The notes below the pieces were generated by a model. The model was not told the DNA's origin, did not search any database, and was given only the letters and a program-made list of their open reading frames with translations. The position numbers and the translations under genes were made by a program. Shown here piece by piece: positions 1 to 64,000 of a stretch of 64,000 nt of DNA. The DNA is from Candidatus Bathyarchaeia archaeon (GTDB taxonomy: Archaea; Thermoproteota; Bathyarchaeia; Bathyarchaeales; Bathycorpusculaceae), in NCBI GenBank assembly GCA_038873195.1, contig JAVZEV010000001.1, positions 276,490 to 340,489 of the forward strand, in the 5' to 3' direction. How positions within the stretch are numbered: position 1 is the first letter of the stretch; each line of letters begins with the position of its first letter.

Positions 1-131
1 CTAAGGTTTTCAAAGAAAACATGAAAGGGCTTCGGACAGAATTGCAAAAAATATTGGTAGATGATATGGTCACCGCTTTCCAAAATAGAATAAACGTGTT
101 AAACAGAGCACAAGCAAAAAGAAGCTACTAA
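1..131 (+). CDS. C-terminal end of an unidentified protein (partial)
   Basis: An open frame runs in from the left edge and ends at TAA 129-131, giving 42 residues that begin KVFKENMKGL and end AQAKRSY. The piece is charged and looks helical, with no recognisable motif. The rest of the gene lies outside the window, so no function is offered. It is in the same direction as the next regulator gene. Confidence 0.5.
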   Translation, partial: KVFKENMKGLRTELQKILVDDMVTAFQNRINVLNRAQAKRSY

Positions 132-218
132 TGGGGACTAAAGAGGAAAAAGACGTAGTTTGAATCCATAAAAGCTTTATATAAAAAGGGTGAAAATATC
201 GCCAAGAGGTTTAGGATA

Positions 219-512
219 ATGAGACGATCCAAACTTGAAATGTATATTGACATCCTTAAGGTGCTTGCCCACCGCGGCCCGTTAAAGCTAACGCATATTA
301 TGTACAAGGCTAATGTTAATTGCAGCGTGCTGAAGCAATATTTAGACTTCTTAATAAAACAGCAACTTGTCGAAGAACGCACAATCGGAAAGCGCAGAGT
401 TGTCTACGCCATAACACAAAGAGGCATTACAGTGCTCAAGTATTTCCGCGAACTCAAGCAAGTCTTGCCAATTGTTGAAGAATTAAGAAACAGAGCACCT
501 GTACCATACTAA
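219..512 (+). CDS. Winged helix-turn-helix transcriptional regulator
   Basis: This 97-residue protein is a single small winged-helix domain. Helices around residues 7-50 (DILKVLAHRGPLKLTHIMY, then a recognition-helix region near LKQYLDFLIK) are followed by a beta wing near residues 52-70 (LVEERTIGKRRVVYAITQRG). It matches the archaeal PadR/ArnR-like single-domain regulators in size and pattern; the target is unknown. The ATG at 219 fits the domain start. The last 30 residues form a helix that probably dimerises. No ligand domain is present. Confidence 0.7.
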   Translation: MRRSKLEMYIDILKVLAHRGPLKLTHIMYKANVNCSVLKQYLDFLIKQQLVEERTIGKRRVVYAITQRGITVLKYFRELKQVLPIVEELRNRAPVPY

Positions 513-685
513 CCATCTTAAATTTTTTAACTACAATAGTTTTCATCAAATTGTATATTTCTGAAAACATAGAATATAGCTTGTTCTTTTATCGTTTTTT
601 GGCTTGGTCTTGACTATGAAGGCGCATACATGTCAAAAAAGCTAAAGTAAACGTGTAGTTTTACGCTTGACAAAGACTAGCCCCT

Positions 686-717
686 CCCTTATAAATAGGT
701 TGAAACAACTATTGACT
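686..717 (+). promoter_or_regulatory. Conserved promoter module upstream of gatD, shared with 16168-16199
   Basis: A BRE/TATA-like core (CCCTTATAAATAGG) is followed by TTGAAAC, five variable bases and TTGACT. The same 21 nt, the same 5-nt gap and the same TTGACT recur at 16168-16199. The expected start of transcription near 718 leaves a leader of about 100 nt before gatD, with no ORF in it. The remainder of 513-819 holds nothing else I can recognise. Confidence 0.55.
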
Positions 718-819
718 CTACCGTTCTATGATGCTTGCCCTTTCCAATGTTTGTGCATGCGATAAAGTTAAACACAATAACCGCTCTCTCTACCAATTGA
801 AACCTTGGAGAATTCGGAA

Positions 820-2160
820 ATGAGTAGAGAAGAAGAGTCTTCTGGCTACAAAGGTGAAGCATTAGATGCTATCAGAAAGATAGGTGCTGAGATAGGCGAT
901 GTAATCCGTATAACACGAAATGATGAAGTCTATGAAGGCATACTTATTCCACGTTCTGAATATGGAGACGAAAAGCACATCGTAATAAAATTGAAAAGTG
1001 GCTACAACATTGGCGTCCGCATAACACCCGACGCAAAAATAGAACGAATAGGCAAAGGCGCAAAACCCACATTCGTCCCGCCAGCGCCACCAGAACAAAA
1101 CCCACAACTGCCACGCGTAGCCATAATAAGCACAGGTGGAACCATCGCTAGCCGCGTTGACTACAGAACAGGCGCAGTACGCCCAGCCTTAACAGCAAGC
1201 GACCTCTACAGCGTCGTTCCAGAACTCGCCAACATAGCACGCATAGACGCGCACATACTCTTCAGCCTTTTCAGCGAAAACATCACGCCAAAACATTGGA
1301 CAGAAACTGCAGAAGCCACCGCCAAACAAATTTCTGAAGGCGTTGACGGCATCGTAATAGCCCACGGCACAGACACAATGGGCTACACAGCTGCAGCCCT
1401 AAGCTTCGCACTGCAAAACTTGCCCGTTCCAGTAATCCTCGTAGGCTCGCAACGTTCAGCAGACCGCCCAAGCTCAGACGCAGCAACCAACCTCATCGGC
1501 GCAGTAACCGCAGCCGCAAACGCTCCATTCGCCGAAGTCTCAATAGCAATGCACGAAACAACATCAGACGACAGCATAATACTCCATAAAGGAACGAAAG
1601 TCAGAAAATGCCACACAAGCAGAAGAGACACTTTCAAATCAGTCAACACAACGCCACTAGCACGTGTACAAGACCAAAAAATAACCATGTTAACAGAAAA
1701 TTACCAAAAACGCGACTCAACAAACAAATTAATGCTAAAACCAAAATTCAACGAAAAAGTCGCACTGGTCAAATTTTACCCGGGAATGAACCCCGCTTTA
1801 ATCGATTATTACGTGGATAACGAATACAAAGGAATCGTTCTGGAAGGAACAGGCTTAGGACACGTTGGAAAATACTGTTTCAATGCCATACGAAACGCCA
1901 TAAAACATGACGTCGTAGTTGCCATGACTTCACAATGTATCTGGGGACGCGTAAACATGAACGTCTACGATTCAGGACGCGACCTACTCGCCCTAGGCGT
2001 AATTCCACTAGAAGACATGCTCCCAGAAACAGCACTAGTAAAGCTAATGTGGATTTTCGGACAAACCCAAAACCTGGAAGAAGCAAAAAAACTACTAAAA
2101 ACAAACATAGCCGGCGAATTTTTACCACGAACAATCCCAGAAAAAATAGGCATAGAATAA
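820..2160 (+). CDS. gatD: Glutamyl-tRNA(Gln) amidotransferase subunit D
   Basis: GatD is the asparaginase-like subunit of the archaeal GatDE amidotransferase. It releases ammonia from glutamine or asparagine so that GatE can convert Glu-tRNA(Gln) to Gln-tRNA(Gln). An N-terminal Sm-like beta domain (about residues 25-75) precedes the L-asparaginase fold. Both catalytic threonine motifs are visible: STGGTIAS near 104-111 and HGTDTM near 182-187. I chose ATG 820 because GGAG lies at 807-810; an in-frame TTG at 805 is the alternative and would place that signal inside the gene. gatE follows after 16 nt, so the pair is an operon. The length (446 residues) is normal for the family. The coding strand is unusually rich in A and C. 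Confidence 0.95.
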   Translation: MSREEESSGYKGEALDAIRKIGAEIGDVIRITRNDEVYEGILIPRSEYGDEKHIVIKLKSGYNIGVRITPDAKIERIGKGAKPTFVPPAPPEQNPQLPRVAIISTGGTIASRVDYRTGAVRPALTASDLYSVVPELANIARIDAHILFSLFSENITPKHWTETAEATAKQISEGVDGIVIAHGTDTMGYTAAALSFALQNLPVPVILVGSQRSADRPSSDAATNLIGAVTAAANAPFAEVSIAMHETTSDDSIILHKGTKVRKCHTSRRDTFKSVNTTPLARVQDQKITMLTENYQKRDSTNKLMLKPKFNEKVALVKFYPGMNPALIDYYVDNEYKGIVLEGTGLGHVGKYCFNAIRNAIKHDVVVAMTSQCIWGRVNMNVYDSGRDLLALGVIPLEDMLPETALVKLMWIFGQTQNLEEAKKLLKTNIAGEFLPRTIPEKIGIE

Positions 2161-2176
2161 GGAGGAACAACAACCC

Positions 2177-4078
2177 ATGGAAATCGACTATAAAAAAATC
2201 GGCTTAAAAGTAGGCTTAGAAATCCACCAGCAACTCGACACATCCGCAAAACTGTTCTGCCAATGCAAACCAGAACTCTTCAAAGAACAACCCGAAATCA
2301 CATTCACACGCAGACTACGCCCAACCCAAAGCGAACTAGGACAAGTAGACCCAGCCGCATACTTCGAATTCCAAAAAGGCGTAAAAATCCAATACGAAGC
2401 AAACCGCGCAACATCATGCCTCGTAGAAATGGACGAAGAACCACCTCATCCATTGAATACAGAAGCAGTTGAAATAGCCTTAACGGTCGCACTAATGATG
2501 AAAGCCAAACCAGTCGACGAAATCCACGTAATGCGCAAAACAGTCATAGACGGCTCAAACACAACAGGCTTCCAAAGAACATGCGTAACCGCTTTGAACG
2601 GCGAAATCAAAATCGGAGAAAAAACCGTCCCAATCCAACACATAAGCCTAGAAGAAGACGCAGCAAGAATTATGGGACGAGAAGACAACACAATACATTA
2701 CCGCATAGACCGCCTAGGCATACCACTAATCGAAATCGCAACCGCACCAGTCATAAACACACCAAAAGAAGCAGAAGAAATCGCACTCACAATAGGAAGA
2801 ATACTAAGAGCTACAGGGAAAGCCAAAAGAGGACTAGGCACAATCCGCCAAGACCTAAACGTATCAATCACAAACGGAGCACTCATAGAAATCAAAGGAG
2901 TCCAAGAACTCGAACTACTACCCCAAGTCATAGAATACGAAATCCAACGTCAACTAAACCTCATAAAAATAAGCCAACAACTCCAAAAAAAAGGAGTCAA
3001 AGAGACACAACTAACAGAAGAAATTCACAACGTAACCCACATCTTCCAACAAACCCAATGCAAAGTCATCCGCAAATCCCTCGACAAAAAACAACAAGTC
3101 CTAGCGGTGAAACTTCCAAAATTCAAAGACCTACTCAAACAAGAATTAGCGCCTAACCTACGCTTAGGAACAGAAATGGCAGACAGAGCACGATTCTGGG
3201 GAAGAGTCGGCGGAATATTCCACACCGACGAACTACCCGCCTACGGCATAACAACCCAAGAAGTTGAAGCACTAAAAAAAGCCCTCAAAGCAGAAAACGA
3301 CGACGCAATCGTATTCGTCGCAGACACACCAGAAAACGCCAAAGACGCCCTAAAAGCAGTCATAGAAAGAGCAAAAGAAGCCATAAAAGGCGTGCCGGAA
3401 GAAACCCGCAACGCAAACCAAGACGGCACATCACGCTACATGCGCCCCAGACCAGGCGCAGCAAGGATGTACCCAGAAACCGATATACCACCAACACAAA
3501 TAACCGAAGACTACATAAAAAAAATTAATGCGCAATTGCCAGAACTTCCAGAACAAAAACTCGAACGCCTAATGAAAGAATACAAGCTCAACCAAAAACT
3601 AGCCAAACAAATTATGGACTCAGAATACAGCCAATTATTCGAAACAATAGTAACAGAAAGCAACGTTTCACCCACAACAGTCGCAGCATTCCTCACAGAA
3701 ACACTGAAAGCCCTAAAACGTGAAGGCATAGAAACAGACAAAGTTTCTGACACACAAATAAGAGAAGTCTTCAAAAACGTAGCCACAGGCACATTAACAA
3801 AAGAGGCACTACAAGATGTGTTCGTTTGGCTTTCAAAACACGAAAACGAAAGCCTACAAAAAGCAATTAGCGCTTTGGGGTTGGAGACGCTTTCTGAAAA
3901 AGAACTGAAAGCCCTAATCGACAAAATAATCGCAGAAAATGAAAAATTGATTAAAGAACGAGGCGAAGGCAGTTTCGGCATTCTCATGGGCATGATAATG
4001 AAGAATTTACGTGGCAAAATCGACGCTGCTCAAGCAAGTAAACTGTTAAAGGAGAAGCTGAAGACGGCAGCGAAATAG
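2177..4078 (+). CDS. gatE: Glutamyl-tRNA(Gln) amidotransferase subunit E
   Basis: GatE is the archaea-specific tRNA-binding and transamidating subunit that pairs with GatD. The 633-residue protein begins with the GatB/GatE signature (VGLEIHQQLDTSAKLFC, about residues 12-28). It carries the AspRS-like GAD insertion characteristic of GatE rather than GatB at roughly residues 315-410, and ends with a helical/YqeY-type tail that binds the tRNA elbow (about 470-633). The start at ATG 2177 is preceded by AGGAGGA-like sequence at about 2159-2166. It is co-transcribed with gatD. Very A/C-rich codon choice produces long spurious reading frames on other frames. Confidence 0.96.
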   Translation: MEIDYKKIGLKVGLEIHQQLDTSAKLFCQCKPELFKEQPEITFTRRLRPTQSELGQVDPAAYFEFQKGVKIQYEANRATSCLVEMDEEPPHPLNTEAVEIALTVALMMKAKPVDEIHVMRKTVIDGSNTTGFQRTCVTALNGEIKIGEKTVPIQHISLEEDAARIMGREDNTIHYRIDRLGIPLIEIATAPVINTPKEAEEIALTIGRILRATGKAKRGLGTIRQDLNVSITNGALIEIKGVQELELLPQVIEYEIQRQLNLIKISQQLQKKGVKETQLTEEIHNVTHIFQQTQCKVIRKSLDKKQQVLAVKLPKFKDLLKQELAPNLRLGTEMADRARFWGRVGGIFHTDELPAYGITTQEVEALKKALKAENDDAIVFVADTPENAKDALKAVIERAKEAIKGVPEETRNANQDGTSRYMRPRPGAARMYPETDIPPTQITEDYIKKINAQLPELPEQKLERLMKEYKLNQKLAKQIMDSEYSQLFETIVTESNVSPTTVAAFLTETLKALKREGIETDKVSDTQIREVFKNVATGTLTKEALQDVFVWLSKHENESLQKAISALGLETLSEKELKALIDKIIAENEKLIKERGEGSFGILMGMIMKNLRGKIDAAQASKLLKEKLKTAAK

Positions 4079-4087
4079 TTTACGCGG

Positions 4088-4744
4088 CTACTTGTAATCC
4101 TTAAGCGCAATAACAGGCGTTGATGGCACCTTCACTGGTTCGCCACAGTAAGGACATATTTTAAATTCAGGAAGCAATGGCTTTCCACAAGCTGGACAAA
4201 TGTTCGGAAACTGCACTTTCTCCTCAATTTTCTTAATCTCCTTCTTCAAACTGCTCAATTCAGCTCTTATCTTCTCCACATTCTCTTTTAGTGGCTGAAG
4301 CTCCTTCACCTCGGTTCTAACGTTGTAGATTATGTCTTTGACTTGTGCCAAGTTTTGGCTGTTTGACTCTATTGTTTCGTTCATCATGTCAAGTATCTCG
4401 CTTTTTTCTTCTAACAATTGAGCTTCAACCGCAGTTTGTGTTTTAGCGTCTGAAAGTATCTTGTTCAGGAAAGCATCAACAGGGTTTTCGAAAGCAACTG
4501 CGCATGTGATTCCCCAAAAGATGAAAGTTGCAACTGCGCTTACGAGACAGTATACCATTGGCGTTATGGCTTGCAGTTTTTCGTTTATTAGCGGGTATAA
4601 TGTTAAAAGTCTGATTTGACCGTTGAAGGCTAAGGCGTATATGGCTTCTATGAAGTGTATGAGGGATAGGAAGGTTAGGGTGCTGAAGAGCCATACGAGT
4701 ATTCCTTTTTTTGCCACGTAGATTCCCCGGTTTGGGTTCAACAT
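4088..4744 (-). CDS. Membrane protein with coiled coil and C-terminal zinc ribbon
   Basis: The 218-residue protein has two predicted membrane helices near the N terminus (about residues 12-38 and 55-84). A long heptad-like helix follows (about 105-175, rich in E, K, L and V). A zinc ribbon sits at about 183-200, where CPACGKPL and CPYCGEP supply four cysteines. This layout suggests an anchored, self-associating protein with a cytoplasmic metal-binding tip, but no function can be assigned. It is convergent with gatE and ends 10 nt from it. I see no link with the mobile element to its right. Confidence 0.65.
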   Translation of the reverse strand: MLNPNRGIYVAKKGILVWLFSTLTFLSLIHFIEAIYALAFNGQIRLLTLYPLINEKLQAITPMVYCLVSAVATFIFWGITCAVAFENPVDAFLNKILSDAKTQTAVEAQLLEEKSEILDMMNETIESNSQNLAQVKDIIYNVRTEVKELQPLKENVEKIRAELSSLKKEIKKIEEKVQFPNICPACGKPLLPEFKICPYCGEPVKVPSTPVIALKDYK

Positions 4745-4871
4745 GTAGTATAGTGCATCTTAATATTTAATACGCTATTTCTGAAACCGACATATATCGG
4801 CAATCGTAAAATCTAAAAACCATGGTGACTTCTCCCGCACAACCCCTTTTTTTATTGTGAGGTAAACGTTA

Positions 4872-4979
4872 ATGGATAATGGCGATTTTCTCTTTTTGAT
4901 TTTTGCGTTGTTAGTGTTTATCGTTATGGTAGGTGATTATGAACGTGGAAAAAGTAAAGGTGAAAAGGAAAAAGCATAA
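4872..4979 (+). CDS. Small single-span membrane protein (35 aa)
   Basis: A short frame starts at ATG 4872 with a good Shine-Dalgarno (GAGGT at 4858-4862) and ends at TAA 4977-4979. The product begins MDNGDFLFLIFALLVFIVMV, one hydrophobic helix, followed by a charged KSKGEKEKA tail. Its last 41 bases overlap the next gene in another frame. Size, signal and overlap resemble tiny genes at the edge of viral or plasmid elements. It is too short for homology by eye. Confidence 0.45.
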   Translation: MDNGDFLFLIFALLVFIVMVGDYERGKSKGEKEKA

Positions 4980-5124
4980 GCGCAAAACACTTGAAAAGCG
5001 CATCATGGAGAGAGAGTTAGCGTTAAACGAGCTTTGGCTCTACAACGAAACCATTCATTCACGCATGACTCAGGAAGCTTTCTTGTTAGAGCGTAAAAGG
5101 AATCCGCGGGACTACATAACTTAG
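4939..5124 (+). CDS. Small basic protein of unknown function
   Basis: The 61-residue frame from ATG 4939 has GGTG at 4932-4935 as a ribosome-binding site; an in-frame GTG at 4933 is less likely. The N terminus is very basic (VKVKRKKHKRKTLEKR), followed by an amphipathic helix (ALNELWLYNETIHSRM). This suggests a nucleic-acid-binding peptide, but no family is recognised. It overlaps the preceding membrane peptide gene, so the two are probably translated from one message. Confidence 0.5.
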   Translation: MNVEKVKVKRKKHKRKTLEKRIMERELALNELWLYNETIHSRMTQEAFLLERKRNPRDYIT

Positions 5125-5204
5125 AGTAATACGCAACCATTAACATTATTTCTTTACCACACTCGACAACAACAATAACTTAACTTAAATAGTAAAGCAA
5201 AAAG

Positions 5205-5221
5205 AAGCTCAAATTGAGCTT
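5205..5221. terminator. Palindromic hairpin, possible bidirectional terminator
   Basis: AAGCTCAA and TTGAGCTT form eight-base arms around a single A. T-rich runs follow on either strand (TTTTCC on plus, CTTTTTGC on minus). It lies between a plus-strand gene and the end of a minus-strand gene, where a shared terminator is expected. The core GCTCAAATTGAGC recurs near 23530, also followed by T5. A second inverted repeat (TGAGATA ... TATCTCA, 5245-5269) lies just to the right. Confidence 0.4.
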
Positions 5222-5323
5222 TTCCATGCAAAATTAACCTAGAGTGAGATATTTCCGCGTATTATCTCATTGGATAAAGAAAAAAGGGAAGGTTAGGGTA
5301 GATGCTCGTAGTGTTCTTTTGAG

Positions 5324-5746
5324 TTATGGTATGTAGAAGGCTAGGTTGAAACTGTACGAGCCAATTGGCAAGGCTTTTGTTAGCTGAAGTGTCACGGTTA
5401 GGTTTGTTGTTGCGTCTGGGCTTAGAATCCAGCTTGTCTTGTCCATGCTGACTGTCCAGCCGTCTGGCAAGTCTGTTACGGTTGCGTTGAAGCTTAACTC
5501 TGTGTTGCCGATGTTATGTAGGTAGAATGTTGCTTGTTTTGTTTCTCCGATATTGCTGAACGTTCCCCAATCATACGAGCTTATAGGTGTTCCAGGTGGA
5601 CTTTCCACTTGCAGTGCGGCTATGCCTGCGACTTGCATGTTGTTCGTTATGGTTTTCAAAGTGACTAAAGCGTAGGCGGTTAAGGCGAGGCAAAGCAGAG
5701 CGATAGTTAAAGCTGCAACCGTGAGTTTGCTAACTTTTGTTTTCAT
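5324..5746 (-). CDS. Exported or membrane-anchored beta-sandwich protein
   Basis: The first 30 residues from ATG 5746 form an N-terminal signal anchor (MKTKVSKLTVAALTIALLCL, then ALTAYALV). The rest looks like an Ig-like/NEW3 beta sandwich, with alternating strands such as QATFYLHNIGNTELSFNATV and a DGWTVSMD segment, as in archaeal S-layer-associated and cell-surface proteins. An in-frame start further upstream (5803) would put 19 basic residues before the signal sequence, so I prefer 5746. It is probably outside the cell. It stands alone between a plus-strand gene pair and an RHH gene, and whether it belongs to the element is unclear. Confidence 0.6.
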   Translation of the reverse strand: MKTKVSKLTVAALTIALLCLALTAYALVTLKTITNNMQVAGIAALQVESPPGTPISSYDWGTFSNIGETKQATFYLHNIGNTELSFNATVTDLPDGWTVSMDKTSWILSPDATTNLTVTLQLTKALPIGSYSFNLAFYIP

Positions 5747-5890
5747 TTTCCTTATTCTCCACTCCGTTTTGCTAAGCAGACGCTTAGCGTATGCAGTTTT
5801 CACACGATTAACTATTTAAAATTTCATAATATGCTTTAAACATAAAAGTTCTTAAATCAGTGGATAACAATTATACCCATGTGAGAAAGT

Positions 5891-6061
5891 ATGAATGTTG
5901 AGAATGAAATGCCGAAACAAAGAGTTACAGTCAGCATAAGCAAAGACGTTCTAGAATGGATTGACAGTCAAGTTGAGAAGCGAATCTTTAAGGATAGAAG
6001 CCACGCATTTGAAAAGCTCATCTACGACAAAATGCAAGAACAAAAAGAAAAGAAGCAGTAA
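5891..6061 (+). CDS. Ribbon-helix-helix DNA-binding protein
   Basis: A 56-residue frame from ATG 5891 to TAA 6059-6061. The beta strand QRVTVSISKD (about residues 10-19) is followed by two helices (VLEWIDSQVEKRIF, then SHAFEKLIYDKMQEQ), the standard MetJ/Arc/CopG fold for dimeric operator binding. The gene is short but the pattern is clear. It is the first of two RHH proteins in this element and probably regulates its transcription or copy number. Confidence 0.65.
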   Translation: MNVENEMPKQRVTVSISKDVLEWIDSQVEKRIFKDRSHAFEKLIYDKMQEQKEKKQ

Positions 6062-6108
6062 GGGTTAAGGTTTAAATTTGGAAACGCCATCATTATGGTA
6101 AGGGTAAA

Positions 6109-6639
6109 ATGGGCTTATACGAATCATTAACCGAATCTTTTCCCTTAGAGGAAACCGTGTTCGGTTCTTGCCTTCTAATTCCACATGCACTTTTTAAGCC
6201 TGAATGGAATGAACAGTTAAGTAAGGAAGGCGTTAAGGTTTTTCAGCAAGCTTATAATGGCAAACTTTTCTTTTTCTTAAAGAAATCCGACGGGAATGGT
6301 GCGGTTAAGTCTCCAGAAGAGCCTAAGCGTCAAGAGTTGAAGCCTATCGTGTGGAACGAGGAAACTTTAAGGCTGGTTGAAAAGTTTCGTAGGGAAGGGT
6401 TAAGCTACTACAAAATAGCTGCTAAAATGGAAGAGTTCGGGTTTAAGGTAGCTCACACAACGATAATGAAGAAACTGAAGCGGAGAATGGCGCATTCGCA
6501 AAGTTTAAACGTTCAATGTGAAGGTGACGGTTTATTCCGAGAATTCCTGGAAGCTTTGGAAATACTTTATCCAAAGTATCGCAAAGCCTGTGCAGTTTTG
6601 CTTAGGGAAGCTTCAAAGGTTTTGGAGAATAGTCCATAA
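6109..6639 (+). CDS. Helix-turn-helix protein of the integrated element
   Basis: The 176-residue protein has an N-terminal part of unknown fold (about 1-70), with hydrophobic FGSCLLIPHALF and KLFFFLKK strands. A resolvase-type helix-turn-helix lies near residues 85-125 (LVEKFRREGLSYYKIAAKM, then VAHTTIMKKLKR), followed by a helical tail. It starts at ATG 6109 after GGTAAGG. The HTH suggests DNA binding in regulation or replication of the element; nothing shows catalytic activity. It lies 47 nt after the RHH gene, in the same direction. Confidence 0.55.
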   Translation: MGLYESLTESFPLEETVFGSCLLIPHALFKPEWNEQLSKEGVKVFQQAYNGKLFFFLKKSDGNGAVKSPEEPKRQELKPIVWNEETLRLVEKFRREGLSYYKIAAKMEEFGFKVAHTTIMKKLKRRMAHSQSLNVQCEGDGLFREFLEALEILYPKYRKACAVLLREASKVLENSP

Positions 6640-6735
6640 ACCAGCCGCTATAGTATTATAGTTCACTACTATCACGCTTAAACCTTTCGAACAGTCAAAG
6701 TTTTAAACATAAAAAAAGAGAGGTGAAACAGCATA

Positions 6736-7023
6736 GTGTTTGAAAAACTGAGGAAGTTTCTCGAAGACAAGAGGGCTGAGGCACCTATGGGCGGCGGCGG
6801 AGTAATTGGCGTTCTGGTTGGAATCATGGTTTCGCTGTTGATAGCTATCATAGTGATTCAAAGTTTGGTTAACAGCCAATCTCAAGCCGGCTGGACTGCG
6901 CAAGCGAACAGCACTTGGGCTGCATTGCAAAGCAACATTTGGGTTGCAATGACACTGCTCGTAATCATTCCAATAATAGTTGGAGCAGTGATAATCCTCG
7001 GCTACGTAAGAAGAGGAATGTAA
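6736..7023 (+). CDS. Two-helix membrane protein resembling spindle-virus capsid protein VP1
   Basis: The 95-residue protein (GTG start, GAGGTG just upstream) has a charged N-terminal segment (1-15), a glycine run (MGGGG, 18-22), a first hydrophobic helix (about 23-46), a polar turn with Asn/Ser/Gln (46-66) and a second hydrophobic helix (about 67-90) with a basic end. This glycine-helix-polar-turn-helix arrangement, and a Glu-Ala junction before the first helix, recall the processed VP1 major capsid protein of fuselloviruses. That similarity is from memory and pattern only. Other two-helix membrane proteins cannot be excluded. A run of T at about 7056-7062 may end its transcript. Confidence 0.45.
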   Translation: MFEKLRKFLEDKRAEAPMGGGGVIGVLVGIMVSLLIAIIVIQSLVNSQSQAGWTAQANSTWAALQSNIWVAMTLLVIIPIIVGAVIILGYVRRGM

Positions 7024-7047
7024 CAATACTACGAGCATCACAGCCTC

Positions 7048-7449
7048 TTAACTTCCCTTTTTTTGTGTAACGCCATATTTCAAATTAAACCTTTCAAGTT
7101 CCTCTTGATACCATTCGTTATCTAACTCTTTGACAAGGTTAAGAAAGTCGACGTCCAAGCAGTAAAGCTTTCGTTCCCTCTCGTTCAAGTTGGGATTTGG
7201 AAGCATAAAAGCTTCAGCGGAACGCTTCTCTTCAGTTTCAGCTTGCTCTTTCAAACGGAAATAAACACCGACTGGTTTAAGCCTGTCATGCACAACTCTA
7301 TAAATTTTCTTCTGTTTTTCCATTTTCTGAATTGCCGTTTTAACTGCTCTTTCAGTATATCCAGCAGCTACACAATAAGCGATGACGTCTGCTTCTCTTA
7401 CGATACCATATTTAGCTAAACATTCGGTAACTTTGTCTTCAGCCGTCAT
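7048..7449 (-). CDS. Winged-helix-like protein of the integrated element
   Basis: I use ATG 7449, preceded by GGTGA at the right distance; TTG 7461 is an alternative. The N-terminal half (about residues 1-62) looks like a winged helix: VTECLAKYGIVREADVIAYC, TERAVKTAIQKMEKQKKIYR and a wing ending GVYFRL. The C-terminal half is charged and unassigned. It is the only leftward gene in the core of the element, which is a common position for a regulator. Its start faces the second RHH gene, about 85 nt away. Confidence 0.5.
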   Translation of the reverse strand: MTAEDKVTECLAKYGIVREADVIAYCVAAGYTERAVKTAIQKMEKQKKIYRVVHDRLKPVGVYFRLKEQAETEEKRSAEAFMLPNPNLNERERKLYCLDVDFLNLVKELDNEWYQEELERFNLKYGVTQKKGS

Positions 7450-7534
7450 ACATTTCACCAAGTGAAATGTTGAAACTTCACCAGGACTTTATTTGTCCGC
7501 TAATTTAAAAACGTTCTACACAAAGGTGTGTAAA

Positions 7535-7690
7535 ATGCCGAAGGTAAAAGCTGAATATGAAGGAAGAATCGCATTCCGACTGCCAAAGGAAGACAGAGAA
7601 AAAATTGAAAGACTAATCATCCAGGGTAAATTCAAAAAAATTAGTGAAGTCATCCGTGCAGCCTTGGACCAGTTTCTCCAAACTGCTTAG
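7535..7690 (+). CDS. Ribbon-helix-helix DNA-binding protein (CopG-like)
   Basis: The 51-residue protein from ATG 7535 has AAGGTG upstream. It shows an RHH pattern: a strand (GRIAFRLPKED) then two helices (REKIERLIIQGKF and ISEVIRAALDQFLQ). A TTG at 7493 is a less likely start. It sits 12 nt before the primase-helicase gene and is probably co-transcribed with it, as plasmid copy-number repressors often are. Confidence 0.65.
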   Translation: MPKVKAEYEGRIAFRLPKEDREKIERLIIQGKFKKISEVIRAALDQFLQTA

Positions 7691-7702
7691 GAGTTTCCAA
7701 AA

Positions 7703-10171
7703 ATGGATTTAAAGGGTGCAGCCAGACAATATTGGCTTCTTGGCTGCAACATTGTTTTGCTCAGAGGCAAAGAGCCACTGCATAAATGGAGCCAATGGCG
7801 AAGCGAAAGGCAGAGTGAGCTTAACTTTGAAGCGTTGCCATGGAATGAAGCTGATGGCTTTGCCATAATCTGCGGACAGCAAATGCACAATGAGCTTTAT
7901 GTTGGAGCCGTAGACTTTGATGTTAAAAACCTGCCACAAGAAACCGTAGACAAAGGCAAGCAAGTTTTAAAGTTTATGCCAATAACTCAGATGGAAGAGA
8001 CTCCAAGCAGAGGACAACATTGGATTTATTTTACACGTAAAAAACCAAAAAGCGTTTCAGCTTTTCATAACGTGGCTGCTTTGGAACTGGTTGGTGAAAA
8101 CAAGCTGTTAATAATGGCTCCAAGCAAAGGTTATAGAAGGCTAAATGACAATACTGCAACAATTGTTGAAAACTTGGAAAACTTGTTTTTGGAAGCTTTG
8201 GCAAAGGCTGGAGTTAAAATTGCTCGCATTACGAGTGAATTTTGGTTTGATAAGCCAGACTTAGCCAAGCAACCTTACAGAGGCAAGGCTCCTCCGTGCA
8301 TTCGGAGTTTGATGGAAGGCACAAAGCAGGGACTGCGGAATGAATATGCAGTAAGGTTGGCTGGTTTTCTCTGCAACTTCAAGAAATTGGAGCCTAAAAA
8401 AGCATGGAAGCAGCTTCAAGAGTGGAACCAACGGAATCAGCCCCCTTTACCTGAAACTGAACTTTCCGCTTGTTTTAAAAGTGCAGTGGAAAAACGGTAC
8501 GTTTACGGATGCAGCGACAATATTCTGGCAAGCCTATGCGACATGGAAAACTGCAGTCTAGCCAAAACGGAAGTGAAAGAGCAGGAATCAGCGAAGAAAC
8601 AATTGAAAGATTCTGGCGTGTTGCCAGATGGATGTTTCGAGGCAATTTACCACAATGGAAAACCATGCTTCTTGATTTTGAACAGCAGAAAATTCTTTAT
8701 TGCGGAAAAGGTTGAAGTTGAAGGAAAATGTTTTCTTCCGAAAGAAGCCAGAAACGTGCCTTACGAGCCTTACGGTTTCTATGAAGGAGAAGTTGACGTT
8801 CACAGCTTGTTTGAAGATGTTAAACTGTGGATTCAAAAGCTGATTGACGTGGAGCCAATTTACCGGGATATTCTTGCAGTTTGCGTTTTAATGAGTTACC
8901 AGCAGGAGAAACTGCACACTGTGCCGTACCTCTTCTTTTTCGGAGACAACGAGAGTGGAAAAAGCACGGTTCTAAAAGTGTTAAACAAACTTTGTTACAG
9001 ACCGCTTTTTGGAGTAACTATTCCAGCAGCAGACTTGTATGGCTACTTGGAAGATTCAGATTCAATTGGCTGCATCTTAGAAGATGAAGTTCAAGGAATC
9101 CACAAGGACACGGACAAGATTAAAATCTACAAGTCTGGCTACAGTCGAGGAGCCAAAGTCCCGAGAATGATAACAACAGAATATTCCAGGTATATTAAGT
9201 ATTACAATGTGTTCTGCTTCAAAGCGTGTGCAAGCGAGCAGATTCCACAGGTAAAAGGCTTCAACGAAAGGTTCCTTTTCGTCGCAATGGTTGAGGGCTA
9301 TCCGCAGCTTGAATGGGTTGACTTAACCAAAGAGCAGATGGAACAGTTAAACGCTTTGCGAAACAAACTGCTAAAATGGAGAATGTTAACTCGAAACCAA
9401 GAGTTGCCAGAAATCCAACTTAAAATTAAGGGAAGATTAAAAGAACTGTGGAAGCCTCTGCTGCAAGTTGCCTACGGCTTGCCTGCTTACGAAAACCTTG
9501 TAAATTTTCTGGAAGAGCAGCAGAAAGAAAGGCTGAGTGGAAAACAAGACACGTTGGAAGGGAAAATTGTCAAAGTGGTAGTTGACTTGTTTAACAGCAA
9601 CTTGGAGGGTTTACCGACGATTCCATTCTCTACAATTTGGAGCAACCTGCAAGAAGAGTTGAATGCAAAAATAGACTCGCAAAAAGACTATGTCATGCAC
9701 ACAAGCGAATTCGACGACGTGACAAAAAACAAGGTTGGTTATAGGCTTAGGGAGATTCTGAGTGGAAAAACTCAAGTAAAAAAAGAGAAAGATTTGGAAG
9801 GCAATTGGGTTTCGATTAAGGCTTATGTTTTTGACGTAAACAAACTGAAAAGAATAGCGAGAAAGTATGGTTACGAGTTTTCTACTAAGTTACCGAGTGT
9901 ACCGAGTTCCGAGAGTGTAAGCACTTCTGAAACTATGGAGAAAGTCCATGAAAACAATGTTGAAAAAGAGGCTCCTACACCTCTGCAACTCGGTACACTT
10001 AGTAACTCGGTAGAAAGCCAGTTGCAAGAGCAGAAACCGCAAGATTTGCTTCAATGCCACTTTTGCAGAAGTATTGGCAAGTCAAAGTTTTTCGCCACTC
10101 AAGCAGACTTAGACAGGCACCTTGTGGCTTTGCACTCTGGCTATCAAGGAAAAAGAGAGGTTAAAGGCTAA
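7703..10171 (+). CDS. Primase-polymerase / SF3-like helicase with C2H2 zinc finger
   Basis: This 822-residue protein is the probable replication initiator of the element. The N-terminal primase-polymerase domain has a DFD metal motif (71-73) and a downstream His (H107 in SRGQHWIYF). Next comes a primase C-terminal region with spaced cysteines (about 199, 270, 279 and 284), possibly binding metal or an Fe-S cluster. The ATPase has Walker A GDNESGKST (414-422) and a Walker B-like ILEDE (458-462), as in D5/SF3 helicases. A low-complexity Ser/Glu/Val linker (about 730-780) leads to a C2H2 finger (C785, C788, H806, H811). The next gene overlaps by one base (TAATG). The domain order follows known archaeal plasmid and virus primase-helicases; the terminal C2H2 finger is unusual. 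Confidence 0.75.
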   Translation: MDLKGAARQYWLLGCNIVLLRGKEPLHKWSQWRSERQSELNFEALPWNEADGFAIICGQQMHNELYVGAVDFDVKNLPQETVDKGKQVLKFMPITQMEETPSRGQHWIYFTRKKPKSVSAFHNVAALELVGENKLLIMAPSKGYRRLNDNTATIVENLENLFLEALAKAGVKIARITSEFWFDKPDLAKQPYRGKAPPCIRSLMEGTKQGLRNEYAVRLAGFLCNFKKLEPKKAWKQLQEWNQRNQPPLPETELSACFKSAVEKRYVYGCSDNILASLCDMENCSLAKTEVKEQESAKKQLKDSGVLPDGCFEAIYHNGKPCFLILNSRKFFIAEKVEVEGKCFLPKEARNVPYEPYGFYEGEVDVHSLFEDVKLWIQKLIDVEPIYRDILAVCVLMSYQQEKLHTVPYLFFFGDNESGKSTVLKVLNKLCYRPLFGVTIPAADLYGYLEDSDSIGCILEDEVQGIHKDTDKIKIYKSGYSRGAKVPRMITTEYSRYIKYYNVFCFKACASEQIPQVKGFNERFLFVAMVEGYPQLEWVDLTKEQMEQLNALRNKLLKWRMLTRNQELPEIQLKIKGRLKELWKPLLQVAYGLPAYENLVNFLEEQQKERLSGKQDTLEGKIVKVVVDLFNSNLEGLPTIPFSTIWSNLQEELNAKIDSQKDYVMHTSEFDDVTKNKVGYRLREILSGKTQVKKEKDLEGNWVSIKAYVFDVNKLKRIARKYGYEFSTKLPSVPSSESVSTSETMEKVHENNVEKEAPTPLQLGTLSNSVESQLQEQKPQDLLQCHFCRSIGKSKFFATQADLDRHLVALHSGYQGKREVKG
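9891..10012. repeat. Inverted TACCGAGT repeats within the primase-helicase linker
   Basis: Two copies of TACCGAGT (9891-9898 and 9900-9907) face two inverted copies, ACTCGGTA (9989-9996 and 10005-10012). GTGTACCGAGTT at 9897-9908 is the exact reverse complement of 9987-9998. The repeats lie in the part of the gene coding for a flexible linker. They could form a long stem or act as initiator-binding iterons. Confidence 0.5.
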
Positions 10172-11454
10172 TGGCTCGGCTGTGCTGTCCAGAATGTGGT
10201 TCTCAGCTTCTCTATAAGGATGGTTTACGTTATCTTAGTGGTGGTTCAACAGTTCAAAGGTGGCTTTGCCGAAACTGTGGTTATCGGTTCTCAGAGAAAA
10301 GCATATCAGATATGCCTAAAAACACTGTATTAACCGTTAATACAGTTGAGAGAACCGATTTAACTTCGTCAACGGTTGACGAAGTTGAAAGGACAGACTT
10401 AACTGTGCCAACGGTTGGCACAGTTGAGAAATATTCTCAGCATAAGTCTTTTAAGAATTGTCTGACACAATGCAATAGCGATGCACATGGCAAGAAGGTT
10501 CTTGTCATGGAAGCGGCAAAAGCAACAAGTGAAAAGCGGGAAGCGGGAGCCACAGAAACCGCACAGCAGCACGGTTTAATCCTTGAATATGCATGGAAAC
10601 TAAAGAAGCGTGGACTATCCGACGTTAGCATAAAAACGAGAAGTTACCAGTTAGCTCAATTAGTCAAGCATGGAGCAGACTTGCGCAATCCTGAAAGTGT
10701 CGAAACGGTTTTGGCAACGGAAAAACTGACACCATGCCAAAAGAAAAACCGAGTTTCAGCTTACACTTCATACTGCAAAGTCATGGATATAAAATGGACA
10801 CCATTCAAAGTTAAATACCAACCTAAACAACCGTTCATTCCATTAGAAGCCGAACTGGACCAGTTGATAGCTGCATGTGGAAAAACAACCGCGGCTTTCC
10901 TTCAAATCTTAAAGGACACAGGTGCAAGAGCAGGAGAAATTGCACGGTTAAAATGGACAGACGTAAACTTTGAACATAACACTATAAGCATTAACGAAGC
11001 CGAAAAAGGCTCAAACACTCGAACATTAAAGGTTTCGCAAAAAGCAATCGCCATGATAAAGAATCTACCTAAAAAATACGGCGAATACATATTCAACCCC
11101 AACCCGCCATTAGCAGCTTCAATAAAAGAATGCTTGCAGCTTGCAAGAAAACGTTTAGCAAGAAACCTTCAGAACCCCAGGTTCCTACAAATTCACTTCC
11201 ACACTTTCCGTCATTGGAAGGCAACAATGGAATACGCAAAAACAAAGGACATCCTACATGTTAGGCAATTGCTGGGACATAAACAAATTCAAAGCACACT
11301 TGTCTATACTACACTGGTAAACTTTGAAGCGGATGAATACGTTGTTAAAAGACCAAAAACCACAGAGGAAGAGGATGAACTTATCAAGGCAGGGTTTGAA
11401 TATGTCAGATTTGACGATAAAATGCAAGCGCCAATTTATAGGAAGAGGAAGTAG
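10171..11454 (+). CDS. Tyrosine recombinase (integrase) with N-terminal zinc ribbon
   Basis: The 427-residue protein has an N-terminal zinc ribbon (C5/C6, C9, C33, C36), a Thr/Val/Glu-rich linker made of 13-residue repeats (about 50-90), a SAM-like core-binding domain (about 132-215) and a tyrosine recombinase catalytic domain. Catalytic residues visible are R253 (TGARAGEIARLKW), H344/R347 (HTFRHW), H370 (LGHKQI) and Y379 (TLVYT); a candidate Lys is K287. It starts with a one-base overlap on the primase gene. It would catalyse integration and excision of the element. Its linker region carries the palindrome array described separately. The gene is intact, so it is not split by integration. Confidence 0.88.
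   Translation: MARLCCPECGSQLLYKDGLRYLSGGSTVQRWLCRNCGYRFSEKSISDMPKNTVLTVNTVERTDLTSSTVDEVERTDLTVPTVGTVEKYSQHKSFKNCLTQCNSDAHGKKVLVMEAAKATSEKREAGATETAQQHGLILEYAWKLKKRGLSDVSIKTRSYQLAQLVKHGADLRNPESVETVLATEKLTPCQKKNRVSAYTSYCKVMDIKWTPFKVKYQPKQPFIPLEAELDQLIAACGKTTAAFLQILKDTGARAGEIARLKWTDVNFEHNTISINEAEKGSNTRTLKVSQKAIAMIKNLPKKYGEYIFNPNPPLAASIKECLQLARKRLARNLQNPRFLQIHFHTFRHWKATMEYAKTKDILHVRQLLGHKQIQSTLVYTTLVNFEADEYVVKRPKTTEEEDELIKAGFEYVRFDDKMQAPIYRKRK
10288..10440. repeat. Array of perfect palindromes, three on a 39-nt period
   Basis: Perfect palindromes with a single central base lie at 10288-10298, 10301-10315, 10324-10346, 10362-10386 and 10401-10425; a sixth at 10425-10439 has a three-base loop. The three long ones have centres at 10335, 10374 and 10413, exactly 39 nt apart. 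They share ACT outside and AACNGTT inside, while five middle bases differ in each and are matched by complementary changes in the other arm. The period equals 13 codons and stays in frame. Confidence 0.85.
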
Positions 11455-11554
11455 CAACATGGCAAAACCTTTCGGAATCCACGGAAAACTTTCACTTTTC
11501 GTAAATTCTAAAAGGAGTATGCACTTTAAGTATCCGTATGATATTTGCATTTGA

Positions 11555-12040
11555 ATGGTGAGGGAGAAAATGGAAGAAAAACACGAGTGTTTTGGTTTTC
11601 GCGTGAAAATGGGCGAGTATGAAGTGGAAATTAACGGAACACGCGAAGAAGTTTTAAAAACCGTAGAAGATTTGCCGAATTTAATGGTTAACGTGCAAAA
11701 AGCCTTTGAAACTGTCAAGCCTAAAACAGTCGCGACACTTACAATTAAGAAGGAAGCACCCAAAGAAGAAGCGGGAGCTCCAGCGCAGAAGTACCCGAAA
11801 ATTATGCGCACAGACAATTGCGGCGAAGCCATTTTGCGGGTTCTTGAGACTGATTGGGGAAAGTGGCGACCGAGGACTATGGATGAGTTAAGAGAAGCGT
11901 TAAAGGCTAATGAGCTGGATTTTTCTGGGCGAGTTTTAGCTGGGGTTCTCATGGGACTTGTTAAGCAAGGAAGAATCAGACGGTGGAAGACTGATGCGGG
12001 TCACGTGTATATTTTAGCCGAGAAGGAAACGTTGGCTTAG
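11555..12040 (+). CDS. Two-part protein: beta module plus winged helix (paralogue 1)
   Basis: The 161-residue protein has an N-terminal module with two short strands and a helix (KMGEYEVEINGTREEVLKTVEDL), a linker with Lys/Glu/Ala, and a C-terminal winged helix (about 92-152: EAILRVLETDWGKW, TMDELREAL, RVLAGVLMGLVKQGRIRRW). Two nearby genes (12055 and 12976) have the same layout. GGTGA at 11557-11561 would serve an internal ATG at 11570, which is an alternative start. It follows the recombinase by 100 nt. No function is known to me; DNA binding by the wing is inferred. Confidence 0.6.
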   Translation: MVREKMEEKHECFGFRVKMGEYEVEINGTREEVLKTVEDLPNLMVNVQKAFETVKPKTVATLTIKKEAPKEEAGAPAQKYPKIMRTDNCGEAILRVLETDWGKWRPRTMDELREALKANELDFSGRVLAGVLMGLVKQGRIRRWKTDAGHVYILAEKETLA

Positions 12041-12054
12041 GAGGATAACGCTCT

Positions 12055-12525
12055 ATGGGAAAGGTTGAAGCGCGGATTAAGACGCCCTTCGGCGAGATTG
12101 TAGTGGAAGGCGAAAATGCGCAAGAAGTTCTGGGCTTGTTGGAGAGTTTTCCGAAAGATTTTGTGGAGAAAGTATTGGATTTTGTTTCGAACAGACTTGT
12201 TCCTTCAGGTGTCCAGTTGAAGGGCATTGTGGAGTTTACGACTGAAGGCCCCGTGATTGTGGCGCGTGAGAATCTTACACATTATGAAGCGATTGGGTTG
12301 ACCTTGTATGCTTCTGAGGAGAAGAAGAACACTGCAGCGCAGATTCAGAAACTTCTGGAGTCAAGTGGAATAAAATGTATGGTTCCTGCACGGTTGAATG
12401 AGATGACTAAACGCGGACAAGTGTTTAAGCCAGACCCCAATAAGCCAGAGTTTAAGTTAACTGTGCAGGGCGAGCGTTGGGTTGAGGATGAAGTTTTGGC
12501 TAAGCTTCGAGGTAAGATGGGTTAG
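12055..12525 (+). CDS. Two-part protein: beta module plus winged helix (paralogue 2)
   Basis: The 156-residue protein starts 15 nt after the previous gene, with GGAGG before ATG 12055. The N terminus repeats the layout KVEARIKTPFGEIVVEGENAQEV then a helix (LGLLESFPKDFVEKVLDFV). The C-terminal half is a winged helix (AIGLTLYASEEKKNTAAQI, LLESSG, LNEMTKRGQVF, VQGERWV). The same family layout and direction suggest an operon of duplicated genes. Function unknown. Confidence 0.6.
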   Translation: MGKVEARIKTPFGEIVVEGENAQEVLGLLESFPKDFVEKVLDFVSNRLVPSGVQLKGIVEFTTEGPVIVARENLTHYEAIGLTLYASEEKKNTAAQIQKLLESSGIKCMVPARLNEMTKRGQVFKPDPNKPEFKLTVQGERWVEDEVLAKLRGKMG

Positions 12526-12603
12526 GCTGTACATGCAACAGTATCTAATCCACCTATTGTTTAAATGTTGATACGATGTGATTAACTATGGAGATGATTG
12601 TTA

Positions 12604-12972
12604 ATGAGTTCAGTCTTCGATGATATGACAGATTCGGAGAGAAGAGTTGCTAGTTTTCTGACGGAATTGGGTCTCAAATGGGTTTACGAATTTCCAGTAT
12701 TTGTTTATGATGAAAAAGACAGACCAAGAGTGTGGACACCCGATTTCTATATTCCGAAGTTAGGAATGCATATAGAGGTTTGTGGCTCAGAAGATTTTAA
12801 CTATAGGTATAGGGAAGAAATTTACGAAAAAAATGGTTATTATGTTGTCTTTCTTCACATTTACAAGCAACCAGAAAAATGGAAGAATTTTCTGATAGCA
12901 AGAATAAGGGAAATTGAAGAATCAAGACATACGGAGGTATTAAAGATTTCAGACTTCACTTATTCACGCTAA
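12604..12972 (+). CDS. PD-(D/E)XK nuclease-like protein with altered active site
   Basis: The 122-residue protein (ATG 12604, GGAGATG upstream) resembles the small Vsr/DUF559-like nuclease fold: SERRVASFLTELG (helix with E), YEFPVFVYD, TPDFYIPKLGMHIEVCG, then GYYVVFLHI. The aspartate of the PDF motif and the glutamate of IEV are present. The lysine normally two residues after the glutamate is cysteine here (IEVCG). The protein may be inactive, or may use another residue. It lies between paralogues 2 and 3 and ends 3 nt before the latter, so it probably works with them. An in-frame TTG at 12598 is the alternative start. Confidence 0.55.
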   Translation: MSSVFDDMTDSERRVASFLTELGLKWVYEFPVFVYDEKDRPRVWTPDFYIPKLGMHIEVCGSEDFNYRYREEIYEKNGYYVVFLHIYKQPEKWKNFLIARIREIEESRHTEVLKISDFTYSR

Positions 12973-12975
12973 AAA

Positions 12976-13515
12976 ATGGACGTGGAAAATTTGGTTAATA
13001 AACAACAAGATAAATCGCGTGATGTTACGGTTCATGTGCGTTATGGTGATGTAGAGAAGACTTTTTCGGGCAGTGTTGAAGATGTTTGGCTGAGTTTAAG
13101 CAAGTTTTTTGGCGAGTTTTTGCCTTCTTTCGACGTTGCTAAGCGGCTTGTTTTTAATGTAGATTTGGAAGAGCTTGTTAAGGCGTGTGAGGGCTTGATT
13201 GGTTTTTCTAAGGAAGGTGCAAGTTTGCTTGTTGGTAAGGATAGGCTTACGGATAATGAGACTTTGTTGTTGTGGCTTTTGGCTGCTAATGTAGGTTATG
13301 GTTTAGGTTTATTGCAGAGTGATTGTGTTTCTAAGGAAGAGTTGCAAGCTAAGTTAGGGAAGAGTGGAAAGATTGTAAGCACAAGACTTGGTGAGCTTGT
13401 CAAAAGCGATATGGTTATGAAGACCAGTGATGACAAATATAGGATTACAACTTTTGGCGTTGTGCAAATGCAGAAAGAGTTTATTCCAAAGATTAAGGCG
13501 AAAATTAGCGGTTGA
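12976..13515 (+). CDS. Two-part protein: beta module plus winged helix (paralogue 3)
   Basis: The 179-residue protein begins with VTVHVRYGDVEKTFSGSVEDV (two strands, helix). It continues with a helical middle that includes a hydrophobic stretch (TLLLWLLAANVGYGLGLL, about 96-113). It ends in a winged helix (SKEELQAKLGKSGKIVSTRL, ELVKSDMVMKTSDDKYRITTFG). Layout and order match the two genes at 11555 and 12055. It follows the nuclease-like gene by only 3 nt. Codon choice is T/G-rich, unlike gatDE. Function unknown. Confidence 0.6.
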   Translation: MDVENLVNKQQDKSRDVTVHVRYGDVEKTFSGSVEDVWLSLSKFFGEFLPSFDVAKRLVFNVDLEELVKACEGLIGFSKEGASLLVGKDRLTDNETLLLWLLAANVGYGLGLLQSDCVSKEELQAKLGKSGKIVSTRLGELVKSDMVMKTSDDKYRITTFGVVQMQKEFIPKIKAKISG

Positions 13516-13595
13516 TTTTCATGTAAATGGCAACATGTCTTATGCGTGACTGCAAGAAAAATCTTTTATGATTGGTTCCACATTCAAAAAGCTCT

Positions 13596-15014
13596 ATGTC
13601 CAGCGAATCTGAAGGACCAGCAAAATCTCCTGAAATAAGCAAATACAGGGATAAGATTGTCAGCGGACCAATCATTCGCACAATTTTTTGGTTGGGCTTA
13701 CCTCCTCTTGTAAATCAGCTGGTAGTTGTTACTTACAACGTAGCAGACGCTTACTGGTTAAGTAGTTACAACGAAATTGCAGTGGCAGTTCCTAGACAAA
13801 TGTGGCCTGTCTTAATGCTTTTTCAAGCGCTTGTGATGGCTTTAACAACTGCTTGTTTAAGCATGGTATCGCAGTATATTGGAGGCAAAGCTTACAAGAA
13901 GGCTAGTTTGGAAGCGTCACGTTTCTTTACTGTAGCTTTTCTTGCAGGAGCCATGTTGAGTCTTTCGCTTTTAACTCTTAGAGGCTTAATTTTCACGTGG
14001 GTTGTGTCTACTCCGCCTGAAATATTTGAGGACGTCATGAGATACTCTGGCGTAATAGCTTTCGATGTATTCTTTAATTACATAGCTCTCACATATACCA
14101 CATTACTTCAAAGCGTCGGAGACACTAAGCGACCAGCCATAGTTAATGTGGTATCCGTGGGCATCAACGTTATCTTAGACCCGTTTTTCGTATTGGGCAT
14201 TGGACCTTTTCCTCGTTTGGGGGTGATGGGTGCAGCTCTTACTGATGTTTTGGGGAAGCTAATATCGATAAGTGCTTTGACTTATTTGCTTCGGAGGGAT
14301 TATCCTGAGCTTAAGATAAGGTTTACTAAGGAAATAGATGCTGAGTGGGTTCGTCTATTTTTGCGTATAGGTTTGCCAATTCTGACGCTTGGTTTGACGA
14401 ATGGTTTTGCTTTTCTCATGCAACTTAGGCTTGTTAACATGTTAGGCATTTTTGCAGCTACTGCTTTTTCCATAGGGTTTGTGATAATGGACATTGTGGA
14501 TGCTGCGTTGTGGGGGCTTAGTGGTGCGCCAGCTATAATGATAGGGCAAAGCTTGGGAGCGGGAAATCGTGAAAGGGCTAGGGAGGTTGCGTTTAAAGCG
14601 GCTCTTTTAATATTTAGTCTTATGGTGTTAGTAGCGGGCATTATCTATCCGATTAGAGGAGTTGTGGTTGATGTGTTTGCGGATGACCCGAACATAGTGA
14701 ATGAGACTGAACTGTTCATGCAGATGTTACTGCCGACGCTTCCGTTTTTCGGTTTGTTCGCAAATGCCATGTCCACTGGGAGAGGGTCAGGGCACACGTT
14801 GTTTCCGACGGCTGTTGGCGTGTCAAGACTTTGGGGAATACGGTTGGCTTTGGGTTATGTTTTAGCTTTTACTTTGGCAATGGGTTCTTTGGGGGTTTGG
14901 TTGGCTTTCGCTGTTAGCAATGTTATAGGAGGAGTTGTTTCTATTCTTTGGATAAAGTATGGAAATTGGGCTGAAGCAGTGGTTGATAAGAACCGTTTGT
15001 CGGAAAATACGTGA
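13596..15014 (+). CDS. MATE family efflux transporter
   Basis: The protein has about 12 hydrophobic helices and the MATE layout: ISGPIIRTIFWLGLPPLVN-type opening, AVAVPRQMWPVLML, a repeated half starting near ADWVRLFLRIGLPI, and GQSLGAGNRERA as the duplicate of QYIGGKAYKKA. It would export cationic drugs or metabolites using an ion gradient. A TATA-like CTTTTATG at 13563-13570 lies about 26 nt before ATG 13596, pointing to a leaderless message. A TTG at 13572 lies too close to the promoter. Substrate unknown. Confidence 0.88.
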   Translation: MSSESEGPAKSPEISKYRDKIVSGPIIRTIFWLGLPPLVNQLVVVTYNVADAYWLSSYNEIAVAVPRQMWPVLMLFQALVMALTTACLSMVSQYIGGKAYKKASLEASRFFTVAFLAGAMLSLSLLTLRGLIFTWVVSTPPEIFEDVMRYSGVIAFDVFFNYIALTYTTLLQSVGDTKRPAIVNVVSVGINVILDPFFVLGIGPFPRLGVMGAALTDVLGKLISISALTYLLRRDYPELKIRFTKEIDAEWVRLFLRIGLPILTLGLTNGFAFLMQLRLVNMLGIFAATAFSIGFVIMDIVDAALWGLSGAPAIMIGQSLGAGNRERAREVAFKAALLIFSLMVLVAGIIYPIRGVVVDVFADDPNIVNETELFMQMLLPTLPFFGLFANAMSTGRGSGHTLFPTAVGVSRLWGIRLALGYVLAFTLAMGSLGVWLAFAVSNVIGGVVSILWIKYGNWAEAVVDKNRLSENT

Positions 15015-15081
15015 TTTCGGCGGTCAATTATCATTGCATGTGAGGTTTTCTATAATCTGTTTGCGAAAGACTAGGAGCAAG

Positions 15082-16059
15082 TTAGGTTATTATTGGTGTT
15101 GTCAGTTTTGTGGCGTTTGTTGGACATGTGGTTACGCAGAGTCCACATCCATGGCAGTTTTCTTTTATGACTATGCTTTTGTTGTTTTCGAGTTTTCTGG
15201 CTTGGAATATGCAGCGTGTTAGGCACGTGCCGCATCCGTTACATTTGTCTAAGTCGACTGTTGCGGTTAGTCCGGATTTTGCTATGTGGTGTTTTACGCC
15301 GTAGTTTATGTATGTTCTTAGGTAGTTGCAGCAGCATGGGCAACAACTGCATATGTCAAATACTTCGCCTTTTTGCCAATCCGTGTAGAGTGCTTGGTGG
15401 ATGAGACCGTGTTTGTTGGCTATTTGTAGGGCTTTTTTGGCTTCTTCGAGGGAGATTTGTTCTGCTGCGTTTCGTTCTGTGAGTTCTTTTGAGAAGTCAT
15501 CTAGTGCAAGGCATGTTCTTAATGGTTTATTGCAGTTTTTGTAGGTTAGTCTGCATTCGCAGTTGCGGAGTGATATGTGGTTTGCTTCTTGTAGGATTGT
15601 GACTGCGGTTTCGGTGGGTAAAACTATTGTGACTGGTTCTGTGATGGCTTCTGGTATTGGCAAGATTTTTGCTTCTGGGTTTGGGTCGTTTTTTGCGCGG
15701 TTCACGTGTTCTTCGAAGCAGTAGTCTACTAATGCTGCAGCGTATTTTCCAAAGATGTTTGCTCTGTTTTCGCCTAGGTATCTGGAGATTATGCTTTTGA
15801 AGGGTTTTACTGTGTAATGAATTGTTTTGTCTTTTTTCTTTGTTAGGAAGCCTTTCATGAACAGAGTGTTGATATGGCGGTTTATGATGGCTCGTGGCTG
15901 TTTTAGAGTGTTGGATAGTTCTGCTATTGTTTGTTCTTTTTCGCAGAGTTTGAGGAGGATTTCTGTTTCTTCGGGTTTAACTATTAACGGGAGAACATCT
16001 GTGAACATTGGTGGAGCTTTTAATGCTTTGGCTAGTTGACGGTAATTTTCAAGGCACAT
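15082..16059 (-). CDS. Winged-helix protein fused to cysteine-rich and 2x[4Fe-4S] ferredoxin domains
   Basis: From ATG 16059 the 325-residue protein has a winged-helix domain (about 33-90: ILLKLCEKEQTIAELSNTLK, AIINRHINTLFMKGFL). A middle domain with clustered cysteines follows (NCECRLTYKNC, then ICSCCPCCCNYL). It ends in two [4Fe-4S] motifs (CNGCGTCLTRC and CHGCGLCVTTCP). A TATATAAG box on the minus strand overlaps the first codons of the longer reading frame (start 16119), so that upstream ATG cannot be used and the leader is short. It could be a redox-sensing regulator or an electron-transfer protein with a DNA-binding head. Convergent with the MATE gene. Confidence 0.7.
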   Translation of the reverse strand: MCLENYRQLAKALKAPPMFTDVLPLIVKPEETEILLKLCEKEQTIAELSNTLKQPRAIINRHINTLFMKGFLTKKKDKTIHYTVKPFKSIISRYLGENRANIFGKYAAALVDYCFEEHVNRAKNDPNPEAKILPIPEAITEPVTIVLPTETAVTILQEANHISLRNCECRLTYKNCNKPLRTCLALDDFSKELTERNAAEQISLEEAKKALQIANKHGLIHQALYTDWQKGEVFDICSCCPCCCNYLRTYINYGVKHHIAKSGLTATVDLDKCNGCGTCLTRCIFQARKLENNKSIVIKENCHGCGLCVTTCPTNATKLTTPIIT

Positions 16060-16167
16060 GGGTTTTTCACTGTTCAAACTTATTATTAGAATGCAGCGTT
16101 TTCTTATATACATACTCAACGGTAATATTCATTATCGTCTTTTTTGTGTTCTGCGGAATCTATAGCC

Positions 16168-16199
16168 CCCTTATAAATAGGTTGAAACTTGGCTTGACT
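16168..16199 (+). promoter_or_regulatory. Conserved promoter module, second copy
   Basis: This copy has CCCTTATAAATAGG, then TTGAAAC, five other bases and TTGACT, matching 686-717 including the 5-nt gap. It points at the acetyltransferase gene at 16337, implying a leader of about 140 nt. The two leaders themselves are not similar. The strand and TATA fit an archaeal promoter. Confidence 0.55.
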
Positions 16200-16336
16200 G
16201 TTTAATATTATTGTGGAAAGCTTAATTGTTGTTTTTGCATTAATCGTGCTTGGCAGGTAATTGAGTGTGTTAAACTGTTCAGATAGCGTCCGAAACGGTT
16301 TAGAAAGGTTAAGAGGTTAGGAAAAGTGGGGATAGT

Positions 16337-16945
16337 ATGCCATTAAAGCGTTCAGAGATTTCAAACGTAGAGTTTTACCCGTTAACGCCTAAACGATGGA
16401 CTGACCTTGAAAAGTTATTCGGCGAACGAGGCGCCTGTGGCGGCTGCTGGTGCATGTGGTGGAGGCTAAAGCGGTCTGATTTCATGCGTCAAAGGGGAGA
16501 ATTAAACAGAAAAACCTTGAAGAAAATAGTGGATTCTGGTGAGACTCCAGGAATTCTTGTTTATGCGGATGACGAACCAGTTAGGTGGTGTGCAGTTGCT
16601 CCAAGAGAAGCCTATCCGACTCTAGAAAGGTCTCGTGTTCTAAAGCGGGTTGACGCTAAACCAGTTTGGTCTGTTGTTTGCTTTTTTGTTGCTAAACCGT
16701 TTAGGGGTAAGGGACTTACTGTGCAGTTGTTAAAAGCTGCGGTTGAGCATGTGCGTAAACAAGGCGGTAAGATTGTTGAAGGATATCCAGTTGAGCCTAA
16801 AAAGGGAAGAATGCCTGACCCTTTCGCGTATACTGGTTTGGTTTCCTCTTTTCGGAAAGCGGGATTTGTTGAGGTTCTGCGGCGTTCTGAAAATCGCCCA
16901 ATCATGCGATACTTTATCGCGGAGAAATACCATGTTCTCGTATAG
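16337..16945 (+). CDS. GNAT family N-acetyltransferase
   Basis: The 202-residue protein has the GNAT acetyl-CoA pattern: VVCFFVAKPFRGKGLTVQLLKAAVEHV (strand 4 and the R-x-x-G-x loop, about 112-140), then KIVEGYPVEP and a final strand with FRKAGFVEV. The N terminus has GACGGCWCMWWRL, a tryptophan- and cysteine-rich segment seen in a group of uncharacterised acetyltransferases. Substrate unknown. It is a single gene with its own promoter module and a strong hairpin three bases after its stop. Confidence 0.8.
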   Translation: MPLKRSEISNVEFYPLTPKRWTDLEKLFGERGACGGCWCMWWRLKRSDFMRQRGELNRKTLKKIVDSGETPGILVYADDEPVRWCAVAPREAYPTLERSRVLKRVDAKPVWSVVCFFVAKPFRGKGLTVQLLKAAVEHVRKQGGKIVEGYPVEPKKGRMPDPFAYTGLVSSFRKAGFVEVLRRSENRPIMRYFIAEKYHVLV

Positions 16946-16947
16946 AA

Positions 16948-16974
16948 AAGCTTTTAAGCAATTCTTAAAAGCTT
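16948..16974 (+). terminator. Strong hairpin after the acetyltransferase gene
   Basis: AAGCTTTTAAG (16948-16958) and CTTAAAAGCTT (16964-16974) pair perfectly over 11 bases with a five-base loop (CAATT). It begins three bases after the stop codon of the GNAT gene and is followed by T-rich sequence, so it fits a transcription terminator or RNA end-protecting hairpin. Confidence 0.6.
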
Positions 16975-17004
16975 GCTATTCTTTACATTTTTGCATTAAT
17001 TTCG

Positions 17005-17730
17005 GTGGCTATTCTAGTGGGTATTGAAGCAAATTTGATAATTTCCCTTCTAAAATTGACCAGAGAAGGTGCAGTTTCATCAGAAGTAGTTAAAAAAGAT
17101 GCACAACTGCCTCTCCAGATTGTTGAAAAGTTGCTCCGAAAATTGCAAAATGATGGGTGCGTTTATTTGCAGAAAAGCGTTGTGGAGGCTGATAGTCTGC
17201 AGCGTGTTAAATTAGCGGTATATGCTGTGCAATTAGGAGCCGACTTAGAGCGTGTAAGCAGTTTCCTTCAATGGAAAGAATTTGAAGACATAGCGGCATT
17301 TGCGTTTGAGCGCAATGGCTACAGCGTCTATAGAAATGTGAGGTTTAAACACTTCGGACGTCGATGGGAAATAGATGTAGTCGGCTGCAAAAAGCCAATT
17401 GCAGTTTGCTTGGACTGTAAGCATTGGCATCATGGAGTGTATCCTTCTGCGTTAAGGAAAATCGTTGAGGAGCAAGTAGAAAGGACGTTTACCTTTGCCG
17501 AGTCCCTGCCAAATCCTTCTGTCAAAATTGAATGTGTTTCATGGGAAAGAATCAAAGTTGTTCCTGCGGTTTTGTTGCTTGTTTCGGGTAGATTCAAGTT
17601 TTATGATGGTGTGCCGATAATTCCTGTTCTTCAACTGCAAGACTTCTTAACTCAATTACCCGCATTTGCAGATTCGTTGAAGCATTTAACGAAAAACATG
17701 CAAGGCAGAGCATCTCTTGACATGCAATAA
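17005..17730 (+). CDS. Restriction endonuclease-like (Mrr/Hjc fold) protein with winged helix
   Basis: The 241-residue protein has an N-terminal winged helix (about 9-60: LIISLLKLTREGAVSSEVV, LPLQIVEKLLRKLQNDGCVYL) and a nuclease domain. The nuclease motifs are intact: helix WKEFEDIAAFAFERNGY, then WEIDVVGCKKPIAVCLDCKHW, where the D of EID and the D-x-K of LDCK are the expected metal ligands and lysine. Such archaeal proteins are thought to act in DNA repair or defence. GTG at 17005 is the start used. It stands alone between a terminator hairpin and a convergent ABC permease. Confidence 0.65.
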   Translation: MAILVGIEANLIISLLKLTREGAVSSEVVKKDAQLPLQIVEKLLRKLQNDGCVYLQKSVVEADSLQRVKLAVYAVQLGADLERVSSFLQWKEFEDIAAFAFERNGYSVYRNVRFKHFGRRWEIDVVGCKKPIAVCLDCKHWHHGVYPSALRKIVEEQVERTFTFAESLPNPSVKIECVSWERIKVVPAVLLLVSGRFKFYDGVPIIPVLQLQDFLTQLPAFADSLKHLTKNMQGRASLDMQ

Positions 17731-17744
17731 TTATGCATGTATGG

Positions 17745-19613
17745 CTACATTATTTCTCTGATTGATTTCCTTGCAAATTTGACCGCAGGATATAAGCTGA
17801 AAGTGAAAGTCGCCAACAAAGCCATTAGCAGCCACCCAGCAATTTCCATAATAGTGTAGTTGGTAACTAACGGTTCTGGCATCAAAATCATCAACGTAAT
17901 TATGACGCCCAAAGCGATGCCAACAGCGCAACTTGCAAACAAAACACTGAGACTTTGCCCCGCAACAATCTCCAAAACAGTCCTCGGCTTAGCACCTAAA
18001 GCTCTTAAAACACCAAACTCTTGACGCTGCTCAGCAATTGCAAGCATAACATAGCCTATTAGATAGAGAGATGCTGAAGCTAACGAAAACAACGGCAAAA
18101 ACATTATCACAGACCAGATGAACCCGAGAAAACCCAGAGTCTTATCTAACAATTCATTAAGCTCAAACACCACAAAATCAGCATTCACAGCGCTAACATT
18201 CACCCTTATCCGATTCAAAACCTCAGTGCGATTAGCTGAAGGGTCAATTTTAACCATAACAATGTTAGGCTCTGATACACTTAGGATATTTTGCAAAGTT
18301 TCCAGAGGAATATAAATAACGTTTCCATTGTTAATTGGGTCTAAACAAACACCTACAACATCAAAAACCGCAAAAGTTTCGTCAAACAATTTTAATCCTT
18401 GATCTAAAGGCGAAGAGAACAGTTTCTGCGCTAAGGAATCTCCAACTACCGCTTCTTGTGCGTGCTTATTGTCCAGAAAACGTCCATCCAAAAACCATTC
18501 GCTCACTGTTTTTTCAGGTTCGATGCCAACAAGGATGGCGTCTCCTTCGCGGTCATCGCCTACGGGCATGGTTTCTCCTGTAGACGGGTTGATTGTGTAA
18601 TTTTGTATTTCCAGAATGTGTGCTTTAAGGATTAGGCGTGTGTCAATCATTGAAATTTCAGGCGTTGAATTCAAGCCATTGAGAATTGCTTTGGGTATTA
18701 GATATTTTTCATCGGTATAATTGAGTGATGGTTCTTCTTTTGCTTCGTAAAATTTTGACAATAACAATGCATATTGGCTGCACATGTCTTGATGAGCTAT
18801 TAAAATTACGTCTCTGCCTATGGCTTTTTCAACCCAGTTTTTCGTGGTTTGGTTAGCGATAATTCCGCCTGCAACAGCCACCGTTACCAATATGAAAACC
18901 GTGGACAAGCACAGAATAATGCGAAGTGTTGCAGATTTACGCCTAAACAAGCTTCTCATGGCTATTTTAAACGTCAAATTTGACTTTGAAACAGCCCTAA
19001 AACCAGACTCCTTACCTAACCCAAAATAGTAAACTGGCGAAATTGCCTTAGCAGGCTCAATTTTTGTCGTGTCAAGAACCGGTTTTGCGCCAAAAATCAA
19101 CCCAAAAAAGAGGAATATAGCAAAAACCAGCAGGATGAGCCAAAAGTTGATTGGTGCTTGTGGCACATGAAGCCCAAGAGTGCTGAGAAGGCTTGTTGAA
19201 GCCAAATCAGCCAGCACTCCCAAAGCTACGCCTAACACGCAACTTGCAAACGTGACTACGAGAAGCTCAGTCATGAAATAGCCAAAAATCAACTCGTTAG
19301 GGCATCCGGTTGCCTTCATCAGTCCAATGTCTCTTACGCGTTGAGACATCATAACAAAAACCATAAAAGACGCAATAACCGCGCCGACAACAAAAACCAA
19401 AACGCCCATAAAGATTAAGAAAGGCGTAAAAATTGTTGAAAAACCCGCAGTTAGCTTATCTTCAACAGCAGCCGTAATGCCTATGCCTATTTTTTGGCAG
19501 AAAAACAAAAGAAAAAGTGTTGACGCAACACAAAGGGTTAAGCTGACAACAACCAAGCTTGTCTGAAGTTTTCTACGAAACAAATCATTAACGGGAAAAG
19601 AAGTTTGGCTCAA
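17745..19613 (-). CDS. ABC transporter permease, FtsX/MacB type
   Basis: The 622-residue protein has a MacB-like plan, with two FtsX permease halves (helices near 18-40, 60-90, 105-135 and 150-175, then 500-540 and 555-615). An N-terminal helix after DLFRRKLQTSLVVVSL begins the second half near residue 225 (AMRSLFRRKSATLRIIL), followed by an extracytoplasmic MacB-type domain (about 250-490). It starts with TTG directly after the stop of the ATPase gene. It likely moves lipids or peptides or transmits force rather than importing small solutes. The first half lacks a large external domain. Confidence 0.82.
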   Translation of the reverse strand: MSQTSFPVNDLFRRKLQTSLVVVSLTLCVASTLFLLFFCQKIGIGITAAVEDKLTAGFSTIFTPFLIFMGVLVFVVGAVIASFMVFVMMSQRVRDIGLMKATGCPNELIFGYFMTELLVVTFASCVLGVALGVLADLASTSLLSTLGLHVPQAPINFWLILLVFAIFLFFGLIFGAKPVLDTTKIEPAKAISPVYYFGLGKESGFRAVSKSNLTFKIAMRSLFRRKSATLRIILCLSTVFILVTVAVAGGIIANQTTKNWVEKAIGRDVILIAHQDMCSQYALLLSKFYEAKEEPSLNYTDEKYLIPKAILNGLNSTPEISMIDTRLILKAHILEIQNYTINPSTGETMPVGDDREGDAILVGIEPEKTVSEWFLDGRFLDNKHAQEAVVGDSLAQKLFSSPLDQGLKLFDETFAVFDVVGVCLDPINNGNVIYIPLETLQNILSVSEPNIVMVKIDPSANRTEVLNRIRVNVSAVNADFVVFELNELLDKTLGFLGFIWSVIMFLPLFSLASASLYLIGYVMLAIAEQRQEFGVLRALGAKPRTVLEIVAGQSLSVLFASCAVGIALGVIITLMILMPEPLVTNYTIMEIAGWLLMALLATFTFSLYPAVKFARKSIREIM

Positions 19614-19614
19614 T

Positions 19615-20295
19615 TTAGCTTACCAGCTTTCCATCTTCAAGGCGCAATTTCTGGTCCGCCAGCCGAAGTATATGCTCGTCATGTGTTGCAACGATGATGG
19701 TTTTTCCGTCGCTCTTCAGTTTCTCGAGTATTTGAACAATTTTTTGACTAGTTTTTGCGTCGAGATTTCCTGTTGGTTCGTCAACGAGAAGCAGTGGCGG
19801 GTCATTTGCTAATGCCCGCGCAAAAGCTATACGTTGTTGTTCGCCGCCGCTGAGTTGGGATGGAAAGTGCGCAGCTCTGTGTTGTAACCCAACCATCGCT
19901 AATAATTCGCCTACTCGCTTCTCAATGTGGTCTTCTGGTTTCCGAGCCCACTCCATTGGAAAAGCAACATTTTCCGCCACGGTCAACGTAGACACTAAAT
20001 TATAAGATTGAAAAACAAAGCCCACCTTGTGGCATCGAAAGTCTGCAAGAAAATCCTCATCCTTGACGCTTAAGTCTTCGCCAAAAACAATTATTTCTCC
20101 ACTTGTGGGCTTATCGATGCCGCCTACAATGTTTAGAAGCGTCGTTTTTCCACAACCTGAAGGCCCGCTTATGACTGTGAATTCGCCTTTTTCAACAGAG
20201 AAACTTACATCCTTGAAAGCTTCAACTTTCACATCGCCTATTTCATAAATTTTGCACAGGTTAGATGCTTGAACAACGCTCTGTTCAGTCTGCAT
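19615..20295 (-). CDS. ABC transporter ATP-binding protein, LolD/MacB type
   Basis: The 226-residue ATPase has Walker [10 protein letters not shown] (about 44-52), a Q-loop ([13 protein letters not shown]), the signature [15 protein letters not shown], Walker [13 protein letters not shown] and a switch His (VATHDE). The PTGNLD form is typical of the LolD/MacB/FtsE group. It works with the permease encoded 2 nt downstream. The hjc gene lies 4 nt upstream, so all three are probably one transcript. Confidence 0.93.
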
Positions 20296-20298
20296 TAA

Positions 20299-20748
20299 TT
20301 ATGAGCTCCCCTTCTCTAAGTCAAAGTTTCCCCTGTCCCTTCGCAAAATTCTCGCCTTTTCTGGAAGCTTGTTTTTCTCCCAATCCTTCCATGGAACTTC
20401 CTTGAACACCCATCGTTTGCCAAGATGCGCAGCGAGAATTGCATGCTTAAACTCCTTTTCCATTGGAATGAGCTCATCAAGGAATCTGAAGAGTTTCTCG
20501 ATTTGCTGCTTTGGAAAATAAGCGTAGTACCCAGCATTTTTTACTTCAAAAGCGTAGATATGCGCAGCTTTTCTTGCGATTATGTCGGGCAACGGGTTAA
20601 GACTTGGATTGCTCACGGGAACACGTGCAGCGTGATATCCATTTTTTAGTAAGAGTTTTACAAGAACATTTTCACTGTAGAAGCCTCTCTTGCGCCATCG
20701 CCGAAGTTCATCCTTGTCAATTTCTCTGACCACTGAAGTTCTCTCCAC
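20299..20748 (-). CDS. hjc: Holliday junction resolvase Hjc family
   Basis: The 149-residue protein carries the Hjc nuclease pattern: a glutamate in SENVLVKLLLKNGY, then PLPDIIARKAAHIYAFEVKNA, with the D of PDI and the E-x-K of FEVK as metal ligands and catalytic lysine. Archaeal Hjc cuts four-way junctions in recombination and fork repair. The start used is GTG 20748; other upstream GTGs exist. It is followed within 4 nt by the ABC ATPase gene. A duplicated 28-nt motif and a TATA-like TTTTTAAG lie just upstream. Confidence 0.85.
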   Translation of the reverse strand: MERTSVVREIDKDELRRWRKRGFYSENVLVKLLLKNGYHAARVPVSNPSLNPLPDIIARKAAHIYAFEVKNAGYYAYFPKQQIEKLFRFLDELIPMEKEFKHAILAAHLGKRWVFKEVPWKDWEKNKLPEKARILRRDRGNFDLEKGSS

Positions 20749-20800
20749 ACACCCATTATGTTTATTGTGGCTTCTTAAAAATAACGTTCAGCTTCAGAAA

Positions 20801-20876
20801 AGTGAGTTTTGTTGATGCTTTTGTATACCAGTGAATTATGGTGAGACATGAAAAACGCAAGTAATACCTAACTCAC
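20801..20876 (-). repeat. Duplicated upstream element, copy A (before hjc)
   Basis: Read on the minus strand this 76-nt unit starts GTGAGTTAGGTATTAC and ends with a 28-nt motif (GTATACAAAAGCATC ... AAAACTCACT). The 28 nt at 20801-20828 are an exact reverse complement of 24246-24273, and the rest aligns with gaps to 24178-24245. The motif ends 52 nt before the hjc start codon. The ends (GTGAGTT and AACTCAC) form a short inverted repeat. Confidence 0.8.
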
Positions 20877-21001
20877 GAAGCTTACAAAACCGTAAAAATC
20901 TGCATTCAAATAACAAAAAATGTTTGCCACTTAGCCTAGGAGCTGACTGGAACATTTGAGCTTTTCAAAGAAAATAAGCCAAAAATGAGGCGATTGGGCT
21001 G

Positions 21002-23245
21002 CTACGATTTTCGACGCTTGTAGGTTTGAGCCCACACGGTGAGTGCGGGCTTTTCGACTAGGCACTCTTTTAAGTAGTCGTCTAAGGTTGATGCTGGAAC
21101 AACCTCTATCTTGTAGTCTCTGGGGTCGATGGAATGCTCGTAGTTTTTCTGTGGAATGACAACTTTTTTGAAACCCCACGCTTCAGCAGCCTTAATCTTC
21201 TCGTAAACGCCGCCCACAGCAGTTATCTGAATTGTGTCTCCAACGCCCAGGTTGATTTCGCCTGTAACCGCCACATCCTGCCTGATTGGTTTTCCCTCAA
21301 TAAGCGAACATAAAAGGATAGCCATTGTCACGCCTGCTGATGGGCCGTCAACACCGTAGGATTGGGCAAAATCTATGTGCGTTAAGTAGTCTTGTGCTAT
21401 GTCAATACCATATTTTTGTAGTATGACGCTTCTGACTTTGGCTATGCTGTCTGAAATGAAGCTTTGTCCCTTCGCCACTCCAGTAACTTTGTAATAGCCC
21501 TTAATCGGATATGTTCTTGGAAGCTCACTCTTTTTAGACATGTGAGCCTTAACAGACAAGACGCTTCCTGTCATTTCGCCGCTGTATGGGTCTCTAACAA
21601 CTGCTAAACCGTAAATTTGTCCAAGTTTAACACCTTTAGGCTTTATTTCCAATAGTTTGCCTCTTTCGTTCATTTCATGCTCCAATATTTGTCTCTGAAT
21701 CGTTTTACAGTGGCGTTCTATGGCTTCTCTAACATGACGTTTTTCAACAATCTCACAGTCTTCGTTCATCGCAAGCGTAGCAGCCGTCTTAATAATGGAA
21801 ATTAACGGTCTAAACCGCGTGGTTAAAGCGTCTCTTTTGTTGCTTCGGCGTCTGCCTTCCTCCACGATTTCTTCGCATGCTTCTCTGCTGAAGGGTATAA
21901 GATTGAAACGTTTAACTTCTTGAGCTATGAACTGCACATATTTGCGTCTATTTTCCAATGTGTTGGGCATGTCATTGTTCATTCGCACGACCTTACCGTA
22001 GCCGTAAATGCGGTCCATGAGGGCTGGGTGAATTTGACCTATGCTATCGAAGTTCCCGGCGCCGACAAGAAAAGTTATTGCAGGCACAGGTTCGGTTGAG
22101 ACTGCCATTGCAGCGGTGTCGCCTCCGTGCCATTTGCCTCTCAAAGTTATTGGTAACTGGCCGTCTTCAAGAACCGTTAACAATGTAATGGCTTCTTCTG
22201 GGTCGAGATTTTTTATCTCATCAATATATAATATGCCTAACGACGCTCTATGAACGTCGCCCGCAGTGACTCTCTGATGCTCCGGAGTGCCTAAGCCACC
22301 AGTTTGATACGGGTCCCAAGCTATTGAACCGAAAAGTTGGGCACTTCTGTGTCCTGTTGCATCTACGAATGGTGCGTGTCCAGAGCTGTTGTCAACTATT
22401 AGTTTTGGCACTTCTGTTTGCTGAGCTCCCGCGATTCCTTTCATGTTGCCTAATCCGCCCAGTTTGGAGAACCACCACATGAAAACGCCGAAGAAGATTA
22501 GGCTACCGCCTGGAATGAACGTTAAAGGAACAAGTCCAACAAACTTGCTGGCTAGATAATCCATGAAGTTGTAATTATAATATTGCTGAAGCGGTTCTCC
22601 CAAATACATTGGATTTGCATTCCAAGTCATCCAAGCTTGGAGCATGAAGTAGAAGCCTAAAAATATGAGGAATAAACCCATGGCGATGAGGAAAACCTGT
22701 AAACTTTTGAACCCCACTTTTGTGAGAAATTTTCTTTTCAGCTCTTTAAGTTGTTCCTTTTGTAGTACTTTTTTTGCCTCGCCAGCTTGGTGAATTGAAA
22801 CTTTGGGTTGGCTGGGTAAAGCGGTGTTTCTCCAGCATAAGACATCGAAAAGTTTTATACCGTTTTCCTTGTAGACTTGCGTTAGTTTTTCTGTTAAGGC
22901 TCTGCCAATTAATGATTTGCCAGTTCCAGGGTCGCCTAATAACAGAAGGTAGGGTCCTGGGCTTATGCTTGCTTTTGCTGACGGTTTAGGCTTGTTTGGG
23001 TCGCTCCAGCTTTCGTACCATCTTGTTTTTTCTAGCCATTTAAGCTTGTGTACCCATTCGTCAAGGCATAGAAAGCATTCTTTTAGGGCTTGTTCTTGTC
23101 CGATTACCCAGTTTATGAGGTTGTCGTCGACTGGGAAGCCCTCTGTGCTTTTGAATTTGCCCCAGTCCCATGTTACAGTCATTGTTCTACCGTTAACGTT
23201 TTTTTCGATTATTTCCACGTCATCTCCAAAAGTGCTAACTGGCAA
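21002..23245 (-). CDS. Archaeal membrane-bound ATP-dependent protease LonB
   Basis: The 747-residue protein is the archaeal Lon (LonB), an essential membrane-tethered AAA+ protease. Walker A is LLLGDPGTGKS (about 107-117). Two membrane helices inserted in the ATPase domain lie near 183-208 and 238-262. Walker B is LGILYIDEIKNLDPE. The C-terminal S16 protease has the catalytic serine in DGPSAGV (about S636) and the lysine in GGVYEKIKAA (about K683). There is no N-terminal LON substrate domain, as usual in archaea. It stands alone, with a 253-bp gap before hjc and about 1.1 kb of noncoding DNA upstream. Confidence 0.95.
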   Translation of the reverse strand: MPVSTFGDDVEIIEKNVNGRTMTVTWDWGKFKSTEGFPVDDNLINWVIGQEQALKECFLCLDEWVHKLKWLEKTRWYESWSDPNKPKPSAKASISPGPYLLLLGDPGTGKSLIGRALTEKLTQVYKENGIKLFDVLCWRNTALPSQPKVSIHQAGEAKKVLQKEQLKELKRKFLTKVGFKSLQVFLIAMGLFLIFLGFYFMLQAWMTWNANPMYLGEPLQQYYNYNFMDYLASKFVGLVPLTFIPGGSLIFFGVFMWWFSKLGGLGNMKGIAGAQQTEVPKLIVDNSSGHAPFVDATGHRSAQLFGSIAWDPYQTGGLGTPEHQRVTAGDVHRASLGILYIDEIKNLDPEEAITLLTVLEDGQLPITLRGKWHGGDTAAMAVSTEPVPAITFLVGAGNFDSIGQIHPALMDRIYGYGKVVRMNNDMPNTLENRRKYVQFIAQEVKRFNLIPFSREACEEIVEEGRRRSNKRDALTTRFRPLISIIKTAATLAMNEDCEIVEKRHVREAIERHCKTIQRQILEHEMNERGKLLEIKPKGVKLGQIYGLAVVRDPYSGEMTGSVLSVKAHMSKKSELPRTYPIKGYYKVTGVAKGQSFISDSIAKVRSVILQKYGIDIAQDYLTHIDFAQSYGVDGPSAGVTMAILLCSLIEGKPIRQDVAVTGEINLGVGDTIQITAVGGVYEKIKAAEAWGFKKVVIPQKNYEHSIDPRDYKIEVVPASTLDDYLKECLVEKPALTVWAQTYKRRKS

Positions 23246-23984
23246 GTTTGAACACCTTCACACTGCCTTCTACCTGTTTCCTCTCTACAACAAACCATGG
23301 CGGCGAATTATTATAGCGGTTATTTCTAAATCGGCAATATTAAGAAACTCACAACATACCGTCTTTTCTCGTCTAAAAATGAAAAATGTTCGAAGAGCTT
23401 ATTTTCAAAATTAACGCCAAATTCAAACATGCATTGCCAATTAACTGGAATTTTCACGCTTGTTTCGCTTCGAAGACAGCAAATCCAGAAAATTCAAACA
23501 CAACCCAAGCGAAAGCCGAAAATGATTAGCTCAAATTGAGCCTTTTTCACAATTCTAAGCCTTTTCTGGCGTTTTCTATTTCGCCAACAAACCCTAAGCA
23601 TGGACTTAACCAAAGCCTCATATAAAAACTGTCGAAAATCTCCAAGCGAAGTTTAACAGCAGCTAGTTCGTGATTGCTTCGAAATTTTCTGAATGCATTT
23701 TGACTTTTTAGGCTATTTCATTGCGCTCTCTCTGTGGCTGTGTCTTGTTGAGTTTTCTGCTCGGGGTTTTCTTAGGACACTGCTTTTGTGGTAAGCTGAG
23801 AGATGCAAAAGGCTGAAAAGTATTTTCATTGAAGTTGCAATCTGCAGCTATCTCTCTTTTTCACTTTATGGTTATGCATTTTAATTGTTCAAGCATTTCA
23901 CAATTGATTGGACTGCGCTTTCCATTTTTGCTTTACACGACATTCGACAATAATCTGCCCTGCGTAAGAATTGTTTTTCTTGTA

Positions 23985-24009
23985 GAGTTTGGTTGATGCT
24001 TCTGTATAC
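23985..24009 (-). repeat. Duplicated upstream element, decayed copy B
   Basis: On the minus strand GTATACAGAAGCATCAACC AAACTC matches 23 of 25 bases of the 28-nt motif found at 20801 and 24246, and is preceded by TTCTGCA as copy C is. No gene start lies at the 52-54 nt distance seen for the other two copies. The nearest leftward gene is lonB, about 740 nt away. Confidence 0.65.
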
Positions 24010-24177
24010 TGCAGAAAAAGTCTTCACCAAGCAATTAGCCTAAGTTTTTACGTTAGGAAAAGGAGCCTTTTCTGCGTTTATCTTCCATGAATGTGTAAAA
24101 GTGTTTTGGTTACTGTAGGCTAAATCGTTAATGTCTTCGATTTTCTGATGTTGAATATTTCTTTTCTGGTTGGTTTA

Positions 24178-24273
24178 GTGAGTTATGTATTACCTTATTG
24201 TTTTCCATATCACCAACACCCTCCAAAAATTAATTCTGCGCAGCTGTATACAAAAGCATCAACAAAACTCACT
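24178..24273 (+). repeat. Duplicated upstream element, copy C (before GNAT gene)
   Basis: This 96-nt unit starts GTGAGTTATGTATTAC and ends with the 28-nt motif at 24246-24273, the exact reverse complement of 20801-20828. It ends 54 nt before ATG 24328, almost the same distance as copy A from hjc. A TATA-like GTATTAAAG lies between the motif and the gene. Copies A and C flank lonB in inverted orientation. Confidence 0.8.
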
Positions 24274-24327
24274 CTTTTCCGCAGGCTCTGAAAAGTATTA
24301 AAGCGCCCAAACCATTAAGTTTGAGAT

Positions 24328-24876
24328 ATGCGACCTGGAGAAGAGCTTAAGCGCTTCAAAGCTAAGGACGGCCGCGGAGTAGTTTTGAGGACGCCAAAGT
24401 GGGAGGACTTGAATGATTTTCTGGAACTTATAAACTCGCTGGTCGAAGAAGGCGCCGACATTCTTAGGAGTGAAAAGGTTTCGAGGGAAGAGGAGATTGA
24501 TTTTTTGGCGAGAGTTCTCAGCAACTTAGAAAAAGATAAGTTGTTTTACTTGGTTGCCGAGATAGATGGGAAGGTTGTTGCGGTTTCGGAGATAAACAAG
24601 AGAGACGGCTACGAGAAGCATGTGGGCGTGATAGGCATAGCCATTAAGAAAGGTTTCAGAGACGTTGGCATTGGAACTGAAATGATGAAGACGCTAATAG
24701 AGCAAGCTAAAAAAATGGGTTTGAAGGTTTTGACGCTTTCAGCTTTTGCAACTAACAAACGCGCACTCCACGTTTACGAAAAAGTCGGATTTGCCAAAAC
24801 AGGGTTTATTCCCAAAAAGCGTTTTAAAGATGGCAAATATACAGATGAAATAATAATGACTAAACTGCTGGAGTGA
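24328..24876 (+). CDS. GNAT family N-acetyltransferase
   Basis: The 182-residue protein fits the RimJ/RimL or spermidine-type GNAT layout: LVAEIDGKVVAVSEINKRD, VGVIGIAIKKGFRDVGIGTEMM (the acetyl-CoA loop with DVGIGT in place of RGxGxG), then ALHVYEKVGFAKTGFIPKKR, a common ending for ribosomal-protein-type acetyltransferases. Acceptor unknown. The YjbQ-like gene follows after 9 nt and is probably co-transcribed. Its upstream region carries copy C of the duplicated element. Confidence 0.85.
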   Translation: MRPGEELKRFKAKDGRGVVLRTPKWEDLNDFLELINSLVEEGADILRSEKVSREEEIDFLARVLSNLEKDKLFYLVAEIDGKVVAVSEINKRDGYEKHVGVIGIAIKKGFRDVGIGTEMMKTLIEQAKKMGLKVLTLSAFATNKRALHVYEKVGFAKTGFIPKKRFKDGKYTDEIIMTKLLE

Positions 24877-24885
24877 AGTAACGCT

Positions 24886-25302
24886 TTGTCTGGCTTCAAA
24901 GTGTTTAATACAAGTTTTAGTTTCCAAACAAAAGGCGAAATAGAATTTGTAGATTTGACAGATAAAGTGCAGGAAGCGGTTGCCAAGTCAAGCGTAAAGA
25001 ATGGGGTAGTTCACGTTTTTGCGCCTCATGCTACGGGCATATTGGTTTTAACAGAAAACGATTACAGCCTGCTAAATGACATCAAAGCGTTACTTGAGAA
25101 ATTAGTTCCAAAACATGGTGCATACAATCATCCGTCAAACGCCCATGCGCACTTAAGGTCTCTGCTATTGCCGCCTGACAAAACTTTGCCAGTAGTCGAC
25201 GGCAGAGTGGAGTTTGGAACCTGGCAATCGCTACTATTCATCGAAACAGATGTGCATTCCAGAAGAAGGACTGTCATAATTCAAGTTATCGGAGAACAAT
25301 AA
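24886..25302 (+). CDS. YjbQ/UPF0047 family protein
   Basis: The 138-residue protein has the family hallmarks: VVHVFAPHATGILVLTEN, YNHPSNAHAHLRSLLL and GTWQSLLFIETDVHSRRRTV. The conserved histidines and the D/E residues cluster as a probable metal site. Bacterial members have weak thiamine-phosphate synthase activity in rescue assays; the true role is not settled. It starts at TTG 24886, 9 nt after the GNAT gene. About 500 bp without a gene follow. Confidence 0.88.
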   Translation: MSGFKVFNTSFSFQTKGEIEFVDLTDKVQEAVAKSSVKNGVVHVFAPHATGILVLTENDYSLLNDIKALLEKLVPKHGAYNHPSNAHAHLRSLLLPPDKTLPVVDGRVEFGTWQSLLFIETDVHSRRRTVIIQVIGEQ

Positions 25303-25704
25303 GCACATCGACAATAAGAAAACTTTTTTCACTCATGCAAATTCTAGAAATCGTTTGATAATAGCTGTTTCTGTAAAAGTATTACGCTAAACGGTTGCCA
25401 CACTACAGAAGAACATGCTTCGAATTCTCGCTTGTTTTGGAGTATATTAGATTTAGGTTTTTGTTTAAATTTTCAACATTCTTCAGTTAACAGTACACTA
25501 TTTTTTTAAATTTATGCGATAATTTGCATATATTCGCTGATGTTTCGCAACCTAAAACTCCGCAGAATTACCAATCGCTTGGGTGTAGTTATTTTAGAAA
25601 ACAGGGAAGAATCAGTATTGTTTCCTTTAGACTTTGTTTCTTCTAAAGTGTTTTTCACGCATATATGATGATGTATTGAGTGTTCTGCTTTGCGTTTCTA
25701 TGTA

Positions 25705-25738
25705 TTTATAAGCTTCGTTCCTGTTCGTTCGGGACGAA
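25705..25738 (+). promoter_or_regulatory. Promoter with overlapping inverted-repeat operator of the feo operon
   Basis: A TATA box (TTTATAAG, 25705-25712) is followed directly by TTCGTTCC (25714-25721) and GGGACGAA (25731-25738), an inverted repeat matching at 7 of 8 bases. TTCGTTC also repeats directly with a 10-nt step. The position, between TATA and the expected start, suits a repressor site for the DtxR-type product of the next gene. The rest of 25303-25704 shows only A/T-rich sequence and no gene. Confidence 0.5.
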
Positions 25739-25766
25739 AGGTTTATTCGCGTGTCCACGTTAAAAG

Positions 25767-25782
25767 TTACGAGAGCTCGTAA
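25767..25782. promoter_or_regulatory. Second palindrome before the DtxR-like gene
   Basis: TTACGAG and CTCGTAA are perfect inverted arms around AG and end 16 nt before ATG 25799. It is a candidate second operator or a leader hairpin for the iron-transport operon. Confidence 0.4.
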
Positions 25783-25798
25783 ATTCAAGTGATAATCA

Positions 25799-26467
25799 AT
25801 GACAACGGAACTTTCCTATGACGCAGAAGAGTATGTAGAAGCAATCTATAAACTCCAGAAACGGAGCGGAGTTGCCAAAACAAAAGAGTTAGCCGCGGAA
25901 CTGGATGTTGTGCCCGGCTCAATAACAAACACAATCGAACATTTAGAGAAACACGACCTTGTGGAACATGAACCATACAGAGGTGTCAAACTAACAGCGA
26001 AAGGCGAGGCGTTGGCTCTACACATTATACGGAGACATAGACTTGCGGAAAGATTACTCACTGACATATTAAATGCTGACTGGAGCGACGTCCACGAAAA
26101 CGCTTGCAAACTCGAGCATGCCCTAACAGAAGAAGTAATCGCACTTTTAGAAAAGAAGCTTGAATACCCCGCGGTTTGCCCTCATGGAAATCCCATTCCC
26201 AGTGAACATGGCGAAATAGAAGAACAAGAATGTTATCCACTAACGGAAATGAGGCTAAACGAAATCTGCAAAGTTGTAAAAATCCCAGACGAGAACCGCG
26301 AAAAATTACAGCTCTTGGCAAGTAAAGGAATAAAACCCAACGCAACAATCCATATTGCCAAGCAAAAAGGTGCTCGACTCATTCTCTGCGTAGACGGAAA
26401 AGAACGCAGTCTGAGCTGCAGCGATGCTTCTAGCGTTTGGGTCAAACCAATGGAGGCGAAAAAATAA
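25799..26467 (+). CDS. DtxR/MntR family metal-dependent transcriptional regulator
   Basis: The 222-residue protein has the three DtxR parts: a winged helix (about 6-65: YVEAIYKLQKRSGVAKTKELAAELDVVPGSI), a metal-binding dimerisation domain (about 68-140, with HIIRRHRLAERLL, E and H ligands, ending CPHGNPIP) and a C-terminal SH3/FeoA-like domain (about 150-218). Such proteins repress iron or manganese uptake genes when metal is bound. It overlaps feoA by one base and probably represses its own operon through the inverted repeats upstream. Confidence 0.93.
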   Translation: MTTELSYDAEEYVEAIYKLQKRSGVAKTKELAAELDVVPGSITNTIEHLEKHDLVEHEPYRGVKLTAKGEALALHIIRRHRLAERLLTDILNADWSDVHENACKLEHALTEEVIALLEKKLEYPAVCPHGNPIPSEHGEIEEQECYPLTEMRLNEICKVVKIPDENREKLQLLASKGIKPNATIHIAKQKGARLILCVDGKERSLSCSDASSVWVKPMEAKK

Positions 26468-26772
26468 TGCGTTTCAGACACAGAAGAGCGGTTGCAAAGC
26501 CGCAGGTTGCGACAGACAGCAAAGAAATGGTTTCTCTAACGTGCCTTGAAGAAGGAAAAAGCGGAGTAATAGCTTACACTCATGGAGGTTGCGGGCTCGT
26601 TAGAAGACTTGCTGAAATGGGTCTGACACCGGGAGTCGAAGTCAAACTACTCAGAAAATGCCCTTTCCGTGGACCATTAGAAATCGAAGTTAGAGGCACT
26701 GCACTTGCGCTTGGCTATGGCGTCGCTTCAAAAGTTTTTGTCAAACCCTCAAGGACTGAAGCTAATGGGTAA
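26467..26772 (+). CDS. feoA: Ferrous iron transport protein A
   Basis: The 101-residue protein starts at ATG 26467, sharing the A of the regulator's TAA. After about 25 basic residues, the FeoA SH3-like domain is clear: GGCGLVRRLAEMGLTPGVEVKLLR, then GPLEIEVRGTALALGYGVASKVFV. FeoA is a small cytoplasmic partner needed for FeoB activity. It overlaps feoB by 8 nt. Confidence 0.93.
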   Translation: MRFRHRRAVAKPQVATDSKEMVSLTCLEEGKSGVIAYTHGGCGLVRRLAEMGLTPGVEVKLLRKCPFRGPLEIEVRGTALALGYGVASKVFVKPSRTEANG

Positions 26773-28708
26773 ACAATTACGCATAGCGTTGGCTGGAAAC
26801 GCGAACGTTGGAAAAAGCGTAATCTTCAACCAACTCACGGGCTTAAACCAGATAGTGGGGAATTGGCCTGGAAAAACGGTAGAAAGAGCAGAGGGAACAC
26901 TGCATTTTGAAGGCTACACAATACGCATTATTGATTTGCCAGGCATTTATTCGCTTTCGACTTTTTCTATGGAAGAAATTGTCTCGAGAGATTACATAGC
27001 CACTGAAAAACCAGACGTTATAGTAAATGTTGTTGACGCTTCAATGCTTGAGCGTAATTTGTATTTTACGCTTCAACTTTTAGAGCTTGACCCGCCTATT
27101 ATATTGAATTTGAACCAAGTTGATTTTGCAGCAAAAAAAGGCATAAAAATTGACGCAGAAAAACTTTCATCAGCTCTAGGCGTGCCCGTCACCCAAACGG
27201 TTGCAATAACCGGTGCGGGCATAAACGAGCTTCTTTCGACAGTCATAGCGGTTGCAACCGGAGAAGAACAGTTCAAACCATTAAGAGTCACTTACGGAAA
27301 AGAAATCGAGAAACGCGTACAAACAATCGAAAAACTTGTCAGCACAAAGCTTCCACAAATCTGTGCAGTTTACCCGGCAAGATGGATTGCAATTAAGCTC
27401 CTAGAGAGAGACGAAGACGTTAGTGGAAAAATAAGAAATTACGAAAATGGCAAAGAAGTTCTTGAATACGCAGAAAAGTTAGCTGGTGAATTGGAAAAAA
27501 TTCACGGTGAACCCTCTCCAGTCATCATAGCATCTGAAAGATACAGTCTTGCAACAAAAATAGCAAAAGCAGTAACAACCGTTGAAACTCCTCCAAAAAT
27601 AAGTTTAGAGCAAAAAATAGACGCTTTAACCACACACAAGATTCTGGGATATCCCATTCTGGCGGGTATTTTAGCGGCTATTTTCGCGCTAATTTTTATT
27701 GGCGGAAACTTTGTGTCCGCAGGTTTTGACTACACTTTTGGCATTTTAACTAGCCAAACTGCAAATGTGTTGTCGCAGTTTCTGCCCGAGATTGCTGTTG
27801 ACCTAATCAACAAGGGAGTGTTGTCTGGAGTGTTTGCTGGAATTTCCGTAGCCTTACCATACATTGTACCTTTCTACATACTCCTTGCACTTTTAGAAGA
27901 CAGCGGCTACTTACCACGTGCAGCCTTCCTCATGGACAATTTCATGCACAAAATAGGCTTGCACGGAAAAGCCTTCATACCCTTAATGCTCGGCTACGGA
28001 TGCAACGTTCCAGCATGCATAGGCTGCAGAATCATGGAAACACAACGTGAACGGCTCCTATCAGCATTTGTAGTCGTTCTGATTCCATGCGCAGCCAGAA
28101 CCGTAGTAATTCTCGGGCTCGTTGGAAGGTTTGTTGGGTTGCATGCAGCTTTAGGCTTATACATTTTTGATTTAGTTCTTGTTTTTGCCCTAGGAAGAAT
28201 AGCCTTCAAGGTTTTGCCAGGCGAACCAGTTGGCTTAATCATGGAGATGCCGCCTTACAAAAGGCCGTCTATCAAGAACATTTTAGTGAAAACCTGGAGC
28301 AGAACACGCGACTTCGTTTTCATTGCATTCCCAATAATAATAGCTGGAAGCCTAGCAATAGTAGCTTTAGACGCAACCGGATTCACAAATTACATCGTTA
28401 ACGGCGCAAGTCCACTCATAAGTGGCTGGCTTGGGCTTCCAGTATTAGCTGGCATTCCGTTAATCTTTGGAATTCTACGCAAAGAGTTAACGCTTATCTT
28501 GCTTGCAGAGCTTATTCCGCTGCAATCCTTGACGGCTGTTCAAATGATTGTTTTTGCTTTAGTTACGATGATTTACATTCCATGTCTCGCAACAATTGCC
28601 GCGTTAAAGCGGGAGTTTGGGTGGAGAAAAGCCTTGACAATAACGCTGATTGACGTTGGGCTTGCTCTTTTTCTGGGCGGAATAGCCTACAGAATTCTAT
28701 CCATCTAG
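26765..28708 (+). CDS. feoB: Ferrous iron transport protein B (GTPase permease)
   Basis: The 647-residue protein from ATG 26765 has an N-terminal G domain with G1 GNANVGKS (11-18), G3 DLPG (57-60) and an NQVD G4, then a GDI-like helical spacer (about 165-280) and a polytopic membrane part with two Gate domains and the FeoB cytoplasmic helix. GYGCNVPACIGCRIM carries the conserved cysteines of the pore. It imports Fe(II) across the membrane. An in-frame upstream ATG (26705) would overlap feoA by 68 nt and is unlikely. Confidence 0.95.
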   Translation: MGKQLRIALAGNANVGKSVIFNQLTGLNQIVGNWPGKTVERAEGTLHFEGYTIRIIDLPGIYSLSTFSMEEIVSRDYIATEKPDVIVNVVDASMLERNLYFTLQLLELDPPIILNLNQVDFAAKKGIKIDAEKLSSALGVPVTQTVAITGAGINELLSTVIAVATGEEQFKPLRVTYGKEIEKRVQTIEKLVSTKLPQICAVYPARWIAIKLLERDEDVSGKIRNYENGKEVLEYAEKLAGELEKIHGEPSPVIIASERYSLATKIAKAVTTVETPPKISLEQKIDALTTHKILGYPILAGILAAIFALIFIGGNFVSAGFDYTFGILTSQTANVLSQFLPEIAVDLINKGVLSGVFAGISVALPYIVPFYILLALLEDSGYLPRAAFLMDNFMHKIGLHGKAFIPLMLGYGCNVPACIGCRIMETQRERLLSAFVVVLIPCAARTVVILGLVGRFVGLHAALGLYIFDLVLVFALGRIAFKVLPGEPVGLIMEMPPYKRPSIKNILVKTWSRTRDFVFIAFPIIIAGSLAIVALDATGFTNYIVNGASPLISGWLGLPVLAGIPLIFGILRKELTLILLAELIPLQSLTAVQMIVFALVTMIYIPCLATIAALKREFGWRKALTITLIDVGLALFLGGIAYRILSI

Positions 28709-28727
28709 GAAAAAGAGGTCATTACTC

Positions 28728-29900
28728 TCATGTGTGTTCTGTCTTTTTGGGAAGCTTAAACGAAAGCAAAAGCGCAGCCACTGCAAACATTGCTAAGAGG
28801 TAAAATGCAGCATCCAAACCATACGAGTCAGCGATGAATCCAGCGATTAACTGTGAAATGGAGCCTATGCCAAAGGAAGTGAAGAAGAACACGCCGTAAA
28901 CTGCTCCTCTCTGGTTTTGTGGAGAAAGAAAACCAGCAAGCGAGTTTAACGCTGGTTGGTGCGCATAAAATGACAAGCCATATAATAGAATGAAAGCAGC
29001 AACTCCCACCACATAAATCGGCACAAAAAGAAGACACAAAAAGCCCGCACACACGCCCAAGGATGTGGCAATCAAAACCTTCTTCGAACCAAACATGTCA
29101 GCGGCTTTACCACCAATCCATTGTCCAGGAACCCCCGCAGCCAAAACCAACGTGAGAGCCACAGACGCCCACGCCTGGTCAACTTGCCGATTCTCATTAA
29201 TGTATGTTGGAAAGTACAGTTCGACACCTTTCATGAAAAGTCCAATTGCCACATTGAAAATCAGCAACAACCAAAGCTCGCGAATTTTCAAAGCGTCAAT
29301 TATTGTTCCGCCATAATTTTTTCCATTGTTAGTTTTCCTGAATTTTTTCGCAAAAAGAAAAGCAAGTAGAATGCACAATATGCCGAAAGTGACGAAAGCC
29401 CATGACCAACCAAAAGTTGAGCCTATAATCCATGCTACTGTGGGAGTTAACACGACGCCTAACGTTCCGCCCACTCCATGCAATCCCATGGATTCGGCGA
29501 CTTTGCCCTTGAAGGCCTTTGAGATAAGCGAGTTTGCAGTGGGGTGGTAAAGGCTAGCCCAAGAAGCCATTAAAATTAGCGCTAAACCGTAAAGATAAAT
29601 GCTTCTAAACGCGCTTGCAGCAAGCATAATGACTGTGGATAGTCCAGAAAAAGCAAGGCACACAGTAATCGTTTTGGTCTCTCCAATCTTGTCACCTAAT
29701 GGTCCACCAACTAAAGCGCCAACACCATACAGAAAAGACGCTGCTGTCGAAACGGCGCCTATAACAGATTTTGTCACGCCCAAGTCAGCCATTATCAAAG
29801 CCAGCAAAGGCGGTGCAATCACAAACAATGAATGGTTCAGTGAATGTGCCGCGCCTAACAGTAAAATATGAAGCTTTTCAGATAGTTTTTGCTGCGACAT
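28728..29900 (-). CDS. Major facilitator superfamily transporter
   Basis: The 390-residue protein shows 12 hydrophobic helices and the MFS loop GGPLGDKIGETK between helices 2 and 3, repeated as IGGKAADMFGSKK in the second half. The opening (LLGAAHSLNHSLFVIAPPLL) resembles the fosmidomycin-resistance group. Substrate unknown. It is convergent with feoB, ending 20 nt away, so a role in iron handling should not be assumed. Confidence 0.87.
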   Translation of the reverse strand: MSQQKLSEKLHILLLGAAHSLNHSLFVIAPPLLALIMADLGVTKSVIGAVSTAASFLYGVGALVGGPLGDKIGETKTITVCLAFSGLSTVIMLAASAFRSIYLYGLALILMASWASLYHPTANSLISKAFKGKVAESMGLHGVGGTLGVVLTPTVAWIIGSTFGWSWAFVTFGILCILLAFLFAKKFRKTNNGKNYGGTIIDALKIRELWLLLIFNVAIGLFMKGVELYFPTYINENRQVDQAWASVALTLVLAAGVPGQWIGGKAADMFGSKKVLIATSLGVCAGFLCLLFVPIYVVGVAAFILLYGLSFYAHQPALNSLAGFLSPQNQRGAVYGVFFFTSFGIGSISQLIAGFIADSYGLDAAFYLLAMFAVAALLLSFKLPKKTEHT

Positions 29901-30013
29901 CTTTTATCCTTTGTTGATAGCTAAAAACTGCACTTTTCTTATAAAGGCTTAATCGTGCACAAACACTTATTGGTATGTAGAAAAAGGGAAGAGTGGCGAG
30001 AGATTGGAGCTTT

Positions 30014-30679
30014 TTATGCTCCGTAAACTGCTTCTAACCCGAGAATGTCGCCCAATCCCAGCGTCCGCTTGTATGTTTCTCCGTAATTTGCATAGCCGTA
30101 CATTGTCAGCCAATAGTCAACATCATTGTATAAGTCGGCTAAACCACACCAATGTCCAAACTCGTGCGTCATAATGTTTTGCACGTCAAATTTGCCAGCT
30201 TCACCAGAAAGGCTCCACGTATAATATGTGTTCATTCTACAGTCAGTTTCAACTATTCTGGAACCACTGGCCCAAATGTATGTGACGGCTATCACGCCTG
30301 CTTGATATGCGCCCCATGAGACAACATTATAGCCGTCTCGTCTTCCAGCGGTTCGGGTTGTTGTGCCTCTATAGCTGAAAACTTGGTAGGCTGTTTCTTT
30401 GTCCCACGTGTAGGCTGAAGCAGTTATGGTGTTAACTACGGCTGTTGTGGAAAAGCCGTACTTGTTGCTGGGGTTTATGTAATAGTTAATGGTTGTGTAC
30501 CAATGGTAACTTAGCAACTTATAATCTGGATTGGTCATGGAGTCATCCGTAGGCGGAATCGCGTAGGTAACGATGACTCTGCCGTAGATTGAGCTTTCAA
30601 AAGCATAGGCTGCAGCAGCAGCCGCAAAAATTGGAAGCAAAGCCACAAGCGCCAGCATTAACGCCTTTAACTTTTTCAT
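30014..30679 (-). CDS. Secreted matrixin-like zinc metalloprotease
   Basis: The 221-residue protein has an N-terminal signal peptide (about 1-27, with a run of alanines before AYAFESS). Its metzincin active site is HEFGHWCGLADLY (about 168-180), matching HExGHxxGxxD with Asp in place of the third His, and LTMYGY supplies the Met-turn. This is the peptidase M10 type in reduced form. It would cleave proteins or peptides outside the cell. GGTGG lies just before ATG 30679. There is no propeptide cysteine switch that I can see. Confidence 0.78.
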   Translation of the reverse strand: MKKLKALMLALVALLPIFAAAAAAYAFESSIYGRVIVTYAIPPTDDSMTNPDYKLLSYHWYTTINYYINPSNKYGFSTTAVVNTITASAYTWDKETAYQVFSYRGTTTRTAGRRDGYNVVSWGAYQAGVIAVTYIWASGSRIVETDCRMNTYYTWSLSGEAGKFDVQNIMTHEFGHWCGLADLYNDVDYWLTMYGYANYGETYKRTLGLGDILGLEAVYGA

Positions 30680-30783
30680 TTAACCACCTTTAAAAGCATC
30701 AAAAGTCTAAAGGAACCAACATATTTATAATTTACTGAATTAGTTATAACCAAAATGTTAACTTCTATTCGGGCGGTTCATGG

Positions 30784-31389
30784 ATGAATGTCGCAGTTAA
30801 AGGATTGTGGAATGTTGTTTTAAGCGGCTATCCAAAAACTGGAAAGACCTTGCTTGCAAGACGCTTGGTTGCTGAGCATAGAAATTTTGCGAGAGTGGGC
30901 GTTGACGAGTTAAGGCAGATGCTTTTTAACGAAGTTCCACCGTGCCGCGACGAATTTCTAGTGTATTCTTTGATTGCTGAAACGCGTGACATGCTTCTTG
31001 AAAAGGGATACAGCGTCATCATTGACTCCACCGCGCCGGATAATGTTACACGTACTTTTCTGCTCGCAACACGAGTTAAAAACGTCAATCGATTAGTTGT
31101 TCTATTCAATGTCGAAAGAGAAATAATAATCGAAAGAAACATTGCCTTATTCGGCGACGCAAGCTCGGTTTTTGCTTGGGATGAACGTTGGGAAACACCA
31201 AAAGGCGGCATTCCCATATTCAAATTCAAAAGCAACAACGCGGAGGAGTTTGAGGCTTATTATGCACGGCTTAAAGAGTTATTAGAGAGCGAAATTCACC
31301 CTTTCAAACCAGAATTTCTACGCCCAACATTGCCACTTAAAAAACTACAGGAAACTTTCAAAACTTTCTTAAGAAAAAAACAGAAATAG
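30784..31389 (+). CDS. P-loop kinase-like protein (AAA_33/zeta-like)
   Basis: The 201-residue protein has Walker A SGYPKTGKT (about 14-22), an early aspartate in GVDELRQMLF and Walker B-like VIIDSTAPDN. A lid with ERNIALFGDASS follows. This pattern is shared with polynucleotide-kinase, zeta-toxin and chloramphenicol-phosphotransferase-like enzymes. The substrate cannot be told from sequence. A TATA box (TTTATAA, about 30723-30730) lies upstream. It is divergent from the protease gene. Confidence 0.7.
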   Translation: MNVAVKGLWNVVLSGYPKTGKTLLARRLVAEHRNFARVGVDELRQMLFNEVPPCRDEFLVYSLIAETRDMLLEKGYSVIIDSTAPDNVTRTFLLATRVKNVNRLVVLFNVEREIIIERNIALFGDASSVFAWDERWETPKGGIPIFKFKSNNAEEFEAYYARLKELLESEIHPFKPEFLRPTLPLKKLQETFKTFLRKKQK

Positions 31390-31402
31390 GCTCGTGCAGT
31401 TT

Positions 31403-31849
31403 TTATATCCATTGCTTCTTAATCCATTCTTCTACTCCAATCGCTTTCATTTCCCGAAGCCTTTCTATCTTCGTCTTATTGAAAACTTTTGAATATGGGC
31501 CTTTTTCTCCCCAGTTTGCTTCGCATGGAAAATCGGAGCATTCAAAACAAAATTCTATTCCCTTCGTAACGCAGCATTTGCGAACTGGACAGCCACTCCA
31601 GCCACTACCACCTTTGCAGTTAAATGCGCATGCGCATTTAGAGAGAATTTCGAGCCCTTTTATTGTTTCTTTAGAACTGCCACCTTCGTGGTCAATCCAT
31701 CCTTCAACTTCAAAATGCGCTCTAACAAGACTTAATAGCTGTTTGGCAGGCATTCTTATAACGTCAGTATACCAATGGCACGTTCGACAGTAATTTCCAC
31801 AATAACCAATTTCATTCCGTCTTGCTTCTTTCAGTTTTGCACTCTCCAT
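31403..31849 (-). CDS. Cysteine-rich DUF3795-like protein
   Basis: From ATG 31849 (GGTGA upstream) the 148-residue protein has many cysteines in pairs: GYCGNYCRTCHWY near the start, CACAFNCKGG, SGWSGCPVRKCC, then FCFECSDFPC and a C-terminal helix (ERLREMKAIGVEEWI). This is the DUF3795 pattern common in anaerobes; metal or Fe-S binding is likely, but no role is established. A longer frame from 31942 adds 31 poorly fitting residues. Confidence 0.72.
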   Translation of the reverse strand: MESAKLKEARRNEIGYCGNYCRTCHWYTDVIRMPAKQLLSLVRAHFEVEGWIDHEGGSSKETIKGLEILSKCACAFNCKGGSGWSGCPVRKCCVTKGIEFCFECSDFPCEANWGEKGPYSKVFNKTKIERLREMKAIGVEEWIKKQWI

Positions 31850-31945
31850 TTTGCAATCACCAATATTGTATAAGTGAGGGCAAATGATTAAGACTCTTTC
31901 GAAAAGAGAAGACAAAGCTTCTAAATAATGTCTGTGCATCATTGA

Positions 31946-32068
31946 ATAAAACTACGTTTCTTTCAGCATCCCGAAAGCGAAATAGTACAGGAAGTAATTC
32001 ATAAAGCAAAAATTCTCGGAAAGCTAATGGCTAATCAGGAAGTCAGCGTTGAAATAGAGCGAGCATAG
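31946..32068 (+). pseudogene. Possible gene remnant
   Basis: A 40-codon frame ends at TAG 32066-32068 and reads like real protein (LRFFQHPESEIVQEVIHKA, then KILGKLMANQEVSVEIERA), but has no start codon or ribosome-binding site and is cut by TGA at its left. It looks like the C-terminal piece of a lost gene. I do not recognise the family. Confidence 0.3.
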
Positions 32069-32126
32069 ACTGCCTTGATGAATGGTTTTCTTAAGTTTTT
32101 TATGTTCTAGCCGACAGATATAATAA

Positions 32127-32381
32127 ATGAGGAAAGATTGTTTGGAAGCCTACATTCTCCTTAATGCGGAGCCTGGCATGATATGGGAAGTCGCAGAAGC
32201 TACGCTTAAAATTGAAGGCGTAAGAAGGGCACATGCGGTAACTGGACAGTTTGACGCTGTAGTCTATGTGGAGTTTCCAAAGATGGAGGATTTGGGTAGA
32301 ATAATCGAGAAAATCCAGCAACTCAGAGGCGTGCGTGGAACCCAGACGCTGATAGCTATTCCGCCAACCATCAGAAAATAG
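32127..32381 (+). CDS. Stand-alone Lrp/AsnC ligand-binding (RAM) domain protein
   Basis: The 84-residue protein consists only of the beta-alpha-beta RAM domain of Lrp/AsnC regulators: EAYILLNAEPGMIWEVAEAT, GVRRAHAVTGQFDAVVYVE, then RIIEKIQQLRGVRGTQTLIAI. The DNA-binding half is absent. Such single-domain proteins bind amino acids and can modulate full-length regulators. The promoter region has AGATATAATAA just before the start. Confidence 0.8.
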   Translation: MRKDCLEAYILLNAEPGMIWEVAEATLKIEGVRRAHAVTGQFDAVVYVEFPKMEDLGRIIEKIQQLRGVRGTQTLIAIPPTIRK

Positions 32382-32593
32382 CCGCAGACACTTCGATTGT
32401 TTCCGTAAGTTATGACTTCGAAGCATATTCGACACCTTAGCCATTCACATTTTAGTGCGCCAAAAAACTTGCCAACACCACCACAATAGTCAACAAACCA
32501 AAATACAATGTCACTAATTATTGTTAATGTGGGCAAAATGAAAATTTTGAAGCTGTCTAAACTGTGTGATGGCGACATTGTTGAAGCAAAGGT

Positions 32594-33124
32594 TTAGTAT
32601 TCTATTCCTTTTCTTGCTTCGAAGCCCTTGTTGTAGGGATGCTTGACCTCACGCATTTCCGTCACTAAATCAGCCAGTTCAATTAGCTCGTTTGGCGCGT
32701 ATCGCCCAGTTAAAACAAGCTCAACATGTTTCGGCTTAGCCTTTATCAATGCAACAACTCTTTCAGTTTTAATCAGTTTCAAGTTTAAAGCCACGTTAAC
32801 TTCGTCCAGAATTACTATGTCGTATTCGCCGCCTTTAACAATCTTTTCAGCCAAGGCTAAGGCTTCCTCTGCAAACTGCATATCCGCTTCTGCTGGAGGC
32901 TTTTCTGTTACAAATTTTCCTCTGCCGAAAGCTTTCAAAGTTAAGTTTGGAAGTTTATCCACAATGTAAAGCTCGCCGTAGTCGAATCCTCCCTTAATAA
33001 ACTGGATAATGTAAACCTTTAATCCTCTACCTATCGCTCTTAAGGCAAGCCCAAAAGCTGCTGTGCTCTTTCCTTTACCGTTTCCGGTGTAAACTTGAAC
33101 GAGTCCTTTTTCAAGTTTAGGCAT
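32594..33124 (-). CDS. cobO: Cob(I)alamin / corrinoid adenosyltransferase (CobO/BtuR type)
   Basis: The 176-residue protein has the P-loop TGNGKGKSTAAFG (about 13-25), VYIIQFIKGG and DIVILDEVNVALNL, all hallmarks of CobA/BtuR. It transfers the adenosyl group of ATP to cob(I)alamin, making the coenzyme B12 that methylmalonyl-CoA mutase needs. It overlaps meaB by 8 nt and is the last gene of a mutase operon, which supports the role. Confidence 0.92.
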   Translation of the reverse strand: MPKLEKGLVQVYTGNGKGKSTAAFGLALRAIGRGLKVYIIQFIKGGFDYGELYIVDKLPNLTLKAFGRGKFVTEKPPAEADMQFAEEALALAEKIVKGGEYDIVILDEVNVALNLKLIKTERVVALIKAKPKHVELVLTGRYAPNELIELADLVTEMREVKHPYNKGFEARKGIEY

Positions 33125-34082
33125 TGCGTGTTGCCTTCTTCAACTTTCCGCTTAACAGTTTTTCAGCAGCGGATGAAGGGTCTATTTTTCTGTTTAGAAT
33201 TTTCTGCAATAATTCTTCAAACTTTCCTTCTTTCTTCAGCTCGTCTATTACTACGTTAACTATTTTCTCTTTTACTGCTTCAACCAGTTCAGCTTCAGCC
33301 CGCAAGAGACTCTTCTTACGTTCTTCTTCCTTCTCCAAGAAATGTCTATGCTCTTCCAGTTTCTCGATAAGTTGCGAGACTCCTTCACCTGTTAAAGCCG
33401 TCGTTTTCAAAATGGGCGGTTTCCATGCAGTTTCCTTACTGTTTAGTTGCAGCATCGCTTGAATATCCATCACGGCTTTGTCTGCGTTTTCTCTATCTGC
33501 CTTGTTTACTACGAAGATATCCGCTATCTCCATCAGCCCCGCTTTTATGGCTTGTATGTCATCTCCAAGACCCGGCGCGTGAATAACCACAATCGATTGT
33601 GCTACCTTGATTATTTCAACTTCTGACTGCCCCGCTCCCACAGTTTCAACTAAAATAATATCCTTGCCCGCGGCATCCAAAATTTTAACCGCGTCCTTAG
33701 TGGCTTTGGCTATTCCTCCGGCGTAATTGCGCGTTGCCATACTCCGTATAAAAACACCCTCATCCGTGCTCAATTCTTGCATACGAATCCTGTCGCCGAG
33801 AAATGCGCCTCCCGTGAAGGGACTCGATGGGTCCACGGCTACAACGCCAACTGTTTTGCCCTTGCGCCTGTATTCGCGCACCATTTTCTCAATGAGCGTG
33901 CTTTTTCCAGAGCCGCCGGGACCGGTTAGCCCTATTATGTGAGCTTTTCCCGTGTGCGGATAGATTGCAGCTATTAACTTTTGAGCTTCGGGAGTGTTGT
34001 CTTCAGCTATAGTTATGGCTCTTGCTATGCTTCTGCGGTTTCCGGCTAGAACACCCTTGACTATCTCGTCAATTGTCAACAA
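33117..34082 (-). CDS. meaB: Methylmalonyl-CoA mutase-associated GTPase MeaB (ArgK family)
   Basis: The 321-residue G3E-type GTPase has Walker A GPGGSGKST (about 54-62), VVAVDPSSPFTGGAFLGDRIRM, an ETVGAGQSEV switch and a VVNKAD guanine motif, followed by a helical C-terminal dimerisation region. MeaB gates cofactor loading and protects methylmalonyl-CoA mutase. It lies between the B12 subunit gene and cobO in the same direction. A TTG start is used at 34082. Confidence 0.93.
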   Translation of the reverse strand: MLTIDEIVKGVLAGNRRSIARAITIAEDNTPEAQKLIAAIYPHTGKAHIIGLTGPGGSGKSTLIEKMVREYRRKGKTVGVVAVDPSSPFTGGAFLGDRIRMQELSTDEGVFIRSMATRNYAGGIAKATKDAVKILDAAGKDIILVETVGAGQSEVEIIKVAQSIVVIHAPGLGDDIQAIKAGLMEIADIFVVNKADRENADKAVMDIQAMLQLNSKETAWKPPILKTTALTGEGVSQLIEKLEEHRHFLEKEEERKKSLLRAEAELVEAVKEKIVNVVIDELKKEGKFEELLQKILNRKIDPSSAAEKLLSGKLKKATRNA

Positions 34083-34105
34083 AGCTCATGCACTTTCTGC
34101 GGATT

Positions 34106-34513
34106 TTACGCTCTTTCTGGAACGTTCTCCAATACATACTTGATTATGGTTTCTGTTGGCGTGCCTGGACCAAAAATTTCTTTTATTCCAATTTTCTTCA
34201 GTTCTGCAATATCTTCTTCTGGAATTATTCCACCTGCGAAAACCATCACGTCCGTCAAGCCCTTCTGAGAGAGTAACTCCATTATGCGTGGAAAGAGAGC
34301 CTTATGCGCTCCAGACAGAATGCTCAATCCAATGACGTCCACGTCCTCTTGCAGTGCAGTCTCAACAATCTGCTCTGGAGTCTGCCTCAACCCCGTGTAG
34401 ATTACTTCCATTCCAGCGTCTCGCAAAGCGCGGGCTACGACTTTAGCGCCTCTATCATGGCTGTCAAGTCCTGGCTTCGCAATTAACACTCTAATTTTCT
34501 TTTTACTCTGCAT
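34106..34513 (-). CDS. Methylmalonyl-CoA mutase, cobalamin-binding subunit
   Basis: The 135-residue protein is a Rossmann-like B12-binding domain with DSHDRG (about 17-22, the DxHxxG that supplies the cobalt-ligating His), SILSG and AGG motifs. It is the small subunit of the archaeal two-part mutase, joining the large subunit encoded 14 nt upstream to interconvert methylmalonyl-CoA and succinyl-CoA. ATG 34513 is clear. Confidence 0.93.
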
Positions 34514-34527
34514 GTTTTTTCGCCTCT

Positions 34528-36216
34528 CTAAATTATGATTAACTCCTTATATTCTCCGTAAACTTTTCGCAGCACGTCAGTAATTTCGCCCAATGTCGCA
34601 TAGGCTTTTACTGCTTCTATTATTGTTGGCATGAGATTTTCATCCTTCTCTGCTGCGTAATGCAGCTTTTCAAGCGTTTCTTTCACTTTTCTGTTGTCAC
34701 GTTCCCTTTTTAGTTTTTGCAGTCTGGCGACTTGTTCTTTTTCAACCTTTGGGTCGACACGTAAAAGTTCTATTGGACATTTTTCCTCTTCAATGGTATA
34801 CTCGTTGCAGCCTACGATTATGCGTTTTTTCTCGTCTACTTCCCGTTGATATTTGTAAGCGCTGTCTGCGATTTCTTTCTGGAAAAAGCCTTTCTCTATT
34901 GCTGCAATTGCTCCACCCATATCGTCAATTTTTTGGATGTATTCCATGGCTTTCTCTTCCATCTCGTTCGTTAATTCTTCAACGTAATATGAACCGCCAA
35001 GCGGGTCAACTGTGTTAGCTACCCCGCTTTCGTAGGCGATTATCTGCTGCGTTCTCAAAGCCACTCTAACAGACTCTTCGGTTGGTAGGCACAAGGCTTC
35101 GTCAAATGAGTTAGTATGTAACGATTGGGTTCCGCCTAAAACAGCAGCTAACGCTTGAATTGTCGTGCGCACAATGTTGTTTAATGGCTGTTGCGCCGTC
35201 AGTGTACACCCAGAAGTTTGAACGTGCATACGCATCCACATAGACCTCGGGTTCTTAGCCTTAAACCGTTCCTTCATGATTCTCGCCCAGAGTCTTCGGG
35301 CTGCGCGGAACTTGGCGATTTCCTCAAAGAAGTCGTTGTGGGATGCGAAAAAGAAGGACAAGCGATGTGCAAACTCGTCCACTTTTAAGCCTCTTTCCAA
35401 GGTGGATTCTACATAGGCTATTCCATCATAAAGCGTGAAAGCTAATTCTTGAAGGGCTGTAGCGCCAGCTTCGCGAATGTGGTAGCCGCTTATGCTGACT
35501 GGATTCCATTTTGGCAAGTGCCTAGCACAATACTCAATAACGTCTGTGGTAAGTTTCACAGAGGGCTTCGGCGGAAAAATGCACAATTTCTGAGCGAAAA
35601 ACTCCTTCAAATTATCGTTCTGTGTGGTTCCGCCAATTTTTGTTCTCGGCACTCCTTGTTTATCGCCAACCGCAACGTACATGGCAAGAAGTATGGGTGC
35701 TGGCCCGTTTATTGTCATTGAAGTTGTAACCTTGTCCAAGGGTATACCGTCAAATAAGACTTCCATGTCCTGCAAAGAGGATATGGCTACTCCGCACACG
35801 CCCACTTCGCCCTTCGCCATGGGATGGTCTGAATCGTAACCCATAATCGTAGGATAATCAAAAGCCGTGCTTAAGCCAGACTCGCCTTCCTTCAGCAAAT
35901 ATTTAAACCGCTTGTTAGTGTCTGCAGCAGTGCCGAAACCCGCGAACATGCGCATAGTCCATAAACGCCCACGATACATTGTCGCGTGGACGCCGCGTGT
36001 GAATGGATATTCGCCTGGAAAACCCAAATCACGCATGTAATCTAAGTCTTTAACGTCTTCGGGCGTATACAAACGTTTTATTAGCATTCCAGAGTGATTT
36101 CTGAATTCACTCTTGCACTCTTTGCATTGTTCCAGCCATTTTGGAAGCGTCGTTTTTTCCCAGCGTTCACGTTCTTGTTTAAGTTCTTTAATCTGTTTTT
36201 CATCAAATATTGTCAT
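34528..36216 (-). CDS. Methylmalonyl-CoA mutase, large (catalytic) subunit
   Basis: The 562-residue protein is the TIM-barrel catalytic subunit. It contains [21 protein letters not shown] with the conserved Tyr and Arg for CoA substrate binding, [13 protein letters not shown], and a long barrel with [12 protein letters not shown] and [13 protein letters not shown]. No B12 domain is attached; it is encoded by the next gene. The start has GGAGG at a good distance. The operon order is large subunit, B12 subunit, meaB, cobO; no epimerase gene is present in the window. Confidence 0.95.
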
Positions 36217-36399
36217 GCTCTGCCTCCATTAAGGAGTCGTTACTTTGTGAGGAACATATGAGTATCAACCCTAAAAAGATATTTTCTTATCGGTTAAAAA
36301 TTCCTGTTTTTACGTTAAAAATAAAAAGGCAACAGATAGAGTGAAAGCTTGTCATCTTGGGCTTTTGAAAGGAAAAAGGATGCTTCAAATCACTGGCGG

Positions 36400-37557
36400 T
36401 CAGTGCTTAAACTTCAGTAGACAAGCAGCAGCTGAAAATCCCCATCCATATCCAAGCATTGTAATAACGTCTTCTTCAACAAGTTTCGTGTTCGAGATGA
36501 TTCTTTCAAGAATAAACGGTAAGCTTGCACCGGCCAAATTGCCATATTCTCTTAGAATCTCGTGAGATTCCTTAATTTTTTCGTATGGAATCTCGTTACG
36601 CTCGGCTAAGGCAGCGAGTATTTTTTCGCTGCCGGTGTGAACTGCCCATTTTTTAACCATTTTTATGGCGTCTCTGCTGGTTTTGCCAAACAGTCTTTTA
36701 AGAGCCAAACTTGTGTATTTAACTCCGAGTTCTGGAATTTTTCTATCAAGATGTGAATAGAAACCAAACGAAAACGGCTTGTTTGAAGCTGAAAGTTTTG
36801 CGTATCCTGCTAAGTAATCTTTTTTTCCAACATTTGTTACTTCCACATTTTTCTCCACAGTTAAGCCTTCTCCCTTATTGGCAACAACACACGCGGCTGC
36901 ACCATCACCGAAAAGGAAAAACTCCATAGTTGCAACCCACTTTTGCAACTCAACACGCCTTTTAGCCACGCTTTTAATTTGATTTATTTGTCTAATTTCC
37001 ATAACGTTTGTCATGCCACGCACTTGATTTTGGAACCAGTAGGAGCTTACTCCGGAAACGCAGATGAGCGCGTAATCCTTCGGATGTGCCGCCAGATAGT
37101 TTTCTGCAAGTTCTAAGGCTTTGGGAAAAGCTGTGCTGGCTATTCCTTGAGCATTAACATGCTTAATGTAAGGCGTGAAGCCGATGTTGCGAACTAGAAG
37201 TTGGCTGAGTCCGGGACTCAAGAATGGAGTGGCGTCATAGGCTGCAATAAAATAGTTAATATCCTTCGCAGAGAGACCAGCGTTTTGAACAGCGTTTTCA
37301 CATGCTTCAGAGCATAACTCGATTATTGCGTCTTCGTTCATGGCTTCTTTTGCGTCTGGATGGTTGATAAGGTAGCGCCGCTGAACCCCAAGGTTAAGCA
37401 CGTTTTGTTTGACGCGTTCTGGAAGCGAACATGGAAAAGTTTCTAAAAGCTTTTCTGTTGAATACTCGTTTTTTGGCAAGGCTGCGCCTAAATTGAGTAT
37501 TTGCATATCAGTGAAATTGCTAATTGAGGTTATAAAAGGATTCTTGAAATGTTTCAT
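36400..37557 (-). CDS. Ketoacyl synthase III-like (thiolase fold) protein without the active-site cysteine
   Basis: From ATG 37557 the 385-residue protein has the KAS III/type III PKS fold. The catalytic His is in WAVHTGSEK (about H307) and the Asn in YGNLAGASL (about N340), both in place. At the nucleophile the usual QGC is QGIAS, so isoleucine (about residue 139) replaces cysteine. The C terminus has GYGWGFSAAACLL. A CTATAAGA box at 37588-37595 gives a short leader to 37557 and rules out the longer start at 37608. It is divergent from the thiolase/DUF35 genes. It may be non-catalytic or use other chemistry. Confidence 0.72.
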   Translation of the reverse strand: MKHFKNPFITSISNFTDMQILNLGAALPKNEYSTEKLLETFPCSLPERVKQNVLNLGVQRRYLINHPDAKEAMNEDAIIELCSEACENAVQNAGLSAKDINYFIAAYDATPFLSPGLSQLLVRNIGFTPYIKHVNAQGIASTAFPKALELAENYLAAHPKDYALICVSGVSSYWFQNQVRGMTNVMEIRQINQIKSVAKRRVELQKWVATMEFFLFGDGAAACVVANKGEGLTVEKNVEVTNVGKKDYLAGYAKLSASNKPFSFGFYSHLDRKIPELGVKYTSLALKRLFGKTSRDAIKMVKKWAVHTGSEKILAALAERNEIPYEKIKESHEILREYGNLAGASLPFILERIISNTKLVEEDVITMLGYGWGFSAAACLLKFKH

Positions 37558-37640
37558 GTTGACTATGGCATTATTTTTCCACAAAAATCTTATAGTTGTT
37601 GGAATCAACTAACTACACTTTCAAAATTGAGGTGGAGAAA

Positions 37641-38936
37641 TTGACGAAAAAAGTCGGAATAGTCGCAGGGAGCATATCAAGATTTGACAATCCAAGACAC
37701 ACTTTGCAAGAAGAGATGTGCGCAGAAGCTGTTAAAATGATATTGGACGACGTGCCAAACTTACAACTTGGAGATTTCATAAGAAAAGGCTATGCATGCT
37801 GCTACTCCTACTTCAGCGACATCCTAGAACAACAACAATGCATGCACTGGATAATCCACGATTACTTAGGCTTAAGCGGTGTGCCCGCCTATCGAGTTGA
37901 ATCTGGCGGAGCTACCCCAATCGACGCAATAGTAAACGCAGCATTATGGATACGTTCAGGCATGTTTCCAGTTGTTCTCGTGGTAGGATGGGAAAAAATG
38001 AATGAACTGCCAATACAGAAAGTCAACGAAGCCATAGCCATCGCAGGCGACACAGACTGGGACTTCGTTTCAGGCTTCACCTATAACGCTTTCTACGCCA
38101 CACTTGAAACCCGCCGAATGCACGTTTACGGCGAAACAGAAGAAGACTTAGCAGAAGTCGCAGTTCTATGCCACAACAATTCGCTTGACAACCCCTATGC
38201 ACAATGGCCCGCCCAACATGGCTTCAGCAAAATCACGGTGGAAGACGTCTACAAATCACGCTTAATCTCTTGGCCATATAGGCTCTATGAATGTGCAATG
38301 ACAAGCGAAGGCGCATCAGCTTTGCTTTTAGCGAACGAAGAGATGACCAAGAAATTGACGGACAATCCGGTTTGGATTACTGGCGTAGGCTTTGGAACAG
38401 ACACTATGAGACCTGGAGACCGCCCAGACAATCCAGCATGGAAAGGCTTGTATCCAGAAGACGAAAAAATATGGCCTAAAGAAATTCCACGCCCTCTGTC
38501 ACCTTACCCAGATCTAACCAACTTTGGTTCACTTCGCGTAGCCGCAAGAATGGCTTATAAGGATGCTGGCATCAAGAATCCAAGAAAAGAAATAAGTTTG
38601 GTCGAAATCTTTGACCCATACGCAGGCGTGGTTTTAGCTGGACTAGAGGATTTTGACTTCTGTAAGAGAGGCGAAGGAAAGAAATTACTTCGAGAAGGAG
38701 TGATCGCTCCGCACGGTGAACTTCCATGCCAACTCAGCGGTGCTCTGACAGCTCAAGGACATGCAGTTGGTTCAACATCAATCGCCCAAGTTGTTGATGT
38801 GTATTGGCAACTTAGCAACCAGATAGGCAAAAAATGGGGTGCTCCAGGCAGACAACTGAGCAACCCGAAGAGAGGCTTCATACATGGACACGGCGGCACA
38901 GGATGTCAAGCTGGCGCCGTGGTTTTGGAGGTGTAG
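37641..38936 (+). CDS. Thiolase family protein lacking the usual catalytic cysteine
   Basis: The 431-residue protein has the SCP2/acetyl-CoA acetyltransferase fold. VESGGATPIDAIVNAAL occupies the place of the normal CASSGAA motif, so the nucleophilic Cys is absent. The His in GHAVGSTS and a GHGGTGCQAG ending remain. A GAGGTG before TTG 37641 marks the start; a TTG at 37596 overlaps the divergent promoter. The DUF35 gene follows 3 nt later, forming the thiolase-DUF35 pair known in archaea. It may be a structural partner of the canonical thiolase at 39776 or an enzyme with altered chemistry. Confidence 0.78.
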   Translation: MTKKVGIVAGSISRFDNPRHTLQEEMCAEAVKMILDDVPNLQLGDFIRKGYACCYSYFSDILEQQQCMHWIIHDYLGLSGVPAYRVESGGATPIDAIVNAALWIRSGMFPVVLVVGWEKMNELPIQKVNEAIAIAGDTDWDFVSGFTYNAFYATLETRRMHVYGETEEDLAEVAVLCHNNSLDNPYAQWPAQHGFSKITVEDVYKSRLISWPYRLYECAMTSEGASALLLANEEMTKKLTDNPVWITGVGFGTDTMRPGDRPDNPAWKGLYPEDEKIWPKEIPRPLSPYPDLTNFGSLRVAARMAYKDAGIKNPRKEISLVEIFDPYAGVVLAGLEDFDFCKRGEGKKLLREGVIAPHGELPCQLSGALTAQGHAVGSTSIAQVVDVYWQLSNQIGKKWGAPGRQLSNPKRGFIHGHGGTGCQAGAVVLEV

Positions 38937-38939
38937 CAA

Positions 38940-39626
38940 ATGAAACAGCCTGGTCCAGAAAAGCTAATCAAAGAAAAGAAAATCGACGAAGAATGGTGGA
39001 CGGAATGGGAACGTAAAGGTGGCTGGAGACCTGAAGGGTGGAAAATAATCGAAATGAACGATGGCCCTACATTGAATGACCTAAAACCTGAGCGATTTCT
39101 AATTGTGCATAGACCTCATGGTAGCGTGTTTCATCACAGCTATGGCAAGGTTTCAAAATTCTTTATGGGGCTTTTAGAAGGGAAACTCTACGGAACAAAA
39201 TGCCCAAAATGCGGACTAGTTTATTGTCCCCCACGTGCGCATTGCTATAATCCCAAATGTAGACTTCAAGAGACAGAGTGGATTGAGCTTCCAAAAAGAG
39301 GCGAAGTGTTTTCATACACTGTCATGGCGATTGCGTGGCCTTCCATGGCTCACCTACAGCCGCTGGTCGGTGCAATGGTACGCATAGAAGGAACAAACAC
39401 CTGCTTGCCTATGACCATGAGAGACATTGACCCAGAGAAAGTGAACATTGGCTTAAAAGTGAACATACACATCGAGAAGCAACCAAAAGGCGACCTCTTA
39501 GACGTTTACGCTACACCCGCAGAAGAACCAAAACCGCCAAAACGAACGCCTGAAGAGCTAAAACGCTTCAGAGAAGACATGGAAAAAACGCGGGCTTGGG
39601 TTAGGAAAACATTCGGACCCAAGTAA
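38940..39626 (+). CDS. DUF35 OB-fold/zinc-ribbon acyl-CoA-associated protein
   Basis: The 228-residue protein has a rubredoxin-like zinc knuckle (CPKCGLVYCPPRAHCYNPKC, about 89-108) followed by an OB fold (ELPKRGEVFSYTVMAIAWPS, then MVRIEGTNTCLPMTM). Its extra N-terminal 85 residues are longer than in the second DUF35 gene. In archaea DUF35 proteins bridge thiolase and HMG-CoA synthase in a channelling complex; here the partner is the adjacent thiolase. It ends in a Pro/Lys-rich helical tail. Confidence 0.85.
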   Translation: MKQPGPEKLIKEKKIDEEWWTEWERKGGWRPEGWKIIEMNDGPTLNDLKPERFLIVHRPHGSVFHHSYGKVSKFFMGLLEGKLYGTKCPKCGLVYCPPRAHCYNPKCRLQETEWIELPKRGEVFSYTVMAIAWPSMAHLQPLVGAMVRIEGTNTCLPMTMRDIDPEKVNIGLKVNIHIEKQPKGDLLDVYATPAEEPKPPKRTPEELKRFREDMEKTRAWVRKTFGPK

Positions 39627-39775
39627 CATCCTTTCCACTTTTATCTTTTTTCAGATTTGTTCGTTAATATTTTCTTACATGAAAAACTTGGTGACTAACT
39701 GAAGAAATTTAAATACTCGTTCAAACATTATTCGACTTTCTACAATGGGCATAAGCTCTTAAGAGGAATTAGGCT

Positions 39776-40948
39776 TTGAAGGGAAAACCTCTTGTCTCAA
39801 TTGTTTCTGCTGGTTTATCAAAATTTGGAAAACTAGAAGGCTTATACGCAAGGGAAATTTTTGCAGAAGCCGCCAAGGAAGCGTTTGACCGCTGCCCAAA
39901 CCTAAACCCGAAGAAAGACATTCAAGCCTTGTTTGTTGGACACATGGGCGAATCCTACGAGCACCAGGGGCATACTGGCGCAACAATGGCTGATTGGGCT
40001 GGGTTGCTGCATGTTCCAGCCACGAGAACAGAAGCTGCGTGTGCTTCTTCAGGAGCCGCCTTGAGAGCCGCAGTTTACGCTGTGCTTTCAGGCTTAGCTG
40101 ATGTTGTGATGGTTGGCGGTGTTGAAAAGATGACGCATAGAAGCACGGCTGAAGTTACGGAATATTTAGCCATGGCTTCAGATTATCCTTTCGAACAGTG
40201 GCATGGCATAACCTTTCCAGGATTATATGCGCTTATGGCGACGGCACATATGCACAAATATGGCACAACAGAAAAGCAGTTGGCAGCTGTTGCGGTGAAA
40301 AATCATTATCATGGCAGCCTAAACCCTAAAGCGCACATGCAGAAGGAGATAACGCTTGAAAATGCCTTGTCTTCACGTGTCATTGCTTGGCCTCTCAAAC
40401 TTTATGATTGTTCGCTTATTACTGATGGAGCAAGCTGCTTAATCTTGACAAAGCCAGAATTAGCCAAAAAATACACTGACACACCAGTGCACATAATAGG
40501 CAGTGGACAAGCAAGCGACACCATCGGCTTGTATGAACGGGAAAGTTTCACTTCGCTTACGGCAGCGCGGTTAGCCGCTAAAAAAGCGTATGAAATGGCT
40601 GATGTTAAACCCGAGAACATTGACGTGGCAGAAGTTCACGATTGCTTCACAATAGCTGAAATAATTGCTTATGAAGACCTGGGATTCTGCAAACCAGGCG
40701 AAGGTGGACACTTAACGGAAAAAGGAGAAACAAAACTCGGAGGAAGAATACCAGTCAACACTAGCGGAGGATTAAAAGCTAAGGGACATCCAGTAGGCGC
40801 GACTGGAACTGGACAAGCATACGAAATATTCTTGCAGCTTACAGGACAAGCGGACAAGAGACAAGTGAAAAACGCGGAAATAGGCTTAACACATAATGTT
40901 GGAGGCTCAGGAGCGACTGCCACAGTTCATATTTACAGGAGGGGATAA
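39776..40948 (+). CDS. Thiolase / acetyl-CoA C-acyltransferase
   Basis: The 390-residue protein is a canonical thiolase. The nucleophilic Cys is in EAACASSGAAL (about residue 85). The HDCF motif is present, and the catalytic His is in GHPVGATGTG. The ending NVGGSGATATVHI is of the SCP2-thiolase form. It starts at TTG 39776 with GAGGA upstream and a TTTAAATAC box near 39705. It condenses or cleaves acyl-CoAs, probably in fatty- or branched-acid oxidation or in the first step of mevalonate synthesis. Paired with DUF35 4 nt downstream. Confidence 0.92.
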   Translation: MKGKPLVSIVSAGLSKFGKLEGLYAREIFAEAAKEAFDRCPNLNPKKDIQALFVGHMGESYEHQGHTGATMADWAGLLHVPATRTEAACASSGAALRAAVYAVLSGLADVVMVGGVEKMTHRSTAEVTEYLAMASDYPFEQWHGITFPGLYALMATAHMHKYGTTEKQLAAVAVKNHYHGSLNPKAHMQKEITLENALSSRVIAWPLKLYDCSLITDGASCLILTKPELAKKYTDTPVHIIGSGQASDTIGLYERESFTSLTAARLAAKKAYEMADVKPENIDVAEVHDCFTIAEIIAYEDLGFCKPGEGGHLTEKGETKLGGRIPVNTSGGLKAKGHPVGATGTGQAYEIFLQLTGQADKRQVKNAEIGLTHNVGGSGATATVHIYRRG

Positions 40949-40952
40949 AAAA

Positions 40953-41354
40953 ATGGCGGAGCAAACTCAAGCCTTCACGATAGAGCAGTTTTACAAGCAC
41001 TTACTTCAGGGAAAACTTATGGGCGCAAAATGTAAAAAATGCGGAAAAGTGCACCTTCCACCGAGACCATTATGTGACAGTTGCTTCTCAAAAGATTTCG
41101 AGTGGATTGAACTTTCACCTAAAGGAAAACTGCTAACCTACACGGTTATTCACGTGGCGCCTTCACAATTTCAGGGAATGGCTCCGTACGCTGTTGGTAT
41201 AGTGCAGCTTGAAAGTGGTGTGAAAATTCCAGGAATGATAAGAGCTTCTCCAGAACACATAAAGATAGGAATGCAGCTTACGATGGATTTTGGAACATGC
41301 GCAGCGACTCAGCAATGGCCACAGTGGCCTAGATACTTCTTCAAACCAGTTTAG
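40953..41354 (+). CDS. DUF35 OB-fold/zinc-ribbon protein
   Basis: The 133-residue protein from ATG 40953 has a perfect AGGAGG site. Its zinc ribbon is CKKCGKVHLPPRPLCDSC (about 27-44), followed by the OB fold (ELSPKGKLLTYTVIHVAPS, then VGIVQLESGVKIPGMI). It is the standard length for the family and the direct partner of the thiolase before it. Confidence 0.9.
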   Translation: MAEQTQAFTIEQFYKHLLQGKLMGAKCKKCGKVHLPPRPLCDSCFSKDFEWIELSPKGKLLTYTVIHVAPSQFQGMAPYAVGIVQLESGVKIPGMIRASPEHIKIGMQLTMDFGTCAATQQWPQWPRYFFKPV

Positions 41355-41402
41355 AACGCAACATTTAAGCAGTTTAATTCTTACCTTTTTTCTGCGATTG
41401 TT

Positions 41403-42050
41403 ATGGAAGAATATTACAGAAGACGCGCAGAGGAATATGAAGAAATTTATCATCGAGATGACCCGGCTCGTCGAGAAGAACTGCAAATTTTGGCAAACGC
41501 GTTAAAGAAAACATTGAAGGATAGAAAGGTTCTTGAGATAGCGTGTGGAACTGGGTATTGGACGCAGATTCTGTCAAAGACCGCACGTAGCATAGTAGCG
41601 ATAGATGTTGCACAAGAGATGCTTGAAATTGCAAAAAGGAAACTTTATGAATGCCCCGTTCATTTCTGCAAGGAAGACGCGTATACCTTAGCCTTTAAAA
41701 AAGGCGCGTTTAATGGAGGACTAGCGAATTTCTGGTTTTCGCATATTCCAAAAAGCAAAATTGACTGTTTCATGCAAGGGTTTCATCGAATTTTGCAAAG
41801 CCGCTCTAAAATGTTCATTGCAGACAATGTTTACGTTTCGGGTGTTGGAGGAACATTAGTGATTAGGAAGGGAGAAGAGGACACGTATAAATTGAGGAAA
41901 CTAAAGAATGGAAGTGAACATTTGGTTCTTAAAAATTATTTTTCCAGAGAGGAACTTGTGGAGATTTTCAGTAAATATGACCGCGGATTTGATATAGAAA
42001 ACGTTTTTTATGGCAAATGCTTCTGGTATGTGACTTACACGGTGCAATAG
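41403..42050 (+). CDS. Class I SAM-dependent methyltransferase
   Basis: The 215-residue protein has the SAM-binding core: VLEIACGTGYWTQIL (motif I, about 41-55), IVAIDVAQEMLEIA, EDAYTLAFKKGAFNGGLANFWFSHI and an IADNVY strand. Substrate cannot be told. It has a T-rich region before the start and stands alone after the DUF35 gene. Confidence 0.87.
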   Translation: MEEYYRRRAEEYEEIYHRDDPARREELQILANALKKTLKDRKVLEIACGTGYWTQILSKTARSIVAIDVAQEMLEIAKRKLYECPVHFCKEDAYTLAFKKGAFNGGLANFWFSHIPKSKIDCFMQGFHRILQSRSKMFIADNVYVSGVGGTLVIRKGEEDTYKLRKLKNGSEHLVLKNYFSREELVEIFSKYDRGFDIENVFYGKCFWYVTYTVQ

Positions 42051-42083
42051 GCTACTCTGTAACGGCTTTTTCTAATATACTCC

Positions 42084-42770
42084 TTATGTTTCTGGAGTTT
42101 TGTTGATGTATTCTATAAGCGTTGGCAAATCCGTAATCGACGTAACAAAATAGTTTGCGCCAGAACTGATTAGTTCTTTAGGAGAAGAAACGCCTGTAGG
42201 CAACCCCACAGCAATTGCCTTCACTTCTTTTGCACACTTCATGTCGCTGACGCCGTCTCCAACAACCATAGTTTCTTCAGGATTAGCCTCCAACGCCTTT
42301 AAGGTGGCTTCTAAATGCTCAACGTTTGGCTTAACGTATTTCACGTTGTCGCGTGGAGTTATCGCATCAAAAAACTCCGCTATTTTAAATCTTTTCAAAA
42401 TGTAGTCGGTTGATTTCTTACTGTTTATTGTACACACGCCCAACTTCAACCCCATTTTCTTCAGACTCTTTAAAGTTTCCAAAACGCCTGAAAGCAAACT
42501 CGTAGTTTTCGCCGCTTCCAACTCGTATTTTTCAGCTATCTCCAAAGCTTTCTTTCGAATTTCTGTAAACACTTTTTCTGGTTTATTGTTGTTTTTGAGG
42601 AAAATTTCAGCTTTTTTCAACATTTCAAAAATGCTTTCGTTTATGGATAAAACTGAAGCTGGCAAGCCTTTATTTACGAGGAAACTTCTAACTTCTGCTC
42701 TTACGACGCGATAATCTACATTGAAGCTTGCAAGCGTTCCGTCAAGATCAAAGATCACAGCCTTAATCAT
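42084..42770 (-). CDS. HAD-superfamily phosphatase (phosphoglycolate phosphatase-like)
   Basis: The 228-residue protein has all HAD motifs: IFDLDGTLA (residues 6-14, nucleophile Asp8), a Thr/Ser in VCTINS, a Lys near KYVKPNVEHL and MVVGDGVSDMKCAK with the acidic pair. A helical cap (about 20-90) places it in subfamily I. It probably dephosphorylates a small metabolite. Divergent from the next gene. Confidence 0.88.
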   Translation of the reverse strand: MIKAVIFDLDGTLASFNVDYRVVRAEVRSFLVNKGLPASVLSINESIFEMLKKAEIFLKNNNKPEKVFTEIRKKALEIAEKYELEAAKTTSLLSGVLETLKSLKKMGLKLGVCTINSKKSTDYILKRFKIAEFFDAITPRDNVKYVKPNVEHLEATLKALEANPEETMVVGDGVSDMKCAKEVKAIAVGLPTGVSSPKELISSGANYFVTSITDLPTLIEYINKTPET

Positions 42771-42916
42771 TGCGTATCCTTCACTTTTTGGGAGTTTAAT
42801 CCTAAAAGGTTTGGACGGAAATAAACTTTGTTATGCAACTCTCAGCCTTAACAAAACCTGTAAGAAGAGTAAACTGAATAACCCGCTTCACATAATATTA
42901 GTTTTATTGATGGAGT

Positions 42917-43186
42917 ATGAGCATTGAGGATTATACAAAAGAAAAATTGTGGCCAATACTCATTGAAACAGTTCACGCACTCGTCATGTATCCGCATCAT
43001 AAAGCTTACACAAGAGAAGTCGTTCTAAACGAAAAATCAGACACGTCACCGACTGAGTTAGCCGCAAGATTAAGAATCCCTTTAGGCGAAGCACTGGTCA
43101 TTTTATATGAATTGATTAACGAGAGAAACATAATAAAAGGAGCTTCTATCGAAGGAGCTAACGAACATTCTTCTAAGGCTTTGTAA
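42917..43186 (+). CDS. Small helical, winged-helix-like protein
   Basis: The 89-residue protein contains SPTELAARLRIPLGEALVILYELINERNII (about 44-73), a helix-turn-helix-like segment after an N-terminal helix (LWPILIETVHALVMY). It might bind DNA or a partner. No family is recognised. Its end overlaps the convergent permease gene by 14 nt. Confidence 0.5.
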   Translation: MSIEDYTKEKLWPILIETVHALVMYPHHKAYTREVVLNEKSDTSPTELAARLRIPLGEALVILYELINERNIIKGASIEGANEHSSKAL

Positions 43187-43913
43187 TCATTCGCACAGTT
43201 GCCAAGATGAGAATCATGCCCAACAACACTTTGAGGATGTCCTGTTCTATGACATTCGCATAAGACGCGCCTATCAACGCACCAAAAACCGACCCCACAC
43301 CCATTAATATTGCAATTATTGTGGCTCCGCGGTTTGTGTGGCCCATCTGATGATGTTTAACAAAGCCCATGGCAACGGTGGGTATGGAAACCAGAAGGCT
43401 CGTTGTTCCAGCGATAACGATGTCGAAAGTGAAAAGGTAGATTAACGCTGGAATACGAAATTCTCCGCCGGCAACTCCTAACGTTCCAGAAATAACTCCT
43501 ATAATGATGCCTATTAGAATAGCCAACGCTGTTTCTTGCCACATATCCAGTGTGAATGTGAATGGCGAAAAGGGAATGTGAATGAAGGGCTCAAGTCCAA
43601 TTTTTAATCCGATGACGATCAAGAAAACAGCTAATATCTTTTTTAATGGTTTTTCAGGAATTTTGTTAGTTAATAACGCTCCTAAATAGGCGCCTCCGAT
43701 TGAGCCTATTGACATGGCTAAGCCGACGTTGATTGCATGTCCGTTGAGGGGGTTCAATTGGATTCTTCTCAAAAATGAAACTAACACTGTTAACAGTCCA
43801 ATAAGAAGATTGACTGCGATTGCCGTTACGACGGGAAGCCCAAGTATGTAAAATAGTATGGGAATGCGGAATTCTCCTCCACCCACACCAATTAAGCCCG
43901 CTACTGCCCCCAT
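43173..43913 (-). CDS. TauE/SafE family anion permease
   Basis: The protein has two related halves, each with GVGGGEFRIPILFY or GVAGGEFRIPALIYL after a hydrophobic helix, and 7-8 membrane helices, as in TauE/SafE sulfite/organosulfonate exporters. The ATG at 43913 would cut into the first helix. The open frame continues upstream (VTAALFFGFF) to about 43976, where an ATC codon sits seven bases after GAGGAGG, so the real start may be non-standard. Substrate unknown. Divergent from the ModE-like gene. Confidence 0.82.
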   Translation of the reverse strand: MGAVAGLIGVGGGEFRIPILFYILGLPVVTAIAVNLLIGLLTVLVSFLRRIQLNPLNGHAINVGLAMSIGSIGGAYLGALLTNKIPEKPLKKILAVFLIVIGLKIGLEPFIHIPFSPFTFTLDMWQETALAILIGIIIGVISGTLGVAGGEFRIPALIYLFTFDIVIAGTTSLLVSIPTVAMGFVKHHQMGHTNRGATIIAILMGVGSVFGALIGASYANVIEQDILKVLLGMILILATVRMITKP

Positions 43914-44013
43914 GAAAAAACCAAAGAATAATGCCGCTGTTACCTTTTTTATGGATACATTTGAATTGTTAAGGATGCCGTTGCCTCCTCAAGGTTCGAT
44001 ATGCTCTGTTAGT

Positions 44014-44044
44014 CATAACGAAGTAAACTTATAAGCATAACGAA
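44014..44044 (+). promoter_or_regulatory. TATA box flanked by direct repeats before the ModE-like gene
   Basis: CATAACGAA occurs at 44014-44022 and again at 44036-44044, 22 nt apart (about two turns of DNA). CTTATAAG (44028-44035) sits between them. The gene begins at 44063, so transcription starts very close to the start codon. The repeats are well placed as an operator for autoregulation. Confidence 0.5.
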
Positions 44045-44062
44045 ACAAATACCACTAAACGC

Positions 44063-44410
44063 ATGTCCACCCAAAAAACGCTCAAGCTTTCATGCAAAAT
44101 ATGGATAGAATACAAAGGAAAACCCGTTCTAGGCAAAGGCGGAGCCGAAATTTTAGAGCAGATAGAAGAGGAACAGTCTATTTCAAAAGCCGCAAGAAAA
44201 CTTGGCATGTCCTATCGTTACGTGTGGAGCTACTTGCAAAAAATGGAAAAAATCCTCGGCGAACCAATAATACAAACATACAGAGGCGGCAAATCCGGAG
44301 GCGGAGGCGCAAGGCTAACGAAACTTGGCAAAACTTTGTTAAATGAGTATAAGCGTGCAGAGCAGCACTTTGAGAAGGTTATCGAAGAAGAAAAACAACT
44401 AAAATTATGA
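44063..44410 (+). CDS. ModE-like winged-helix transcriptional regulator
   Basis: The 115-residue protein matches the N-terminal DNA-binding domain of ModE/LysR type: LGKGGAEILEQIEEEQSISKAARKLGMSYRYVWSYLQKME (about 22-61), then GGKSGGGGARLTKLGKTLL (wing and helix). The molybdate-binding (MOP) domains are absent, as in many archaeal single-domain members. Possible targets include the divergent TauE-like permease. Confidence 0.88.
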   Translation: MSTQKTLKLSCKIWIEYKGKPVLGKGGAEILEQIEEEQSISKAARKLGMSYRYVWSYLQKMEKILGEPIIQTYRGGKSGGGGARLTKLGKTLLNEYKRAEQHFEKVIEEEKQLKL

Positions 44411-44421
44411 ATCGAACAAGC

Positions 44422-44973
44422 CTATTCTACTACGTAGCGGTAGGCTATGTGCTCGCCTGCGGTTGCGCTTTTCCTAATTATTCGCAGTATATCGCCGGGT
44501 TTAGCGCCTATCGCTTTGACAGCAGGGTCTGAAGCCTTAATCTGGGGTAACTGGTAAGGTTCAACCTTATACTGCGCGAGTAGCTGTTTCTTTTCCTCTT
44601 CTGTTATGATTTCATGTTTTGGAACAAGCTTATGCTCAAAGAGGTCGAAAACTGGGAAGGTTTTGGGCAGAAGCTCGATTTTCTTCTTTTTGGCGCTCTG
44701 TTTTACAGCGTGAGTGTATCTTCCGCCAGTGATTATTATGCCTCTTTCAATGTTTGCGTCTTTCATGGCTTTCTGCAAGCGGTTAATGTCTGTTATGCCT
44801 ACGGTGGCTTCTTCTGGAATACACCATATGATGGCTTTTTCTTTTTCTTTGGGAATGTCAACGATGAAGCTTGTGGCTTCTTTATGTTTCTCTTTTTTTA
44901 TGAGTTTGTATCCGCGGAGTTTGATTAGAACTTTAGCTTTGCGTTCCTCTATGCTTTCCTCTTCTTTGCTCAA
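44422..44973 (-). CDS. rpoH: RNA polymerase subunit H (RPB5) with full N-terminal domain
   Basis: The C-terminal part (about 107-183: [57 protein letters not shown]) is the conserved RpoH/RPB5 assembly domain. Most archaeal subunits consist of this domain alone (about 80 residues). Here about 100 residues precede it, with [25 protein letters not shown] and [17 protein letters not shown], in the same order as the eukaryotic RPB5 jaw domain (RGY, SVGVKTM, GIFVYQNNITPSA). It is not next to rpoB or rpoA. Either it is the main subunit or a second copy. Confidence 0.85.
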
Positions 44974-45047
44974 ATCATAAACCTCTAGTTAGCGGAACAT
45001 TCGAAACCTAAACGAAGCCTTAAACCTTTAAACTTTACGCTTTGCAA

Positions 45048-45761
45048 TTAGAGACCCTTCAATTTACTAGGCAGTTCGTAAAGACTACTGATGCAATATG
45101 CTTCCTCTACATGCTGTACTATTCTTTTGCGGTCTATAATTATCGGCGTTATTCCAACATTGCGCGGTCCCACCATGTCCCATCTTGGGTCGTCGCCAAC
45201 GAAAACGCAGTCCTGCGGTAACGCTTGCAATTTTTCTAGCGTGTATTCAAAAATTTGTTTTGCTGGTTTTCGCCATCCCACATCTCTGCAGAAAGCAGCG
45301 ACATCCGCATATTTGCTTAAGCCTAACCGTTCTATTTCTTCACGCCAAAGAAAAGCTGGGCTTCCCCATGTTGTGTTGGAAACAATAGCAATCTTGTAGC
45401 CTTCAGCCCTCAGTTCCTTAAGAGTTGGTACTGTGTCCTCGTAAAGGTGGCTTCTGGCAAAAATTGGCTTCATGAAACAGCAACACATGTCCTTAACAAC
45501 TTCATTTGACCCTACTAACTCAGTTATCTGAAAAATTCGGATGAGACGCTCTTCTAAAGGTCTAACGCGATAATCGCTAGCTTCATAATTTTCTTCTTCC
45601 ACTCTGCTCCACATGACATCAGAAGCAACGTGGAGAAGACACTTTTTGCGAAGATACGTCTGCACTTCAGTGATGGCTTGTTTGAGAATCTCTGGAAACT
45701 CGCGCCTCTCAAAATAGTAAGCTAGAGTGTTGCCAAGGTCAAACAGCACAGTATCTTTCAC
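45048..45761 (-). CDS. HAD-superfamily hydrolase
   Basis: The 237-residue protein starts VLFDLGNTLAYYF, where DLGNT replaces the usual DxDxT, so the second Asp is Gly. A helical cap (about 20-100) follows, then IVSNTTW, GWRKPAKQIFE with Lys, and VFVGDDPRWDM with the acidic metal ligands. The missing acid/base Asp occurs in some HAD dehalogenase-like members and may change the chemistry. Substrate unknown. Confidence 0.8.
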   Translation of the reverse strand: MKDTVLFDLGNTLAYYFERREFPEILKQAITEVQTYLRKKCLLHVASDVMWSRVEEENYEASDYRVRPLEERLIRIFQITELVGSNEVVKDMCCCFMKPIFARSHLYEDTVPTLKELRAEGYKIAIVSNTTWGSPAFLWREEIERLGLSKYADVAAFCRDVGWRKPAKQIFEYTLEKLQALPQDCVFVGDDPRWDMVGPRNVGITPIIIDRKRIVQHVEEAYCISSLYELPSKLKGL

Positions 45762-45819
45762 GCTTGAAGCCTTCTCTGTAACATTTCATAATAGAAAATT
45801 CAAATTTCTCTTTATGCCT

Positions 45820-46497
45820 TTAAATGCGTAGTATTACGTTTCCAACATATCCCTTTATGGCATCAGCGAATTTGGTGATGTGTTCTGGCGGGTAAGGCTT
45901 AACAGCTTGGAAGCTCTTGTCCAAGGTGTCTTCTGGAATAAACTGTTGAAAAGCAAAGGTTTTTGCACCTTTCGCAAGTTCAGCTATTTTGTGTAAGTCT
46001 TCAGAATCAACGAAGCTTGGAACCACAGTTGTTCTGAATTCATATTCTACTTTTCCAGTTTTCAGAATCTCAATAGTTTGCAGCAACGGCGAGAAATCCT
46101 TAGCGCCTAGACGGGGATACTTTTCTAGAGAAGTTTTCACATCCAACGCCACATAATCCACATGCGGCAAGCATTCTTCCAGCACTTTCGGATAAAACCC
46201 GTTAGTGTCAAGCTTAACCGAGAAACCCTTCGCTTTAAGTTTCTTCAGGAAACGTGGCATTTCCTTATGCATTGTTGGCTCGCCGCCAGTCACTACAACA
46301 GCATCCACAAATTTCTTGCGGCTCTCCAAAATCTTAAGGGCAGCTTCTTCTTGCAAAAATGGAGGTTTAGGGTCTACGACTATTCGCCAGTTGTAACAAA
46401 AAGGACAACGTAAATTGCAGCCTGGCGTGAATAATACGGAGGATATTCTGTTTGGAAAGTCTATGAGGCTTGTTTTTTGTATGCCGCTGAATTTCAT
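45820..46497 (-). CDS. nrdG: Anaerobic ribonucleotide reductase activating protein
   Basis: From ATG 46497 the 225-residue radical SAM enzyme has FTPGCNLRCPFCYNW (CxxxCxxC, about 22-30, binding the [4Fe-4S] cluster), VVVTGGEPTMH and a VKLDTNGF strand. It uses SAM to make the glycyl radical of NrdD, encoded 11 nt upstream in the same direction. A longer frame from 46605 has no family match in its first 36 residues and overlaps nrdD. Confidence 0.93.
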   Translation of the reverse strand: MKFSGIQKTSLIDFPNRISSVLFTPGCNLRCPFCYNWRIVVDPKPPFLQEEAALKILESRKKFVDAVVVTGGEPTMHKEMPRFLKKLKAKGFSVKLDTNGFYPKVLEECLPHVDYVALDVKTSLEKYPRLGAKDFSPLLQTIEILKTGKVEYEFRTTVVPSFVDSEDLHKIAELAKGAKTFAFQQFIPEDTLDKSFQAVKPYPPEHITKFADAIKGYVGNVILRI

Positions 46498-46507
46498 GCT
46501 TTTTCTC

Positions 46508-48634
46508 TCACGCTGGCACTGTTGCAATTGCTGGCATGACGGCTGATTTGTCAAAAGTCTTGCGTATGGCGAATTCTGCTTGTTTTCCGTCGTTCCATTG
46601 GTCAACTGGGCGTAAGTAGCCGACTACTCGCGAATAGACTTCGCAGTTTGCGCCGCATGTGGGGCATTGTTTGTGTTCGCCGTTAATGTAGCCGTGTGTT
46701 GGGCATATGCTGAATGTTGGCGTCAACGTGAAGTAAGGTAGACGCGAGTTCCAAGTTACTTTACGAATTAGTTCAGCCGCAGCTTTCCATGAGTAAAGTC
46801 TTTCGCCTAAGTAAATGTGAAAGACTGTTCCGCCAGTATAGAGCGTCTGAAGTTGTTCTTGATGTTCCAATGCTTCGAACAAGTCGCCTTCGTAGTCCAC
46901 TGGCAACTGCGAAGAGTTCGTATAAAATGGTTCGGCGCCTTTCGCCAGATATTTCTCGTTAGCCACAATTATATCTGGATATCGCTTTTTGTCCAGGCGT
47001 GCAAGCCTATAGCTTGTTCCTTCAGCGGGTGTTGCCTCGAGGTTGTAAATGTTTCCTGTTTCCTCTTGGTACTCAACCAGTCGTTCCCGCATGAAATTTA
47101 GCACTTTAACTGCGAAGCCTAAGCCCTCAGGCGAAACTATGTTGCATCCAAGAAGGTTCAGAACAGCTTCGTTTAATCCAATCAAACCTATCGTTGAGAA
47201 GTGGTTCTTCCAGTATTTTCCATAGGTTTCTTTAACATTACGCAGGTAACGTCTCGAGTATGGGTATAAACCGTTTTCTGTGAAGTTTTCCAAACCTTTG
47301 CGTTTTATTTCTAAGCTGGTTTTGGCGATTTCCATGAGCGCGTCTAGTCGCTCAAAAAATTCGTCTTCATCCTTTGCTAAATAACCGATTCTTGGAAGGT
47401 TCAACGTTACTACGCCTATAGAGCCTGTCAACGGGTTTGCTCCGAAAAGTCCTCCGCCTCGCTTATAGAGTTCTCTATTGTCTATTCTTAGGCGGCAGCA
47501 CATGCTGCGTACGTCTTCGGGTTTCATGTCGGTGTTTATGAAGTTGGAAAAGTATGGCACTCCATATTTGGCGGTTACTTCGAAAATTTTCTGTGTTATT
47601 GGCGAGTCCCAGTCAAAATCTTTTGTCACATTGTAAGTGGGTATTGGAAAGGTGAAAACTCTGTTTTTGGCGTCTCCTTGACCCATTATTTCTGCGTAAG
47701 CACTGTTGAATATGTCCATCTCTTTTTGCATGTCGCCGTAAGTTTCATCTGCGACGTTTCCGCCCATGATTACTTGCTCGTCTTTCATGAAATCTGGAAT
47801 TTTCAAATCTAAAGTCACGTTTGTGAAGGGTGTTTGGAAACCAACTCGTGTGGGTACGTTCATGTTGAAAAAGAATTCTTGAAGCGCTTGTTCAACATCT
47901 CTCTGGCTTAGCCCATCGTAACGTATGAAGGGAACTAGGTAAGTGTCAAAGTTGCTGAAGGCCTGAGCGCCTGCGGCTTCGCCTTGGAGAGTGTAGAAGA
48001 AGTTGACAATTTGCCCGAGTGCAGTTCTGAAGTGTTTTGCAGGTTTGCTTTCAATTTTTCCCGGAACACCGCCGAACCCCGAGAGTAATAAGTCTTTTAT
48101 GTCCCAGCCGACGCAGTAGGGTCCCAAGACGCCTAGGTTGTGGATGTGAATGTCTCCGTTGAAATGTGCTTCTGCAATGTTCGGCGGGTAGATTCGTGTT
48201 ATCCAGTATTTTGCTATGATTGTGGATGACAAGTAATTGTTTAAGCCTTGCAGTGAATAGCTCATGTTTGAGTTTTCTTTGACACGCCAGTCCTCAATGT
48301 CCAAATATTGGTCCACAAGGTCTGCAGAGCTCAAAAGCGCAGCTAATTCCCTAAGATCCTGGTGCTGTTTCCGATAGAGAATGTAAGCTTTAGCCGTTCG
48401 CGCATGTCCATCTTCGATTAATGTTTTCTCAACTATGTCTTGAATCTCTTCGACTGTTGGAACGCCTTCGTCTCCAAAACGTTTACGCAGTTCAGCAACA
48501 ACTTTGTCGCTTAACTGTTTGGCTTTTTCGCGGTCTTTTCCGCCGACAGCCTTTGCGGCTTTCCAAATGGCATTTGTTATGCGTTCTTGGTCGAAGGGTT
48601 CTAATCTTCCGTCACGTTTTCTTACAAACTTCAC
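46508..48634 (-). CDS. nrdD: Anaerobic (class III) ribonucleoside-triphosphate reductase
   Basis: The 708-residue protein has an N-terminal ATP-cone (about 1-92: VRKRDGRLEPFDQERI), the ten-stranded barrel of class III reductase (NPLTGSIGVVTLNLPRIGYL) and a C-terminal zinc site (CPTHGYINGEHKQCPTCGANC). The glycyl-radical loop RVVGYLRPVDQWNDGK follows, with Gly near residue 681. It makes deoxynucleotides without oxygen, so the cell can live anaerobically. It overlaps nrdR by 4 nt. Confidence 0.95.
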   Translation of the reverse strand: MKFVRKRDGRLEPFDQERITNAIWKAAKAVGGKDREKAKQLSDKVVAELRKRFGDEGVPTVEEIQDIVEKTLIEDGHARTAKAYILYRKQHQDLRELAALLSSADLVDQYLDIEDWRVKENSNMSYSLQGLNNYLSSTIIAKYWITRIYPPNIAEAHFNGDIHIHNLGVLGPYCVGWDIKDLLLSGFGGVPGKIESKPAKHFRTALGQIVNFFYTLQGEAAGAQAFSNFDTYLVPFIRYDGLSQRDVEQALQEFFFNMNVPTRVGFQTPFTNVTLDLKIPDFMKDEQVIMGGNVADETYGDMQKEMDIFNSAYAEIMGQGDAKNRVFTFPIPTYNVTKDFDWDSPITQKIFEVTAKYGVPYFSNFINTDMKPEDVRSMCCRLRIDNRELYKRGGGLFGANPLTGSIGVVTLNLPRIGYLAKDEDEFFERLDALMEIAKTSLEIKRKGLENFTENGLYPYSRRYLRNVKETYGKYWKNHFSTIGLIGLNEAVLNLLGCNIVSPEGLGFAVKVLNFMRERLVEYQEETGNIYNLEATPAEGTSYRLARLDKKRYPDIIVANEKYLAKGAEPFYTNSSQLPVDYEGDLFEALEHQEQLQTLYTGGTVFHIYLGERLYSWKAAAELIRKVTWNSRLPYFTLTPTFSICPTHGYINGEHKQCPTCGANCEVYSRVVGYLRPVDQWNDGKQAEFAIRKTFDKSAVMPAIATVPA

Positions 48635-49077
48635 TTTTTCACCTCAAGGAGCACTTTTCTAAAGTCTTCAGGCTCTTCAAATTGCCTATAAACAGACGCG
48701 AAACGAATGTATGCTACACGGTCTAAGCCTTTCAAATATCTCATGACGAGGTCGCCGATTTCTTGCGAGGTGACCTCTTCTTTGCCGTGGAGCATGAGGT
48801 CTTGTCGGACACGTTCCGCTAACTTGTGAATTTGGTCCATAGTTACGGGTCTTTTTTCGCATGCTTTCTGAAGTCCGCGGATAATTTTGTTGATGTCGAA
48901 GCGTTCGAGTCTGCCGTCTTTTTTGCGGACCATGAGTTCTATGGTTTCCACATACTCGTAGGATGTGAAGCGTTTTCCGCAGTCTACGCATTCTTTGCGT
49001 CTTCTAACAGTGTTGTCTGGTGAATCTCTTGTTTCAAGAGTTTTGAGGTTTTCAGACCCGCAATATGGACACTTCAT
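48631..49077 (-). CDS. nrdR: Transcriptional repressor NrdR
   Basis: The 148-residue protein has the NrdR zinc ribbon (CPYCGSENLK ... CVDCGKRFTSYE, Cys at 3, 6, 31 and 34) followed by an ATP-cone (about 49-138: VRKKDGRLERFDINKI). NrdR is mainly a bacterial regulator that senses ATP/dATP and represses nrd genes; it is sporadic in archaea. Here it is the first gene of nrdR-nrdD-nrdG and probably controls its own operon. A TATATAA-type box lies about 60 nt upstream on this strand. Confidence 0.94.
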   Translation of the reverse strand: MKCPYCGSENLKTLETRDSPDNTVRRRKECVDCGKRFTSYEYVETIELMVRKKDGRLERFDINKIIRGLQKACEKRPVTMDQIHKLAERVRQDLMLHGKEEVTSQEIGDLVMRYLKGLDRVAYIRFASVYRQFEEPEDFRKVLLEVKK

Positions 49078-49178
49078 ATGCTTCCCAATTTTAGTGTTTT
49101 GTTAGCTAAAGTAGACGCTAAATGTAGAGTTTAATTATATAAGATGTTTCTACAACAATATGGAAATACTTGACAAAG

Positions 49179-49203
49179 CATGTTAACAGAACATGTTCAT
49201 GTT
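49179..49203 (-). promoter_or_regulatory. CATGTT repeat cluster upstream of nrdR
   Basis: CATGTT occurs three times (49179, 49192 and 49198), and GAACATGTTC is a perfect ten-base palindrome within it. The cluster lies some 35-60 nt upstream of the TATA box of the nrdR operon. It could be a regulator-binding site. It does not obviously match the bacterial NrdR box. Confidence 0.35.
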
Positions 49204-49324
49204 AAACATTATCACAGAAAACAAATGATGGCAAAACAGACTTTTTTGGACGAAAGAAACTCAATTTCAGACGATACATGGCATGCTTAAAATTTTCCAT
49301 AAAAATCCAAAAATTAAGAAGCTA

Positions 49325-49819
49325 TTAATGGTTGTTAACATTCTTTCTTAAGACAAAAGACCATTTCCTTTCTTCCTTGTTTGCGAATCCGAATTTTCTG
49401 TAAAGCCGCAGTGCAGGCGCATTCAATTTTGATACTCCAAGCTCAAGCCATTTCTTATTCAACCGTCTAGCCTGTGTTTTAGCGTACTGAAGTATGTATG
49501 TGGCTATGCCGAATCTTCTATATTCTGGAGCAACAGCCAAACTGCTAATGTACAAAGCATCTGGCTTTTCTCGTAAAACAAACATCCCAATAACACGCTC
49601 GCCACACTTAACAAAATGACGCCTTTTCCTGAAGAACACGATTTCTAATGCTAGGATATATGGTATCGCCGCTACATGCGACAACAATTTGGGGCTTCCG
49701 AAAAATAGGGCTTGTCCTCGTTCGCCATTTTTGAAAAACTGGAAGTTGAGCAGGTTGAAGTATAAATGCCCCGTTTTTCTGACATGCTCAACTTTAAGAA
49801 ATTGGTGAATGTTTTTCAA
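49325..49819 (-). CDS. GNAT family N-acetyltransferase (RimI-like)
   Basis: The 164-residue protein has a GNAT core: IGMFVLREKPDALYISSLAVAPEYRRFGIATYIL with the R-R-x-G-I-A acetyl-CoA loop (about 97-107), then KKWLELGVSKLNAPALRLYRKFGF, typical of RimI-type enzymes that acetylate protein N termini. The first 60 residues are hydrophobic and less typical. Substrate unknown. Confidence 0.83.
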   Translation of the reverse strand: MKNIHQFLKVEHVRKTGHLYFNLLNFQFFKNGERGQALFFGSPKLLSHVAAIPYILALEIVFFRKRRHFVKCGERVIGMFVLREKPDALYISSLAVAPEYRRFGIATYILQYAKTQARRLNKKWLELGVSKLNAPALRLYRKFGFANKEERKWSFVLRKNVNNH

Positions 49820-49976
49820 GTGATTACCTCTTTTGAAGGTTGTAATCTCTTTGAGTTAAAGTTTATCAATTGAGTCTTTTTATAGAATGTTGGTTTATGT
49901 GTCGATTTGGGATATATTTGGTTATGGAAATAAGTATCTTATAACTTGCTATACACGATGTCTAGTGGCGAGCAAA

Positions 49977-50267
49977 ATGATGCACACAACAAACATCATA
50001 ACCATACTAAAAACACAAGAAAACACCTTAAACATAAAAATAAAACAGATGAAAAAGAAGAAAACCACAGATGAGCTAGCCATATTAGAAGTTTTCAGCA
50101 TGAAAGTAGGCAATGCAATATTAAAGAACGTGTGCAACGCCCTATGGATGACCCACCTATTCAAAACGTCAATTTTAGTAACTAAAACGCCATTAACAAC
50201 GCTCAAGTCCATAGCAAAAGCAGTAATCAATAAATTACCTAATAGCATCAAACAACTTTATGTCTAA
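49977..50267 (+). CDS. Uncertain small protein upstream of the acetyltransferase pseudogene
   Basis: A 96-residue frame from ATG 49977 includes DELAILEVFSMKVGNAILKN, which reads like protein, but the first third is a Lys/Thr-rich stretch of A-rich DNA. The TTATAA near 49939 gives a possible short leader. Its stop overlaps the start of the next frame. An opposing hydrophobic frame covers the same region and cannot be excluded. The rest of 49820-50259 holds nothing clear. Confidence 0.3.
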   Translation: MMHTTNIITILKTQENTLNIKIKQMKKKKTTDELAILEVFSMKVGNAILKNVCNALWMTHLFKTSILVTKTPLTTLKSIAKAVINKLPNSIKQLYV

Positions 50268-50947
50268 CATCAAAAGCGAAAATAGCACATTCACCTTAGG
50301 CTATTTACAAAAAGAAGATATACTACAATATCTCGAGCAGATGCGCATCGTTTTCGGACAAACCAGCGGCGTGGACACTTTCACCTAAAAACTAATCAAT
50401 CCTCACCCAACAATGACGCTCAAAAACTTCTTAGTCATCAAACATCATGACAAAATCGTCGCAACCCTCAACTTGATTTCAGTCGAATGGAGCATCGGCG
50501 GAATACCTCTTCAAGTGGCGGAGATGGGACAAGTTGCCACGCTCGCCGAATATCGTCATCGAGGACTTCAGAGAAGGCTTGTAGAGGAATTCCACAAGCA
50601 AGCGGCAGAGCAAGGATACGACCTCTGCGCCATCGAAGGAATCCCCTACTTTTACCGTCAATTCGGATACGAATACGCATTGCCACTTCTCGAAGAAACA
50701 AAATTAGGCGTTACACTATCAAGATTATAGTAGAAAATGGATTATTCACGAAAATTTATAGAATAGAAAACTGTGCAGACAGAACCTCGGTTTGAATCCG
50801 CTTGTCTTCGTGCAGTTGCTGCTGGGATATAGAAGCCGGCAGGAACCTGAGATGATTTATCCAGATTTTATCATAAGACAAACTCATAAACATTTGATTG
50901 ACGTGTTATTCCCAAAATTGCCATTGTATATTCACGCAACATACTAA
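50260..50947 (+). pseudogene. GNAT (Eis-like) acetyltransferase pseudogene
   Basis: The frame starts at ATG 50260 with a GNAT opening (LGYLQKEDILQYLEQMR, then FGQTSGVDTFT). It is stopped by TAA at 50386-50388 and continues in the same frame with KLINPHPTMTLKNFLVIKH and the acetyl-CoA loop (TLAEYRHRGLQRRLVEEFHK) to a stop at 50728. The family's C-terminal end reappears in a shifted frame at about 50792-50947 (NPLVFVQLLLGYRS ... LIDVLFPKLPLYIHATY). A stop, a frameshift and a large internal deletion show a decayed gene. Confidence 0.75.
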
Positions 50948-50991
50948 ACATTTATTATACTCTTTCAAACTTGTGCTTTAAAGGCTAAACT

Positions 50992-51891
50992 ATGACATTT
51001 AAAATTCGAAACTTCACAGAAAAAGACTTGCCAGTCCTTGTCAAACTGCTTAACGACGCATACAAGGGCACATATGAGTTTACGCCTTACACTGAAGACA
51101 ACCTTCTTTCATGGATTCGGGAAGGAAAATTCACTATTCTAATGGTAGAGGAAAATGGCGAAGTCATAGGTTCCGTTTCATACAGAAGTGGACATTGGGG
51201 CGAAGAAATCCAGTGGCTCGTCGTTTCCCAAAGACCTAACAAAAAGCTTGTAGAAGACACGTTGGTTCGTGAAATTGAAAAGCACGTTAAAGGAGAAACA
51301 GTCTTTTCCGTCGTTGACGCTGGAAGCCCAAAAATTAACGACTGGATTGAGAGAGGCTACATGCCAGAAGGCGGGCTATATCATATGATAGCAAAGCTTG
51401 ACGGCAAAAAGCCTCTTCCAGAAATTCCAGAAGGCATCATTTTGCGCACTTTAAAGCCCGAAGAGGAAAAAGCATTTGTCGAAGCCGTTAACGCTGGATT
51501 CGGCTGGGAAAGAATGCAGCAAGGAACAATTGAACGGTGGAAAAAAGAGCATAAGGTCTTCAATGAAGAATGGATTCAAATCGCAGAATATAATAACCAA
51601 ATAGTTTCTGTCGTGGTTGCCAAACCAGACACAGAATACAACAATTTCTTTGGAGCAAAACGCGGCTACCTCGGACCCGCAGCTACGCTTCCTGAGCATC
51701 GCGGCAAAAACTTAGCTTCAGCACTAACACGTAAAGCGATGAATTTTCTTTTTGAGAAAGGATTTGACTCTGTTGCGTTATACACTGCAGAGCAAAACTT
51801 GCCTTCTGTGACGCTTTTACAAAAACTCGGTTTTCAAATAGGGCACCATTGGAAATTCATGAAGAAAACCCTGTCTAAACGCAACGGCTAA
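50992..51891 (+). CDS. Tandem GNAT acetyltransferase
   Basis: The 299-residue protein has two GNAT-like halves. The first (about 1-140) is degenerate, while the second (about 150-297) has the full acetyl-CoA motif GYLGPAATLPEHRGKNLASALTRKAM and SVTLLQKLGFQIGHHWKFM. This layout is shared with MshD-like tandem acetyltransferases, but the substrate is unknown. It begins 45 nt after the GNAT pseudogene; GCTTTAAAGG at about 50971-50980 may be its TATA region. Confidence 0.82.
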   Translation: MTFKIRNFTEKDLPVLVKLLNDAYKGTYEFTPYTEDNLLSWIREGKFTILMVEENGEVIGSVSYRSGHWGEEIQWLVVSQRPNKKLVEDTLVREIEKHVKGETVFSVVDAGSPKINDWIERGYMPEGGLYHMIAKLDGKKPLPEIPEGIILRTLKPEEEKAFVEAVNAGFGWERMQQGTIERWKKEHKVFNEEWIQIAEYNNQIVSVVVAKPDTEYNNFFGAKRGYLGPAATLPEHRGKNLASALTRKAMNFLFEKGFDSVALYTAEQNLPSVTLLQKLGFQIGHHWKFMKKTLSKRNG

Positions 51892-51956
51892 AACATTAAA
51901 AACTTAAAATTTGAGAAGATAATTGGGAAAATTTTATGGAAAAAACTTTTGAAAAT

Positions 51957-52421
51957 CTACTTGCGCATCATTTCTTTTTCGATGTCTAATTCTCTGACTC
52001 TTGTCTCGATGAACTCTGCAACTTTTTCTTGACTGTATCGCTTTTCTTCTTCTTGCTTCTTTAACTGTTCTTTTATTGTCGCTAAGACTTTGTCCATGTC
52101 GAAGGGCTTCATTATGTAGGCGTCTGCGCCTCTGTTCACGGCTTCAACTGCATTCTGTAAAGTCGGATAGCCAGTGATGATTACCTTGCGGATTCTTGGT
52201 GTTGTTTCTCGCATTCGCGTTAGAAGTTCTATGCCTTCCATGTCTGGAAGCCTAATGTCTATTAGCGCGACATTGTAGAACTTTTTCTTAGTGGCTTCTA
52301 TTGCCTTTTTAGCTGTGTCCACTGATTCAACGGTGTATCCTTCTTCTTCAAGTATTGTCACTAACACTTTTCTTATGTTTTCGTCATCGTCGACAATGAG
52401 GATTCGAGCGGTTTCACCCAT
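51957..52421 (-). CDS. Response regulator receiver protein
   Basis: The 154-residue protein is a CheY-like receiver: acidic pair in VDDDENIRK (about 10-14), phosphoacceptor Asp in LIDIRLPDMEG (about D55), Thr in VIITGYPT and Lys in MKPFDMDKV. A helical tail follows without a DNA-binding domain. An AAGGAGGTGA site lies before ATG 52421. It overlaps the kinase gene by 49 nt. It probably receives phosphate from that kinase; the output is protein-protein contact. Confidence 0.92.
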   Translation of the reverse strand: MGETARILIVDDDENIRKVLVTILEEEGYTVESVDTAKKAIEATKKKFYNVALIDIRLPDMEGIELLTRMRETTPRIRKVIITGYPTLQNAVEAVNRGADAYIMKPFDMDKVLATIKEQLKKQEEEKRYSQEKVAEFIETRVRELDIEKEMMRK

Positions 52422-55400
52422 AATTTTTCACCTCCTTCTTTCATTTTCGGCTTAATCGGAAGGGTAACAGTGAAGGTTGTTCCCTTTCCACGAGCACTTT
52501 CCACAGTTATACAGCCGCCATGGGCCTCCACAAAACGCTTGCAGATTGGCAAACCGAAACCCATTCCCTTGGACTTCGTTGTGAAAAGCGGCGTCCAAAG
52601 TTTTCGCAATGTTTCTTTTGACATGCCGACTCCTGTGTCTGAAAAGGTGATTTCCACTTTGTCCTTTACTTTTCTACTCTTTATTGTTAATACTCCGCCT
52701 TTAGGCATTGCTTCTATGGCATTTTTAATCAAGTTCATGAAAACTCTCTTCACTTTTTCAGTGTCAACCTCCATTTTTGGCTTGTGTTCAGCAAAGTTCT
52801 TCACTTTAACGTTAGTTGGGACGCCCACAATTGACAGGACTTCTTGCACTAACGTTCGAGGGTCGCTTTCTATTGCCTCAAGTTCTATTTCTCTTGAGTA
52901 GTCCAGAAGGTCGTTTATTATCTTGTTCGAGTAAGCTATGTTCTTCTCTATTAGTTCCAGCATCTCCTTTATTTTCTCGTTCTCTGAACTCAATCGCTTT
53001 TTAAGATAATACTGGGCGCCTGCAATGCTTGTCAACGGATTGCGTAAATCATGCCCAACCATTCCAGCAAGTTCACCGATAACCGCAAACCTTTGCGCTT
53101 TAAGCAATTGTTCCTGAGATTTCTTCAATTCGCGAGTTCGCTCTTCTACTTTCTGTTCAAGCTGCCCAGCATACGTCTCAAGCTGTTCTCTTGCTTTTCT
53201 CAAGCTTTCAATTAGCTGAGCGTTTTCAATTGTTATTGCTGCTTGATGCAGGAAAAGTTCCAAAGGAACCAGCGATTCTTTTGTTGGTTTTCGACCGTCT
53301 ACTGGGTCGTCCATAGTTAACAAGCCGACTATCCTTCCCGTAGGCGTACGAAGTGGAGCATAAACCATATCTTGCGGATGCCAGTCAACCATTTCCTCTT
53401 CGGATAATCTGCTTGGAACTGCACTCATAATGGTTACAGCCACATCTTGGGGCGTTCCAGGCGGGACATTGAAAGCATGTTCTCTGATCCAAGGATCGTT
53501 CCATGGTAAGTAGTAGAACTCTCCTATCCTATACTTTTCAAACTTTGGTCCTAGACGTTCTTGCCATACACGTCCTGGCGCTCTTCTTTTCATCAAGAGC
53601 CGTCTATCTTCTGCTGTGAGCCCAGCTGTAACGATTTCTTTTCTGTCGAGGTTTTCGTCTGTCAGCGAAATTACGACTCTTCGCCATCCAAAGTTTTGAA
53701 TAGCTTTCGCGATTACCTTAAGTCTTGTATGCATGTCTTTAATGTGCATGATTTCCGTGCTGTTTTTCATGAGATTCTCCAGTTTTTTAGAAATCTCCTT
53801 CAGTCGTTCTCGCCTTCGAAGGTTGCTTATTGCGATGGCAATGTGAGAGGCGAGTAGGTCAAGTAATTCTTTGTCTTCTTCATCGAAAGCCGCAATTCTG
53901 TCGCTTTCAACATTCAACACGCCTAAAACCTTGTTTCTTAGTTTTATGGGTACGGCAAGCTCTGAAAGCATGCCTTCCGTTCCAGCTTCAACGTAGGCTT
54001 TATCTTTTCTAACGTCAGGAACAAGAACGGTTTTTCCCGTCCTTGCTGCTCTGACGGTTATGCCCTTTTGTCCATCCAAAGGTAGATTGAATACTGGCCC
54101 ATTCATTAGCCCGCGGGTCGCAGCTAGTCGCAATTTCTTTCCTTCAACCACGAAAACGTCGACAAAATTGAACCCTAAAACCTTCTCCATGGCATTCAAA
54201 GTGATAGTGCAAATTTCGTCCAGATTCTCTGCTCTGTTTAGACTTCTGGCATAAGCGTTTAGCGCGGATAGTTTTTCTTGCCTTTTGAGGTTGCTTAGGG
54301 CAATTGCAGCGTGAGAAGCCAATATTTCGAGAAGTTTTTTGTCTTGTTCGCTAAAAGCAGCTGTTTTTTTGCTTTCTACATTCAAGACGCCTAATACCTT
54401 TTTTCCTATTTTAATTGGCACAGCGAGTTCAGAGCGGATGCCTTCTCCGCCTTCAACGTAGGCTTTATCTTTTCTGACATCTGGAACGAAAATGGGTTTG
54501 CCGGTTCTCGCAACTCTTGTAGTTATGCCTCTTTCTCCGTCTAATGGCAGTTTAATTGAGAAATTTTTGGAATAGCCTCTGTAGCCTACCATGCAGAGCA
54601 TTTTTCCTTCTATCATGAGAAGCGAAGCGTATTCAAAACCAAGAGTTTTTTCAGTAGCATCTAATGTTAATTCGTAAAGCTCTTTCAAATTCTTTGCCAT
54701 GTTCAAGTTTTGGCCATAAACGTTCAATGCAGAGAGGCGTTCTTCAAAACGTTTTCTTTCATTTTCCATTTTCTTACGTTCAGTGATATCGCGCAAGTGA
54801 ACGATTGAACGTACTTTACCCTGCGAATCTTTTATGATTGTGACTTTGGCTTCAACGTCTCTTTCTTCTCCATTCTTCCGAACAATTCGGAATTCATATG
54901 GCGATTGTATGCTTTCGCCTTTTTGGCGGCGTATATATCTAGATTCGACTAGAACCTTGTCTTTTTCTGGGAGATATTTTCTGAAATCTTGTCCAATAAT
55001 TTCCTTCTTGGGATATCCGCTCAAGTTTACAGCTTGGTCGTTAACGTAAACTATTCTGAAATCATCATCTATGATTACGATGGTATCATGAGAGTTTTCT
55101 ACTACTGAACGGAAAAGTTCTTCACCTTCGCGCAGTGCATTTTCAACAAGTTTTCTTTTGGTTATGTCTTGGACAACTCCAAATTCTCCAATAATTTTTC
55201 CATTCTCAATTAAAGGAACACTAGTGAACTCTCCAACTAGATATTCGCCTGACTTTGAACGAATACGCAATTCATAAGATGAGGCAGCCTCACCTTGAAG
55301 TGCTTTTTGAAAAGTTTCCATAGCAAGAGGCAAATCATCAGGATGAATAAGAGGCACGAATGATTTGCCAAGCCACTCATGACAAGACCAGCCAGTGACT

Positions 55401-56290
55401 TCTTCAAATTTTGGATTTAGTGAAGTAATTGTACCATCAAGTGAAAGTGTATAGATAACGACTGGTGCAGTTTCGATTAGTTTTCGGTAGCGCCTTTCAC
55501 TCTCTCTCAGCGCTTCCTCCATCCGTTTATGTTCCGTAATATCACGGGCGATGCCAAATTGTCCAATAAGTTTTCCATTCTCACGCCAAGGTATGCCCAT
55601 GAACTCTCCTATTAAATATTTCCCGGATTTTGAGAGGACACGCAGTTCAACGGGCGGCAATCGTGCTCCACGCGAAATTTTTTCGAATGCTTCTTTAGCG
55701 CGAGGCAAGTCCTCTGGATGTAAAATTGACGCGAAATTTTTGCCCAACCATTCTTTTATCGGCCAACCTGTTATCTTTTCAAAAATCGGATTCAGGGACG
55801 TTATCGTACCTTTCGGAGAAAGTGTATAGATGACTATTGGTGCGTTTTCAATGACGTGACGGTAACGTTTTTCGCTGATTTGAAGTGTCTCCTTCAGTTT
55901 TTGGTGTGCCGTTATATCTATGGCTATTCCGAACCGAACATACTTTTTTCCTGGCCATTCAATCGCTTTGTCAATGCACTTGTACCATTTCTTGTTCTTT
56001 TTGTTTTGCAACTCTCTTATGCAAGTTCTTTCAGTTCCTTTTCTAACAAGTTCTTTGTTAGTACAGAATGGACATGGTTTTCTTCTTCCGTGAAAAATTT
56101 TATAGCATTTTTCTCCGACGATTTTTGCGCCAAATACTTTTCTTGTTTTTTTGTTTGCAAATAATATCTCGTAGTTTTCAGGGTCTACCACGTATACTAT
56201 TTCATCTATGCCGTCTGTGAGAACGTGTAACATTTCATAAACGTGCCGAAGCCTATCCTTAACCTTGCTGCAACTACAACTTTTCAGCAT
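52373..56290 (-). CDS. Large soluble PAS/GAF sensor histidine kinase
   Basis: The 1305-residue kinase has no membrane helix. In order it has four PAS domains (about 15-135, with a CxxxFHGRRKPCPFC cysteine motif; 137-255; 262-382; 388-505), two closely similar GAF domains (about 515-665 and 675-830), a third GAF-like domain (about 845-1025), a coiled coil, the HisKA phosphoacceptor (MVGHDLRNPLTSI) and the HATPase domain (NLIKNAIEA, DTGVGM, GMGFGLPI). It senses cytoplasmic signals, perhaps redox through the first PAS. It shares 7 nt with the gene before it and 49 nt with the receiver gene after it. Confidence 0.93.
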   Translation of the reverse strand: MLKSCSCSKVKDRLRHVYEMLHVLTDGIDEIVYVVDPENYEILFANKKTRKVFGAKIVGEKCYKIFHGRRKPCPFCTNKELVRKGTERTCIRELQNKKNKKWYKCIDKAIEWPGKKYVRFGIAIDITAHQKLKETLQISEKRYRHVIENAPIVIYTLSPKGTITSLNPIFEKITGWPIKEWLGKNFASILHPEDLPRAKEAFEKISRGARLPPVELRVLSKSGKYLIGEFMGIPWRENGKLIGQFGIARDITEHKRMEEALRESERRYRKLIETAPVVIYTLSLDGTITSLNPKFEEVTGWSCHEWLGKSFVPLIHPDDLPLAMETFQKALQGEAASSYELRIRSKSGEYLVGEFTSVPLIENGKIIGEFGVVQDITKRKLVENALREGEELFRSVVENSHDTIVIIDDDFRIVYVNDQAVNLSGYPKKEIIGQDFRKYLPEKDKVLVESRYIRRQKGESIQSPYEFRIVRKNGEERDVEAKVTIIKDSQGKVRSIVHLRDITERKKMENERKRFEERLSALNVYGQNLNMAKNLKELYELTLDATEKTLGFEYASLLMIEGKMLCMVGYRGYSKNFSIKLPLDGERGITTRVARTGKPIFVPDVRKDKAYVEGGEGIRSELAVPIKIGKKVLGVLNVESKKTAAFSEQDKKLLEILASHAAIALSNLKRQEKLSALNAYARSLNRAENLDEICTITLNAMEKVLGFNFVDVFVVEGKKLRLAATRGLMNGPVFNLPLDGQKGITVRAARTGKTVLVPDVRKDKAYVEAGTEGMLSELAVPIKLRNKVLGVLNVESDRIAAFDEEDKELLDLLASHIAIAISNLRRRERLKEISKKLENLMKNSTEIMHIKDMHTRLKVIAKAIQNFGWRRVVISLTDENLDRKEIVTAGLTAEDRRLLMKRRAPGRVWQERLGPKFEKYRIGEFYYLPWNDPWIREHAFNVPPGTPQDVAVTIMSAVPSRLSEEEMVDWHPQDMVYAPLRTPTGRIVGLLTMDDPVDGRKPTKESLVPLELFLHQAAITIENAQLIESLRKAREQLETYAGQLEQKVEERTRELKKSQEQLLKAQRFAVIGELAGMVGHDLRNPLTSIAGAQYYLKKRLSSENEKIKEMLELIEKNIAYSNKIINDLLDYSREIELEAIESDPRTLVQEVLSIVGVPTNVKVKNFAEHKPKMEVDTEKVKRVFMNLIKNAIEAMPKGGVLTIKSRKVKDKVEITFSDTGVGMSKETLRKLWTPLFTTKSKGMGFGLPICKRFVEAHGGCITVESARGKGTTFTVTLPIKPKMKEGGEKLWVKPLESSLSTMTKT

Positions 56291-56682
56291 CGTACCGCGT
56301 ACTCCTCCTTAACTGTTAACCATTTCTTCACGTTCTCCACAGATTCCAGAAAATCCGCGCTCTCAGAATTCTTGAACTCTAAACCAAGTTTCTCATACAG
56401 ACGCGACAAAATGAGCTTTTCAAGATATGACGCACCAGGTCCAAAAATTTTCTCAAGAGCTTTTGTAAATTCTGTCAGATTGGCAGGTATATTTTCTTTT
56501 TCTATTTTGAAAGAGGCTTCCAGATGGAAAAGTATGGCTTGTTTAGGTGAATCTCCTAAGGAGGATAAGCTTTCTTCCACTGCTGACAATAGAATCTTGC
56601 TAAAGTTATTTTGTGGCAAATTATTACCTCGATAGATTAACGTAAGTTTTAAAGAGAAATCCATGAAGCATTGATAAATCAT
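56284..56682 (-). CDS. Small archaeal signalling-associated protein (paralogue B)
   Basis: The 132-residue protein carries a domain with VEESLSSLGDSPKQAILFHLEASFKI, then EIP..F.KALEKIFGPGASYLEKLI. The gene at 56732 has the same domain. I recall this pattern as an archaeal output-type domain (NitrOD5-like), but cannot confirm it. It overlaps the histidine kinase start by 7 nt (ATGCTGA), so it is translated with it and likely belongs to the same pathway. Confidence 0.6.
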   Translation of the reverse strand: MIYQCFMDFSLKLTLIYRGNNLPQNNFSKILLSAVEESLSSLGDSPKQAILFHLEASFKIEKENIPANLTEFTKALEKIFGPGASYLEKLILSRLYEKLGLEFKNSESADFLESVENVKKWLTVKEEYAVRC

Positions 56683-56731
56683 TTGTGAACTCTGAATCTG
56701 AATTCAAAAAGTCAGAGAGAAACGAGCTTGT

Positions 56732-57235
56732 TTAGGCTTTAATTTTCTCCTTTTCTGAAAAACTTTGCTTGGCTGCCTCAACATAACCAATAAAGGAGAA
56801 TTCTTTGTTTTCTTCCCATTTAAGCGGTTCGCCTATTTTTCCGTAAAGGTTTTTCATTATCAGAATTTCTATGAAACGAGCCCCTAAGCCGAAAATTTTC
56901 TCTAAGCCTTTTGCGAAATCGTCAACGCGGTTGGGAATTTCGCTTTTTGCTATTTTAAATTTTTTTTCAAGGTGGAAATAGATTGCTTGTCTAACTGATT
57001 CACCAAGGGATGCTAAGGCCTCATCTACAGCCTCGAGCATAACTTTTTCGAAAGTTGTTTCCTTCAACTTTTGGGCTCCTTTTAGGGATATAGCCGGGTA
57101 ATCTATTTTGCGATGCTTATAAATAAATTCGTTGTGGATTTTTAAATTTAATCCTAAACTACGCTGTTCTTTGACTCGGAGTTTGAATCGGATTAAAATT
57201 TTTCCGTTTTCTCGTTTGCGTCTAAAAATTTCCAT
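56732..57235 (-). CDS. Small archaeal signalling-associated protein (paralogue A)
   Basis: The 167-residue protein has an N-terminal beta-rich basic part (about 1-55: IRFKLRVKEQRSLGLNLKI). It then has the shared domain VDEALASLGESVRQAIYFHLE, EIPNRVDDFAKGLEKIFGLGARFIEILIMKNLYGKIG. Its ATG (57235) overlaps the TGA of the RHH gene by one base. Order RHH, paralogue A, paralogue B, kinase, receiver suggests a single operon. The role is unknown. Confidence 0.62.
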   Translation of the reverse strand: MEIFRRKRENGKILIRFKLRVKEQRSLGLNLKIHNEFIYKHRKIDYPAISLKGAQKLKETTFEKVMLEAVDEALASLGESVRQAIYFHLEKKFKIAKSEIPNRVDDFAKGLEKIFGLGARFIEILIMKNLYGKIGEPLKWEENKEFSFIGYVEAAKQSFSEKEKIKA

Positions 57236-57417
57236 CAAATTGTGGAATTACTCGCTTTGCGAACTTTTTCTCCAAGCAAACTTAGTTCTTTGGCATAATC
57301 CATTAAAGCCATTCGTAATGTTTCACTTTCGCTTATTCCAAGTCTCTTTGCCAGTTCTTCAAGGATTCCTCTCTGTTCTTTGCTGAGAACCACTTTAACG
57401 ATGCATTTTCTAGGCAT
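57235..57417 (-). CDS. Ribbon-helix-helix protein
   Basis: The 60-residue protein has an RHH pattern: CIVKVVLSKEQRGIL (strand and helix 1) and SESETLRMALMDYAKEL (helix 2). It is the first gene of the minus-strand signalling operon and starts facing the head-gene block about 120 nt away. It may repress this operon or the divergent viral genes. Confidence 0.68.
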   Translation of the reverse strand: MPRKCIVKVVLSKEQRGILEELAKRLGISESETLRMALMDYAKELSLLGEKVRKASNSTI

Positions 57418-57534
57418 TGGGAATCACTTTTTAGGCTTAAGTCCACTCGCTATGACTGTAGATTGGTCTACGCGAGGGTTACTGTGTTGTGCAATTCGCC
57501 TTTTCATTTTCTTCGTATATTAGTTTGGTGTTAG

Positions 57535-58692
57535 TTGTGCGAGGTTGATGTGAAATTGCCTTGGGAAACAAGTACCGATTACATACGCAGCGGGCATCGC
57601 AGCCCAGAAGAATTCCAGCAGGACACTCTGCGCACTATCGTGTTAAGCGCAGAAGAAGGAATCAGAGCCATTGTTGGCAAGCCTAAAGGAAAGCATCCAA
57701 TGGAAGTTCAAAGCTACCTATTTGAAGTTTCTAAGGGATGGACGCTTGAGAAAGCCAAAAAATGGTTCGAAAAGCATCAGCCAGTTAAGGAGCATGTTTC
57801 CGCTATTTTGCCATTCAAAGTTTTAGAAAAAATGGTTGAAAAGCCTTTGCGGATTCGCGGAGTGGCCATGACTGCGGGCATCAGCCGAAACTTTAATATC
57901 TACAAGCCCGAAGAGCTTCAAGATTTCGCTGAGAAACTTGTTTCGGCGCCGGTCTATGTTGAACATATTACCGTACCTAATGCAGTCGGAAAAATAGTCA
58001 AAACGGAATGGGACGGGCGAAACCTCTGGTACGAAGCTGAAATTTATGACGAGGAAACTGCAGAGAAAATTCGCAAGGGCTTAATTAGACACGTGAGTGT
58101 TGGTGCAGATTATGAAACAATAGACATTTTGGATGGCAAAATCCCGCATGGCTTGCACAATGCAGAATTAAGCCTTGTGGCTGTGCCTGGAATTCCAGAA
58201 ACAAATATTCAAATCATGGAAAAACTGCAAGTTAAGGAACAAACATTCGAGCCGATAATTGCTGGCGAATATGTTCTTGGCTTTTATCAAGACATCTCAG
58301 CATTTTTGCCCGAACATTTTAGCACCGTTTGGCTTGACAAGGAAAACGGCATTTTGGCTATCATTGGCAAGTTGCGTGCAGAGCCTGAAACACAAAGAGT
58401 TCAAAGCATCTTTTTCTCTAAAGCGAAGATGTGGGACGAAACCAGAATTCGCGACTGGTTTCTTTTGCATCCGCAATACATGACCCAAACAAGCGCTCCA
58501 CGAAATTTTGCGGAAAGTTTACTGAAAAACCAGAAAGCGGCTATTCCCATTGAAGATGTAATAAAAATGGTTCAAAATGTTTTGCCAAGTTCCATGGTTG
58601 AGAGAAGTTGGGGTTTAGGTCCGCAGAGAATGTGCCAAGAACTTCGCAGCGTCATCTTCAAACTTCAAAGGAGGCTAAACAGTGATGGATAA
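57535..58692 (+). CDS. Prohead protease with duplicated flanking module
   Basis: The 385-residue protein has a central HK97-type prohead protease (about 105-228), with catalytic His in YVEHITVPNAVG (H144) and Ser in RHVSVGADY (S188), ending LSLVAVPGIPETNIQ. On both sides lies a related module: residues 31-81 (TLRTIVLSAEEGIRAIVGKP ... KKWFEKH) and 262-313 (FSTVWLDKENGILAIIGKLR ... RDWFLLH). The protease would trim scaffold and capsid proteins during head maturation. GTG 57550 is an alternative start. Confidence 0.78.
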   Translation: MCEVDVKLPWETSTDYIRSGHRSPEEFQQDTLRTIVLSAEEGIRAIVGKPKGKHPMEVQSYLFEVSKGWTLEKAKKWFEKHQPVKEHVSAILPFKVLEKMVEKPLRIRGVAMTAGISRNFNIYKPEELQDFAEKLVSAPVYVEHITVPNAVGKIVKTEWDGRNLWYEAEIYDEETAEKIRKGLIRHVSVGADYETIDILDGKIPHGLHNAELSLVAVPGIPETNIQIMEKLQVKEQTFEPIIAGEYVLGFYQDISAFLPEHFSTVWLDKENGILAIIGKLRAEPETQRVQSIFFSKAKMWDETRIRDWFLLHPQYMTQTSAPRNFAESLLKNQKAAIPIEDVIKMVQNVLPSSMVERSWGLGPQRMCQELRSVIFKLQRRLNSDG

Positions 58693-58873
58693 TCAAGAGA
58701 AACGCGTCTATGAATTAGCCAAAAAAGCAGTTCTCTCAAATGATTTGCTGACTCAATGGTTAATTAACATTGAAGAGAGACTTCGCAAACTGGAATCTTT
58801 ACAGTCACTGAACGTGACTTGGGAAGTAAGCAAGGCTGAGCTTGCTGAAACCAAAATTGAAAATGTGGAGTGA
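58685..58873 (+). CDS. Small coiled-coil protein of the head block
   Basis: The 62-residue protein from ATG 58685 has AAAGGAGG upstream. Residues 5-40 (KRVYELAKKAVLSNDLLTQW, then NIEERLRKLESLQS) form an amphipathic helix. Between protease and decoration genes, a short helical protein could be a scaffold or accessory factor; this is only positional inference. Confidence 0.5.
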   Translation: MDNQEKRVYELAKKAVLSNDLLTQWLINIEERLRKLESLQSLNVTWEVSKAELAETKIENVE

Positions 58874-58880
58874 AAATTTT

Positions 58881-59312
58881 ATGGCAGATAATACAGGCAA
58901 AACTTGGATGAGCATAGGCGAAACAGATGACCCAAACGCAATAATTGAAACTTTCGAAGCTGCAGCGACAATAACAAAAGGAGACCCGGTTTACTTAAGT
59001 GCTGACGACAAGGTTAGCCCAGCGTCTTCAGCTCAAGATTGCATAGGCATAGCTGTCAAAACCGTTGCTTCAGGGCAGCCGTGTCCAGTTCTCGTTCGAG
59101 GCAGGGTCAAAGTTAAGGTTGGCGGAACCGTAACACGTGGCAAAGCAGTGTACGGTGGAGATGCGTCCAAAAGAATACTTCAGCTGACAGACCAGGCAGT
59201 AAATGAAGGAGGCACGAGCACCTACACTATTTATTACAACCGCAAGCTTGGAACCGCACTAGAATCTGCTTCGGCAGCTGACGACTTAATCTTCATCGTG
59301 GTAGGGAAGTGA
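58881..59312 (+). CDS. DUF2190-like capsid decoration (cement) protein
   Basis: From ATG 58881 the 143-residue protein fits the DUF2190 pattern. FEAAATITKGDPVYLSADDK opens a beta barrel, then IGIAVKTVASGQPCPVLVRG, VKVKVGGTVTRGKAVYGG and a final IVVGK strand. Such proteins trimerise on the capsid surface and stabilise it. They are often encoded just before the major capsid protein, as here. Confidence 0.75.
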   Translation: MADNTGKTWMSIGETDDPNAIIETFEAAATITKGDPVYLSADDKVSPASSAQDCIGIAVKTVASGQPCPVLVRGRVKVKVGGTVTRGKAVYGGDASKRILQLTDQAVNEGGTSTYTIYYNRKLGTALESASAADDLIFIVVGK

Positions 59313-59318
59313 TTATGA

Positions 59319-60272
59319 ATGAAGCCTAAACTTTTCGAAAGCCTCATGCAATCAGACTTTGAATTCAAGCAGCTCATGGAAGACCTAAAGCATAAGACAA
59401 TCACTCACCCATTCCTAAAGCGATACTGCGAAGTCGGCATCAAAGAACGCTTGTTCAGCGATACGGCAAACGCGTTGGGACACATGCATGACACGCTCGT
59501 GCAGGCCGCAAATCCTGAAATGATAGGCAGAGACATAATTACGGTTAGACCAACAACCGAAACCATGGAAAGATTTCCACTCGACGAGAGAGCAGTTGCA
59601 TATCGCTACGCAGAAGGCGCATACACAAGATTGAACGGCAAGAAAATCAGCACCGTGGACATATACACTAACATTGTCGCTGAAGCCTCTGAAATGTGGA
59701 CGAGAGAGTTTTTGGAAGACGCTACATGGAACGTTATGGACAGTATGACGGAAAAAGTGGGCAGAGCACTCGGCGAAAACGAAACAAACAAGATACTGGA
59801 ACTTTACGGCGCAATAGTGAATGCTGATTTAGCCGGTGGAGCACCAATCGATAATGCAGGCGCAGCACTAAACTGGTCTGGATTGCTCAAGCTGCATAAT
59901 GCAGTGAGAGGTGAAAACTGGCGTCCCACAGTTTTGGCAGTGAACGAAATTCAGCTACATCAACTTTTGAGCGACGACAAATTCATCCACGCACAATACT
60001 TGCCCTCAGAACAAGTAGACCTTGAACGCGGCGTTATAGGCAGTGTTCTCGGAATGAAAGTCATGGCAAGCACATTAGTGCCTAACGGAACAGCCTACGC
60101 AATCGACACCCGCGTGGCAGCGGTCATGCTTCTGCGAAGAGACGTCACGGTTGAAGATTGGGCAGACCCGAAAACAGGCGAGTTCGGCGTGAGAGCAACA
60201 ACAAGATTCGGCTTGGGAATCTTGCGAAGCAAAGCAGTAGCCAAAATGACCAACATTAGCACGTCCCTATAA
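59319..60272 (+). CDS. HK97-fold major capsid protein
   Basis: The 317-residue protein lacks a long scaffold domain. An N-terminal helix leads to the HK97 features: an E-loop with DIITVRPTTETMERFPLDE, the long spine helix region (SEMWTREFLEDATWNVMDSM), a P domain with WRPTVLAVNEIQLHQLL, VIGSVLGMKVMASTLVPNGT and the ending TRFGLGILRSKAVAKMT. It follows the decoration protein by 6 nt. An encapsulin is a possible alternative, but the neighbours favour a virus head. Confidence 0.8.
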   Translation: MKPKLFESLMQSDFEFKQLMEDLKHKTITHPFLKRYCEVGIKERLFSDTANALGHMHDTLVQAANPEMIGRDIITVRPTTETMERFPLDERAVAYRYAEGAYTRLNGKKISTVDIYTNIVAEASEMWTREFLEDATWNVMDSMTEKVGRALGENETNKILELYGAIVNADLAGGAPIDNAGAALNWSGLLKLHNAVRGENWRPTVLAVNEIQLHQLLSDDKFIHAQYLPSEQVDLERGVIGSVLGMKVMASTLVPNGTAYAIDTRVAAVMLLRRDVTVEDWADPKTGEFGVRATTRFGLGILRSKAVAKMTNISTSL

Positions 60273-60288
60273 GCGTTTTCAGGCTAGG

Positions 60289-60549
60289 ATGAAAATGGCA
60301 ACTTTTGAAGGCAAATGTCTCTCATGCGGAAAAGTTTACTACTCAAAACGCAAGAGCGACATAATCGTTTGCGATTGCTGGCAACACTGCCCCTTATGCG
60401 GCACCGAAATGACACGGTACACGCCAGACACTGCTTCAAACACTTACGGCATGGACAACAAGCAAGACTTACAGGTTCTGATGGTTTGCACGCTTCACAA
60501 TCCCCCATTTTTTAGCGCACAGAAACCAATGGAGGTTGTTTGCACTTGA
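60289..60549 (+). CDS. Small zinc-ribbon protein
   Basis: The 86-residue protein has cysteine pairs CLSCGK (about 10-13), CDCWQHCPLCG (about 28-37) and a later VVC. These could bind zinc. It sits between the capsid and portal genes and overlaps the next gene. Function unknown. Confidence 0.55.
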   Translation: MKMATFEGKCLSCGKVYYSKRKSDIIVCDCWQHCPLCGTEMTRYTPDTASNTYGMDNKQDLQVLMVCTLHNPPFFSAQKPMEVVCT

Positions 60550-60788
60550 GAAATTTGCATGAAAGATTAACTCTCGCAAAAATCGTATTGAAGGAGCTCA
60601 GCAGACAATCCTTAGGCAGAACAGAACTGGAAAAACGCACTGTTAGAAAACTTGGCACACACGCCACTTTTGAAGGCATATTTGCGTATCTCGTGCGGAA
60701 CGGCTACGTGCAGAAAAGCGAACAGAAACACCGCGCGCCTTACGTGATTACTGAAAAGGGACTTAAGCTTTTGGAGGGTTTACAGTGA
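60540..60788 (+). CDS. Winged-helix protein in the head block
   Basis: The 82-residue protein (start TTG 60540 or, with better spacing to GGAGG, TTG 60546) looks like a winged helix: LGRTELEKRTVRKLGTHATFEGIFAYLVRNGYVQK, then a wing APYVITEKGLKLL. A DNA-binding role would be unusual amid head genes. It overlaps the portal gene start by 4 nt. Confidence 0.55.
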   Translation: MHLRNLHERLTLAKIVLKELSRQSLGRTELEKRTVRKLGTHATFEGIFAYLVRNGYVQKSEQKHRAPYVITEKGLKLLEGLQ

Positions 60789-61735
60789 GCAAGGTTTTGA
60801 AGCGGCTTGTTGAGGCTTTTTCGCTCAAAAACAGAGGCGGCTACGCTTCTCCACAAGCATCCATAGTATATGAAACGCCCACTATCCCATTAGCTGATGT
60901 GATGAAACTTTATGAAAGAGACCCAGCATGCAAGGCAAGCGTTGACCTTCTTGCAGCCTCAGCTGTTGGCATGGGCTTTTACACGACTGTGAACGAAAAT
61001 TACGAGAAGGCTACAGAAGCAAAACGTGTCATAGACCAGTTTAACGAAAATGTGAATTTGGATGCTTTGCTCTGTGACATGGCGCGTGTATTAATCGCTT
61101 GTGGAAACGACTTTTGGCTTAAAATCACGCCGCAAAATCTCCACAGGCTAAGTAGGCTTTCAGTGGACGCCGTAGAACGCATCGAGCAAAACTACATACA
61201 AAATAGTGGTTTAAAGATTCCCTATAAAGTAGAAGGCTACAAACTTCGCTACGCTTATGGCGGAGAGACTCTCAGGCCTGAAGCAATTATTCATTGGCGC
61301 ATTAACAATCTTAACCCGTCTGGCTTTGGACTTGGCATTCTACAAGTCTTGCTTCATACTTTAACGATTAACAATGATAAGAGACCCGCATACGCTTGGA
61401 TAAAAGCCAAAATTGAACGCATCATGCCAAAAATCTTCGAAAAATATGCGGGACCAGATGTTTTGGCTTTACTAGAAAAGGCGGATGAGGAAACAATCCA
61501 AAAATTCGAGAGAGCCATCAAAAGCCGAAGCGAAGAAGGCGCGTGGCTGTTCTACAGCGGAAAAGGAGACATAAAACCAGTCGCTCTTGACCCGCGAGCC
61601 CGCTTTGAATACTACATAGACCATTTGATAAACCAGTTTTATCTTGGATGCGAAACACCCTTGCCTCGGCTTTTCAGCACTCCGGCTTTACGGAAGCCTC
61701 AGCTCGAGCTGCCTTGGACTTGCAAAACATGCTAA
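60785..61735 (+). CDS. Portal protein, N-terminal part (frameshifted gene)
   Basis: The protein resembles virus portal proteins: LADVMKLYERDPACKASVDLLAA, FNENVNLDALLCDMARVLIACGNDFW, IIHWRINNLNPSGFGLGILQ and the DPRARFEYYIDHLINQFYLGCETPLPRLF end of the wing/stem. After LFSTP the frame changes and the last residues (ALRKPQLELPWTCKTC) do not fit the family. The true continuation is in the -1 frame, encoded from about 61690. The portal forms the DNA entry ring of the head. Confidence 0.75.
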   Translation: MSKVLKRLVEAFSLKNRGGYASPQASIVYETPTIPLADVMKLYERDPACKASVDLLAASAVGMGFYTTVNENYEKATEAKRVIDQFNENVNLDALLCDMARVLIACGNDFWLKITPQNLHRLSRLSVDAVERIEQNYIQNSGLKIPYKVEGYKLRYAYGGETLRPEAIIHWRINNLNPSGFGLGILQVLLHTLTINNDKRPAYAWIKAKIERIMPKIFEKYAGPDVLALLEKADEETIQKFERAIKSRSEEGAWLFYSGKGDIKPVALDPRARFEYYIDHLINQFYLGCETPLPRLFSTPALRKPQLELPWTCKTC

Positions 61736-62007
61736 TTAAGCCTATTCAGCGTTACATTAAGCGCCAAGTTGAACATGACATTTTCAATGTCGTATTAACT
61801 CAGTCTGGATTAGACCCGTTGAAGGCGCAGGTTCGACTGAACTGGGGCGCTGAAAAAACACCTGAAATCGTAACGGCTGACATGTTGAAAGCCGCAGAGC
61901 TTGGATTAATCCGTCCTGAAGAGTTCCGCAGAAACGCTGTGAAGTTTGGCTGGATTCTTTGGGAAAAAACGCAGCCCGAAACCTCTCTGGAAGGTGCAGC
62001 AAAATGA
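61648..62007 (+). CDS. Portal protein, C-terminal part (frameshifted gene)
   Basis: From about 61690 this frame continues the portal: GFTEASARAALDLQNMLIKP, IQRYIKRQVEHDIFN, then LNWGAEKTPEIVTADMLKAAELGLIRPEEFR, a normal portal tail. Its first 14 or so residues are out of phase and probably not translated. Adding one base near ACTCCGGC would restore a single reading frame (STPGFTEAS). No classical slippery heptamer is visible, so mutation or a sequence error is likelier than programmed shifting. Confidence 0.7.
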   Translation: MRNTLASAFQHSGFTEASARAALDLQNMLIKPIQRYIKRQVEHDIFNVVLTQSGLDPLKAQVRLNWGAEKTPEIVTADMLKAAELGLIRPEEFRRNAVKFGWILWEKTQPETSLEGAAK

Positions 62008-62126
62008 CGCCTCTTTCTTGTTCTCCTTTCCCCTCTCAACTGAAATGCCACATACATCTTCCAAGAGGCGGGAAACTCGCTTTCAAAATCACGCCAAACA
62101 TTTCCAGAAGGCGTGTTAGGAGGTGA
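62004..62126 (+). CDS. Short basic ORF overlapping the portal stop
   Basis: A 40-codon frame begins with ATGA overlapping the portal stop and ends at TGA 62124-62126. The product (PLSCSPFPSQLKCHIHLP ... ISRRRVRR) is basic and not recognised. Overlap with the stop is the main support. It could be a relic of a head-morphogenesis gene, or chance. Confidence 0.3.
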   Translation: MTPLSCSPFPSQLKCHIHLPRGGKLAFKITPNISRRRVRR

Positions 62127-62136
62127 AAATAGAAAA

Positions 62137-62331
62137 ATGGTGAGCATTAACCGCAAATTGGTTGTTGCGGGTTCCAGCGGCTTCGTTTTGGGTTCCATAA
62201 TGTGGTTCATTGGTTCTGTGGCGACGACTGTAATGACAAGTCTGCCAGTTTTGACGCCGTACGTTGCCTTCATCATAGGCTTCGGAGGAGCGATAGCCGC
62301 GACGCTAAGCGAAGACGCTAAACAACAGTAA
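62137..62331 (+). CDS. Small two-helix membrane protein (holin-like size)
   Basis: The 64-residue protein from ATG 62137 has AGGAGGTGA upstream. Two hydrophobic helices (about 8-32: VVAGSSGFVLGSIMWFIGSV; 38-57: VLTPYVAFIIGFGGAIAATL) are joined by a short turn, with a charged end. Its size and position in a virus block suggest a holin or a membrane anchor, without proof. Confidence 0.5.
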   Translation: MVSINRKLVVAGSSGFVLGSIMWFIGSVATTVMTSLPVLTPYVAFIIGFGGAIAATLSEDAKQQ

Positions 62332-62384
62332 ACCCGCATTTTCTCTATTCCTCCCTTTTTAGTTTATGCACAAAACCGTTTGAG

Positions 62385-62825
62385 TTGGGTTGCATGATGG
62401 TTGAGCCTCCTTGGAGTCAATATGACCAAGCGTATAAGCGCATACACGATAGGTTAGTGGAAATTCTCGCGAAACTGTCAAGCGTGAACGTGAATACTCC
62501 GCCTGGAGAATCCAACTACATTTTTGATGGTGGTGTCGCCGCGCCTTCAGCTGCAGGAGAACTAACAATTTTGACGGTTACACCTTCCAACGGCGAAACA
62601 CGTTATGTTACGGAAGTTATAGGCGGAGGAAATGTGAAAGGCTACGTTACGATTTACTGGGGTTCCACGGTTAAGTGGCGCGGACGCTTCTTGGCAGACG
62701 CAAGCGTTGGTCAGCAGTTTAAGACTCCGATTAAAGTTGTCGGTGATGGCGCAACACAATTAACTCTTAAAGTTTACGCAGCTGCAACGGGAAACGTTGA
62801 AGCTTTTTTGGGGATGACTTGGTAA
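62385..62825 (+). CDS. Beta-rich structural protein of the virus block
   Basis: The 146-residue protein has a helical N terminus (YDQAYKRIHDRLVEILAKLS) and a beta-sandwich rest (ELTILTVTPSNGETRYVTEV, VKGYVTIYWGSTVKWRGRFL, ATQLTLKVYAAATGNVEAFL). It probably assembles on the virion, for instance as a tail or fibre part. The first codons TTG, ATG 62394 and ATG 62397 are all possible starts. It ends one base before the next gene. Confidence 0.55.
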   Translation: MGCMMVEPPWSQYDQAYKRIHDRLVEILAKLSSVNVNTPPGESNYIFDGGVAAPSAAGELTILTVTPSNGETRYVTEVIGGGNVKGYVTIYWGSTVKWRGRFLADASVGQQFKTPIKVVGDGATQLTLKVYAAATGNVEAFLGMTW

Positions 62826-62826
62826 A

Positions 62827-63894
62827 GTGTCGCAGCAAGTTGTTACGAAAAATCCTACTTCAACCACGACAATTGTTGCTGGATGGACTAACCCACAAAA
62901 TGCTTATGCAAGCGATAATGCAAGAGCATCGGCGAACATAGAAAATGCAGAACAAGAGTATGGCGGATATGGCTTTGCGGTTCCAGAAAATGCGACGATA
63001 AATAAGGTTGAGGTTGGATTGGAAGGCTATACAAGTGCTGGAGAACAATTGGATGTCAAGATTTATGACGGTTCCTCGTGGTATGCCAAAACAGCGTTAA
63101 TAAGAAGCGGCGAACAATTGGAATGGTTAGATTTCACTGCATATACGCAGTGGATTCCAGAAAAAGTGAACGCTGTTAAAACGAGAATCGTTTTTAGAGG
63201 CACGAGTGGAGGAGGCGACACTTGCTATCCAAAAGAAACCTTTCTTTTATGTGTTGATGTTGACAGAAACTATCTTCTTAAACAATGCAACGAAATCCAG
63301 TCTGGAGACATGGTTTTAGGCTACAGAAAAGACCAAGGATACCATTGCTGTCGCGTCGTAAACGTGGAAAAACATGAGGGCGAATTTGAACTTTTAAAAA
63401 TAACCGTGGACAAGTCTCCAATTGTCAAAGGCGCAGACGTAAGTAAACTGAAGGACTTCAAACCATGGAAAGAATACATTTACGTTACTCCCAACCATGA
63501 AGTCTGCAGTCCTACGCATGATGGCAGAACAAAATGTGGAGAATTAAGAGAAGGAGACTTACTGGTTGACTTACATTTGGGACGAATGATAAACGTGCCC
63601 ATCATAAAAATCGAAAAATCAAAGTATAAAGGCACAGTTTACAATGTGAAGTTAGAACTACACTACGAGGATTTCTTCTACTTCATAATAAGCCTAGAAA
63701 AGGAACACGTAAAAGTATTAGAGAAACTTCTAGGCAAAAATTGGAATTTTTTCAAAAATGTCGAATTCGCCTTGATTGGTTTGGCGATAAAAACGTGGTA
63801 TGTTGACTGGTTACCCGTGAGAGTAACTTACACTGAAGCAACATCAATGACTGGTTACAGCACAAAAATGAGCTTGACAAAAACCGGAAACTAA
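62827..63894 (+). CDS. Structural protein interrupted by a Hint/intein-like domain
   Basis: Residues 1-132 form a beta-rich virion-type domain (YGFAVPENATINKVEVGLEG, LDVKIYDGSSWY). At C133 a Hint domain begins: an A-block-like CYPKETFLL then EIQSGDMVLGY, B-block VTPNHEV (T221, H224) and an F/G-like GTVYNVKLELHYEDFFYF. The final His-Asn and a Cys, Ser or Thr at +1 are not found; the outer protein resumes near W324 (WYVDWLPVRVTYTEA). The element may cleave without splicing, or be decayed. It starts at GTG 62827. Confidence 0.65.
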   Translation: MSQQVVTKNPTSTTTIVAGWTNPQNAYASDNARASANIENAEQEYGGYGFAVPENATINKVEVGLEGYTSAGEQLDVKIYDGSSWYAKTALIRSGEQLEWLDFTAYTQWIPEKVNAVKTRIVFRGTSGGGDTCYPKETFLLCVDVDRNYLLKQCNEIQSGDMVLGYRKDQGYHCCRVVNVEKHEGEFELLKITVDKSPIVKGADVSKLKDFKPWKEYIYVTPNHEVCSPTHDGRTKCGELREGDLLVDLHLGRMINVPIIKIEKSKYKGTVYNVKLELHYEDFFYFIISLEKEHVKVLEKLLGKNWNFFKNVEFALIGLAIKTWYVDWLPVRVTYTEATSMTGYSTKMSLTKTGN

Positions 63895-63953
63895 AAGGAC
63901 AGCTTTTAACAATTTTTAAATCTAAAACATAATAATAGCATAGAGGAGACGTT

Positions 63954-64000
63954 TTGCAGAAAAGATATTTGAAGCTCTTGTTGATTACCTCTTTCTTAAG
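63954..64000 (+). CDS. Start of a gene running off the window
   Basis: TTG 63954 has GAGGAG nine bases before it, and a TATA-like TTTTTAAAT lies near 63913. The first residues (MQKRYLKLLLITSFLK) look like a signal peptide or membrane anchor. The gene continues past the edge; it may be the first host gene after the virus block. Confidence 0.5.
   Translation, partial: MQKRYLKLLLITSFL

Follow-up and report, generated by a model that had tools for sequence, protein, structure and literature searches.

A row of protein-coding palindromes in an archaeal proviral integrase gene, possibly created and maintained through self-templated copying

The integrase gene of a provirus in a Candidatus Bathyarchaeia archaeon carries three perfect palindromes at a period of 39 nt, part of a longer row whose sequence, but not whose palindromic character, has been replaced in a sister copy of the gene. 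Our preferred explanation, held with confidence and doubt in about equal measure, is that self-templated copying creates these protein-coding palindromes and preserves their perfection, and that they are tolerated because they fall in a disordered linker of the protein. Below, we describe the row within the window, i.e. the whole 64-kb stretch of DNA that was analysed, and weigh this explanation against its alternatives.

A periodic row of palindromes in a tyrosine integrase gene

The row is located in the linker-coding part of int, between the sequences for the zinc ribbon and the recombinase core. Its elements and the gene that contains them are:

10171-11454, forward strand: tyrosine integrase of 427 aa, with a zinc ribbon (aa 1-41), a predicted disordered linker (aa 47-126), and core-binding and catalytic domains
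10288-10298, forward strand: small palindrome TTCTCAGAGAA, arm 5
10301-10315, forward strand: palindrome GCATATCAGATATGC, arm 7, 1-nt centre
10324-10346, forward strand: palindrome 1, ACTGTATTAACCGTTAATACAGT, arm 11, centre 10335
10362-10386, forward strand: palindrome 2, AACTTCGTCAACGGTTGACGAAGTT, arm 12, centre 10374, with a homologous covaried unit in the integrase gene L012
10401-10425, forward strand: palindrome 3, AACTGTGCCAACGGTTGGCACAGTT, arm 12, centre 10413
10425-10439, forward strand: hairpin TGAGAAATATTCTCA, arm 6, 3-nt loop
10491-10504: hairpin, arm 6, 2-nt loop
10290-10443, forward strand: hypervariable palindromic segment; the sister int has an entirely different sequence here, between flanks (10164-10289 and 10444-10568) that are 98% identical

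The protein is a tyrosine recombinase, as judged by a match to PF00589 at aa 226-381 (2.4e-21), with Phage_integrase being the only family found in the Pfam scan, and by the catalytic residues R253, R347, H348, H370 and Y379, which are invariant in 28 sequences. In an AlphaFold model built on a 28-sequence alignment, the ribbon and the core are folded, while the linker (aa 47-126) has a pLDDT <50 and is presumably disordered. Relatives of the integrase on named contigs come nearly all from Bathyarchaeota or neighbouring archaea.

An initial reading of the sequence alone had described three perfect palindromes with 1-nt centres exactly 39 nt apart, and this description is confirmed. It had further noted constant ACT/AGT ends and a constant AACNGTT around five variable bases; the arms indeed read ACT-GTATT-AAC-C, ACT-TCGTC-AAC-G and ACT-GTGCC-AAC-G in units 1, 2 and 3, but to say that the variable bases differ completely is a slight overstatement, as units 1 and 3 share GT. 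The two smaller perfect palindromes reported upstream are present, whereas the one reported downstream (10425-10439) is not strictly perfect owing to its 3-nt loop, and the hairpin at 10491-10504 had been missed.

Only seven palindromes in the 64 kb have an arm of at least 8 and a loop of at most 4, and the three of the row have the longest arms among them. The 163-nt row stretch is strongly folded both as RNA (-62.8 kcal/mol, z -9.5) and as DNA (-40.6, z -9.7), and no shuffle was as good in either case. A longest arm of at least 11 was reached in 1 of 4000 codon-order shuffles, and a third-best arm of at least 11 in 2 of 4000 synonymous resamplings from a pool that took in the palindromes' own codons. 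Because such controls almost never yield three such palindromes, the row is neither a product of chance nor forced by the encoded peptide.

Complete turnover between related integrases

The same genome harbours a sister provirus (G000:C1, locus L097, about 8525-16023), with host homology stopping at 8524 and resuming at 16024. Its int DNA matches both flanks of the window segment at 98% identity, yet the segment in between is unrelated and forms a palindrome row of its own: GTCAGA-AA-TCTGAC, AAAAGAAGCT-7-AGCTTCTTTT, TTGTAAAT-AA-ATTTACAA, GTGACA-AA-TGTCAC and TTCAGCA-AA-TGCTGAA. This sister row (fold z -4.6) has a spacing that is not a multiple of 3 and encodes no peptide repeat. A third row (fold z -6.3) is found in the L012 integrase of another genus and consists of ACTTCGCCAACGGTTGGCGAAGT, ACCCTGTGCAGATTCTGCACAGGGT and AAAGATGCAGAGTCTGCATCTTT. 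It shares one 39-nt unit with the window row: ACTTCGCCAACGGTTGGCGAAGT corresponds to window unit 2 (ACTTCGTCAACGGTTGACGAAGT) except that one T:A pair has become C:G, a substitution in each arm that is nonsynonymous in both cases.

The palindromic segment is thus an extra stretch between zinc ribbon and recombinase core in three related integrases, and it has turned over completely between 98%-identical flanks; the rows known are these three, from two genomes. Homologues without palindromes do exist, but they are without the inserted stretch altogether, as in the short-linker integrases L135, L139, L140 and L155. The earlier claim that structure is kept while sequence is not therefore extends from the units of one row to different genes, given the paired change in the L012 unit and the unrelated row at the same place in the sister int.

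Self-templated copying as the preferred explanation

In the mechanism we favour, short inverted seeds such as AACNGTT would grow into longer palindromes, and these would stay perfect, by self-templated copying of viral DNA as it is replicated or repaired, be it through snap-back of the nascent strand or template switching, or through arm-to-arm conversion of a hairpin. The 39-nt unit would in addition have been duplicated in tandem. Since a point change in one arm would be copied to the other, the arms would covary without any selection on their sequence, and the row would survive because it encodes a disordered linker, in which any sequence that keeps the frame is tolerated. Blocks of palindromes could also move or recombine between proviral sites, as suggested by a 35-nt block common to one int linker and one intergenic spacer (see below), and the row may additionally form mRNA hairpins that function just ahead of a conserved one.

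We infer the copying event from its outcome, which fits quasi-palindrome template switching in that the arms are perfect and G-U pairs are few. We know of no description of such switching as a fixed-period row in one viral gene. G-U pairs make up 6 of 126 inner stem pairs in the rows, compared to 386 of 3138 in the MFE helices of int cores (Fisher p 0.008) and 71 of 663 in the boundary region of the family (p 0.048), as expected from copying between DNA arms. Moreover, in the stretch upstream of the boundary, the family minus the three row genes has a mean zsyn of -0.20, i.e. structure is no family trait there. Template switching, in turn, is an established source of mutations by which perfect stems arise and are maintained (PMC8794818). 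It is this combination of little family-wide signal in the row stretch, few G-U pairs and a known arm-to-arm mechanism that favours self-templated copying, and the suggestion of the sequence-only reading that self-templated repair perfects the hairpins is accordingly the best-supported account of the row. Two counterpoints should be kept in mind: some G-U pairs remain in the extended stems (U-G by the AAC/GTT ends of units 2 and 3; the L012 unit has G-U), which selection on RNA would permit, and that the rows are limited to one gene points to a local cause or to a benefit beyond plain neutrality.

Whatever makes the palindromes is local to the proviruses and not a property of the host, because the host genome is markedly depleted of them: a 400-kb sample of stretches (G000, L220-L239), on which this density rests, contains a single palindrome with an arm of at least 9 and a loop of at most 5, compared to 10-14 in Markov controls. 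A host-wide palindrome mutator was rejected on the same grounds. Clusters of at least three palindromes are likewise rare in 1.25 Mb of loci, being confined to these linkers, the L097 spacer and a few others. A palindrome cluster in the primase-like gene of L009 is probably due to chance.

A conserved hairpin and a candidate internal start at the domain boundary

A possible but rather doubtful alternative is that the hairpins are selected as RNA: the linker mRNA must fold, any stem serves and the arms compensate, the row being an enlarged version of a family-wide, translation-controlling mRNA structure, perhaps for an internal start that gives an integrase without zinc ribbon. The features concerned lie just downstream of the row:

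10486-10509, forward strand: hairpin CATGGCAAGAAGGTTCTTGTCATG at the domain boundary, in the place equivalent to the family hairpin P1 and covering the candidate internal start
10496-10509, forward strand: candidate internal translation start, with SD-like AGGT at 10496-10499 and ATG at 10507-10509 (M113)

Much of the family-wide evidence speaks for a structured mRNA. Across 65 homologues, the linkers fold better than their synonymous recodings (mean z -1.65, compared to +0.19 for the cores), with the signal residing at the core boundary (z -1.79). Here, hairpin P1 (GCCAAGU...ACUUGGC) covaries through G-U intermediates, pair 49/81 being GC in 13, AU in 9 and UA in 4 cases and another pair AU in 24 and GU in 6; its covariation score lies above all slid versions and is reached by 0 of 500 shuffles, although related sequences can produce such scores without structure. 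In a second hairpin, P2, pairing is better between the native arms than after arms are swapped (z -6.4). Codon choice at the boundary is also skewed relative to the core, with TTG in 42 of 43 leucines at the in-frame codon of the P1 3' arm (12% in the core), GAG in 15 of 16 glutamates at -4 (30%) and GTG in 13 of 13 valines at -3 (17%).

As for translation, an SD-like tetramer in one aligned register precedes 32 of 122 boundary starts but only 16 of 757 core starts. This register, which is partly fixed by codon positions, falls inside the peak obtained for this genome at the first start codons of long ORFs, and the ribbon-less relatives L171 and L074 keep the boundary start region. From these sequence patterns, we infer that the integrase family has an internal translation start, partly hidden in the hairpin, that would give a ribbon-less integrase; in the window, starting at M113 would yield aa 113-427 without the zinc ribbon. 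The covarying mRNA hairpin at the boundary of zinc ribbon and core is apparently undescribed, and known RNA families were found neither in the window at gathering scores nor in the int linkers at E<=1.

For the row, however, selection on RNA hairpins predicts a family-wide signal in the row stretch itself, and the fact that there is little such signal outside the three rows counts against it. The same is true of the scarcity of G-U pairs relative to other helices and of the similar palindrome in an intergenic spacer, while the link to translation is weakened by the partial dependence of the SD register on codon positions and by a few GC-rich members that keep P1 yet carry TCG in place of the TTG start. 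Folded RNA as the functional form, as proposed in the sequence-only reading, is supported for P1, a different hairpin of the same linker, whereas the row is better explained by self-templated repair.

A block shared with a proviral spacer

Alternatively, the palindromes might be mobile coding elements, i.e. cassettes inserting in frame into tolerant genes and spacers in the manner of Rickettsia palindromic elements or PARCELs, which we consider unlikely. The swap of a whole segment between conserved flanks would fit this idea, as would a 35-nt block, AAAACATCTTTCAAAGATGCAGAGTCTGCATCTTT, of the L012 linker that recurs unchanged, on the opposite strand, in the L097 intergenic spacer around 13034-13068; the two proviruses concerned come from different host genera. 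The spacer copy comprises a palindrome with an arm of 13 (TCAAAGATGCAGACTCTGCATCTTTGA, 13034-13060) plus flank; within 13005-13130, this unit sits between two 16-nt direct repeats AAATTTAAACTTTAAC, and CGCCACACGCCGTGTGGCG is present as well. Close to the palindrome, homology between the window provirus and its sister is interrupted, and a neighbouring gene is truncated at that point.

Against mobility, the units of different rows are mostly unlike in sequence, and a class-wide DNA search with the three rows in 257 genomes, in which two candidates per genome were scored so that weak copies could escape, returned the rows themselves and short hits but no other extended copy; pattern searches gave none either. 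At the other sites examined in 91 family genomes, the arms around the core TGCAGANTCTGCA are just 6-7 long, and no such row occurs in any of the viral-contig relatives (nine for the window int, two for L012, none for L002). Hits of the L002 linker to AAGCTTAAATCAAGCTT in other genomes were set aside: most are short AT-rich tracts or hairpins close to a tRNA 3' end. As a separate observation, a window spacer holds a perfect palindrome at 5205-5221 (AAGCTCAAATTGAGCTT), whose counterpart in the sister provirus (L097, about 13436-13455) is imperfect and has 15 nt (AAAACAAGCTTAAAT) in common with the L002 int linker.

The attachment site lies outside the integrase gene

The boundaries of the provirus are defined by its att core, CGTAAANTCTAAAA:

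4805-11513: provirus of 6.7 kb carrying the integrase, bounded by the 14-bp att core (CGTAAAATCTAAAA at 4805-4818, CGTAAATTCTAAAA at 11500-11513)

The empty site is present in the congener G001 (attB CGTAAGTTCTAAAA, flanks 89-92% identical). Besides int, the provirus encodes a primase-like protein (PriCT_1) and, at 6736-7023, a hydrophobic 95-aa protein with a weak match to the virion structural PHROG 11172 (E 0.002), making it a possible virion structural protein; presumably, it resembles the coat proteins found in spindle-shaped viruses. As for the sister provirus, its end is at the 5' side of a tRNA-Lys gene (L097:16023-16135), the T arm of which is apparently interrupted by an intron-like insert.

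The downstream att core is 45 bp away from int, which is intact in the integrated provirus, and the row is therefore, as far as integration is concerned, neither an att nor an attC site. It is thus very improbable that the palindromes are folded single-stranded recombination sites akin to integron attC, or that att lies within int as in SSV-type suicidal integrases, even though the gene encodes a tyrosine recombinase, the palindromes contain AAC/GTT and the linker of L093, an IMG/VR contig, has a tRNA 3' end (GGGTTCGCGGGTTCAAATCCCGCCCGGTACA) embedded in frame directly after the zinc ribbon (about 5115-5150). Other members of the family adjoin tRNA or RNase P RNA genes at the 3' end of int, some with tRNA-half direct repeats downstream, and the linkers share nothing with attachment regions beyond short chance matches; guide-like matches, too, were rejected as chance 10-13-mers. 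The solved folds nearest to the predicted integrase are archaeal XerA, followed by integron and XerH recombinases, so that the integron link put forward as speculation in the sequence-only reading is not supported on structural grounds either, XerA rather than IntI being closest. In L022, an archaeal RNase P RNA gene (6238-6543) is located directly 3' of a related int, which suggests that RNase P RNA genes are integration targets besides tRNAs.

Finally, that the 13-aa units of the window linker (TVxxVERTDLT) are selected as protein and the palindromes incidental is hardly credible: the period of 39 equals 13 codons and VERTDL recurs, but the out-of-frame spacing of the sister row, which lacks a peptide repeat, rejects a peptide repeat as the basis of the row, the paired changes are nonsynonymous, the linker is predicted to be disordered and the row is lost on synonymous resampling.

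Comparison with known systems

The row belongs to the protein-coding palindromes: its inverted repeats, perfect or nearly so, stand in an open frame that is presumably translated, and the arms evolve in concert, as seen from the window and L012 units and from the exchanged row of the sister int. The coding palindromes of nematomorph mitochondria are similar in being perfect inverted repeats inside protein-coding genes that are dynamically gained and lost, their arms kept identical by what the authors propose to be conversion or template switching (PMC6649704). They differ in that 110 repeats of at least 15 bp are distributed over entire mitochondrial genomes, conserved parts of proteins included (PMC6649704), whereas the window row is short and does not extend beyond the disordered linker of one viral integrase, the host genome being otherwise depleted of such sequences. 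Quasi-palindrome template switching is a mechanism that would produce perfect stems and concerted changes of both arms in one event (PMC8794818, PMC8604942).

PARCELs are tandem coding repeats with dyad symmetry that are associated with mobile elements in some taxa (PMC2996958), and the row likewise resides on a mobile element, a provirus with an empty site. Yet, PARCELs are 25-aa amphipathic repeats of the DUF285 type, many in membrane-targeted ORFs (PMC2996958), in contrast to 13-aa units in a linker without Pfam match and a sister row without peptide repeat. The palindromic elements of Rickettsia and Wolbachia and the coding palindromes of M. jannaschii, as far as they are covered by citation in PMC2996958, are also in-frame palindromic insertions in unstructured protein parts but form dispersed families in many genes. 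The row, in contrast, is restricted to one gene family, without dispersal to many unrelated loci in the 257 class genomes, a single 35-nt block being shared with a spacer. Integron attC/IntI and SSV-type integrases with attP in int (PMC8371274) resemble the present system in combining a tyrosine recombinase with hairpins inside or close to the gene that encodes it; here, however, the attachment site maps outside int and the hairpins are not the integration site. The row thus falls outside the definitions of both Rickettsia-type elements and PARCELs, and what is new is the archaeal proviral integrase setting, the periodic row with covarying arms and the complete turnover between nearly identical flanks.

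Implications

In a broader and rather improbable scenario, the linker-coding segment would be a dedicated rewriting locus, rebuilt by self-templated copying into ever new hairpin rows and swapping blocks with proviral spacers, its mRNA hairpins tuning the production of full-length relative to zinc-ribbon-less integrase from the conserved internal start. If the internal translation start at the family hairpin is true, this group of integrases makes two proteins. Regardless of this, the sister copies with their 98%-identical flanks represent a clean natural case in which structure has been retained and sequence replaced inside an open reading frame, so that an archaeal virus offers a direct test of hairpin selection against self-templated copying.
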